From Owenia fusiformis (lineage: Eukaryota; Annelida; Polychaeta; Sabellida; Oweniidae), in assembly GCA_903813345.2 (NCBI GenBank), contig CAIIXF020000006.1:13646348-13710347 (forward strand): a stretch of DNA of 64,000 nucleotides, written 5' to 3'. Below are positions 1 through 64,000 of the stretch, piece after piece. The position numbers and the translations under genes were made by a program. Within the stretch, counting starts at the first letter, position 1. The number at the start of each line of letters is the position of its first letter. The notes under the pieces are model-generated. The model searched no databases. It was given only the letters and a program-made list of their open reading frames with translations, and was not told where the DNA came from.

Positions 1-103
1 CAAAGGTACAGTAGTTGTTTCTAAATAAGGTCCCAAATATTATCACTGTCACTGACAGATATAGCATGACCACATCCCAGTATGGCGTTCGAATAACAAA
101 GTA

Positions 104-258
104 CAGTAAAACCTGTGTGTATTAAACATTTTTTTGCTGTGAAAATCACTACAGAGAGGGTAATTTAACAGAAGTCGATAGGGTATGTACTGAGGAGGGG
201 TGTCCACTAAAGATAGGTGTTCGCTAGAGAGAGTTGTACACTAAGACAGATTTTACTG
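104..258. repeat. CAGTAAAACCTG-type TA-flanked MITE, copy 1
   Basis: Short element with imperfect terminal inverted repeats (CAGTAAAACCTGTG at the left, ATTTTACTG at the right). It is flanked on both sides by TA (102-103 and 259-260), as expected for a Tc1/mariner-type target duplication. The interior has degenerate GGTGTTCRCTA units like those at 16.8 kb and 63.5 kb. No coding capacity. Confidence 0.7.
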
Positions 259-260
259 TA

Positions 261-1077
261 TTTGTATCTGAGACGTCTTTCATGTAGACATCTCGGCCAT
301 TGCATCTTAGACGTGTAGTCCAGCAGTCTTCAGTCATGGCATGTCATAGCATTTCAGGCTACCAAATAACACAGTATCTTAGACATCCCTGTCCGGGGTA
401 CTGTATATTGCCTAGATGCACTGGTTTCTTAACATTTGAACTATAATTAATTTAGTGGTTTATAGTTTAATGGCTTTCTAAGAGATGCCGAGTTTTATAG
501 GTTTTTGAGAAGAACGAGTTTGTATTCAGACTAGAACTTTAAGATATAATTTATACCCCCCCCCCAAATGTGTGGCAACATTATGGCACTAAATTAGAAT
601 GCAATAAGTTCGAATTATTTCCTCAATTGAATAAGCTTGGAGATTTCTGACATAGATTGGTCCGATGGAACGTGTTGCCAATCTTTTGAAAGAGTACTTC
701 TGGGACAACTCTCGTATACACTTACTTGAGAAAACACAGGTACAAAGCTATGTTTCTTAAATCCTTGTTTATTTTTAACTCGACTAAAATTAGTAATTTG
801 GGAAATCAAAATATGTAGTATGATTACATTTCATCTTGGAAATACATCCAGGTTATAATACATGTACATAAAATTCTTTAAAACATTTTGAAGAAATCGT
901 TATTATTTCATCAAATAAATGTCACTGCTAATCTTTTTATAAAAGTATAATTTTTTATAGATGGTATTCTCATATTTTGGAACCCTAGTTATGTGATACT
1001 TTTATACCACATTATTAAGGTGAACCAAATAAATAGCCCTTCAAATCAAATCATACATGTAAAAGGTCCAAGTGAAT
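261..1077. other. Intergenic, nothing recognised
   Basis: AT-rich sequence 3' of the GFI1-type gene. I see no coding exon or RNA gene; a short C9 tract lies near 557. Confidence 0.5.
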
Positions 1078-1868
1078 CACTCCCCTCCATAAGTTTGGCA
1101 ACCTTAGTCCCCCCATTGAACTACGTGTTAAAGCCTCTTTACGTTTGAATTTTTATTTACTTAACCGGCGATGAAATAACTTATACTATTGATGGAAACG
1201 TAACTTGACTTTATTTCCAATACCTCCAAATTTTATCAATTTTTCCCTCAATTACAATGGGTCGAAAATTGATGATAAATGTGATGAATTTTTGAAAATT
1301 CATTCCCATGTAATCCAATGGGAAATGGAAGGTTCGGGGCAAATCAGAAATCAGGATATCTTTTCAGTAAAAGATTCAGCAAAAATATTTTTATATAGAA
1401 AACTGAATTGTCTAGCATTTTTGTACACTAAGTGTTTAGGCTATTTGATGAATACTTAAGTTACAGCGCTTCAAAGTCATTTTTGAAAATCATTTTTCGC
1501 CTCCTGTGTTATTTCAATGGGAGAGGTTTTTTGAAAAACAATTTTGACTTTAAAGCCCTATAACTTTGTTGAACCTGAAGAAATTTATCAATTTTTTTGT
1601 TAAATAAAGTTAGCAATTGCAATTGCCTGCCTAACTCGTATTTTTGCAAGGACTCAGATGGATGGATATTCTGTTATATGACTTCCGACAAACCTACCGT
1701 TTCCCATTGGTTTACATGGGAATGCAGATTTTCGAAAATTCATCAAATTTATCATCAGTCTTCGACTTATTTTCATCGCAGGTTAAATAAATAAAAATTC
1801 AAAGGTAGCGAGGCTTTAACACGTAGTTCAATGGGGAGCTAAGGTTGCCAAACTTATGGAGGGGAGTG
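1078..1868. repeat. 791-bp foldback/TIR element, CACTCCCCTCC family, copy 1
   Basis: Begins CACTCCCCTCCATAAGTTTG and ends with the inverted match CAAACTTATGGAGGGGAGTG. The inverted similarity continues inward through 'acgtgttaaagcctcttt' and 'aaatttttatttac'. A close relative lies at 31847-32646 and a decayed fragment at 41510-41680. No transposase, so it is non-autonomous. The flanks here (AT/TA) do not give a clean target duplication, unlike copy 2. Confidence 0.8.
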
Positions 1869-2450
1869 TATTCTACTTGCCCTACCTAGAACCGTCCAAA
1901 ATTAATACGCACCAAGATTTTTTGTTTAATCTTCAAACAGAAACATACGATATACTCTATGAAATGTATATTTTATAGTAAAGATCTTCTTCTTCCGCCC
2001 ATCAATATAGCACAATCTTTTACAATAGTGACAAATACAGATTTAACATTCAATCATAAAAAATCATTACCATCTCTTGGCTAATTTGTAAAATAGATGT
2101 ATTATTGGCTGTGAAAATGAAATCAAAACATACATGTCATGTACGTAATGTCTACAGACTAGATTCACTCATTGATGTTAATTAATTCAACTATACAGTA
2201 AAACAATGAATAAATTACAGCAAATAAAATATATAGGTACATAGCTTTATGTACATTACGTTTCATTGGTATTCACCTATGCAGGAATGACCGTGGCATA
2301 TTTGCATTTGTTTAGAATACGTTTTATAAATTATTGCACGATTCAGCCTTATCATTAATCTCTATATATAAATAAATTAGTATTAATTCTATAATACAAG
2401 ATTGGGCTAGAATATATTTACAGTATGTACATTAGATCGTTATTTAAATT
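1869..2450. other. Intergenic or distal 3'UTR, nothing recognised
   Basis: AT-rich sequence with no exon seen. It could hold the distal 3'UTR of the minus-strand GFI1-type gene, but I could not place a polyadenylation site. Confidence 0.4.
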
Positions 2451-2457
2451 GCATGAT

Positions 2458-10081
<7,624 letters not shown>

Positions 10082-10254
10082 ATTTCACTAATCCGTTTCT
10101 TAATGCCGTGTAATAAATGTTAAAAATGGGTCTAAAAATATGTTTATATTTCTGGCATTCCTTAGGGCTGCAGCTTCTATAGTGCTGGTTCCTCATGCAG
10201 TGTCGTGTCGCGTGTAGGTCGTGTGCCAGACGTCTGTAAACCTCAGCTTCCAAA

Positions 10255-10505
10255 ATCTCGCTTTGATTGCCGTTGGTTGCGCCTTGGTCTTTATACCATA
10301 TCGCTTATAACATAACTCTATAGGCTGAGTGGCAGAAAGCAAACAATATGTCATTATAATTATGTTAACATTTCACTTGAACAACCACGTGGTTTGGATG
10401 ATAGCATAGAGCTATCTTCTCTTGGGATTACAATTGCGCATGCGCAATCCTGGGATCGAGCAGGTGGTATAGAATGTAGAAACTGTTTCAATATTCTGAT
10501 TGGTT
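10255..10505 (-). promoter_or_regulatory. Putative promoter of the GFI1-type gene
   Basis: Read on the minus strand, GGTATAAAG (TATAAA at 10290-10295) lies about 210 bp upstream of the ATG. Further upstream are AACCACGTGGTT (10382-10394, E-box palindrome), TGCGCATGCGCA (10435-10446, a perfect NRF-1 consensus) and CCAATCAGAA (about 10494-10503, NF-Y type). The positions suit a core promoter with proximal sites. The transcription start is inferred, not seen. Confidence 0.45.
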
Positions 10506-10599
10506 GTCTTCTCCCGAAGGAACAGGTTCCAAACACCAATTGATTTACGCGAAATTAGCGTTTTATCGTAATATGAACCGTAGTTAATATAATTTTCCA

Positions 10600-13500
10600 A
10601 TTATAAGAATGGGATGACAAAGCGGCTGGATGGTTTTAGACCACAACATCAAGTTTTGTAGACCGAACATTGGGACTTATTAAAGTTGCTCATTTTAGTC
10701 ATTCATTCCGCTGATATTAAAAGTAGTCGCGGGAAACATATACCACAAATGCAGCTTAAAACTCAAATAACATCAAAAACAATTAGTCAAAATCTTAACT
10801 TTTTAAAGGTTTTATAGGCTAGATATTTGAAAATATCAAAACTTAATGTTACATTTTGCTTTTGGTAATGTCATATACTTAATAATTTACGAGTGTCACT
10901 TTTAATAGTTGGTTATGACAAACTTTTATTGTTTACATTCTCCATTATTATTGCATAACATTCGATTGGTAAGGTTGTAAACAATTCAAACATAGGTATT
11001 CAATTTACAGCGTCCTTAGGACATATATTGACAGTTCCGAATATACATGGATTTGTGATTTAGGGATTTGTTCACGGAAGGTCAATATGTAAATGACATG
11101 AAACTTGCTTTGAAATATTGTGTAACGTCAATATTAAAGGAAAGTATGACTTGGATCAGCTGCTGGGGTTTCTGTTTCCTCTGACCACATGAGACAATTG
11201 AAATCTGACTTCGGCTCGCGTCACCATATTGAGCCGACGATAATCAATGCAAGATCGAGGGAAGCCTTTCAGATAATCTAAACCCGATAGATTTAACTTA
11301 TATTCACGTAATTATCAATATTCCTCAGCTTGTTGATTCAGCCAGTTTCACGGAGTAGAAAATGCATTTGGTTGCGAATATTGTAAATGCTTCTACCATA
11401 AAACAAACAGCAGAAATGTTAGATAAACAAATCCTAACTATAAATGGGCAGGTGATTGTACAAACAGATTGACAGAGGACGCATTGGGATTCATTAACTC
11501 CGCAAATAATAAAATTTAATGTATTTTATTGTTTCCTAAATGCCAACTATAATGTCAGTGAATACGGATTTGCAATTGTTATATGTCGTTGCCTTTCCAA
11601 AACTATGAGATTAATTCTATTATATTTTGAAGAGTAGAAAAAGAAGTAAAAATAACAATTGAATCTTTGAAAATACCATAGATATTAGTTTAATAAATAT
11701 CATAAATAATTAGTTGATTTCCGCAAATGTAAAATGCAACAAAGTCAACCCTAACGCACTGAACGCAAGAGTGCGTAACATGGTCAACACTCAAGTCACG
11801 AACAGACGGAAACTTCAATGTGTAGTTCCAGTTCCAGCTTCTCAGATTGCCATCCCGAAATATACAATTCCCTCAATACCTCCCCGTGATTCGAATATCA
11901 TATTTTAGTAAATGCTTGAGGCATTCAATGATTGTACGTTTGACATTGGAATATGCAAATACTTATTAAAACCTCGAACTTTTTGTTTTGCAACTGTTTG
12001 TGCTCGTGAATTTCTAACCGGGATAGAGTATATTTTTTCCTACTTTACTAAACAATGCCGCGTAGCTACGTATACGTTCCCTCACTGTATAATGATAATA
12101 TTCTCATCTGCTGCAAGTTTAAGGTATTGTTTCATGCGTTTGACCCCCTCCCAGAGATCCCCGCTTGGAATAAGATGGCTCACTGCAGACAAAACATCCT
12201 TAAATATTTTATGTGTTCATTAATTATATGTTTGACAACGGCATTGTCAATTTTTTAAGGATAATCAGCCCCACAATACTTTTTTTGTTTATTATTGGGA
12301 AGGTTTGTTTTTGTTTTCTGGTGATTATACTGGCAGCGCTCTACAGTGTTCGTCTTATTTCACATTTACAATGTAGCTGCAACAGTTCCCCACCTACCTG
12401 CATATACACTGGTTAATTAAATTACACATCACCTTTAATTACTGCTCTCCTTTATGAGCTCTCATCAACCCATTCAACGCGGATGACAGTAATTAAAATC
12501 AATGCCTGATCAAAGAAAATAATAGAAAATTATGTTTTGAGATTCAGCTGCGCCATTCTCAGTGTGCTTCTGGACCGCACCCTACGCAACAAGTAAACGT
12601 GCAGCCCTGATAAACCAGAGTGCGTACGACACTATATAAACACAATTAAATATTCGTATGTGCTATATTAAAGTAAAATACGATCGACCAAGCATTGCTA
12701 CTTTTTATTTATTGTTTTGGTATATATGTTCACATGTAAGATGACGTTAACGGAAACGACAGGAGATAATATGTTGGCTGTAAGGGACTATCAAAAAGAG
12801 GCTGGCTGATTGTTCCAGTCAATAAATTAGATAGAAATCAAAACGCGACAAATTATGTTCAAATGTGGTCAATCATTTCCTTCTTCAGGTGGTTTTTCTC
12901 CTTTAAATTATGATTGCGATAGGGGTTGTTAAAGATGCAGACCAACTTTGATTATATTATTTTTATTTCAATTATCTGTCTGTAACATGATTTCTTTCTC
13001 GAATTTCCTCTTCTAAATTTGCCCGAGAAACGTGAAGTTTTGTGGCCAACATTTAGATTTACAGCGTAAATACCTGACCAGGGTTCGGCGCACTTTCATT
13101 AAAATAACCAATTCATCAGCAGCGCACCCATGTCGTATTCTCTAACAATAATATATGAACCTGATCATCTCTTAATTAAATCACACACCGTGAAAACACA
13201 TGTTTGAAATGAATCGGTCTTAATTCCCTCCTCGGCAATATAATTATGATTTAAACTCATCTGTCCACCTCTGACCTCTCTCAAGCTGCAATGATTCTTT
13301 CTTATGCTTAATTTAATACCATCTTTTTTTCCTTAGATATATGATTGAATAAATCTTATATGGAAAATAATCGTACATCCAAGTGTCAGTTCCTGACCTC
13401 ACTCCCCGAAGGAGCTGTTGTTCCAGTTTTGTGATATGTGGAACAGAGGGAGAAAATGGATTTTTGTTAGATAAACTGAAAACTATGGAAAATACAATAT

Positions 13501-16500
13501 TGACGTTTCTCCCGCAGGGACACAAGATAATCGGACAGTTCCATTTGTTGATGAGGTCTATAACATCAATGAACCACATCACCAAAAACAAAATACGTTA
13601 AGATAAAAGTATCATGCCGAATATGTTTAGAAATAAAAAGGAGAAAACCATCCCATACATGATAGTTATCGTATCCAGAACTGAATATAGTTATTGGATG
13701 ATATATATGAGTCACATAGTCTGCTTATTCATTGATAAACTATTATTAAAATCATGGTATTCAATATACAGTTCTAAAACAGTTTTATTTCTAGATGCAT
13801 ATTATATGCGGCATTTGATGATGTTTGCAAAGCTGCTGGTAATATACATACTGAATGAGTAGATGTGAGCTGGATATCATAGATTTGTTTCACGAAGAAC
13901 AATATTAACTCATATTTTATATACATGTACATTCATATTCCTTTCTGTTGATTGTGTATTTTCAAATCACGATATTTGTATATGTGACAATAATTGGAAT
14001 CCATGATCATTTAGTATGAATTGTACCGAGTTGAAAGTATATATGAAAATATAAACATTGATTTAATTTCAACAGATTTGTTATGTAGATGCAATTTTTA
14101 TTAAATGCAATTTTATAATACATTTAGCCATATTCTGGACTGAATATTTTGTGTAGAAAGATGCATAACTAGTACTTAAAATATAATAGCAGGAAAGGAC
14201 GAATTGGGGATATTATGCATTATGTATTTTAATTATTTATGTAGCAACACAAGGGGAACCTCGTATAAGACCATGGTCTATATAAAGAGATATAATCTTG
14301 TAATCGGATGCCCTTAAACCGAGAAGCCCTATATTCAGAACATTGAGAGTTGATTTCACTATTTTACAATTACCTCTGCCCATTTTTTACAATTACCTCT
14401 ACTCGGTACATATCAAACATTAATAAATAGTTACATACAAAGATGTGATTATGACCAAATGGTGAGACGTATTCCTTGGGAAAGCAACAGGTCGATGCTC
14501 TATCTCTCTTGGTCTTATCTTAGACTGATTTGGCAAATCATGGCACACTCTCAACACCCATTGCCCTTTAACCACATACTTATGTTCCACTTTCAACTTA
14601 ACAAACAATACTTACTATTTACTTTATCATTAAATTGATTTACATATGATTAAGTCGAAGAAATGTGTTGAAAATTATACCTGGCCTCATAGGGCTAATT
14701 ATTTGTTTTTCTCCATCTTCCTTGTTGTGAAGTTGTTAATTTTTGGAAGGCTTATCTTTGATTGGGAGGTAAGTTGGAATTGAAATCAATAATTATCATT
14801 TATATATAGATGCTATAAGATAAGACTTAAAGTACTTAGTTTATACAACTTTGACATCTAAAGTACATCCCTGGTGGACCCCCTTGCACGATGATGCAGC
14901 ACGATTTGCTATAAATCATTTAGTGGTTATTTCATTAATATACACTTCGAATGGTGACGAAATGTGTATGCTATCACATATATGAGACTGTTGCAAACAA
15001 AATAAGATATTTTGTATTTATGATATAGGTCATGGTGACTTAGTTTGACACAGATTGAGCCTTTGCTAAATATGTGAAGGTTATATGTAAAGGTTATACG
15101 TACTGGTTTTTTTTTAGATACAGGGTTTATTCACTCCGATCGTTAAGTATGTGGAGGACATATATTTCCCGAAGTTTAAAAATGTATAATCCTCTCGGCC
15201 CTGTGAGATAAACATATTTTCCTTGGTATTAACCCCATATCCAAAACCCCTCAAGCCATAACCGTCTTAAACTCTTGCCTTACTATTACATGTTATATAC
15301 CTTATGTACCTTATATGTTATATACCTCTTCGATAGCATAATACTATTGTACTCTTCAATATATGAATTAAAGTTATACAATACAATACTAAATGCAAGA
15401 TGCATCTGAAATGTACTCTAATTTATTTTACCCCTTCCAATAGTAGCTTCTTTCAAAAAGAGCATGATGTGCTCAGCTGACATTCAGGGTATATACAAAG
15501 AGTTCATTCTCATTCAAAATGTTTGCTGTTCCCGTGTTGTTGTTTTTTGTTTTTTAAATGTTTCGGGTGCTGTACATTTCTTGCTACATACTTCATGATT
15601 TTACATTGTTGGCTTTGTCAGTTAAAATGGTTTACGGGGTTTACACGAAATAACTGTCAAGATAAGCTTCACACTTTTGCTTTTTATAATATTATTATCA
15701 ATTATATTCTATTTTCCTAGACAGATGATTTACTTATATACAAGTATATGCGTAAAGTACTGATAACCTACTTAAAATAAAAAGTGTGAGTAAAAGAAAT
15801 TAGAACACACCACTTGAGCATTGTACAACCTTCTTTGAAAATCACAAGTACCGGTGGGCTATATAGGGGTGTTAACGGCAGAGATTGGCCAAAGATTGCG
15901 GTGGGAAAATACGGCACGCGTCAGGTGTTGGTCAATAAACAAGCTGCCTAGTCCAGTGTAACTCTCCCATTTATTAAGAATTCAGGTATCATATTCGACT
16001 AAGTTTCTTCTGGAAAACAAAAAAAGAATTCGAAAATTTGGGGGAATATGTTTAAAGAAGGTGTAATCGGTTTATGAATGTAAACAAATGACGTCATCGA
16101 ATTAGAAAGAAAATTTAAATAAAATAAACCAAGAGGTATGATTAATTAATACATGGGATTCGACACCCATTGTAGATCTTGTCGATAAGTTTGTCGAATA
16201 TGATATCCCTCTTAATTCGATTTCAATAGTGTTACGAAATGTTGAAAACAGGAAAATAAACCATAAAAGTACACTCATGAACAACTATGAAATATAATGA
16301 ATTTACTGCCTATTTTAAACTACAAACATTAACCCTCCAAAAATAAATGCAAACATGCACCGAAAGCCAGATTTTTAGATATTCCCCAGCATCGATCGCT
16401 GCTTAGGCGGACACAGAGTTAAAAGATTCTATCCCTCCCCATAATTTGACCATTATCCATGTGCATCGACCACGCGACAACTAAGTTGTTCTCCCAGTTG

Positions 16501-16700
16501 TTATATTATGAGAGTATACGATTTGGATTTGGGATACAGATTGTCAATCAATATTAACAATAAGACTTTAAGGGTATACTTAATAAATAGTGATTGAAAT
16601 GAGGATAATCAATCTTAAACTCAATTTGAAATATTTCTTAGATTGAATAAACTTTGTGATAATATTTTACGTACTTCACCCGAATAATCAAATAACTTCA
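10600..16700. other. Intergenic, no gene recognised
   Basis: About 6 kb upstream of the GFI1-type gene. Every open frame is short and lacks splice or family support. The stretch 12410-13270 is richer in TAATTA/TTAATTAAAT words and TGATCAAAG-like sites than its surroundings and might be a distal enhancer. A fragment at 15215-15265 (ccccatatccaaaacccctc) resembles the repeat at 33070-33370. Confidence 0.5.
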
Positions 16701-16703
16701 ATA

Positions 16704-16942
16704 CACAGTAAAACATGTGTATGGTGAACACCTATGGAGCCACAAAATATAAGTAGGTGTTCACGAGTACAGAGAGACAATTTTATACAGAAGTCATTGG
16801 AGGATGTGGAAGGGGTTCACTAGACATAGGTGTTCACTAGACACAGGTGTTCACTAGACACAGGTGTTCACTAGACACAGGTGTTCACTAGACACAGGTG
16901 TTCACTACAAAGAGGTGTTCACTAAGACATGTTAAACTGTAT
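16704..16942. repeat. CAGTAAAAC-type MITE, copy 2, with 20-bp tandem array
   Basis: Terminal CACAGTAAAACATGTG and inverted CATGTTAAACTGT ends. The interior carries a near-perfect array of AGGTGTTCACTAGACACAGG-type units (20 bp, about six copies between 16810 and 16925). Same family as 104-258 and 63482-63772; the array expansion is specific to this copy. Confidence 0.75.
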
Positions 16943-17044
16943 CATATAGTCAAACAATACAAATGAATAAACATTATTATAGATATACATGTACGATTAG
17001 AGGTGTTACATTCACAATATGATAGAAGGACCCGTTATAACTAA

Positions 17045-20000
17045 GGGGATCAGTGGCGCCCTCTCCTAAAATAGGCCCCCTAACAAATTGGGTTCAAAAT
17101 GTGCCCCCCTCTTGTTTTTTCAAATTAAAATAATATGGATCACCAACTGGAAACAAGTCTTAAATTCAGTATTTATTTACATATAGATAATAAACTGACA
17201 TAATTGGGCATTATGTTTTTAATAATAGGCCTATATATACATTGATTGATCAAGATGCATTCAAGTTGGGTATAATGCAATTTTTTATAGAAATTATTTT
17301 CAATTCTCTGTTACATGGTGGGAAATTTGTCTTATATTATACTACCATGCAAATAATGAAGAAATAAAACAGACAGGGCTATTTTGTTCAATGTGACCCT
17401 ACATTCATAATGATATAAAATACGGTATGATATTTGGAATGTGTTTATATGTTAGCATGCGATATAGCATAGATGCACTTTCCTATAATAACTTAGTTTC
17501 AGCAACCTGGTTTACAACTGTAATTTGTTTGAAGTACTAATAAAAAATTCTCCACTTTACAAATCATTTTTATTTTAACAATTCTCATGACATTCTCAAT
17601 TTGCAATTTCCTTTGATTACAAGCCATAATTTTCTGGATCATTATCGTCGCCCACCCTTTTACTCGTTTATTCTGGGTTTAATCTCGTTTTTTGCAAAAT
17701 AACAGGAGGACAATTAGAGTATATTTCATGACAAAAACATGGATTATACAGATTCAATCATTTTGATTATAATAACTGACAAATATTTTGATTGTATGAG
17801 AAGGGTGGGTAATTTACGATCAACTCGCTGTTTTTGTAAGATACCGCAGTTAATTTATACGTCAACTACCGTACACTGGAACATCAAATATGTGGTTATG
17901 TACACTTCAAACTCTCATAACCACTATTTGTCATTCTGATTTTTTGCCACCATAATTACAAAAAAAGATTGCCTAATCAAAATTCATAAGTTCCTGGATT
18001 TATCTTAATTTGGCAACCATATTTATTGGATGTTTGGGATTTTAAAATTGAACGATTATTCCCAGTTGGTATGCATGTTGTTATAAAGCTTTGTTTTACC
18101 CTACGGAATCACAATGATATTTTGAACCCTTGCCGCCGATCATCGCCATAAAAAATAGCCTCGTTTCATAAGACTGAGATGGTCATCGTGGTCACTATTT
18201 GAATCCTGATTTAGGACAGTATTTTTTAAGAGTATGTTTCATTTTCATTATTTTCTGAAATACAATTTTGAGTTGTTCTAACGTTCCAATTTCACGTTCA
18301 CTAAATATCACGTTAATGGGATCCCCTCCCATTCTCCACAATTGACTATCTGATATCTTTATCCCAAATCGATGAGCAAAAGTAGTCATTATGTCATTAT
18401 ATTTGTTGAAGGGTATACTATTTCAGTTGTCTTCCAAGACCTCATATATTTTGCCCGTAAAATGAGTAAAATTCATCGAGGTAACACTGACATGGACCAA
18501 TATAACCTATGATGAAGAAAGATGCAGTTCGGAGATTTGTTGGCCATGGTCAATCTTAACAGCATCGTCCTTGTAGGTTTACCATGGGCACAAAATGCCT
18601 CCAATGGAACCTGCTTTACTACATATATAATTCTGACACATTATCAATTACCAAAGTCAAAACGTGTGCCCAAAATAAAGCTTATACGCACAACGATGTT
18701 CCAGTCATAAACCGAACGATTGTAAGATTATAATTCAGGAAAAAAATTAACATCCAAACACTGTTAGGCTTTGATATGCTATTCAAAAAATCTTCCGGTT
18801 GCTAATCTTATGAAGGGGAGTGTACATTAGTGAAGATTGGACATTTGAAAAAGTCGTTCTGAAAATCCAAAGCAATGCAATGTTACAGAGATCAGTAGAG
18901 ATGAAGTGAACTGGATGAAGAGAACAGAGCAGCTCAATCGATATAATCATAACAATTACCATCAAAAATATTTTTTACAATTTATGTGGTTTTGCAATTA
19001 TGTTTTTTTATATTTGGGATTGGTTGTGGAAATTACTCCGCGTGGCGGGGCATGGCAACCTGCAAATACAGTTCTATTGTTCAGACTTTACAAAGCAGAA
19101 AACGAGGAAACTATGGGCCAAGAGAGGACTGGTACGAGCCTGTATATAATTCGCCCCAACATTATACAGCAATTTAGAAAATCTGAAACTTCTTAAATTA
19201 ATAGAGATAAATAGGGTTGATTTCGTCCTTGATCAGTGTCATTTTAAAGCACGAACACAGTCGTTTTGATTCAATTCCAGATACTATACACTGCATTCCA
19301 TAATTCTCACGATGGATTGGGAAAATCACAACAATTTTAGGAATGTTAACGAGATGGGATGGCATAAGTACAATAACCTCGTGTAGAAAACAGTGAATAC
19401 AACAGTTTCACTTTTCAACAAAGTCCCCAAGCGTAAGCGTTGACATTTTTAACGTTACATCGAATTGTTTTTAAAAGGAAAGTAAAAGATTCATCAGATA
19501 TTTTTCAATTTGAATATGAAAATCTCAAAACAGTCTCAAGTACAGTCTTCACTACACTGAACATGAATTTGATGAAATTCGAAAAGGGGTGAAAAGTATT
19601 ATGATATAGAGAGACAGTGGAATATGATTGTTGATAGCCTTTTATATAATTCACCATTTTATTTTACAATAAAACAAATATCTAATATTTTTTAATAGAA
19701 TAAATTCTGCAATTCAGCTAGGAGGCCGACGGCACAAAAGCGGTGATTATTGAAAAAAAGTTAGTGGTCTTCCGCGGGACTATATTCTATGACGGCATTC
19801 TCAAGAAAAAATTCAGTGTATACATGAAAAGTTGAACGACTCGTGCGCATTCATATTCTTGCATATCTTTATGATATTTGGTGGGATGGTAGATTATATC
19901 TAGATCTATAGAATGAATTAAATTAAATCACACATTGAAAAGAATTGTATGTAGAAAAATCGCGCCGGCCGATCAACTTTTTTTGGACCAAAAAAATCTT

Positions 20001-21600
20001 ATTTTTTCAACTTTTTAGCAAAAACTGTAACGATCATACAATTTTGGATATTTTTTCCTGAAATTTTCTGAATATTGACTCCCTTATGTGGTTTAATTTA
20101 TGTGAAAAAATCGGGAATTTATAATCATTTCAATGTAGTTTCCGTAAATCTCAAAGTTAGGTGAGTCACTTTTTAAAAATGGCCATTTTTGAGCTTATGG
20201 CGTCATCAAAGACGTTCTCGGATAACGTGAACAAGGAATATAATTTGCTTTTGTTTTACAAGTGCGTTCTCAATAAGTCTTAAATTTTCACAATTTGTTG
20301 TATTTATTCTTGGGTTTCAAATTATGTAATTTTGAGAAATAAATGTAATGAGGATATACCAAGATATTATCATTTAAATCAGGAACGCAAATTGACTCCA
20401 TTCCCTATGACGTGTTTCGCTTTCATTTTTACGCCATTTTTGGTCGCGTACCTCTTTGGCATAAAACTGTAACAATTTGTCAATTTTTTATAGATCAATC
20501 TCAAATTTCACGTGTGGTATCTTCAATATTTTTTAAAATATTGTAGCGACTTTTTTCTAAAATAAAACGTTAATACAATTAATAAAACTTTATTCGAAAA
20601 TGATGTTTAAAATTTGTGAAAAATATTGATTCCGTTTTGACGTCGGATTTGTCATTTAGAGTAAAACTTGGTGTCATCACTTTCAACATATGTTTCTCAT
20701 TATAAAACTGAAGAATGTAGACTTAAATGTATTCACAGCTGAAGATTATATTCTTATTTGGAAAAGTATTTACTTTTGTGATGTTTGATGCTGTATTTTT
20801 AGAACAATTGACCATGCCATATTGACCTCTTAAACTATACAGAGTGAGAAACCAATATTGTGCCGTTTTATACAAAACAAACAAATCCCTGTCACAGTAC
20901 TTGTCTATTTTGCAATTTAAACAGTATCAATCTGAATAATTTTCTTAATCTAAAACTATTTAATTTAAGAAAAATGGTTTTGATTGTCATGAGAGCCGTT
21001 AGAATATAAATAATCAATGACAGGTTCATTGCCTTACCCTGTATCTACCCGGAAGTGGAAGGGGAACTAACGTGTGTGCAATTTTGTTTGTTCTAACATG
21101 TGTCAAGAAAATAGAAAATATATTTTAGATTTAGATTCAATAAACCTCGTATATTTGATGTATATACTACATCAGTAAATATGTAGAAACTTAAGTTACA
21201 TATCACAGACCATATAGGAGTGTCTTGTTCATTTCAATGTGACTACTAGGATGCTGAAAGTGAAAGATTTAAAAATTTAGAGTTCCAAATCGGACAGAAG
21301 GCTGAAGGTGTTTTTATAATTATAATTATGCTGAGTTGAGAGGAATGGATGACAAGTCAACGGACCTGTAGACTAAAGTCCATGGGATGACAACATGTTG
21401 GAACATCAAGAGCAAGCATCACCAATTGTGTAAGACATACGCCCATGGTGTAATTCCTGTTACCTTATCTGACATCACATGCAGTGCTCACCATTGACAC
21501 CTGGACTTGCTGAAGTGAGGATTTCCCATGTTATAAAGTAAGCTTGACAGTAAGATTGTTCGGGATATTCAGGCCTGTAGACACTTTTTATCGATAGGAG
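17045..21600. other. Intergenic, no gene; decayed repeats
   Basis: 17050-17115 is a remnant of a G/C-homopolymer MITE (gtggcgccctctcc ... tgcccccctcttg). 19900-20650 resembles 29335-30400: both contain the word AAAACTGTAACRAT twice, about 450 bp apart (near 20020 and 20465 here), so they are probably copies of one interspersed repeat. Nothing else recognised. Confidence 0.45.
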
Positions 21601-21602
21601 GG

Positions 21603-22716
21603 GTTTTACCATGGGCTTTCAACTAGAAGGGTAGGCAACTTCCCATATTTCATACATAAGCATTGCCTTGGTTTTCAATTATCGTATCCTACCGACCACT
21701 TTAGATTGTGGTCGTACGCCTGTATTATTAGTAAGCCTGTCTTTCTACAATGTCGGAGAATGAAACTACGCATTGCACTATTAAATGACCTACCTCAATA
21801 CATTCCAGAGTATTTTAGAATTCTTTTTATGTTGTTAGATCGCCAATTGTATGGGTTTATCGGCAGAACGAAGAGATTTTAGTTTTTACATCGGAAATAT
21901 ATCAGCAATTTTCTAAATGTCGGAAGAGTAATTCCCCAGGGATTTCCCTTATGACTGGTGCATGCCGGGAACTGAATGGATGAATTTGATGGTTGAAATA
22001 AGTTAAATATTACACGCAAATATTGCTATCAAAAACGAAAATATCTTCGTTCTGCCGATAAACCCCATACAATTGGCGATCTAACAATATAAAAAGAATT
22101 CTAAAATACTCTGGAATGTATCGAGGTAGGTCATTTAATAGTGCAATACGTAGTTCATTCTCCGACATTGTAGAAAGACAGGCTTACTAATAATACAGGC
22201 GTACGACCACAATCTAAAGGGGTCGTAGGATGCGATAAGTTTTCAAAATTGGAGAATGTACACATTCCAAGAAAATTCTTATTTTGTACTTTCTATTGAT
22301 GATTTAAAGAAATAAATCAAAAATAAAAACATGATTATCATTATCTACATACATGTTGACAATTTAATAAAAATGGAATTCGTCATAATTATGGCAATAA
22401 AGAAAGTGAACATTCTCCCACAAATTATGTTTTTATTGGAATTTGTTCTAGGATAATACCCACAATGCAATGCTCGAAGAGAACATCTTGATACCTCTTG
22501 GTCTTTTTTGTTTACTTTTACATGATATTGAATAAATGTTATGCTTTAATCATATTGAAAATTGATTTTTATTCAAAATAATACTAAAACATATACATTT
22601 ATGTAATACTTTTTGAAATATTACCGGAAGCATGGCATTGCTCATTTTGAAAGTCTCATGTTATTACACAGAGTTGCATACCCTTCTAATTGAAAGCCCA
22701 TGATTTAACCAAGGGG
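21603..22716. repeat. Outer inverted-repeat element hosting a palindromic element
   Basis: The segment ATGGGCTTTCAACTAGAAGG (near 21613) recurs inverted near 22680-22705 (cccttctaattgaaagccca). These ends enclose the 21679-22239 palindrome and an extra AT-rich segment. The best reading is an older TIR element later invaded by a foldback element. Confidence 0.55.
21679..22239. repeat. Foldback element with arms of about 200-220 bp
   Basis: Left arm about 21679-21900 (TTATCGTATCCTACCGACCA) is inverted at about 22040-22239, with a central loop of about 140 bp. Arms are highly similar with scattered differences. A diverged relative of one arm is at 46620-46830. No coding capacity. Confidence 0.85.
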
Positions 22717-22854
22717 GAGCTTTTGCCAAGGGGGAGCTTTTTGACAGTATTGGCTAAAAATCCATGCAAAAGGTGCTCAAACTGGTGAAAAACTGCTCAA
22801 ACTGGTGAAAAACTGCATAATTTTGAAAGAGGGGCAGGGCTACAGGCCTGATAA
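22700..22854 (-). repeat. CAGGCCYGTAGCC-family MITE fragment
   Basis: Read on the minus strand it begins TCAGGCCTGTAGCCCTGCC and continues through CTTTCAAAATTATGCAGTTT, matching 42505-42640. It contains a local 20-bp tandem duplication (aaactggtgaaaaactgctc). Confidence 0.6.
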
Positions 22855-22865
22855 GGTACAGCATG

Positions 22866-23221
22866 AGCATAGGCCCAGGTTAAAGTATAGTATAAGTAAG
22901 TAATATTATTCACAGGTGCACCACTTCAGTTGAAACATTTTAAAATCTCGAGGTCTAGGTACGAGTTCTCCTAACTTGTATCAAATTGTACATGTATTCC
23001 CAAATCTGTCCAAAATCTTCTTCAAAGTGGTTCTATGTAAGTTCATCTCTCTGGTTTATATATTATATAAAAGACTAGGGGATACTAGTCGAAAGTCTCA
23101 ATGGGATAAATATTCTCTGAAGTAATGAATAAACTTACATGTATTTAAACATTCTTCAAAGTGTTTTTCAAACTTTTGCATATAATATTAGACTTACTAA
23201 TACTTTAACCTGGGCCTATGA
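22866..23221. repeat. MITE of about 355 bp with CATAGGCCCAGGTTAAAG ends
   Basis: Left end CATAGGCCCAGGTTAAAGTA, right end the inverted TACTTTAACCTGGGCCTATG. The TIR is roughly 35 bp; the interior has no coding frame. Confidence 0.75.
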
Positions 23222-24446
23222 ACATGAGAGTGATGAAATTTGAGCAAACTGATATTTTCATTGTTTCAGAAAGATTTGGTCTAGCTTCTTGATATTTTTA
23301 TTTGTAAATGTTAGAGATATCATAGGACAAAAATAAGAAAATTCTAGTCTATATTATATTCACCATGCATTTTGGAAGTTTAGGGTCATATGCAAGCTCC
23401 AGATGTAGTATATGGTATAAGGCGCAGGTAAATTTCACTGAGATAAAACACAAATTCAAATTCATTGTGTTGTACCTAACCCATTACCATTTGGGTTAAA
23501 AAGATAAACATTTTCGACTCTGATTAAAAATTGTGTAGACTATTAATCATCATTCTTGTCTCATAATTTCTTATTCTAGCTAATACATAGATTGAATCTT
23601 CTCTGCTGCTGTAACATAAATGTTCTCTCTTTTCCTTGCTTAAAATGATCATATATTTTAAAATAGAATTTTCGGATTCCATTCCGAAATTTAAAATTAT
23701 GTATTATTTAATATTTGTATAATAATTTTCAGTTTCAGGAATGAATTGGTACTGTGGCTGTTAGAAGACAATGGATTTCACAATAACTTTTCATGAAGGC
23801 CTTCATAATATCAGGTAAATAATTTCTGTTTTAACCTTCATTAGCACATTCTATTTTACAACCAAAATGGTATTTTGGGGTAACGGAAATGATACCCCAG
23901 ATCTAAATGCTGACAATTTTTTTTCTGCGCAATATCTCATCTTGGTGCATTATTGTCAACAACCTCCAGAATGAATGCTTTGGCTCGATGGAAATGCCAT
24001 TGAGCACACTGACAAGGTGACAGGACCAAATCTTTCAAAAAACAATTGAAAAAGGCAATCACACCAAAACTGTTAATCATATTGAAGGTGCTGTGCATGT
24101 TTGTTTTGTTGTGATGGCCTTTTCCTGAATCATTTCCACTTGATAGATCTAAGCAGAAAGATTCAAACTGTAAAATTGCAGACTTCTGATACTTGACTAC
24201 TCATTTTTCAGATTTTGTAAAAGCAACAACTGAATGGCCTATTGAAAGGATGTTTTGATGACAGCATACTTTGACTTCGGAGCAAGAGGGTCAAACAGCA
24301 TCCTGTGGGATCAGCTGGACTTCTGTTGCTGTCTAGAAATTTCTGAACATTGACTATGAATACAACAGTCTTCCTACTCCCCTCCTGTGTCAGCTTCAAC
24401 AGTCTAAACCAACCATATGACAGTAGTGTTGGGACAGTTAACTTAA
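23222..24446. other. Intergenic, nothing recognised
   Basis: AT-rich sequence with no exon or repeat that I can identify. Confidence 0.4.
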
Positions 24447-26250
24447 TTCCAACAAACAAGGTTTGGTAGGAATATAGTGAGCCCCCAGTCCATCCATTGA
24501 ACAACTCAAGTACTAGTGGATGGATTTTTTTCATATTTGGTGGAAAGATGTGTTTTGGTAATTGTTTATAGCAAAAAAAACAATTTCTGAGATGGCTACC
24601 ACTTTAAAATGTCAGGATTTTTTGTGAAAATCTAAAATTTTTGAGCAAAGTGGTGAATATTTCTGTTTGAAATTTTGGAAGTAAATTCACAAAATACATC
24701 TATTTCACCTATATTACGTGTTTTTCAGCCTGACCCCTAGGTATGTGTATGGGGTCGGGAATACTGGAATTTTCGTTTGTTTTGAGATCTTTTTCAGTAC
24801 ATGTATAGCTCTATAATCACGCCCGGTGATCGTGAATATGGGACGGAGGGGGGGAGCAGGCAATTTCTGCTAGGAAATTCAACAAATCTGGAAGATTTAT
24901 TTTTTCAAGAAAAAGTTTACTATTGAATTGCTAAATGGATAGGCGCACGGTATGGTAGAATATGTTAGGTTTTCTGGGATTTTTTCTGAAACGATACGCA
25001 TCTAAGGTATGAGATCTATTAAAAAAGGCGCAAGGCCATCAACAGGCACAAATCAACGTTTTTGCTATAAATCAAGCAACAGTGGTCTGGACGACCTGTA
25101 ATAAATACTTGTAAGTGATGTTATCATAACTAAATTAATGTCATTGCTAAATTTATAAAATAAGTTTCCATATGTGAAATAAAAAATAATCGAAAATAAT
25201 GAATTTGGGACGGAGGGGGGAGGGGACGGAGGGGGGGAGCAATATGTATATAAGACATGATTAGAGATGTTTCGCGACTTTAAGTCCTTTCATTCCAAAT
25301 GTCCCCATTTTTCAGTCTCCAGGGGTATATCATCCAGTTTCTTACTAAGTAAATGAGTTCATTTTTCAAATACAAGAATTCGTGTGAAGTTGTTTCACTT
25401 TATAGAATTATTACTCCCCCCCTCCGTCCCCTCCCCCCCCCCCTCCGTCCCATTTTAATTATTTTCGATTATTTTTTATTTTACGTATGGAAACTTATTT
25501 TATAAATTCATCAATGACATTAATTTAGTTATGATAACATCACTTACAAGTATTTATTACAGGTCGTGTAGTCCATTGTTGCTTGATTTATAGCAAAAAC
25601 TTTGACTTTTGCACGTTGGTTGCGTTGCGCCTTTTTTAATAGATCTTATATCTTATAAGAGTATCGGTTGAAAAATAATCCTAGAATACCTAACATATTT
25701 TATCATACCGTGCGCTTATTCAATTTGCAATTCAATCGTAAACTCTGTCTTGAAAAAATAATTTTACCAGATTTGTTGAATTTTCTAGCGGAAATTGCCT
25801 GCTCCCCCCTCCGTCCCATTTTCACGATCACCAGGCGTGATAATGCTAAAATGAAAGATTAATTCAAACAGATTTCAAGTTAAGTATTGTTTTTCTGATT
25901 TAGATTTAAGAAAATTCAAAGGGGCTGTCTAAATTGGGATTTCACAATTTCCCGACCACTTTCAAAAATAAGGCTATATGGCTATATTACACTCAAATTG
26001 AAGACATTGCAGAGTAGATCACAATAATGGTATTGTTTTTCTGATTTGATCCTCAGAAAATTCAAAATGGCCACCTAATAGGGAATTTCACAATATTTCA
26101 CCCATCTCTTCAAAGTAAGACTATTATTATACTCAAATTGAAGGAATTTTAGAGTAGATCACAATTATTATATTGTTTTCTGATTCTTCACTCAAACTGG
26201 CTGCCCAAAGTATGGGCACATTTTATAACATTAGATCTCAAATACATGTA
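24447..26250 (+). mobile_element. Decayed Helentron-derived element, interrupted
   Basis: Starts TTCCAACAAACAAGGTTTGG, then ggaatatagtgagccc, and follows the same order of blocks as 27997-28825 and 49007-49790 ('ggatggattttttcatatt', 'aagatggctacc', 'tcagcctgaccccta'). The 24816-25841 palindrome is inserted in it. Three tandem units of about 130 bp (tactcaaattgaag ... agagtagatcacaat) follow from 25890 to 26200. It is the most diverged copy in the window. Confidence 0.6.
24816..25841. mobile_element. 1.03-kb near-palindromic foldback transposon
   Basis: Ends ATCACGCCCGGTGATCGTGA and inverted TCACGATCACCAGGCGTGAT. Arms of about 440 bp (24816-25255 and about 25405-25841) are inverted copies, including the GGACGGAGGGGGG motifs, and leave a loop of about 150 bp. 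It sits inside the older Helentron-like copy, so it is the younger insertion. No transposase. Confidence 0.85.
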
Positions 26251-26629
26251 ATGTGTTGTCTTTATGATCTCTGAAATAAACAATCATATGTGTGTATAAG
26301 GTATTATTGGAAAGATTATTCAATTCCCAGTATTTTGAGCTTACTTTTAAGTATATTGAGCCATTATTAATGAAAAAATTCATTTTATAAGAACACAACG
26401 ATTTATCGTTTCAAGTCAAAATTACTGAAAATTTGGGCATGTCAGTAACTTTAACAAGTTCAACTTTTCTCCTAGGTGGGTTAAAAGAACATTTTTTCGC
26501 TAAAACATGCCTCGTGAAATTTAAAAAAAAATTATTTGACCTTGTACACTACCATGGTGTATTGTATCTCTATAAACAGGTCCTTTTTACTCGATTTTTG
26601 TATGATAAAAAATTGTTTGGGTCTGTTTC

Positions 26630-27631
26630 AAAGGACCAGGTACAGTATGGCAAGTGATTTTGGACAGTCATATCTTAATCCATTAGTACTTTCTTGCCAA
26701 AGCTCACATGGTGAGCTTTTGCAATCACTCACTTGTCTGTCCGTGCGTGCGTCCGTCCGTCCGTGAACAATAGTGGCACGTTTTAAAACCTCTGTCGATA
26801 GGAATTTGTTTTGAGTTATTTTTGTTCAACATCAATACAGAAAACTCCCCTCCGACTCCTGGTTCTAAAGCTCGCCTATTTTCAAGATGGCTGCCATTTT
26901 TGTCTCTTGAAATTCATTTTTGACCCATTTTCTAGCTTTACAAATAATGTCAGGTGTCCTGCATTGTTAAAATCCATGTCAATGTGAAGAGTAGTTATAT
27001 GAAAACATTTTGTTACAAAAAATCAGCAAAAAATTGTATCTGTTTTTTTTATTTTCAGCCATTTAAGTTAACATGGATTTGTCCATCTGTCTTGCGAAAT
27101 CCACTTTTGGACCATTTGCCTAAATCCTCTGTAGATAGGATTCCTGTTTTAGAATATTTTTGTTCAGCATCAATAAAGAAAAAACCCCTTTGACTCCTGC
27201 TTCAAAAGCTCGCCTATTTTCAAAACGGCCACCATTTTTGTCTTGTAAAATTCACTTTTGGCCCATTTCCTAGCTTTACGAATACAGGTGTTCCAGGTGT
27301 CCTGCATTGTAAAAGCCATGTCTTTGTAATAAAAGAGTAGTTGTATGATATAATTTTGTTACAAAAATCAGCAAAAACATCATATCCATTTTTTTATTTT
27401 CTGTCATTTTAGCCATCATTCACGTTTGAGCAACACCATGTGAGCCCAGTTCCCACGGTACTAATTTTTATTTAAAACAATGTGCTTTCTTTCAAGTGAA
27501 GTTCCAACAATTCCACTTGTGGAGGTGTTCCATTTAAAGAGGTGTTCCACTTTACAGGTTTTGAGAAAGTACTCATGGTGAAAGATATAATGACCTTCTA
27601 AAATCACTTGCCATACTTACCCTGGTCCTTT
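26630..27631. mobile_element. TIR element AAAGGACCAGG, carrying a nested (GTCY)n element
   Basis: Left end AAAGGACCAGG then TACAGTATGGCAAGTGATTTT, right end the inverted AAAATCACTTGCCATACTTA then CCCTGGTCCTTT, giving a TIR of about 40-50 bp. The interior is largely the Helentron-like insert at 26696-27462. Confidence 0.7.
26696..27462 (+). mobile_element. Helentron-like (HINE) element, family B
   Basis: Begins with the hairpin AAAGCTCACATGGTGAGCTT, followed by a GTCY-type microsatellite (tgtctgtccgtgcgtgcgtc, 26735-26763), then two tandem units of about 330 bp (each with ctcgcctattttcaa and cctgcattgt). It ends near CACCATGTGAG, the inverse of the left CTCACATGGTG. The asymmetric subterminal inverted repeats and GTCY block match the layout of DINE-1/HINE elements. 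Non-coding. Confidence 0.55.
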
Positions 27632-27996
27632 ATGTTGGGTTATTAGGTATTAGACATGGACATGATATTAGATAAAATAAGATTATAAAAGTAATATTAA
27701 TAAAATATTATTAAATAAGAATTGTGAAATAAATTGAATTGAATAAATGACAGAACTAAATTTGCTTGCCGATCCTGAATTAATGATTTATGCAACACAA
27801 CATGATATCATGTTTTAAATTTCACACTGTATTAATGCTTTAAATGCTATATTCATAAAGTCAAGTAGTTGTGACATATTTCCTATTGTATTGCAATTAA
27901 GTTGTATGTTGTAGGCCTATATCAGTATGCCCTACACCAAAAGAAATAAAGCAATGTAAATACGTATATGTTACTATACTTATTGTATCTTTATTG
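27632..27996. other. Intergenic, nothing recognised
   Basis: AT-rich spacer between two transposon insertions. Confidence 0.5.
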
Positions 27997-28825
27997 TCCC
28001 AACGAACGAAGTTCTGTAGGGATATAGTGAAGCCCTCCGTCCGTCCGTCTGTCCGTCAGTCACACTGGAGGCCAATTAAGAGAACTTATCCTGGTATTCA
28101 TGTTGGAACTTGAATTCGTCCGTCTGTCCGGAAGATAACTCGAATACTATTCAATAGATTTTCTTCATATTTAATGGAAAGATGTATATTGGTGAATAGT
28201 TTTACGCAATTTTTTTTTTCAAGATGGCCGCCAGTTTGAAAATGCCGGGAATTTTTCACAAAAATCTTATGTTTTTCATTTTAAACCAAAATAATAAATA
28301 TTATTATTTGAAATTTTGGCAGTATATTAACAACATCTGTCTATTTCACATATATATCCCGAGTTTTTCACCCTGACCCCCAGGGGCCGTAAATGGGGGG
28401 TTTAGAAAACAGGAATTTGCGTTAATTTTGAGATGTATAGCTTTATTATACTCAAATGAAAGGCAATTTAGAGTAGATTGTAAATATTGAAGACTTTTTC
28501 TGATTCGGGCCTCAAAATGGCCGCCTAATGCGTGATTTCGCAATCATTTTCTGATTTCTTAAATGTATTGCTATATTATACTCAAATTGAAGGTATTTCA
28601 GAGTAAATCACAATAATTGCATTGTTTTTCTGATTTGCGTCTTTGAAAATTCAAAATGGCTGACTAGAGCAGAAATTCGCCATTTCTTAGATTTACATGA
28701 TGCTACAATGATTTAATATATTTATTGAAGGTAAGAGTAGATGGTAAATATTATTTTGTGATTGTACAGATTGATGATTTACATAGTGTTCGTTGGGATT
28801 TGCTACTCCGTGGAGTTGCCATTTT
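27997..28825 (+). mobile_element. Helentron-derived element (HINE), family A, copy 1
   Basis: Left end TCCCAACGAACGAAGTTC, then a (GTCY)n block (ccgtccgtccgtctgtccgt, 28038-28061), then degenerate tandem units of about 130 bp (agagtagattg... / agagtaaatcac...). Near the end is the inverse of the left end, GTTCGTTGGGA (28788-28798), followed by a short stem-loop (CTACTCCGTGGAGT). Terminal repeat at one edge, internal inverse plus hairpin at the other, and GTCY microsatellite is the DINE-1/Helentron signature. No Rep-helicase. Confidence 0.7.
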
Positions 28826-31580
28826 CTGCTTCCTTATTGAGTTCAGTACAGAGTGATCATGACAAATATATCACAAAAATGGACATACATCATGACTAAG
28901 TTATCTCAATGTCATTTGAGCCATAGAGTACTGTTCTTTTTCCTCCCAAACATTTGCATAATGATCTAATTAGGTGGGTGTTTGGTGTACAGCTGGAAAA
29001 TATTTGAAATACGATTTTGTTTCTATTATATGACTTCGAATTTAATGAGAAACAATTAAGAAAAATATTATAGACTAGTATAAAAATTCATTTACAGCGC
29101 GCAAAAGAAGCTAAGACGATTCTCTTGGATTTACATAAATCAGTCAACATTGGAGCACAGTATGTTTTCGTGAGTTTAATGTCCATATAACATGTTTAGT
29201 ACCATGGTGCATGAGGTGTGAGCTATTCCTTAATCCATATCATAAATGAGAATATTTTAACTGAAAGAGGAAAAATTACACTCTTGTCTATTCTAAAAAT
29301 ACGGAATTTATACATATACTCATCATTCTGATTGGAATGACGCGCTAAAAAAGATTCGCAGGCCAGCGGAAATTGTGCCGTAAAATATGGCGCTGTTTTA
29401 AATGCGCCCACAGTGCAAAGAAATGTACCAAATCCATCTACTTCATCCAATATCAATGAATTTTCTATTAGCTGTTATTTGGAACATGTGTAGTGTGATC
29501 GGATGAAAACATATTTTCTACACAAAATGGGCATCTTGAATTTGAATTTCGAACATTCGTCTTTAAGAAATGAAAACGATCCGTCTTTAGAATAGGTTAA
29601 TTGTTCATAAGTGTCGATATCTTTAAACCCTAATACTATTTTCAAAGTGTCTTATTGTAGATTGATTTTTCAATTTCATAACTTAATATTTGGCGTACAC
29701 ATTATTCAATACGCCTTTACGAGACTTATGTTATTTCGATCGTTTTATTTGGAATTTCAATGGGCGAATTTCATGTTCAAGCTTGATGTCAGCTGAAATA
29801 CATTCGTGAACTATTTATGTCGTCAACTTGAATTTTGGGCTAAAATGACGCCATTTAAGAGTTTTCATTTTAGTAAAAACTGTAACAATTTTTCATGTTT
29901 AATTGAATCATTCTTGTTTTTTGTGTGCCTAAAATTCGATACATTGCTCACGCTGTGGTCGTCTTATATATATTTTGCATTAAATATTGATCCTTAAATT
30001 TAATTCCAGATTTCTATGAAGAAAATGCATGATTAAAGAAATAATTACGTCACACGTAATTTTTGTCCCAATATTAGCCCCGTTTTAGCAGTTTTCGTAT
30101 TTTTAAACTGAAAAATGAATACTTAATCGTTATCGGATCAGATAAATATTTCGTATACATGAAATTAAATATATTCCGCGAATAATGGGTGATACATATT
30201 TTTATATAACAATATTTATTTGGTGTGCGAAATGCCTAAACTTTAGAGAGAGAAACTACAGCTAGATCCGTGATTTGTGTCGTCAAACACGTTATTTGTG
30301 TAAAAAATGAGCCGTTTTAAGTTTGAGGTTTAGTAAAAACTGTAACGATCGTTGGATTTAAAGTGAATCTAAATAATTTTTTCATGAGCATGATTTTCGA
30401 TACATTATCCAACTTTTGTACGATCTAAAATGAATCATAAAAATAAATTACTCTATGAATTAATCAGACAAAGTCGAAGTTCAAAAAGGTTAAAAGTAGC
30501 CCTTTTTCCAACGCATTTTATACCCATTTCCCGTGGTCTTGGGCAGTTGAAAAATACACCATTAGATAGAGGAGGTACTAATCATTATAGGCATACTATT
30601 TTTATTTTATTAAAGTAACATCTTGATTGCTAAACAACTCGTTAAAGACCATGCCCAATCGGGCGTAAACAAGTAGTTCGAAAATGCTGAAATTATTACT
30701 ACGCACTTTTTTTTAAAAACCGGTAAACAACAATGGGTTTATAACGTCGGCCGACAGACTGAATTAGTAAAATTTGTGTAACGCGGATAACTCCACAAAT
30801 ATGAGAATTAACCAAAACTGATTTAAAAAAATGAAACAGGTGTAAAAGGGTAGCAGGTCCTATCAAATTATGGTCCTACTCTCCATTGATTTATATAGTG
30901 ACCTAAATACAACTCTTTCCCTCATTATCTTATACACAATCAGGGCCAGTAAGGGCCGTTAAGAAAGGGGACCATAATCCCTGGGGGACCATCATTTCTT
31001 TCACACCGGTCCTAAACTTTAGTTTCCTGTTCTGATTCACTTGGGACTGTGTTGATGGTTCACTTCAATCCATAATTTTGCCGAGTAGTGTATTAATTCC
31101 GCCTCGCAGTCTAAATCATCATTTTTAATAAATCCCAATAATATCCCCCTAATAAGCTAATCAGAATCCATCACTTCAAAGATTTATATACATTTCTGCA
31201 AATTATATGGATTTACAGATTATTCGGAAATCATTACAATTGGAGTAATTATATTGGATTAGATTGCTAATGAAAATTGAAATCACCGATCCTTAGTAGT
31301 TTTGTTTGGAATTATTTACCAATGCTAGAGTACAATGACCAAAACGGAATGCAAATAATATGGATTATTGAAAAGCATCTGGAGGAAAGGATGTGTTACA
31401 GCGTAATTACTTTTGTGAAGTACTAATTAGTATGAAGTAACTGTCTCCAACTTTTAGCTACTCATTTTGAATTCATGGTACACATCTTCCGGGTACATAT
31501 TCACATTTTAAAGGGACGAGTTTCTTTTAAGTTACACTGGCGTGCAATGTCTTCAAGGAACATTTTTCAATTCCAGCTAT
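28826..31580. other. Intergenic, no gene
   Basis: 29335-30400 is related to 19900-20650, with the word AAAACTGTAACRAT at about 29870 and 30330 in a unit of about 460 bp. The rest is unremarkable AT-rich DNA. Confidence 0.45.
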
Positions 31581-31584
31581 AAAG

Positions 31585-32960
31585 TACAGATGATGAAAAG
31601 ATCTTGATAGTACAGATCATAAATGTATAAATCGTAAGAGTAAAGATGATGAAGGTACATATCTTGAGAAGATGATAAATGTTCAGATCTTGAGAGTACC
31701 GTTGATAAAGTGATGAATGTAAAAAAAATCACCCCTCCCAAAAAAAAAAAAATTGGCCCCAAAGAAAGGCCAAACTATGCCCGAAAAGCCCCTACAAAAT
31801 CTCTCCCGGATCCCCCACTGCTTTGAGAGTTCAGATGATAAAGGTACACTCCCCTCCATAAGGTTGGCAACCTTAGCTCCCCCATTCAACTACGTGTTAA
31901 AGCCTCTTTACGTTTGAATTTTTATTTACTTACCCTGTAATGAAATTAATTAATATTGATGGAAACGCAACTTGACTTTATTTCGAATACCTCCAGATTT
32001 TCCCAATTTTTTCCTTAATTACAATAAGTCGAAAATTGATGATAAAGATGAATTTTTGAAAATCGTCATTCCCATGTAAACCAATGGGAAATTGAATTGT
32101 CTTAATTGTTGTGCACGAATTGTCTTAATTTTTGTGCACTAAGTGTTTAGTTCACTTGATGAATACTAATGTTACAGAGCTTCAAGGTCATTTTTGAAAA
32201 TAATTTTTCGCCTCCTGTGTAATTTCAATGGGAGAGGTTTTTTGAAAAACAATTTTGACTTTAAAGCCCTATAACTTTGTTGAACCTGAAGAAACGTATC
32301 AATTTTTTGTTAAATAAAGTTAGCAAATTCAATTGCCTACCTAACTTGTATTTTTTGTAAGGACTCGGATGGATGGATATTCTGTCAAATGACTTGCGGC
32401 AAACCTACCATTTCCCATTGGTTAACATGGGAATGTCGATTTTCAAAAAGTTATCATCAATTTTTGACTTATTGTAATTGAGGAAAAAATTGAGAAAATT
32501 TGGAGGTATTGGAAATAAAGTCAAGTTTCCATTAACATTATAACTATTTTCATCGCAGGTTTGGCAAATAAAAATTCAAACGTAAACCGCCTTTAACACG
32601 TAGTTCAGTGGGGGAGCTAAGGTTGCCAAACTTATGGAGGGGAGTGTACACATCTTGTACAAATGATAAAGGTATAAATCATGGGAGTACAGATGATAAA
32701 GGTACAAATCTTGACAGTACAGATGACTAACATATCTTGAGAGTTCAAATGATAAAGGTGCAAATCTTGAGAGAACCACAGATGATAAAGGTTCAAATCT
32801 TGAGAGTACAAATGATAAAGGTACAAATCGTGTGAGTATAAAGATGATAAAGGATTAAATCCTGAGACTACAGATGATAAATATATATATATATATATCT
32901 TGAGAGTACAGATGATAGATGATTCAGATGAAGGGCCACGTTTTTAGAGTAAATATGATA
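31585..32960. repeat. 30-bp minisatellite, split by a transposon
   Basis: Degenerate tandem units close to ACAGATGATAAAGGTACAAA + TCTTGAGAGT run from about 31585 to 31846 and again from 32649 to 32960, about 18 recognisable units. A G/C-rich MITE remnant (31728-31806) and the 31847-32646 element interrupt it. Because 30 is a multiple of 3, antisense open frames with a 10-residue period appear (YHLYSQDLYL-like); I regard them as spurious. Confidence 0.8.
31847..32646. repeat. 800-bp TIR element, CACTCCCCTCC family, copy 2
   Basis: Ends CACTCCCCTCCATAAGGTTG / CAAACTTATGGAGGGGAGTG. It is flanked by TA on both sides (31845-31846, 32647-32648) inside the 30-bp minisatellite, giving a clean TA target duplication. 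Homologous end to end to 1078-1868. Non-coding, probably mobilised by a Tc1/mariner-type enzyme. Confidence 0.85.
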
Positions 32961-33069
32961 GAGATACAAATCTTGGGGGAACAGAGTATGAGTTACAAAT
33001 CTAGAATACATAATGATGAATATGTATATTTATCCTATGCCAAGTTGAGTTTTAGGGAGATAAGTTGGT

Positions 33070-33370
33070 AAGATATATCCTGTATCCTGATTTTGAGGTC
33101 TCCATATCCAGAACCTCCATATCTCCCGCTTCAGTGCATATCTTCCCGCTTCGGTGCATATCTTCCCGCTTCCGGTAATTTCACTGAAAACTCTACTTGG
33201 TATAGGATAAAGCAGTTATGTACGGTCGGTTTGGATATGGGGTTCATCCCTCGTGAGATATGCACATCTACCTTCGGTCCTTACGGTCCCTCAGGTAGAT
33301 ATGCATATCTCCCTCTGGATAAACCCCATATCCAAAACCTCCCAGTACATAACCCTTATATATTTTAGGG
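33070..33370. repeat. Foldback segment with a 21-bp tandem motif
   Basis: GGATATGGGGTTCATCCCTC (33233) recurs inverted at 33320-33345 (ggataaaccccatatcca). 33130-33175 carries two to three copies of tgcatatcttcccgcttcgg. A related fragment is at about 15215. Confidence 0.55.
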
Positions 33371-33683
33371 TAACTAAGTCCAATATCTTCGAATTCAAGG
33401 AACGTCTTTCTCTTCCAAATGTACATTCAACAAATATCTAATTATCAATTTATAACTTATGATATCATATGCATGGGTAATATACCATAATTGTTGAATA
33501 TAGCGATCTGAAAGCGTTTTAAACGTTTTAATTATTCACTTGGTTCATTTGCTTCTTTGCTCAATCAAACAACATTCTAAAAAGGTAAACGTGAAGGGGA
33601 AGTGGACGTTGTCATCATCAACGGATACGGTTCAAAGAGTGACATACCAGTAATAAATGATGCCGAGTATGATGAATTGCAGT

Positions 33684-33755
33684 TGCCCTTTGCATTCGTT
33701 TGACTTCACTTCTTAAAAGAGAGCTTCGTCTTCAGTTGACTCTGCACGCAGGGTA
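33684..33755 (+). repeat. TACCCTTTGCATTCG mini-element, copy 1
   Basis: About 72 bp: CCCTTTGCATTCGTTTGACT ... CTTAAAAGAGAGCTTCGTCT ... GCACGCAGGGTA. One of five relatives in the window; see 34848, 40600, 53829 and 54079. Confidence 0.7.
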
Positions 33756-34847
33756 AATTGCAGTTCATATAATGAGTGCAAAGAATTCGAACACAAGTCA
33801 ATTGCAAGGACGTAACATGAAAGAATAATACACGTATAAGATATCAAATAGAATTTAGGTTTTGATTATTCATCGGAAATCATTCGACTTGTAAGATTGT
33901 TCCCTTCAAAGGAGATCATCTTGCATTAATTTTCAGATCGAACGTAAAACTCCAATAACAATCAGAATCAAAGATGGTTACTTTTCTATTGATATCCAAT
34001 GCAATGAGATTGAAACTGATACCAGGGGTCAATACTATACGAGGTCTGCATTGATTGGGGCCCCCAACACAATGAATCTCAAAGGGTGGCCCATGGTAAC
34101 TTGTAAATATTGATGAGCAATAAATCAGTGTTTCTGATGTCGGGTAGCGCTTCCTTCTGATATGTCGGATCCGAATGCAAATCATTATTTTGATGATGAT
34201 CGGTAGAAACCGGACGCTCGATTGTTATGTCGGACATATCAGTGGATCATCGTCGTCTTTGAAGTATCATTTTTTGTTTGAAATGTTTCGCAAACAACCC
34301 TTTGTATAAATAATTTAGTAAGCAGGACGTTGTCATCAATAGATGCGACATACTAATCAATTTGTGGTTTCCCATTTGTGAAGGTTGCCTTCTGTGAATT
34401 CGCGCATATACAGGTCGGAATCTCACATTCAGGAGCTCACAGTGCCAATGTCCGAGACCAATGACAAAAGATTCTTTAATCATTATATCGGAATGAATTA
34501 AGCTTTAGAAGAGAGGATCCCGGCATTTTCAAAGCTAGATACAACAATCCCCCACCTTTTAGTTGTGGTCTAGATGTGAAGGGGTACATGTAGATGATCC
34601 AAAGAGTTCCCGGTAATCGACATCATCAAACTGTATCTTACTTTTGAAATGTTTACACTTCAACTGGACTAAGGACAACGACAAGATGGATTAATCCATT
34701 GATGTTATTCTTAAAATTGCCGTCATTGTTTTCAAACTTCGCCAGGCTATAGAATTAAGCTTATAACAAACTATGATTGAAAGAATCTCATCTAAAATAC
34801 CCCAAATTTAAAATCAATTACAATTTGTAATTTGTACCATCAATAAA
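33756..34847. other. Intergenic, nothing recognised
   Basis: Contains a short inverted pair (ctgatatgtcgga near 34158, gtcggacatatcag near 34230). Open frames on the minus strand (33916-34185 and 34247-34483) match no family I know and lack convincing splice structure. Confidence 0.4.
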
Positions 34848-34930
34848 TACCCTTTGCATTCCCTCGACTTCGCTTCTTAAAAGAGAGCTTCGATTCGTCT
34901 GTAGTTTAACTAGACTCTGCGCGCAGGGTA
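34848..34930 (+). repeat. TACCCTTTGCATTCG mini-element, copy 2
   Basis: 83 bp from TACCCTTTGCATTCCCTCGA to GCGCGCAGGGTA, with short imperfect TIRs (TACCCT / AGGGTA) and possible TA target. Confidence 0.75.
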
Positions 34931-37900
34931 TACCATCAACTGACTTTGTTACAAATATCCGATTAATCAAAAACAGAAAAAAACGAAAGGGGACATAAAA
35001 AGCAAAAGGCGATTTGACGCGTGATTGTGTATTTTGTCATAAGAAATACTGTAATGAAATACATAAAAATGAAAAAAGAATGTTGTAAAGGAGTAGTTCA
35101 CAAGAAGCTTGCATTGCATAGAACACATGCATTTCTTTACTGAGAAAAACCCGATGTGTGTATATATGTGTGTTATACTTTCGAAACTTTTCTTTGTACT
35201 AATGTTACCACGATGCATCTTATGTGATTGGCGTTTCTTAGACATTAAATTACCAAAAAATATTTTGCTGATTTTTTTTATCTAAAAATCTTTGTTTTAA
35301 TCAATAAATTCTCTTTTTAGACTATTAACATTTGCTTCACTAAGACATTTGAGTTTAACTGCCTTTATCTAATTGAATTCTTCTCATATAACAAACTTAA
35401 TAATGATTAAAATTATATCATTCCATAGACATAGCGGTGGGAAGGGTGCCCTATTGAGAAGCAATGTTAATTAACAATATAATTTAGAGTGTGGTCACGT
35501 GGCATGACAATTATCTAGTTACGGTATCTATTTGATACCTCATTACAATAGTTATTATACAATTATCTCTTCCACAAAATCACATTAAAGCGCTGACTTG
35601 GAAATTATGGTGGTAAGATGAGAGAATATGGCAGAGCCCCCGTGTGTATTATAGCGACCCATCTGTCAATACTGGTCAATACACCCAATGACCATTGCCA
35701 TTCCCCAGATCTTGGTCAACCAGTCAAGTCCATTCCCCAGATCTTGGTCAACCAGTCAAGCAGGGAGTGTTTTGATATTTTGTTAGATAAATCTCACAAG
35801 CAAAATTGAATTTTATGAGGAATACGTATACTGTATAATGCGTTGATTTTACAGTGGATAATGATATATCCACGAAGGAACGCAATGGGAGATCATCGAA
35901 TATCAGTTTTATTCAATGCTAATTTCGCATGTAGCGTGTTTAGTATTTTAGCATCCAAAATGATTAAATAGACGTCAAAGCGAGCGATAAATGCATGCTT
36001 ATTATAAAACACATTTTTGGTGAAAAAAGAGTATTCGGTAAAATATTTGTTGTTCATGAAAAACGCAATGTTTTATCAAACCGACGTAAACTACACAAAG
36101 CGTTCATCATATGATGGCCAGTTATACGGGAAAAGTTGACAATTTTGCGTTACACAACAAATTGTAGCACCGCCCATATTTGACGCGATTCACGTATGAA
36201 TGATTAAAGTTCCATTCGTGTTATTAAAAATCTGTTTTAAAGTCAATAATGATAATTTATAATTGAAAGTGTTACATCCATGTTGGTCAGAGAAGCAATA
36301 TCAAATACTGAAATAATATTTTTATATGTGCTCTCACTTGACAGTATGACTAACGGCACTTGCGAGAACATTTTCAGAGAAAACAAGCGTCTTATGTCAT
36401 CTTTGTAAACCACATTTGATATATAAATAATAAATGTATATCGTTTAAATGTTAATCGGTGAAAAACAATCTGTATTGAGAACATTATCGTGATTATAAT
36501 AGGCCCTTATAGTATTTCCAATAGCTTCTATTTCATCATGTTTGCTAATATACACAATGGGTGCCGAAACTAAACAATATAACCTCAATACCTATTAAGA
36601 CGAGGAAACCTCTATGGATTAATGGATTCCGATGTATAGATCCTTGGAGCACAGATTGTGCTTTTCTCAAGTCAAAATCGGTCCAGAATCACGATCAATG
36701 CAACCTGGTAGGAGCTTGTATAGTTGGTGCTATTACATAAATATTTAGTCATCATCGATACTACGGCATATAGGAGTACATCGTACAAATCCAATCCAAT
36801 AGGTCGGCCAATTTTGATTATTCATACTGACAGCCAGTTTCAACATTCGAAAGGCATGTCAATATCTATTTTAACAACTGTATTGAAAATAAAATAAAAT
36901 GAGAAAGTGTGTTTAACAATAAAGGGACCTGGATAGAATGTCATCACCGTCGACTTAAAGATCAATTTTTCAGAGTCTAATACAATTATATAGTTAGGCT
37001 AACTGGTCAACCTTGTAAAGAAATTATTAAATTTGACAATAAGCAATAATCCGATTCGACAATTTCAATTATAAAGAACAAACGGTTGGATAATTATTTC
37101 ATGAACTTAAAATTTTATTCACAACAAGATGGATTGAAGTTAAAACCGTTCAAGATTGGAAGCTTATCCCAACTTAAAAGTGACCGACAAGTAAACAATA
37201 CATAAGCCTAAATGTGAGAACGCAACCATCGTGTGGTTGACGACGTCAGAAAATAAGGCAATTTCACAGTCGCTACAGCATCCCCTTCTCCATACATTGT
37301 TTGTCCTCGAACAAATATTGTATTTATTAATGTCAATATGTAAGCTGATTGGAGATTTCTGTTTTAACTCGCTGTTTGCTTATGTATTATATTCTTCGTT
37401 CTTACATCGCCAAAGTTATTATGTCTAATGATAGCAACACAATGGCAAGACAATATTCATTATTGAATCTAAATCTTTAAATCACGTTCAAACATAACTT
37501 GGAGCTTTTCTTACTTTCTTTTAATGACTTCTTTATGATTTGTATGTGTTGATCCGTCGATATGTGATCAATCATTCAGTGTGATTTACCAATCGACAAT
37601 AAAGGGCTTATAAACCGGAAAGGTTTTGTATTTCTTGATACTCATTCTGTTGGAAGATTGTTAATCACACTTTAAGTGTTGCTGTATTTCAATAGGATGC
37701 GTCTGCCTATACATACAGTGTTGGAACATTATAATGATTTTCATTGATCACAAATGTCAGATTCTCAAGACATGAGACAATGGTCCATAATGATAGATAA
37801 CTTGATAACAAAAAGGCAGATGATATTTCTGCTCTAGAAAAAATGGTTGCACCGTATGTCAATTATAAACATGAATATACTCCGAAAACTATGTTAAAGG

Positions 37901-39280
37901 CTGACACATAAACATACATACATGATGCATCAATCCGACGACATTATCCTTTTGAATTAAGTAACGACGATGATGGTGGTATCATTATTCATTATCAAGC
38001 CGTTTTAATTAAAATAGAGTAATATAATGATACAGAACTGAATACATCAACAAATATTGGGATTAAAATCATCTAGAAATTAATTGAATATAATACAATT
38101 ATTTTTTGATGAGAGTTGAACGCATCTTCCTGACCGAACATGGTGTCAAACCAATCCATTGAGATCAATGTTAAATATATACATAATGCACTCTGGACTT
38201 ATGTATTAATGTAGATCGTCCAACTACCATTAATACAAACTCAATTAAAACAGTATCGTTGCTGCTCTTCCAACGTCTGTTTCGCAAAAAAACGGTGTAT
38301 TAAATGTAAAATGAACGTTTGTGATAGATTGAAACGCAAACCATGAAATATCAAGTCAATTTTCAAATTCAATTTGGAGCTGTATATGAAGGGAACTGTT
38401 TGCATGTTGAGATGTCATTACTATTCCTACAATGCTTTAGTAATTAACAATATCTTGGTTTGCGCAGTTGATCCCTGTGCCACCGAGTTCCTCGTGTACA
38501 AACTTGATTACAAAGACCACCTGACCCACCCGGACCTCTGTGCCAAAATCTAGACATTTCTTACGAAGCTGTTTTCTTGTGTCTAAAGATCTAATGGCTT
38601 AATGGATGTAAAACATGGAATATAGAACATATAATTATGTAGCTATTAAAGCTAATTTTAGAATATGGCTATGGTTTGAGACATGGCATATTGTATTTTG
38701 TTTCTGGTGTTCGATTTCGGAAGGTCTCATGTACGAAAATGTAAATTAATCATAACCGCTGGAAATATAAGTTTCCAGTTCAAAAACAGATTTATTAAAT
38801 CCCTTTCTTCTATAAAACACGGAGACTGCGTGCTATTGTGCACTACCATTTAGAGAACCATCAATTGACTCAATTCGCTTGCAGTCCCAACGGAGTCAAA
38901 TCATATCAGTTCATGAAAATAGAAACATTTATCAAAAATTAGTTTTCGTCTGTAAACGACTCGATGGAATTTGTTTAACCGAACTAATGTGTCAGTTGGG
39001 GTTCTAAAACGTCTGTTTTTTCGATGGAGTTAACTCCCCCGGGTCGTCGAGTAACCGATCGCCAGCTTAACAATAGAATCTGAATCTATTGCAATACATT
39101 CTTTACCAAATCTACGCATCTTTCAGGACTATTATCTGTTTGTTCAATTTCTTGTTTGAAATCATAGTGAGAGAATATATTATTGAAGATAATTGCTTTA
39201 AATATTAGGTTCCGAGTCTTGTCGGGTATGCCAATACAGTATTTATTCCATCGGTTTGAACCTTAAAAAGTAGCCCTTAT
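34931..39280. other. Intergenic, no gene
   Basis: Only one clear feature: a perfect 32-bp tandem duplication at about 35698-35761 (ccattccccagatcttggtc...). No exon, RNA gene or transposon recognised in the rest. Confidence 0.45.
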
Positions 39281-39289
39281 CTAGTGCCT

Positions 39290-39430
39290 TATCCAGGAGC
39301 TCGCCCCCCTCCCCCCAGATGGGACTCGATTGGCCTAGTTTTTAAGAAATTGGGCTCAAAATTCTGGCCCAAAACTTTTTATCCGCGGAAATTTTTGCCC
39401 CCCCCACCCTTCTTGATTTCCAAAACCGCC
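39290..39430. repeat. G/C-homopolymer MITE remnant
   Basis: Decayed stretch with cgcccccctccccccagatg and ttgccccccccacccttctt, similar in style to 40271-40579 but too eroded to give clear ends. Confidence 0.4.
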
Positions 39431-40270
39431 GTTGTAGGGTTTTTGTTTTATGAACTTCATTAAAAATTTGTGCCGTTAAAATGCAACATGATGTCTATAT
39501 AACATTTAATTTATAAAAAAATAGAAAAATCATATGGAATTGATTATTGATTGATTATAAATGATAAGTATGGAAAATTTCGAACAAGTCAGATCAAGAG
39601 AAGTAGCTCATTAAACTGGCATAGATGAGAAGTAATAAGATGCAATGGTTTGCAATGCGTGACTATCTGCAAGGGACGCCTAAATTAGGATCCCCCGGGC
39701 AAGATACCAGAGAATGGCCTTGCTTTAAATCTCTGTCAATAAAGACACCCATTACTAAGCAACAATTTCACTTCAAACATAACCATATTAAAACATAATC
39801 CATTTTTGTAATAGAGTTATTAATTCATTGGGGACAATATGAACATTTGTAGAGATGTGGGAGTTATTGAAATATGAAATATCTGTTCTGTTACCCTTTT
39901 AAGTTATATATGATCTAAATGAAAAGGAGAAATAGATGAATTTTGAAATCCGTGTTGATGGTACTTTTTCTTGTTTTTCTTGCCTAAGTAACTTTCACAA
40001 ACGTACCTTACTAGACTGATACTACCAAGAGCTTTACCGCGACTGATCGTAACAATCGACATTGCTTTTACAAATACATTTTGGAAAAGACCCGCCTATT
40101 TAAAAAATATTTTCTTGAGTCGGATAAATTCTTGTAAAAAGTAAAGAAATTACTATTATAGTATGTCATGGTTGGATTATATAGTTTTCTTTTTCAACAA
40201 TTGATAAATCTTAGTCTGCGCTAAAATGTTGTTCAGTCATTGAGAAACGCCAAGTAATATGTCTCTGCCC

Positions 40271-40579
40271 ACTGGCGGATTAGGGGGGGGGGGCCTGGGG
40301 GCCCGGGCCTCCCCCCCTTTGGTGGGCCCAGAAAAAAAAATTGGGCCCAAAAAAACTTTTGGGCCAAAAAAGGCCTTAAGGCCCCCAAAAAGTCGGCCTT
40401 TTTGGTTATTACTGGGCCTTTTAAGGCCTTATTTTTAAAATTCAGGCCAAATTTTGAAGAAAATGGGCCTCAAAATTTCAAAATTTGGGCCCACTTTTGC
40501 GTTTTAGGGGCCCAAAATTTTTTTCTCTGACCTGAGATTTGGGCCCCCCCCCCTTGTTGGTTCCCAGATCCGCCCCTGC
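40271..40579. repeat. 309-bp MITE with CTGGCGGAT ends and homopolymer flanks
   Basis: Left end ACTGGCGGATTAGGGGGGGG, right end the inverted CCCAGATCCGCCCCTG. The interior is built of GGGCC/GGCCC and A-runs with internal inverted symmetry. No coding. Confidence 0.7.
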
Positions 40580-40599
40580 TGCCTGCGCCCATAGTCCAC

Positions 40600-40659
40600 T
40601 TACAAACTACGAAGACGAAGCTCTCTTTAAGAAGGGAAGTCAAACGAATACAAAGGGTA
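40600..40659 (-). repeat. TACCCTTTGCATTCG mini-element, copy 3 (truncated)
   Basis: Minus-strand relative: aaactacgaagacgaagctc ... caaacgaatacaaagggta. The GCACGCAGGGTA end is not recognisable. Confidence 0.6.
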
Positions 40660-41509
40660 ATGAAAAAGCATAGAAAACCATCATGAAAACAAAGAAATAA
40701 ATGAGCAATAATGTAAATTGTAACAATCAAACAATTCAAATCCGGAACAAATATTTTGTTCGGCAATCAGCTTGTTTAAAGTATTTGTTCGGCAATTGCC
40801 TTTTAAAGATATTTTTCGGCAATTACCTTTTTATAAAATATTTGTTTGTAAACGCTAGGCAATTCTTAACGTATTTGTTGGATTTGCAATATCGATGTAT
40901 GATAGTAAAGGAAACTCATCGCGGATGGTCGAACAAATGATGACAACCGCTACGATTGATTGTTTTGGTCTAGAGTCCAGCAGAATGCTCCCAGAGGTGT
41001 CGTTAACACAAGTCACAGATGCATCTAAGGTCGTTGATATGCATCTTTGGTCAATTGGAGTCAATCGGGTGTGAGAATGAAATCATAATCTTTCTCCAGT
41101 TTCCAGACGTTCGTAATCTCGTTGCGAGGTTGTACCAATAATTATGTTATGGTATTCCAGGCTAACTATGACGATGAGATGGTCACGATATCAGTAAGTC
41201 ATCGTTTTGTCCCGAGGCCCAGTTACATAAGTAGCAAAATGTTCAAATTGTTTTGTCAGCTTTTGTCTTGCATCTGCCCTCTGCCTCGCCTCGGTTTCTC
41301 TCATTATCTCCTGCTGTATTGTACCTAATGTCACTTGGTGATATTGCATCCGGGGCAAAATATATGCTGCACAATACTTTGTTATTCAGTAGTTAATGTG
41401 ATATATTTAGAAATAAGTAAGATCAAATATATCACTTGTGCATAGATAAGATCATTTCTGCATATACATCACACTTATACCAATTCCAATTATCTCGTCA
41501 ACAAGGTAG

Positions 41510-41680
41510 TGGTTAACATGGGAATGTCAATTTTCAAAAATTCATCAAATTTATCATTAATTTTCTACCTATTGTAACTGAGGAAAAAAATTGAGAAAAT
41601 TTGAAGGTATTGGAAATAAAGTCGAGTTATGTTTCCATCTATATTATAAGTATTTCATCGCAGGTTGAGTAAATAAAAGT
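41510..41680. repeat. Fragment of the CACTCCCCTCC-family element
   Basis: Matches the right interior of 1078-1868 and 31847-32646 (ggttaacatgggaatgtcaa ... ggtattggaaataaagtc ... atttcatcgcaggtt). Both termini are missing. Confidence 0.75.
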
Positions 41681-42260
41681 TCAAACCTATATTTTATTCC
41701 CAAAGTATTATATTCTTTTGTTAGAACTGAATTTCTCGCAGAAAATGCTTTTCATTCATGATCAGCGATTCCAAATTATTATTGCATAAACTAGAAATGT
41801 GGGCATCGTGACTTCCTGCAACATTATGGTTGGACACTGGCCCAAAGTAATGGATCTTTGGTCAATGATTGATGATAGCGTTCATAAAAGATGGCAGGGA
41901 AGTCAACGTGGTGTTGTTGTTGGAATGGTAATGTCAATCAGAGACATGTACTGAAACTCAATGTCAATGCGATCAATGTGTTACATTATCGGCACTAATA
42001 AAGGTCAGCTACACAGGTAGTAATCAAACAACACTCTCATGCAAAATCCGCAGATTCTGGTAAAAAGTCGTTAGATTTTGATTTTTTTTCAGAACAAAGG
42101 ATCTATCTTGTAAGTTCATCGGGTGAATGTGGGGGGGGGGGGGGTGAATATGTGATTCGACTAAATAGACCATAAACAGATAGGTTAATTAGATGCAGTT
42201 TTATGACCTACATGTAGGCCTATCCGTTTGTGCTTTTTACTCTGAGAGTTTGATTCTTAC

Positions 42261-42441
42261 CCAGATCGTGCGGATTTTGCAAAATATTGTTTTTATAGAA
42301 AATCACTTGACTGCCATCTTTATATCCGGCCAAAACCTTAATTTTCACATCATCTTTTCTCAATAGAGAAAGTACAAAGTGTAAAACCAGCAAAGATGCC
42401 AAACAAGAGAACATTACAGCAAAAAGAGAAAACAAAAACAT
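42261..42441 (-). CDS. Possible first coding exon of an unidentified membrane protein
   Basis: Open frame from ATG to a good donor (GATCTGG/GTAAGAAT). It encodes about 60 residues: a strongly hydrophobic N-terminal segment at about residues 2-27 (MFLFSLFAVMFSCLASLLVL then HFVLSLL) followed by a basic and hydrophilic stretch, like a signal anchor. I could not find a matching second exon downstream with confidence; an open frame at 40855-41064 is a possible but unsupported continuation. The family is not recognised and this may be chance. Confidence 0.3.
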
Positions 42442-42504
42442 TAGCCTATTTGAAGACTTTGAAAGTCACCAGAAAATGACTAGAAATCAAACGATGTTAG
42501 ATGT

Positions 42505-42640
42505 CAGGCCCGTAGCCAGAGGGGGAACTAGGGTCCGCTTCCCCCCCCCTCCTGGCCAGAAACTCTTTCAAAATTATGCAGTTTTTCACCATTTTGAGAA
42601 TTTTTCGCATGATTTTTAGCCAAAATTGTTCAAACGTTGA
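42505..42640 (+). repeat. CAGGCCYGTAGCC-family MITE fragment
   Basis: Starts TCAGGCCCGTAGCCAGAGGG and matches the reverse complement of 22700-22854, including ctttcaaaattatgcagttt. The far end is lost. Confidence 0.6.
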
Positions 42641-42825
42641 CTGATCTGTCTGGAAAGGAAGCCAACAGCCATGCAGTCTTTAGCCTCTTTCAAAGGCTGA
42701 CTGATCAGCTCAGTCAGCTTTAAAGATTTTCCCATGCATGTGTATTCTCAGACTTAGACGGGCAAAGTTCTGGTGTGCTTTGGCAAGGCGGAGAGGAGTT
42801 ACTCGTAATGACCAATGGTATCAAC

Positions 42826-43170
42826 AAAATAGCGCCACACTCACCTGACATGAACCCTCCAGACTTTTATCTCTGGGGATACTTGAAGGATCATATATAT
42901 GACACAAACCCCCAAACCATAGACCTGAAGGGAGAGATCACAAGAAAGATCAGGGCCATATATCTGTGGAGGAATGTGTGAGGTTCGTAGAATTGCCCGT
43001 AGAATCCAGGTGTGCCTGCAAAGGAATGGGCGACATTTGGAGCATGTATGTTTTTGTGTAGTTGCTCCATTAAATCTAGTTTTTTAGTGTCCAAAAGAAC
43101 AAGTCCGAAATCATGCAGACAAAAAAGTTGTGCAACATTATGTGAGTGGCATTTTTTGTGTCACCCTGTA
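42826..43170 (+). pseudogene. 3' remnant of a Tc/mariner-type transposase and its terminal repeat
   Basis: The frame encodes IAPHSPDMNPPDFYLWGYLK, typical of the catalytic C-terminus of DDE transposases of the IS630/Tc1/mariner group (APHSPDLNPxDFFLWG). It continues with PQTIDLKGEITRKIRAI, then needs frame changes near 42960-42990 to reach RIARRIQVCLQRNGRHLEHV and a stop near 43078. The segment ends with a TGTCACCCTGTAC terminal repeat (43158-43170). The N-terminal two thirds are missing, so it is inactive. Confidence 0.8.
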
Positions 43171-43308
43171 CACATCCCCTAAAATGTGTATATTTTACTT
43201 TTTGTATTATCTCATCCACTGATGTATGGCCTCTTAAAAATTCTCTTATTTTTAGCATGGGAAATCTCACTTCAACAAATCCACCTGTTATTTATCACAA
43301 ACTGTACT
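43171..43308 (+). repeat. Half copy of the CAGTTGGGGAC MITE
   Basis: Similar to the right half of 44410-44646 (tatctcatccactgatgtat ... caaatccacctgttattta ... caaactgta). The left half is absent, its edge coinciding with the mariner-type terminal repeat. Confidence 0.65.
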
Positions 43309-43913
43309 AGAGCCCCGGAGGCGCCATGAATGGTTGTTACAGAGGTAAGTTTCTCCTATAAATCAGTGTATTCCTAAGTTCTGTCACACATTATGATAAT
43401 AATGTAGGCTATGTAGTATGTACCTTGATGTGTCAATATGATAGATGCTTACTTAGTTCCCCTCTAAAGATGGCTATGTGCAAATATAGTAAATAGATGC
43501 CACCAAGATTCTTTGTAATGTCGGTAGCTAAAGAAATGTAAAGGTATTGAGCTACACTGTGCAGCAACTATTACAAAACAATCGGTGGCTACTGACAAAC
43601 ATTAATCGCACGAACACTTTTCTGAATTAAACAAGTCACGTGACTGTCATGTGATCACCTGGAGCGTAAAAATACAACATGGCAGGTTCGTTAGAGTTGT
43701 TCCTTTGTAACATATGCCTCATTTTGTTTAGTTTAGTGAGAATATGAATATCTAAATAAATCTTGTTATATAGAAACGGTTTATCAATCTCTGTTTGTGA
43801 GTACCCCAATAAATCTGAATCACATCGGGGTCAATATCTAGAAGGGCCCATGATTTAGATAATTCTATGTTTTATAGTCAAATCATAAATGTTTGAGAGT
43901 ACTTTGAATTTAA

Positions 43914-44228
43914 AGAATAAGCAATAAAATGACCAAATTGAAACAGTAAAAATGTAAAAATAGAAACATTCATATTTATCCTAACTTTTGTATATTTCAG
44001 ATAGTAATGTAAAAGTGCAGCAAAGCTAAGGCCTTTTGTAATTTAGGGAGTTTCAGCCATGTTAATTTTTCCGAAAATAACATGGCAGAGAAGTATCAAA
44101 ATATAAGAGGACACAGATATAATGACTAAACTACAAAACAAACTAAAATATACAAAAGTTAGGATAAAAATAAATGTTTCTATTTTTACATAAACTGTTT
44201 CAATTTGGTCATTTTATTGCTTATTTTT
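43914..44228. repeat. Foldback element of about 315 bp
   Basis: Left arm about 43914-44002 (AAGCAATAAAATGACCAAAT ...) and right arm about 44143-44228 are inverted copies with few differences. The central loop of about 140 bp is non-coding. Confidence 0.8.
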
Positions 44229-44409
44229 TGTATTAGACACATCATATTATAGATGTGGTGCTATATATTGTAAAAAACTTTGTCCCAGATTTTCACCTGA
44301 TACCAAGGGTTTGTCCGGGAATGCCCCGTGGCCGAGAATGCCCCAATCTCCTCTAAGGTTCAGCTGGAAAATAACATTTTGGGAAAAAATTGCTATACAT
44401 GTAGATCTA

Positions 44410-44646
44410 CAGTTGGGGACAAAAATAAATGACAGGTCGATTTTCGATCACCATTTCCTAATTATGGTGGTCTGAAAGCCCATAATTTCCAATATTGTCT
44501 AGATACATATCCCTTAAAATTTGTATATTTTACATTTTGTATAATCTCATCCACTGATTTATGGCCTCTTGTAAATTCTCTTATTTTTAACATGGGAAAT
44601 CCTCACTTCAGCAAATCCACCTGTCATTTATTTATGTCCCCAACTG
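44410..44646. repeat. 237-bp TA-flanked MITE
   Basis: Ends CAGTTGGGGACAAAAATAAA and the inverted TTTATTTATGTCCCCAACTG. TA on each side (44408-44409, 44647-44648). Non-autonomous Tc1/mariner-type element. Confidence 0.85.
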
Positions 44647-45376
44647 TACCTGCACATGTTATTTTCTGGTACAAAATAAAGTATGAAGGCATGTGCAGTT
44701 AATCTCCTTGTTTTTTCAGGAAAGTGTCATTACATTGTCTTCTTTTAGTAAATCTACAGTAGTAAGAGTTCAATGAGAACTCCAGAAAATTCTGATATTT
44801 CACGCTTTCTATTTTTCCAAATTTTCTGTCGGTGAGGTTTCCAGACAACATTACACAGGAGCTTCCATTGACCTGTTTCCAGGTTTACTAAATGACTAAA
44901 AGTAGATAATGTAATGATACTTTCCTGAAAAAAGGAAGGAAATACACACATACTTTTCATGAACCATATGACAATGACATGTAGTTTTAGAATTCTATTT
45001 ATTGACCTCACCCTGAAATATGATCTTTATATTGACATCAACTTGAGAGGTGATCTAGATATTGACCTTGTTGTGAGTCATGTTAACTAACTTGTTCATT
45101 TATACATGTAAAACTATGTCTATTACATGGTTATTGAAATTGTGATATATATGTTCATATGTTGTAAGATATTCACATTCCAGATAGACACTGCGATGTG
45201 TTGACATAGACTGACAGTGAAACAAAGACAAACAAGCTCATGAATCTCGGATTCTGTCACAATATCAGGAAAAACCTCCGATTATACAGTAAAAGTACAG
45301 TTATTTAGGCTTAGTTTCTGAAAGATTTAAACCATCAGGGCATGTTGGTTGGTTCTTCAGAAATAACAGAACAGAC

Positions 45377-45533
45377 ATGACAAAAACTGTTTCTAGTAGC
45401 TATGGCTACCAAAAGATGGTGCTGTTTGCTGTGTTATATATTGGCTATGCCCTCTACGTCATGGACAGGAAAAGCTTCACATTTGCAATGCCTGGAATCA
45501 TACAAGACTTGAACATTACCAAACAGGAATTGG
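45377..45533 (+). CDS. slc37a4: SLC37A4-type coding exon 1
   Basis: Begins MTKTVSSSYGYQK, close in length to the human start, and ends GAATTGG/GTAAAG. Covers TM1 and the RKSF motif. A TTCTTCAG just upstream (45354-45361) could be an acceptor of a 5'UTR intron. Confidence 0.92.
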
Positions 45534-48500
45534 GTAAAGTTATATTCTTTATTTATAATTAGATACAGTATTTTTTGACAAGAACAGAAATTACATGCCA
45601 ACTGAGATGCCAAGGACATAAAGTGTCTTCACCATGTACTTATAGAGTGAATTAGATATGGCTTATACCAAGGATCAAATGGCTTTATTATCAAGGATCA
45701 AATATGTGCAACTCTGACATCAACTGTTATCTCCACCATGTTAATTTTGATGACAATAGCAAGTGGAAAAATGTTTAAGCCTATATGATATGAGAGCCAT
45801 CTATTAGCAATTCAGGGTTTTAAAAGCATGAAGTCTGATAACAATGGAAGACTCTCCAATATATATGGAGAAGCAAGCTCTTAGGTTTAACAAGAATACA
45901 GCTATTTATTTTTGAACACACTACCTCATACCATAAAAATAACCTCCCCCATGAAAAACAGCAATCGATTTGTGTTTGTTTATACTTAATATATTTCTAC
46001 CATTCTGCCATCTTTATATCAGCCTAAAACCTATGAGTTTTCTTTCCATCCTAATAATGTCAAAGTATGGGGACTTTACTCATTTTTAGTATTTTACAAT
46101 AAGTAAAAATGGTATATATTTGTAAAAAGAATATGCTAGTCTCGCTCTGGAGTTTTCTTGAAATCTTTCATATTTATTTCAGTTTTGTTTGGCCTCTATT
46201 ATAACCAGAATCCTAAAGTTTTTAAAGAATAATCAGCCATGAAAGATTTTACATGTACATGTATAATTTGCTCCAAATTACTTGTTCTTCCACATTATTT
46301 TTATTTTCATTGTTATATTTTCAGGCCTAATAAATAGCAGTCTCCTAGTGGCCTATTCTATAAGCAAGTTTATGGGGGGACTTCTCTCTGACTACATCAG
46401 TCCAAGGGTACTCTTTGCAACAGGACTATTTTGCTCAGGACTTTTAACGCTGATATTTCCACGTAAGTTATCTGTCCTGTATTTGTGTACTCAAAATACT
46501 AGTATTAGTAATTGAATTTTGCATGCTGGTAGTAATAGACATGTATTCAATAAGCATTATAAAGCATGGTTTATTTCAGGAGAGATAGGTAGCACTGTAG
46601 TGGTTGTTATAGTAGCTTAAAATAGGTTATCCCGTTCCAGGACTATGGTCCTGTACTGAGCGCATACATTTGCCTGTACGATTACAACTTGGGAGAATTA
46701 TCTACGCCCCTTCCACTTAAGAAACCTACCTCAATGCATTCTAGAACTCAAAATGTAACTTCTAATATATTGGAACCTCCGATTGTCTGGGTTAGTTGGC
46801 AGAACGAGGTCTTTTTGTTTCTTATGGCTCTTTTGGTCAAAGTTCGATTAAGATGGCGGTTATAATGGAATTTCCTGAACTTTTCCGTAATAGCATGAAC
46901 TTGGTATTTCGTTACGTCACTTCCGTGTTTAAATGGATTTGTTTCCAGTAAGAAACATTGTTTAACCATTCGGTATACAGTTAAGAGCATAGGATGTCGA
47001 CATGGCAGTAAATATTGAAAATATTGTCCGAAATTTTCAAAATTCCCTCTTACCGGAAGCAAGTCGTAACATCACAAATTACAAAGAAACAAAGAAAAAA
47101 TAGTCACCATGATAAGAAATAAAATTGACTGGTCAATAGAAATTGTTAAAAAAGGTAAAGTGATCAGAAATCCTGTGAAAAGGGTGACTATTTTCTTTGT
47201 AAATGTAAAAAGTGATTTCTTTTCAAGACATACTTTTCACAGATGTAGTCAATTGTGGTAATTTTGGTATTTATATATTTTTCTTATTATATATTGTCAG
47301 CCATATTAATTTATTTCAATTATTTTCCGAATTGAATATTGATCATCCTATCATATAATCCTGATATTGAAATCAATGAAAGTGCACTTAAGGCAGTGCT
47401 GTAATCAACAAAATAATCTTCATTTTCATTCTTCATTTATTTATTTCATTCAGCAACCTGTATATTCAAACAACTCTGTTAGATGGCTTTTTTAGCTCCC
47501 ATATTTTTTCAATTTGCCATGTTAAAAAACCTTGAAATGTGAACACCTTCCAATCTGAACAGTGTTGTCCAGTTCCAGTGGCATTTAGTTGAGACAGGTT
47601 TTACTGTATTTGATTTACATCAGAATTATTATTTGAAATGAACTTGATATAATATCCTCAATATACAAAGCAAAATAATGTATATACTAGCCTACTAAAA
47701 TACATTTATGAATAGAATTTCAATTTGTAACTTTTCAGAAAAGAAGGTTTATATCCAATTTTGTTAATAGAACATTTGAATGTCTTTACATGGGATGAGA
47801 CTACCAGCTATCAGACCTCTATTAGATTTTACAGTTTTCAATAACTCAAAAAATTGAATGCATAGTTTAGGTGAGAATTGCAGCTATTGGATCTTTATAG
47901 GATTTACTGTGTTCATTAAGTCCAAAAATAGAATGCATAGTTATTAATGTCTTCAACCGACAACCTTCAATTGTAGTAAGTCTGAAATGTCATGATATTG
48001 TTATAGTCTTAAAGAGACTTTAATGTGACTTAATTAGGAGAATTGCACATTCCAGTTGACAGATAAGCTTTCAGAATGTCCTGTGCCCCTTTAAGCGCTT
48101 CTTCTGATGGTTTATCCTCACAACCCAGGTGGCTCTCAAATAGGCATTTCTCGTAGGCATCCAGGGCGATGCATGCATCAACTCCTTTGTGAAGGTCCTC
48201 CATGAAACCGACATCGCAGAGCATAATGGCAGACTTGCTACAAGGCAGCTCATGCAAGTTCACATCTGGAATGAATTAAGTTATCACAAAATATAGATAA
48301 ATAGAGAATTTTCTCTTTTTTACAATGTTCCAGATCAGCATAAGATTGTAATCATTTGTACAATATATAATATATCAGGTCATTTAATATTTCATGCAAA
48401 TATTGAATCATATTTTAGTCCTATATCAATCATTTTTGTATCCTTTTCCTTTCCCTCACAAATACTTTCTTGATAATCTGGTTTTGATAAGTAGTAAGGT

Positions 48501-51500
48501 ACTGAAGTAAGATTATACATCCATGCAGTTTTTCTGGTAGATATTTTTATAAGAATGGTGTTACTGTACCTGTGGTGCTGCCAAGGTCATCTGTTTTGAT
48601 GTTGGGACAAATGCCATCTTCACGTGTGGTTGTGACCATCTCACTTAACATAGCGGTGTATTGCTTGGTCTCATCTGTGTCACATGTCTGACTCTTCAAC
48701 CCCACACAGTCTATGTACTCCTGGGAGAAAAACAATCAAATGTTTAGCCACATTAAGAATAGGGATGCCCAAGGCAGTTTTCCTGGTCAAATTCATTACC
48801 AAGTTTTTCAAAAAGATATTGCAATGACAAAACATGATCAAGCTAAGGACTTCATACTTTCTGATTATTCTGGAATTTGGTATTTTTGAGCTGAGTGAAG
48901 CCCTCCATCTGTCAGTCTGTTGCCCAATTTGTAGGACCATGAAGTTGGAGTCAAGAAAATGGATATTTTGGTTAATTTTTAGGTCTCTCTGAAGTATGAC
49001 TTGTTATCCCAACGAACGAAGTTCGGTAGGGATATAGTGAAGCCCTCTGTCCGTCCGTCTGTCCGTCCGTCCGTCAGTCCGTCAGTCAGTCAGTCCGTCT
49101 GTCTGTCCGGAAGATAACTCAAATACTAGTAGACGGATTTTCTTCATATTAAGTGGAAAGATGTATATCGGTGAATAGTTTTACGCAAAAAAAAGAATTT
49201 TCAAGATGGCCGCCGCTTTAAAAATGACGGGACTTTTTCGCAAAAATCATAAATTTTTCATTCTGAACCAAAGTAATTAATATTATTGTTTGAAATTTTG
49301 GTAGTATATTCACAACATTTATCTATTTCACATATATTCCGTGTTTTTCATCCTGACCCCCAGGGGCCGTGTATGGGGGGACAGGAAAACAGAAATTTTC
49401 GCTAATTTTTAGATCTTTCTAAAGTATAGCTTTAATATACTCAAATGAAAGGCAATTAAGAGTAGATTGCAAATATTGTATTTTTTTCCTGATTCGAGCC
49501 TCGTAAAATTCAAAAAGGCCGTCTAATGTACGATTTCGCAATAATTTTTCGATCCCTTCAAAGTTGGCTATATTATACTCAAATTGAAGGAATTTTGGAG
49601 TAGATCACAATTATGGTATTATTTTTCAGATTTGTATCTCAGAAAATTCAAAATGCCTGCTTTGCAGGAATTCGCAATTCTGAAATCTAATTTTTTCAAT
49701 TTTAACCAAAGTAATGAGTATAATTGATTGGAATTCGCTAATTGATATTTTGTTCGTTGGGATTTGCTACTCCGCGGAGTTGCCGTTATCTAGTTATACC
49801 CAAACAAATTAGATTTTAGAGTATATTGCATGTACTGTAAGTCATTTTTAGATTTATGCCTCGTAAAACCCAAAATGGCCGCCTAATTTTTTTCCATTTC
49901 TGATCATATCTTTGGATGGTTTGCACTTTGATCTTAATTGTGTGTTTTATGCATACATACATGTATAAGCATATGTGGAGTAGTATATTTGATAGCAGAT
50001 CCACAAGATAATGAAATTAAGTATCCCTACGTCGATGTCAGACTGTGTTTTAATTGATGCAGAGACAATATTTTCACTCACCTGTAAGGCTCCACACATG
50101 GTTGTTTGGCTGGGAACTCTAGCGTGGGAGTAGAGCATGAAACTGTAGCCACCACTGCGTCAAATGTGAAATTCCAAGCAATTTCTAGACGTGCAAAGAT
50201 AGTCTAGGAACTCCGCGTATCTAGAGATTCCAAGACGTGTCAAGAGGTGCAAAGACCTCGCGTGTAAAGAGCGTGTCAAGAGTTTTGATATCTCTTTGCA
50301 CAGCCTTATCAAAACAAACAGTATAATTAGACCGGCCACATGTTGTTATGCCCTATAGTCGCACTTAATTATACTTTACTAGGATTGGAATATAACAAGC
50401 ATTTTAATTTCGTGTTAATAATAATTTGTGTTTTTAAATCACTATCAAAATAAAATAAATTTAAAAGTATGTGTGTGCGTGTAAGTATAGGCAATAGCTT
50501 AGTCGAAATGAGTAGACGTGTGCAGATAGAGATCGCCTATCTATTTTGCTAAATCTGACATTTTTACAGGATCATGATATAGATCAAATGAAAACACGAA
50601 ATGTGTTTTTCTTAGGTTTATCTACCCTGATTTCGAGTGATTTGAACTTGGACGCATATTCCTTTTTTAAAACAGTTTGAATAATTAACAAAGTCCACTT
50701 TGAACCGTGTCAATCAAATTGTTAAATATGTAGATAGCACATGCAGGCCCGAATACAGGGGGGATAGATTGGTTCTAGCGACCCCTCCCCTTCCGTGACC
50801 AAAATTGCATTTTTACCCCATACTGAGCACATTTTAAATTATTTTGGCCATTTTTGAACTAACATTGCCAAAAGTGAACTCCCCCTGGAATTTCTTAAAA
50901 AGTAACCCCAGAATGTTCGTTTCTGTGCCCCCCCCCCTATCCATGGCCAGTGGGAAAACCAGATGCAGGCATAGACATTGACAGGGTGAGGGGATTTAAA
51001 TATAAAAATAGTCTTGTTTTTGGCTCCGACTTAAATATTTTGGCACTGTTTAACGAAGCCGGTTTAAGGAATGAGAGGCAGAAATAATTCCTAGAAATAA
51101 GATGGCCTGTCTTTACTGTAGTCAAGATGCTACCTAACCGCAGTTATTTTGGTTTTATAACGCCGGGGATATTGCTCGAGCTTGAATAACAAATAAAAGG
51201 CATGTTCTTATTTCTGTATTCTGTCCTTTGATTGTGTATTAAGTTGAGCTGCACGCCAAACGTTAAGATTGTTAAAACGCTTAAAATAAAACTTTATTCC
51301 TCTCAATTTACATAAAAATGAAACAGATTAGATTCGAATCTCAGTCACACCAGCCACTGGTCAAAGGAAGTACAAATATCTATATTAATCAAATGTCTGA
51401 GAATTTGATAACTGTCTGGGATCCAATGTTAATTTTATTGAATCAAACTAAGAAAAGTATAAAGATGAATTATAAACGTTTAGAGGGAAAAGTCAAATAT

Positions 51501-54500
51501 GCATTGTAACCCTAAAAATAATTCATTAAAGTGTCGTACACATTTCATAACATTTATATAAATAAAACAAATAAAGCACAACCCTAATGAATTCATATCG
51601 GCGCTAAACGGCCCTTGCAATAAAAACGCATCGAAGCAGGGAATGCTTGGACAATTCTTCCGAGACTGACTTTTGTTATTTCAAAATTGAAATATGCCTA
51701 ATTCCTATGAAATAATCAAATAACCACGCGATCTTTTTCCCTGGTTTTTACTCTATTTTAGATTTACTAGAAAAATGTTTATATGATGATTGCGTTTGCT
51801 TCTCACGAGTTCATTGAAAAGTTCAGTCTTAAAACTTTAGAGATCAAAAGACTAATTAGGCACCTGATTGCGAAAGTTTGATTGCATTTCGATCGCCGGG
51901 ATTTTACAAACGTATTGTTTAAGTAGCGATCGTGTTCTTGGGATCTTGATAACTTCCTATTTTAAGTTTTGGGTTGAAAGCAATGAGTATGTCAGACTTT
52001 CTCAAGTCCACATAATGAAACAATATCGCTTTATATTAGTCCAATGGCATAAACATACCAGTTTTTTATTGCAAAAAGAACTGTAATTAATAGCCTACAT
52101 AAAAGCATCATGATAAATAAAACATTAAAGCATATATAAAGCCTATTGTTATCAAAATCCATAAATCCTCACCATATAAATATAGTTTTATTGATGACCA
52201 AAAACAGATATCAAGGGCGTAGCCAGCTTTCAGTCAGGGGGGAGGGGTGCGATCGCCAAAAAGATTTCGGTTTTCAGTCAGGAGGGTATGATTGTGGCAT
52301 TCTAATGCTACTTTCTTCTTCTTTCTCAGCGTTTTATTTTTATTGTTATGGGGGAGGTTGCGATCACACCCCCCCCCCCCCCCCTCCTGGCTACGCCTAT
52401 GGATATTTTGGCAACTTTCACGTTTACCCCGCCCCCTAATAATTTTTGCACCCCCTTTAAATATCAGACCCGTCAGGCGTTGAGGCATGGATCAGGATAC
52501 CCTGACTCCCAAGCTGTGCGACTTCTGGCAACCGCTACACCTATATTCCCGGGGAAAACGCTTTTAGAAAAATTGTCAAATATGGTCGTGTGTGGGCAAA
52601 CACGGAGGAGGAGGAGAGGGGTGCGTGCATTGCGTGCGACCCTTCATCAGTTGTGTACCTTATTTTTGTATGAATTTCTTCCGAATGGTTATGCTAGAGG
52701 GGTTCTGATATTTATTTCTGTTTTCAAATGAAATAATTTCACCCTTGCCCGACTGACTTGTAGATAATGCACGAATCAAATAGCATGGAGATCAGATAAT
52801 CAGATTGATTCGTATTTTCGCAATCAGATGAATTAACTTATTGTTTTCTCTGATTAAAAGGCGGTTTGAAGCTACTTTTACAGGATTTGTAAATTCGCAA
52901 TCAGACTGGCTTATTTTAATATTTAGTCAGTGCAAGAGGAGGGGACTATTAATGTAGAATTTTTTTTGATTTCGAAACTAACTGAATAATTTATCACAAT
53001 TGTTAAATACGCAAACAGAAACAGGTTTAAAAATGAGAATAGAGGCAAAAAAGTCTATTCATAAAATGTAATTAAAACCCGGGAATTAAAAGCAATTTTA
53101 GACTGTTAGATCTCTTCTGTAATCAAGGTGATGTTGGTACACTTCCGCCGTTAGAAAAACAAAGACTAAGACAAAGACTATATAGCAATTAATCCTTTTG
53201 TAATCATTCAATGTTAGATTCTTATTATTTTGTTGGACAATGTTCAGACTTCTGACTTCTGGTTCGAAAAATACATTTGTCCATTTCCTCTCAAGAAGTT
53301 TTCAAAGGTAATCAAGTCGATTTGTTTGAGTGCTTAGCATTGTTTTTCATAACTTGACGCTTCCATGAACAGAATGACTTTGAAAGGAGTTTTTATAATT
53401 TTAGCTTTTATACGGACATGCTTATTAGTATATTTCTATATGAACGTTATAGTTATGTGATGTAACATCGCCCCCCCCCCCCCCCCCGATATTACAGGTA
53501 TACAAATTTTGATCGGAAAACATTAACTTGCAATTAAAAGCAATTTTAGACTGTTAGATGATCTCTTATGTAATCTAGGTGATGTTGGTACACTTCCGCA
53601 TTTAAGAAAATAAAGACTAAGACAAAGAGAACTAAGCAATTAATCCTTTTGTTATTATTAAATGTTAGATTCTTATTTTTTGATTGGACAATATTAAGAC
53701 TTCTGTCTCCGATTGTTATGCAGGTATGTGTATAAAATCATGTGAACAACATTATCGTGGAAACTCCCATCTTCATTCTCATAATGTCTTACAGCTATTT
53801 CGCAAATGACATAATCCTAAACAACATATACCCTGCGTGCAGAGTCTTGTTAAACTACGACGAAGCTCTCTTTTAAGAAGTGAAGTCAAACGAATGCAAA
53901 GGGTAAACAATATATGGACATAACGATAATATTGCAGAACTGAGCGAAAAGAAAGGTGGAACAAACCTGATTAAGATATTTTATTTTTGAAATGCACAAA
54001 GGGCAACAGTTGAAGAACAAAAGTTAAAGGCGTTTTGAAATAGATCGTGCTTTTATATGATCCCCTTCTATAATACCCTACCCTTTGCATTTGTTCGACT
54101 TCACTCCTTAAATGAGAGTTTCGTCTTCTCGTAGTTTATAATTAGACTCTGCACGCAGCGTAATAGTGCCCCTATTAGCATCTACTATAATATTTATTTT
54201 TCTATCCGATATACAACTGATACTGATTTCTTTCCCCGGACAATGTGTTATCTCATGATCCGTTGACATCATCAACAATTTGATTTACCACAAGAGTAAC
54301 CAACATTCCTTAATTAAAAAGAATTTCTTGAATTTTATAGCAAAAACACTATGACACAATAACATCGAGGCAAAATCAAAACATCGTGTGGAAATAAAAG
54401 GCATACAAAATGGCCATTAAAATGAAATTCTTGTTCATAAAAGTATCAACTTTATTACATTGGACGCAAATACAAAGTATAGAATAAATAAAAATAACGT

Positions 54501-57500
54501 CTTCCCAGAGATTACAATACGGATCAGTAAGTCAACAAATCTAACTGTTAAATAAACAAACTTAGCCCATGTCTGCAAGTGTTCGTCTGCTGGTCAGAAC
54601 TCGGTATCCTCTTCGGATAATCAATTTCTGTGACTACTGATGTCTTAAATAATTCATAAAGACGACGTTGTCTTTAAATAAGGATCTTTAATCTACAAAC
54701 TGTAAATAAATAGCGTGAACCCGGGATCGTAGACAACAACATTGATACCTTGCTGTCCTCTGTTAAATCACGAAACCCGTTTCCCTTAATTTTTTTACTA
54801 AGAGACTTATACATGCATAAGTTATCTATCAAATTATTTTTCTTTAAATATTAAATGTCGTCTAAGTTTGTTTTTATGATTAGTCTTCATCTAGATTCAT
54901 TAATCATCACGATATTTATATATATACATATTATGTAATAGACCTATCATATCACGTCCGTAGTTACAAAGTCAACTACATATTAATGCAATAGAATAAG
55001 ACTCAATAATTAAAAAAATAAACCTCAGTATTCGGGCCTAAAAAACACAGATAAGTGTATCAATACCAACGGGTAAGCTCAAATAACCTTCCAAATATGT
55101 GCATCAATAATCAAGGATTGCGAGTACTAAGGACCGGGTAAGATGGTGGTAACATTGGTATTGCTAGTTATTAAACACGATTTTGTCTTGTGTTGGGAAT
55201 ACGTTATTGGGTTTATAAGCGTAACAAAGGGGGGGGGGGGCGATGGGTTCGCACCTCCTCCTACAACCAATAAAATACAACCATAAGGTAGAGGAAGAAA
55301 AGAGCATTAAAATTATTTTTGTTTGAAGCTTCTAGCTCAGATTTGAAGGAAGTTGCATCATTTTTGTAAAAATTCAAAACAAATATTTTTTGCCTCATTT
55401 ATGTCACGATCGCACCCCCTGACTGAAAACCTAAAATATTTTGGGTGATTACATCACCCCTCCCCCCAACTGAAAGCTGGCTACGGCCCTGGGGTTTTAT
55501 CGAAAACTAACATTTTATCATTATGCGGAAAGTCCAATATGAAATCTTAAATGGTATATGTATGTTGCATTTATTGAGGGAATTCCACTGTAAACTATAA
55601 TGTGAATGTTTGATACATGTATGAATACTTCCATACAACCATCAATATCCATTCTTTTGAAATAAGATGTTACAACAAAGGGAATATTGAAAACTACAGT
55701 GGTAAGAGCATCTTTCTGACTGCTAATTATGTGATCAACATTTTGATTGCACCTAAGCTGGAGATTAAATACTAGATTAGTAAAAATATAGAGTTACGTA
55801 TAATTACTTCATGTTAAAACACTATATGTATTGCTTTTGGTAATTAATTAGTTGCATTCGCGAATACAAGATATAACTCCACTTTGCTCCTGTGCAACCC
55901 CTTACCGGTCACAAATCTGGAAATAATTACTTCATGTTAAAATACTATATGTATTGCTTTTGGTAATTATGTCAGTTGCTTACACATAATTATCAATGTG
56001 CCAAGAGCGAGTAATGAGATTCCAATCAGCGCGTGTCAAGACTTTTGGCATGGTCTGTGCACTGCTTTGCATGGCGTGTGTCAAGAAGTGCATAGATGTG
56101 TAAAGAGTTGGATTCATCGCGTGTCAAGAGGTGTAAATAATTGGCACGTCTAGAAACCCGGCGTGAAAAGACTAGTTTCTAGACGTGTCAAGAATTGGAA
56201 TCCCATATTTCACGCAGTGCACATCTCTGTAGCATATTTGTATGACAGTTGGCATCTATAACAGGAATCAAATAGACCATGTAGAATAACTCATTTGTGG
56301 CCGCGTTAACAATTTTCCTACAATTTTGTTTAGTCTTCACTAATGGGCAATACAGGGAGTTCATCCAAATCAAACCCCAAAAAACTGTAGGCCATGACTG
56401 CATGCTATACCTAACTTAAATGTCACCACCGTAGACTGCCTGGCCAAGTCCACAACATATCAAAATATTGAAAGCTTGAACAAGAAATTACAAACGAATG
56501 TGCCCAGAATAAGTTAATTAAATGATTTCTTAATGTTTATTTGCTTTATTAAACATAAAATATGGATTACTTTAATACATGTAATATTGTTACATACCAG
56601 CTTTATCTCCCAGGTTTAAGTATGCATTTTCAAACTCGTGTAAGTTAAGTGCGCCATCTTTATTACTGTCAAGGCTGTTGAAGGTTTTAATCAACACACG
56701 GCTGGGCTGAGGGAAACAGTTTTTAAACTCATTAAGAGTCAACTTGTCATCAGCGTTAGCGTCACACACTTTGAAAACATCACTGTAGTCAGCTTTTTGC
56801 TCTGCTGAGCGGCGCCTTAAGTAAAAAATGTACAATAAGCAACATGAGAAAAGCAGACATAATGGATAAAACAAGTACAACAAACAGGATTGTCCCTTTT
56901 TGAACAAAAATAAAGCAGTGAGCTGACTTACATGTATTAACAATAGTTTCTCTAATTTTACATGCATATTGTATGAGTTACACAACAAAATAGACAACTT
57001 TTTAACTTCAATGTACATGTACATGTATTCCTATTCTTATTGATTAAAATTGCCACTTCTTTTTTTTATAAAACTTTGGCAATCTTATTGTTTGCATATC
57101 TTCATTAATTAATGGAATAAACTCACATACATGTATAACAAAAACAACATTAGATTGAACTCATCCATTAAACCTTTAATCCAATTGCTCTTTTTTCATG
57201 CAATTTTACATTTGAAAATTCAACATACTGTAGTGTATTATATTACAAAGTAAAGTAAACATAATTTTAATTGTTAGCATTACAAGTAATTTACCTTCGA
57301 AATGGTAATGTATATCTGACTCCAACATAGAGTCCACTGCCTCCTGCCTCACTAGGGCCCCCTACACCAATTGTACCTCTCCCCACACGAAATCTGTTGC
57401 GAACACACCCATCTGCCACATTCAGCCAATCGCTAGAAAGAGCGATCAACAGACAAATTGCTCCAATTGCGCTGCTTAACCGAGTCATTACTTTAATTTC

Positions 57501-60500
57501 TGAAAGTTAAAATCAAGTTAATTTTTAGCCTTGCCCCAAGTCGTTCTCTTTTATTTATCGTGATTTCTATTATGACAATTCAAGATCAGATAAGTAAGAA
57601 ATACTGACTTGGTGCAAGGCTAGTAATTGTGAAAAACATATATAAATTATAGTGTTCCAATATTTTAAATCTGAATTGTTCAAGATTATTCTACCTACTT
57701 GTATTAACTTTTATTATTTAATTTTTAGAAACTTATTTTTATGGATAACTTACTTTATTGTTGAAGTTAACAAAGTTTACTTCAATTCCTTTACTATTCA
57801 GTGTTCTTGTTTCTTCAACTTGAGAATGGCAATTGGTGAAAAAAAGGCGTGACAACACATTTTATACCAGCCTCACCAGGATGATTTTACTTGACAGAAA
57901 TAACAATTTTTAATGTATTTCTTAGTATTGTTGACAAAGAAAATACAAGTATGTGTAAATATTTATGAGGTGATGTCTCTGAAAACATGATGTGATTGGT
58001 CAAATCGTGAATCTCTAAAGTGTGGTTAAATCAAACAGAAGTGCATGCTTTTGGGAAAGGTAATAAAGATTTTTCTAGAAAAGCTTGTGACAAATATGTG
58101 CAATACACGTGGAATATGTCACGTTTTATGTCTAAAAGGTTCTTATTATCTACTGAAAAGTCCAAAAAATAAGTTAAAATATTTACACAAAGTAATTTTA
58201 CTTAAGGCCTAATGTAAAGTTTGATAATATGTTTTTTTCCATTTATTTACTATTTTTCATAACTTTATTTTATTAGTTATTTTAGAGATTTTTGAAATAA
58301 AAAATATTCTGAAAAAAGTTGTCAGCTTTTCATTTTCAAATATTCGAATTTCCCGCCATTTTTCAAATAAAAGTTCATTTTTTTAATCGTCATTGTGACA
58401 TCACTCAGGTGGCAAAAACAGGGTAGGGACTACAATGAACGAATCAATTTCAAATGTTCAGGGATGATTCTTCTTGTATGAAAATCTCAAACTGATTAGT
58501 TTTGGGTATTCTGGGTAGAAATCAAGATGACCAATTTTGATTTTCCATTCTAAAATCTGTTTGTAAAGTCTTGTCTTTGGATTTCCAGGCAAACTATTTG
58601 ACGGATCAATTTCAAATTTTCAGGGATGAATTTTTGAATGAGTCTCAAACTGACATTTTGAGTAAATGTTAAGGTATTCATTTTGTTTTGTTTTTGTCCT
58701 CAAATCTTGTCTCCAACTGATAAGTGTTAAGCATTCAGGATGAAAAAGGATCACCCATTGGTGTGCGCATAGTGTAGAACCAACAGTATGTCTTATTCCA
58801 GCCAATTAGAACACGCTATTTCACGTAACTGCATTCCGTTATATAACCCAATAACAAACTCAAGGTCACTAGGTAAATGATTGTCATGGTGATGACTAGA
58901 CTCTACAAATTGAAAATGACTTTGCCAGCTTGACCCTTGCAAAAAGTTTCACTGAAAATATGTTCTTTTAGTGATTCCGTATCTTTTTGTAATACTGAAA
59001 ATAAAATGTTTTAAAAACATGTAACTGTGAGAAATCTGTTTTTGAAAATCTTTTTGCAATGTATGAAAAGAATTTAAGCCCAAGACTCAATGGATTGTGT
59101 AATGACTATTCCTATAGGCATTGTTTCCTAAAATTAACACTCGATGCTCTGCATCTCAAGCAAATTTTGGAAAGCAACACCTTCAAGGAATGGTCATTCT
59201 ACATTGCACTCCAGAGTCCAGGGCTTAAATCCTTAAATCAAACAACCAATGATGTTTTAGGAAAATTGATGAAGATCACATTTGACACAAAGTATCTTGG
59301 TAGTTGCCTGTATGATATGTGCCATATGCCTTTGTTAAGTTCTCAGAAAATAAACTGTTGTTCTTTCCAAAAGGGGTTAGATCACCTCAAATCTATCATC
59401 AATGCAAAATATTTTTGTGGTTGCCTTCCTGATATGTGACACATAGTTTGATTAGTTCTTAGAAAATTAAGTATGATGCCTACCAAAAATGGTAGGGTCA
59501 CCTCAAAGTCATTGGAATAAGGATCTGAAAAACTATGATAATGCAGAAGGTATTGTGTACTATGTATCTATGGCCATAACGTTAACTTTCGCAATTGCAT
59601 AAACACAAGGAAACTTGACTTGAGTTAATGATAACGTAGGATAGGAGGACGAAGGGTTGGAATGGCTTAATTTGTTATATTGGGAGATAGAAGTCAATAC
59701 TACTATATCAAGCCTGACCTTACAAACAAATGACTTCATAGATGGGCTATTATATTAAATGACTTTATCCCTCATTAATTTTTAAAACCTATAATCATCA
59801 TCAGTTTTATACTTAAATTTATTCCTTTAGTTAACAGTAATATGCAAGTAATTGATTACAAAATGTTTATAAAAACATTAGCGGCAATTATGATATATGA
59901 TAAACCACTTAAAATGCTTCCATCTAAAGGCTTGATGTCTCTCTGTTAAGAGACTGTTGGGAAGAGAGTGATCCTCCATATTTCAATGAAATGAAGAAAC
60001 ACTATTGTGAAAAGAATGTTTGATATATGAGGTCATAATTAGACAAACGTGACCACATTTTATTCCCTTTGATAAACATTTCAATACATCCCAAGAAAAT
60101 GTACCTAATGTATCCCTGTTACCTGGAACCTAAAAAAGATTCACTTTTATTTTATTTGTTACCTTTGCTTATAAGAATGTTTATACTGATTTGAAAAGAT
60201 ATGGGAATATTATGTGCATAAACACAAATTGGTGATACATCAATTGAAATAATTCAATGAAAACACAATTATAAGTAACTTTTTTCTTAAAATGTGTAAA
60301 TAGCAACAGAACTTTTTTGTGACATGTCTCCTTTAAGTATTTATAACAGATTATATAGTAGCTTAGACCATCGGGCTTAGACCTTAGCTGCTAGATTTAT
60401 GATGAAAACTTCATATTGGTGATGTTGTGCCTCTTTTGCATTTATGGGCATGATAGACTACTTTTATCACACTTTTTCAAAGTGCTATATTGTAGTTGCC

Positions 60501-63500
60501 CAGGGTGTAGTGGGCTGAATTCAAACATTAAAGACACTCATTAAACAATTTATAACACTGATTAATTGGCGTCACACAAATCTTTTCACAAATATTCCAG
60601 GTAAAACTGCTTATCCTTTTTAGTCTCAACTAATACTGACAATGTCAATATACCAATGTACTTAGATATGAACCTTGTTTTCAATTATCAAAGCTTGGAA
60701 TAAATATGTAGAAAGTGAATAAGAAAGTGCATACCAAGTGATCATTTCAGAAAATTGAAGCGAACGTTTCAGATAAGGAAGAATAGGATATTTTTACTCA
60801 AAAAATAGATTAGCTACCCAAGCTATATATTATATGTTTGATTAACACCAACAATATATACCTCTATTAGTATGAATTTTTTCTCAGGATGATCAGATAT
60901 CACGTTCTTGAAATACAGTACTTGATGTCCCATATTTGACCCTTAAAAGATGAATTCACACATTTATTATGTCACCACCAAAAAGTGGTGACATATTGCT
61001 ATGGTCTCTATTTTTTGACGGCGGTTGGTGGTTGGTGTCTGTAACAAATTCTTACAACTTCCAATAACTTAACAAATACTGTGTAGATTGACTTCAATTT
61101 TTTTTCAAAATCATCTACATGTTTTCAGAAGTTCAAATCTGACTTTATATTTAAGATTTGACCTTCAATGACCTTTTCAAGGTCAAAAAAGGTCAAAAGG
61201 GTATTTTTTCAACTTGCTTCAAATTGACCAATTTTTTCAAAATTATCTACAAGTTATCAAAAGTTCAAATCTGACTTTAGATTTGAGATTTGACCTTCAA
61301 TGACCTTCTCAAGGTCAAAAAGGTCTTTTTTCAACTTGGTTTAAATTGACCAATTCTTTTTTTCAGAATCATCTACAAGTTCTCAACAGTTCAAATCTTA
61401 CTATAGATTTGACCTTCAAAGAAATCTCGAGGTCAAAAAAGATTTGACCTTCAATGACATTCTCAGGGTCAAAAAGGTATTTTTCATCTTGCTTCAGATT
61501 GACCAATTTTTTCAAAATCATCTTCATGTTCTCAGAAGTTCAAATCTGAATTTAGATTTGAGATTTCACCTTCAATGACCTTCTCAGGGTCAAAAAAGAT
61601 ATTTTTCAACTTGCTTCAAATTTACCAGTTTATTTTTTCAAAATCATCTACAAGTTCTCAGAAATTCAAATCTGACTTAAGATTGAACTCATAATATTGT
61701 GAGCAACTAGGTGGTGACATTTTGTCATGTTAATGCCTTGTTTATTTTATTATAATGTGCTGATAGGGGTGGGGGTCAGAGGCTAAAAAATCCATGAAGA
61801 CCACCCCGAATCACTTGCCACGAAATCATTTTCCATTCAGATCATATGTTTCTACAACTGTGCCAAGTTTGTTGCTTTCCTGAAAAATATGAACTATCAA
61901 GGGCACATCTGATTGCTCTATTAAGAAAAGAAAATATAAGAAAATTGAAGATTTTGAAAATTGTATTGAAAGCAATATTAAAGTACTATTTAAAAGGTGA
62001 TAAATACTTGTTTTTATTAAAGGCCATTAAAGAGATTGTGAAGTCATATTGTGAAAGAAATTCAAGGAGAACTAGAAAATTCCTTTACTAGCATTGAAAC
62101 GTGATACCGATCTCCTGAAAAAGATAACAAATAAGCAGATGATTTCATGTTATTTTTATTTTTCATCGAAATTAAGAAGGAAGTAAACATCTAAGATATA
62201 TTGATTGGTAGGAGTCATGACAACTCATAATGTTGGCAATCTTTCAATAAATTAAACCTGCAAACATTTTCTTTTTCTTTTTAAAGACCAAGTATATTTA
62301 GTATATATTTTCCATGATCTCATTTAGACTCCCATATAATAACATAAATTGTGTGCACTAGCCTATACCAGAGTTTTTTATAGACTCACTGGGCATTTAT
62401 TTCTATCGTCTTCACCTGTAGATATGATATAATATGATGTAGCATGATATGATAAATGGTATTATATAATATAATAGACAGATAGACTCTAACTTGTAAT
62501 GAAATTTCATATATTCTTTTCAATGCTCTCGGCTTTCCATTGGGATATCATCATATCAGTTCAAATCTAATATGGTTGGCTAATCTTGTATTTGGCAATG
62601 CAACTAACGCCTGACGGCTACCAGATTAACCTTCTATTTTATGGGTAACTCATTTATATGAATAGCACCTGCAACTATTCCATTTACATTGTTTATTTAA
62701 GGTGCCATGGAAGTTAACAGGAAATGACAAAACAAAAAATGACAAAATCATGCTGGATTTTGAAAAAATTTTGAACCAAGATAACAGAGTTCTGTTTGGA
62801 CCTCCAGTCAGTTTAACTACTTCCACATATTATTTACATGACTGGGAACACAAACAGAACTCTGTTATCTTGGTTCAAAAAATTTTGAAAATCCAGCATG
62901 GTTTTGTCACTTTTTGTTTTGTCATTTCCTGTTAACTTCCATGGCACCTTAAATAGTAGTATAATCTGGTAGCCGACGGGCCTTAGTTGCATTTGTGAAT
63001 ACAAGCTTAAACAATCAAACATTGTGAGTGGTACGGTAGCTTCTCTACCCTACAATCAGGTCTCTCCTCTACTGTATGCTAAAATCTCTATTTGCAGTAT
63101 TTAACAATTCTATGGCCTGGGCGGGTCTATGGTTTATCATGGGACTGGTCCAGGGCTGTGGATGGCCAGCTTGTGCAAAACTACTGAGAGAAGTAAGTGC
63201 ATAAACATAAAACATATTAACATACTTTACTGTATTCAGCATCTTCTAGTAAAGAAGATGAACATTTTAGTCTCCATTATAATTCATGACTTAATCTGTC
63301 ACCCTGAAATGTCCACGAGACACACTCAAATTAAGTTTCATTTTGAGGATAATCATGAAAGAAATAAAGAAAAGGAAGACCAATTGCTTTTTCACATTTT
63401 TGAATCTCTCAATCTAAAATTGATAGAATTATTTTCATTAATTTTTATGACAGAACAACCAATCTATTAACGTAACCTAACAACAGTGAAACTAGTATAT

Positions 63501-63911
63501 CTGAACACCTCCCTAATCCAAACACCTCTCAATGTGAACATTTTTTTGGTCCCATATTGGCTCTCTTCCATTGACTTACATCTTTATAAAACCTTGAAAT
63601 GTGAACACCTACTAATCTGAACACCTCTCAATGTGAACATTTTTTTGGTCCCATATTGGTTATCTTCCATTGACTTACATCTTTATAAAACCTTGAAATG
63701 TGAACACCTACTAATCCGAACACTTTTGATTGGTCCCAGAGGTGTTCAGATTTCACATGTTTTACTGCATTTCAGTGGTGCTCAAAGGCTGAGTTTGGAA
63801 CATGGTGGTCAACAATCTCAACTTCTATGAATGTAGCAGGTGGAGTATGGCCATTTGCTGCAACATATCTTACAATAAACTACAACTGGGCCACTAGCAT
63901 GTATATTCCAG
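45377..63911 (+). CDS. slc37a4: SLC37A4-type glucose-6-phosphate/phosphate exchanger (5' part, four exons)
   Basis: Exons 45377-45533, 46325-46462, 63098-63192 and 63776-63911 join in phase (1, 1, 0, then 1 at the last donor) to give about 175 residues. The gene continues past the window edge. The protein matches the N-terminal half of SLC37A4, a major-facilitator transporter of the endoplasmic reticulum that exchanges glucose-6-phosphate for phosphate. Marks include YGYQKMVLFAVLYIGYALYV with MDRKSFTFAMP (human RKTFSFVMP), AYSISKFMGGLLSDYISPRV (MFS motif region between TM2 and TM3), GLVQGCGWPACAKLLRE and FGTWWSTISTSMNVAGG. Other SLC37 members are less similar in these motifs. Intron 2 (46463-63097) holds a complete antisense gene. 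Confidence 0.93.
45534..46324 (+). other. SLC37A4-type intron 1
   Basis: 791-bp intron; no repeat or regulatory site recognised. Confidence 0.9.
46325..46462 (+). CDS. slc37a4: SLC37A4-type coding exon 2
   Basis: Acceptor TATATTTTCAG/GC, donor TTCCAC/GTAAGT. Encodes TM2, the cytosolic loop with SDYISPR, and TM3. Confidence 0.95.
46620..46830 (+). repeat. Diverged relative of the 21.7-kb foldback arm
   Basis: Shares acctacctcaatgcattcta ... ggcagaacgaggt with 21788-21895. Eroded; ends unclear. The antisense open frame at 46748-47062 overlaps it and has no family match. Confidence 0.5.
47515..47612. repeat. CAGTAAAAC-type MITE fragment, copy 3
   Basis: Contains aaccttgaaatgtgaacacc and ends gacaggttttactgta, like the right half of 63482-63772. 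The left end is missing. Confidence 0.55.
47613..48029. other. SLC37A4-type intron 2 / 3' flank of the nested gene
   Basis: AT-rich; nothing recognised. It should include the 3'UTR of the antisense gene. Confidence 0.5.
48030..48265 (-). CDS. Nested gene, terminal exon (cysteine module 2)
   Basis: Acceptor TTCATTCCAG/AT. Carries all six cysteines of module 2 and stop TAA at 48030-48032. Confidence 0.9.
48030..57488 (-). CDS. Nested gene: secreted EF-hand protein with two six-Cys modules (exon 3 broken by a transposon)
   Basis: Coding exons 57488-57295, 56815-56598, 56255-56220 + 50149-50082 (split by the 50153-56219 element), 48720-48570 and 48265-48030. Intron phases 2, 1, 0, 1 all agree; the conceptual protein is 300 aa. 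Residues 1-27 are a signal peptide; 28-67 a Gly/Arg-rich propeptide ending RRRR (64-67), a furin-type site. EF-hand loops lie at 83-94 (DANADDKLTLNE) and 114-125 (DSNKDGALNLHE), both with acidic residues at 1, 3, 5 and Glu at 12. Two cysteine modules follow: C141, 149, 168, 177, 185, 210 and C231, 239, 254, 263, 271, 296. I do not recognise the cysteine module as a named family. Inferred to be a calcium-binding extracellular or vesicular protein. As sequenced, the transposon should prevent normal expression unless spliced out. Confidence 0.85.
48570..48720 (-). CDS. Nested gene, coding exon 4
   Basis: Acceptor TTTTTCTCCCAG/GAG, donor ACCACAG/GTACAG. Encodes EYIDCVGLKSQTC and the rest of cysteine module 1 up to GIC plus a Gly/Thr/Asp linker. 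Confidence 0.88.
48884..49950 (+). mobile_element. Old Helentron-like copy split by a younger one
   Basis: 48884-49006 (gtgaagccctccatctgtca ... aatttttaggtctctctgaa) and 49794-49950 (agattttagagtatattgca ... aaaatggccgcctaattttt) line up with consecutive blocks of the family A elements. Together they form an older copy into which 49007-49793 inserted. Confidence 0.6.
49007..49793 (+). mobile_element. Helentron-derived element (HINE), family A, copy 2
   Basis: Left end TCCCAACGAACGAAGTTCGG; a long (GTCY)n block at 49050-49108; 130-bp degenerate tandem units; inverse end GTTCGTTGGGA near 49752-49762; stem-loop ACTCCGCGGAGT (49769-49780); then TGCCGTTATCTAG. The flanks rejoin as ...GACTTGT/TATACCC..., with no target duplication, as expected for rolling-circle transposons. 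Lies in the intron between exons 4 and 3 of the nested gene. Confidence 0.75.
50082..50149 (-). CDS. Nested gene, coding exon 3, 3' piece
   Basis: Continues in frame as GYSFMLYSHARVPSQTTMCG then ALQ, donor TTACAG/GTGAGT. Joining 56220 directly to 50149 gives TGT GGC TAC with no frame change; the second GTG is at 50152-50150. Confidence 0.85.
52212..52402. repeat. GTAGCCAG-family MITE inside the CACTA-like element
   Basis: Ends AAGGGCGTAGCCAGC and inverted CTGGCTACGCCTATGG; the interior has G and C homopolymer runs and gatcgc motifs. Confidence 0.75.
53090..53690 (+). repeat. 170-bp direct repeat inside the CACTA-like element
   Basis: gcaattttagactgttagat ... ggtgatgttggtacacttcc ... attaatccttttgt occurs at 53090-53255 and again, about 90% similar, at 53533-53703. 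A poly-C tract near 53471-53487 lies between them. Confidence 0.75.
53829..53905 (-). repeat. TACCCTTTGCATTCG mini-element, copy 4
   Basis: Minus orientation: TACCCTGCGTGCAGAGTCTT ... ttaagaagtgaagtcaaacg ... AAAGGGTA. Confidence 0.75.
54079..54162 (+). repeat. TACCCTTTGCATTCG mini-element, copy 5
   Basis: TACCCTTTGCATTTGTTCGA ... GCACGCAGCGTA; TA at both edges. Confidence 0.75.
55216..55494. repeat. GTAGCCAG-family MITE, second copy in the CACTA-like element
   Basis: The right end (gaaagctggctacggccctg) and interior motifs (atcgcaccccctgactgaaa) match 52212-52402 in inverted order. The left end (agcgtaacaaaggggg) is degenerate. Confidence 0.65.
56220..56255 (-). CDS. Nested gene, coding exon 3, 5' piece
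   Basis: Acceptor TTCCTGTTATAG/AT. Encodes (D)ANCHTNMLQRC, then is cut by the CACTA-like element after the first base of the next codon. The target duplication GTG (minus strand) is at 56222-56220. Confidence 0.85.
56598..56815 (-). CDS. Nested gene, coding exon 2 (two EF-hands)
   Basis: Pyrimidine-rich acceptor TTTTTTACTTAAG/G and donor AAAGCTG/GTATGT. Contains both canonical 12-residue calcium-binding loops. Confidence 0.9.
57295..57488 (-). CDS. Nested gene, coding exon 1 (signal peptide, propeptide)
   Basis: Start MTRLSSAIGAICLLIALSSD gives a clear hydrophobic signal. Donor TTTCGAAG/GTAAAT splits an Arg codon of the RRRR site. An AACTTTCAG at 57500-57508, 11 bases before the ATG, suggests a 5'UTR intron. 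Confidence 0.85.
57509..60960. other. SLC37A4-type intron 2, upstream of the nested gene
   Basis: Contains two diverged tandem pairs: 58440-58640 (units of about 175 bp starting gaatcaatttcaaat) and 59270-59520 (units of about 90 bp with tagttgcctgtatgatatgt / tggttgccttcctgatatgt). The 126-codon open frame at 59059-59439 overlaps the latter and matches no family. The 5' end and promoter of the antisense gene should lie here but were not located. Confidence 0.45.
60970..61735 (+). mobile_element. Hairpin-headed repeat with AGGTCA-rich tandem units
   Basis: Begins ATGTCACCACCAAAAAGTGG (hairpin) and ends near GGTGGTGACAT, the inverse of the start. About five tandem units of 120-130 bp, each with gatttgaccttcaatgacct followed by tcaaggtcaaaaa-type text. 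The architecture resembles the Helentron-like elements at 26.7 and 28 kb, but without a long GTCY block. Confidence 0.55.
61740..62696. other. SLC37A4-type intron 2, nothing recognised
   Basis: An 81-codon Lys/Leu-rich open frame at 61846-62091 has no family match or splice support. AT-microsatellite-like text lies at 62420-62480. Confidence 0.45.
62701..62948. repeat. 248-bp foldback MITE with TTAA flanks
   Basis: GGTGCCATGGAAGTTAACAG and inverted CTGTTAACTTCCATGGCACC; arms of about 105 bp nearly identical. TTAA on both sides (62697-62700 and 62949-62952), the piggyBac-type target. Confidence 0.85.
63098..63192 (+). CDS. slc37a4: SLC37A4-type coding exon 3
   Basis: Acceptor TATTTGCAG/TA, donor GAGAGAA/GTAAGT. 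Encodes FNNSMAWAGLWFIMGLVQGC then GWPACAKLLRE, the conserved TM4 GxGWP segment. Confidence 0.95.
63482..63772. repeat. CAGTAAAAC-type MITE, copy 4, abutting exon 4
   Basis: Left AACAGTGAAACTAGTATATC, right inverted TTCACATGTTTTACTG. The interior holds a 99-bp tandem duplication (units starting 63521 and 63620, aacacctctcaatgtgaaca). Its right end is only a few bases from the SLC37A4-type exon 4 acceptor. Confidence 0.75.
63776..63911 (+). CDS. slc37a4: SLC37A4-type coding exon 4
   Basis: Acceptor GCATTTCAG/TGG, donor ATTCCAG/GTTAGC. Encodes WCSKAEFGTWWSTISTSMNV then AGGVWPFAATYL, the TM5 region. The exon begins only a few bases after a CAGTAAAAC-type MITE. Confidence 0.95.
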
Positions 63912-64000
63912 GTTAGCTACCATTATATTATATTAGAATAATTAGCATAAAGCAAACAGATCACCTCTTTTCCAGGGTTCGTACACACCTGGAAATGTCA

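Follow-up and report, generated by a model that had tools for sequence, protein, structure and literature searches.

A coding exon of a duplicated EF-hand gene is split by a young element of the CACTA-Mirage-Chapaev group

Exon 3 of a minus-strand gene in the window (the whole 64-kb stretch of DNA analysed here) appears to be cut in two by several kilobases of foreign sequence. Has a genuine coding exon been hit by a transposon and, if so, what kind of element is it, how recently did it arrive and what is left of the gene? A sequence-only reading had proposed a 6,067-bp element with CACTG termini and CAC duplications within exon 3, and this proved exact to the base, the span 50150-56222 comprising the element and both CACs. 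With the insert set aside, the host gene has five coding exons on the minus strand that form a 301-codon frame including the stop, i.e., a 300-aa protein:

57295..57488, minus strand: exon 1, with the ATG and (by eye) a hydrophobic leader
56598..56815, minus strand: exon 2, encoding the EF-hand pair
56220..56255, minus strand: exon 3, first part, including one CAC
50082..50149, minus strand: exon 3, second part, with a GTGAGT donor from 50081
48570..48720, minus strand: exon 4
48030..48265, minus strand: exon 5 and stop codon

Removal of the element and one CAC restores ...AGA TGT GGC TAC AGT... in an open frame of 104 nt. The restored exon is entered in phase 1 and left in phase 0, exon 2 ends in phase 1 and exon 4 starts in phase 0, which bears out the proposed in-frame TGT GGC TAC junction and its fit to both neighbouring exons. 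The GTGAGT donor that closes exon 3 scores 7.9 (all splice scores were calculated from an approximate base table). The EF-hand pair was recognised by Pfam (EF-hand_7, E 2.4e-7), and the ten solved sequences similar to the host protein at E <=0.01 are all named calcium-binding or EF-hand. The product is probably a small secreted calcium-binding protein. Extra copies of the exon 3 domain were sought within the window, and none was convincing.

The genome from which the window comes (498 Mb, 525 contigs) was also searched with the host protein, which revealed paralogues on contig 7, contig 5 and contig 12, in all of which exon 3 is unbroken. Their exons share 89-91%, 58-60% and 49% amino acid identity with the host gene, respectively, and the exon of the contig 12 paralogue is four residues longer. 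Exon 3 is therefore real and not a chance reading frame, since paralogues in the same genome carry it without the element, and the claim that the insertion lies within a true coding exon holds. The contig 7 paralogue shares all five exons with the host gene; both use GT-AG splice sites and agree in phase, and alignment of the paralogue with the window covers every exon and part of the introns. At this locus, the matches of the two flanks of the insertion (50073-50152 and 56220-56294) adjoin and overlap by exactly three bases, CAC. Exon 3 on contig 7, with its single CAC, is thus a natural empty site kept in the duplicate.

The features of the element and its borders are as follows:

50150..50152, no strand: target-site duplication CAC, left copy (the paralogue has a single CAC)
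50153..56219, no strand: putative non-autonomous DNA transposon with CACTGCG...CGCAGTG ends, 6,067 bp, 262 matching termini genome-wide
50153..50177, plus strand: left terminal inverted repeat (5' type), CACTGCGTCAAATGTGAAATTCCAA
50190..50281, plus strand: left subterminal repeats SGTGYMAAGA, five copies, motif taken from this sequence
50905..55193, no strand: internal segment, a separate repeat elsewhere, with a common right end at ~55193
56032..56193, plus strand: right subterminal repeats, three copies of CGTGTCAAGA
56195..56219, minus strand: right terminal inverted repeat (3' type), CACTGCGTGAAATATGGGATTCCAA in the minus-strand reading
56220..56222, no strand: target-site duplication CAC, right copy, read from the sequence

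Read directly, the element starts with CACTGCGTCAAATGTG and finishes with CATATTTCACGCAGTG. Its two ends, CACTGCG and CGCAGTG, stand in inverted orientation and show the CACTA/G termini of CACTA/EnSpm elements, and 21 of the 25 letters are identical between the left and right terminal inverted repeats. An array of subterminal repeats, also typical of CACTA/EnSpm, was recognised through the motif SGTGYMAAGA, which was derived from the element's own letters and hence chosen after looking. With this proviso, all eight matches to the motif in the 64-kb window fall within 130 bp of the left end or 190 bp of the right end, against a mean of 0.54 and a maximum of three matches in shuffled sequence. 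The element is a mosaic: its internal segment 50905-55193 is an independent repeat that is present elsewhere in the genome without CACTGCG ends.

The sequence-only reading had called for other copies sharing these ends, and the genome search retrieved them in large numbers. The 25-bp terminal repeat pattern, with up to two mismatches, matched 129 forward and 133 reverse termini (262 in total), and the same pattern read backwards as a control gave 0 matches. Among 100 termini listed, 78 form 39 facing pairs of 5'-type and 3'-type ends and 22 are without a listed partner; these pairs span 3,805-14,809 bp (median 6,187). A perfect 3-bp target-site duplication, as had been proposed, was present in 33/33 copies checked, this one included, a rate that applies to intact copies since they were chosen for a good match at both ends. 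The 32 other copies consist of 20 end pairs (20/20 with the duplication) and 16 copies read whole (16/16), four being in both sets, and they were drawn from 29 of the 39 listed pairs together with four from contigs 10 and 11. These duplications are rich in A and T (23% GC, window 33-35% GC) and share no single sequence; that of one of the 20 end pairs is TCA/TCA. An assembly artefact was also considered and rejected, the ends and duplication of this element being clean and matching those of other copies. Inwards from the left end, the first unbroken match to this copy extends for 362-756 bp in 14 of the 16 copies and further in two, while from the right end it extends for 144-2,046 bp across the 16. 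The interiors of the copies read whole differ. In the 16 other copies the longest frame, of 1,230 aa, is part of a LINE lying inside one of them, with matches to reverse transcriptase (E 3.5e-33) and endonuclease (E 4.6e-11).

None of the frames of at least 130 aa in the 17 fully read copies was recognised as a transposase, although such a listing could miss an enzyme of another lineage whose gene is split into short exons. The longest frame of this copy (141 aa) and a recurrent 139-aa frame of one copy had no Pfam match, and a tblastn search of the 17 whole copies with six transposase frames from this genome gave no match at E 0.01. The genome does hold 14 matches to the transposase family PF02992. 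A 608-aa open frame is common to nine of these loci, and three of the nine are identical along 3,492 bp; CACTA-type activity has therefore been recent in this genome. CACTGCG ends were absent from the four transposase loci examined, and two transposase lineages whose borders are partly visible have other ends. PF02992, DUF4218 and two transposase proteins were used as queries in a broader search, giving 62 hits once near-duplicates were merged, and none of these is closer than 25 kb to any of the 139 termini compared (about half of the 262).

To date the insertion, this copy was compared with three relatives that share its interior, on contigs 10, 7 and 11 (the best places of the search). Gaps set aside, it differs from them at 64/6,027, 51/5,644 and 58/4,325 bases, respectively, i.e., by 0.9-1.5% in a star pattern, and not one of 3,912 columns splits the four copies two against two. 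This is the picture of a rapid burst, and the family has spread recently. Across the 5,633 columns that this copy has in common with those on contigs 10 and 7, 27 differences are private to it (~0.48%), which sets an upper bound on the time since insertion. Five of the 27 private differences are adjacent and perhaps reflect one event or an alignment error. The host and contig 7 genes are separated by a dS of 0.324 and a dN of 0.076 (297 codons, Nei-Gojobori), and with so few private positions the insertion postdates the gene duplication by a wide margin. Assuming equal neutral rates, its age would be about 3% of the duplication time (~0.16 silent changes per lineage). The earlier proposal of a recent insertion thus stands on the divergence of element copies. 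Its other argument, that the split exon shows no decay, was not accepted as a means of dating: at <0.5% divergence only about four changes are expected in the coding sequence, so an intact exon is a weak sign of youth.

What, then, does the gene still make? Translation running into the element would add ten residues (ALREIWDSNS) and stop after 159 residues. Stops ahead of introns are, as an established rule, subject to nonsense-mediated decay, and since this one lies upstream of two introns, decay of the message is to be expected; the message would be removed in this way or yield a truncated protein. Splicing offers little relief. The donor at 56222 (the GT of the duplication) and the acceptor at 50154 (CGCAG/TG) would leave 33 + 73 = 106 nt instead of 104, so that, as the sequence-only reading had held, removal at the ends adds 2 nt and is not clean. 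Donors from 56250 to 55400 were paired with acceptors from 50900 to 50083, and 6/1,786 pairs keep an open frame, all of them weak; the best deletes 36 nt. Exon 2 can be joined to an acceptor within the second part of exon 3 in two in-frame ways, with acceptor scores of -2.2 and -8.4; without exon 3 the downstream exons are out of frame. On these scores a shorter protein that keeps the frame is hence unlikely, and the insertion very likely breaks this gene copy. We take it to be a young null allele.

These results bear on two other accounts of the locus. The element might be a new, introner-like intron that is removed from the mRNA and leaves the protein functional. There is a precedent in the many introner families with DNA-transposon duplications (49/130) or inverted repeats (72/177; PMC9860276), and the acceptor at the element's end is passable, scoring 3.0 where the gene's own acceptors score 1.7-6.2. 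Its partner donor at 56222 is weak, however (-4.3, a score that 47.9% of minus-strand GTs equal or exceed, where the gene's own donors reach 1.1-7.9), and together with the added 2 nt, the scarcity of in-frame pairs and the frameshift on skipping exon 3, this led us to reject an introner on the splice test, leaving it very improbable. Somewhat less remote, but still improbable, is that the locus was already a pseudogene and the element struck dead DNA. A close intact paralogue exists, and relaxed selection on one member of a duplicate pair is common. Against this, the five exons, splice sites and 300-residue frame are all intact apart from the insert, and dN/dS relative to the contig 7 paralogue is 0.233. 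Private amino acid changes tell against it as well: over the 103 positions of exons 2-3, with contig 5 supplying the outgroup and the contig 12 gene left out, the 17 differences comprise 3 private to the interrupted copy, 7 private to the intact contig 7 copy and 7 that this outgroup does not assign.

We have high confidence in the account as a whole, namely that an element of the CACTA-Mirage-Chapaev group recently entered exon 3 of a duplicated EF-hand gene with a probable null effect. The element would be a non-autonomous, cut-and-paste member of this group, moved by a transposase acting in trans; the low, star-like divergence of the compared copies shows that the family spread recently in the genome. 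The target was a CAC in exon 3, which the insertion doubled, as the empty site in the paralogue shows. The frame now enters the element for ten codons and meets a stop, with decay or a truncated protein as the expected outcome, and the intact contig 7 paralogue may compensate for the loss. Given how young the insertion appears, it may still be polymorphic, a presence/absence allele, as the sequence-only reading had suggested. A search of the assembly for a second haplotype of the site gave none: besides this locus, the best 40 of 93 candidates for the right flank comprised only the contig 7 paralogue and short repeats, and the best 40 of 1,947 for the left flank only a common repeat. We consider it rather unlikely that the family is still mobile, through a CACTA-Mirage-Chapaev transposase acting in trans that lies outside the PF02992 lineages of this search, and that the insertion is a segregating null allele; if so, the second EF-hand protein would be present in some individuals of the population and missing from others. 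The element itself is of a known kind, and for the most part this is ordinary gene disruption by a transposon with a textbook mechanism. What the locus offers is a well-resolved example of a young CACTA-like element interrupting a coding exon whose empty site is naturally preserved in a paralogue, and the insertion is a ready marker for asking if insertions of this kind behave as segregating null alleles and if a duplicate gene buffers them.

The label "CACTA-like" is retained only in the broad sense of the CACTA-Mirage-Chapaev group. The ends, duplication and repeats fit CACTA, yet 2-bp duplications are reported for an animal CACTA (TRC) element and 3-4-bp duplications for Chapaev; within the group, CACTA seems the more likely placement. 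An assignment to Chapaev and not CACTA/EnSpm, which would be compatible with our preferred account, is doubtful but carries appreciable weight. The element has the 5'-CAC/GTG-3' ends and a duplication within the 3-4 bp given as Chapaev hallmarks in PMC4079192, and the animal TRC element was reported with 2-bp duplications (7/14 copies; PMC1636069). On the other side, the CACTG ends and crowded subterminal repeats resemble those of CACTA elements (PMC2613891). The subgroup Chapaev3, which is reported to use TWA targets (PMC4079192), was rejected, as only 4/33 duplications here are TWA.

Among known systems, the element resembles introners in being a predicted non-autonomous element in coding sequence with a duplication, but differs in its 6-kb length, its weak donor and the 2 nt that removal at its ends would add. 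With Chapaev and Chapaev3 it shares 5'-CAC ends and 3-4-bp duplications (PMC4079192), but the family lacks the TWA preference of Chapaev3. Like SmTRC1-type animal CACTA (TRC) elements, it resides in an animal genome and has inverted repeats of the CACTA superfamily, but its duplications are of 3 bp, whereas 2 bp is reported for theirs (PMC1636069). Among the papers listed by a literature search on CACTA in animal exons, none was recognised as a close precedent. Plant CACTA/EnSpm elements differ in having CACTA where this one has CACTG, in that no transposase is known for this family, and in their host, which is here a non-plant by its genes. On the other hand, the element shares with Spm/En and soybean Tgm the CACTR-type ends, the 3-bp duplication, the crowded subterminal repeats and the insertion into a gene (PMC2613891).

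Comparison of the element with three other copies of the transposon and six separate repeats revealed that, at window position 50949/50950, it is missing a segment of 37 bp (45 bp for some of the compared sequences) that the others contain. The absent stretch starts with GTAAGT, or in a single copy with GTTAGT; its last bases are AAAG, and its flanks are joined exactly as expected from the removal of a GT-AG intron. The sequences are more simply explained by a deletion, which would have occurred between two GTs.

The transposon encloses a non-coding repeat (window 50905-55193), which also occurs at other places without the transposon's ends, where it shares its right end with this copy (33 of 4,586 candidates were scored). 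The element's interior also carries a 149-bp unit in two direct copies that are 86% alike:

window 53109-53257, inside the element: 149-bp unit, copy 1
window 53560-53708, inside the element: 149-bp unit, copy 2

Outside the element, a very common repeat (window 49300-49795; 1,947 first-look candidates in the genome, with best matches at 97-99% identity) terminates in the intron immediately downstream of host-gene exon 3. A 229-aa open frame with C2H2 zinc-finger-like repeats, as judged by eye, lies on the minus strand at 4398-5087.

Elsewhere in the genome, another copy of the CACTGCG-ended family (L027, contig 7, 33.41 Mb) contains a nested LINE at L027:1572-5261, whose 1,230-aa open frame includes reverse transcriptase and endonuclease domains. 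A PF02992 transposase (L018-L022 and L023, contigs 1 and 6) keeps its 608-aa frame intact at nine places, and three of these are identical over 3,492 bp. These copies mark an element that has been active very recently, with ends other than those of the CACTGCG family.
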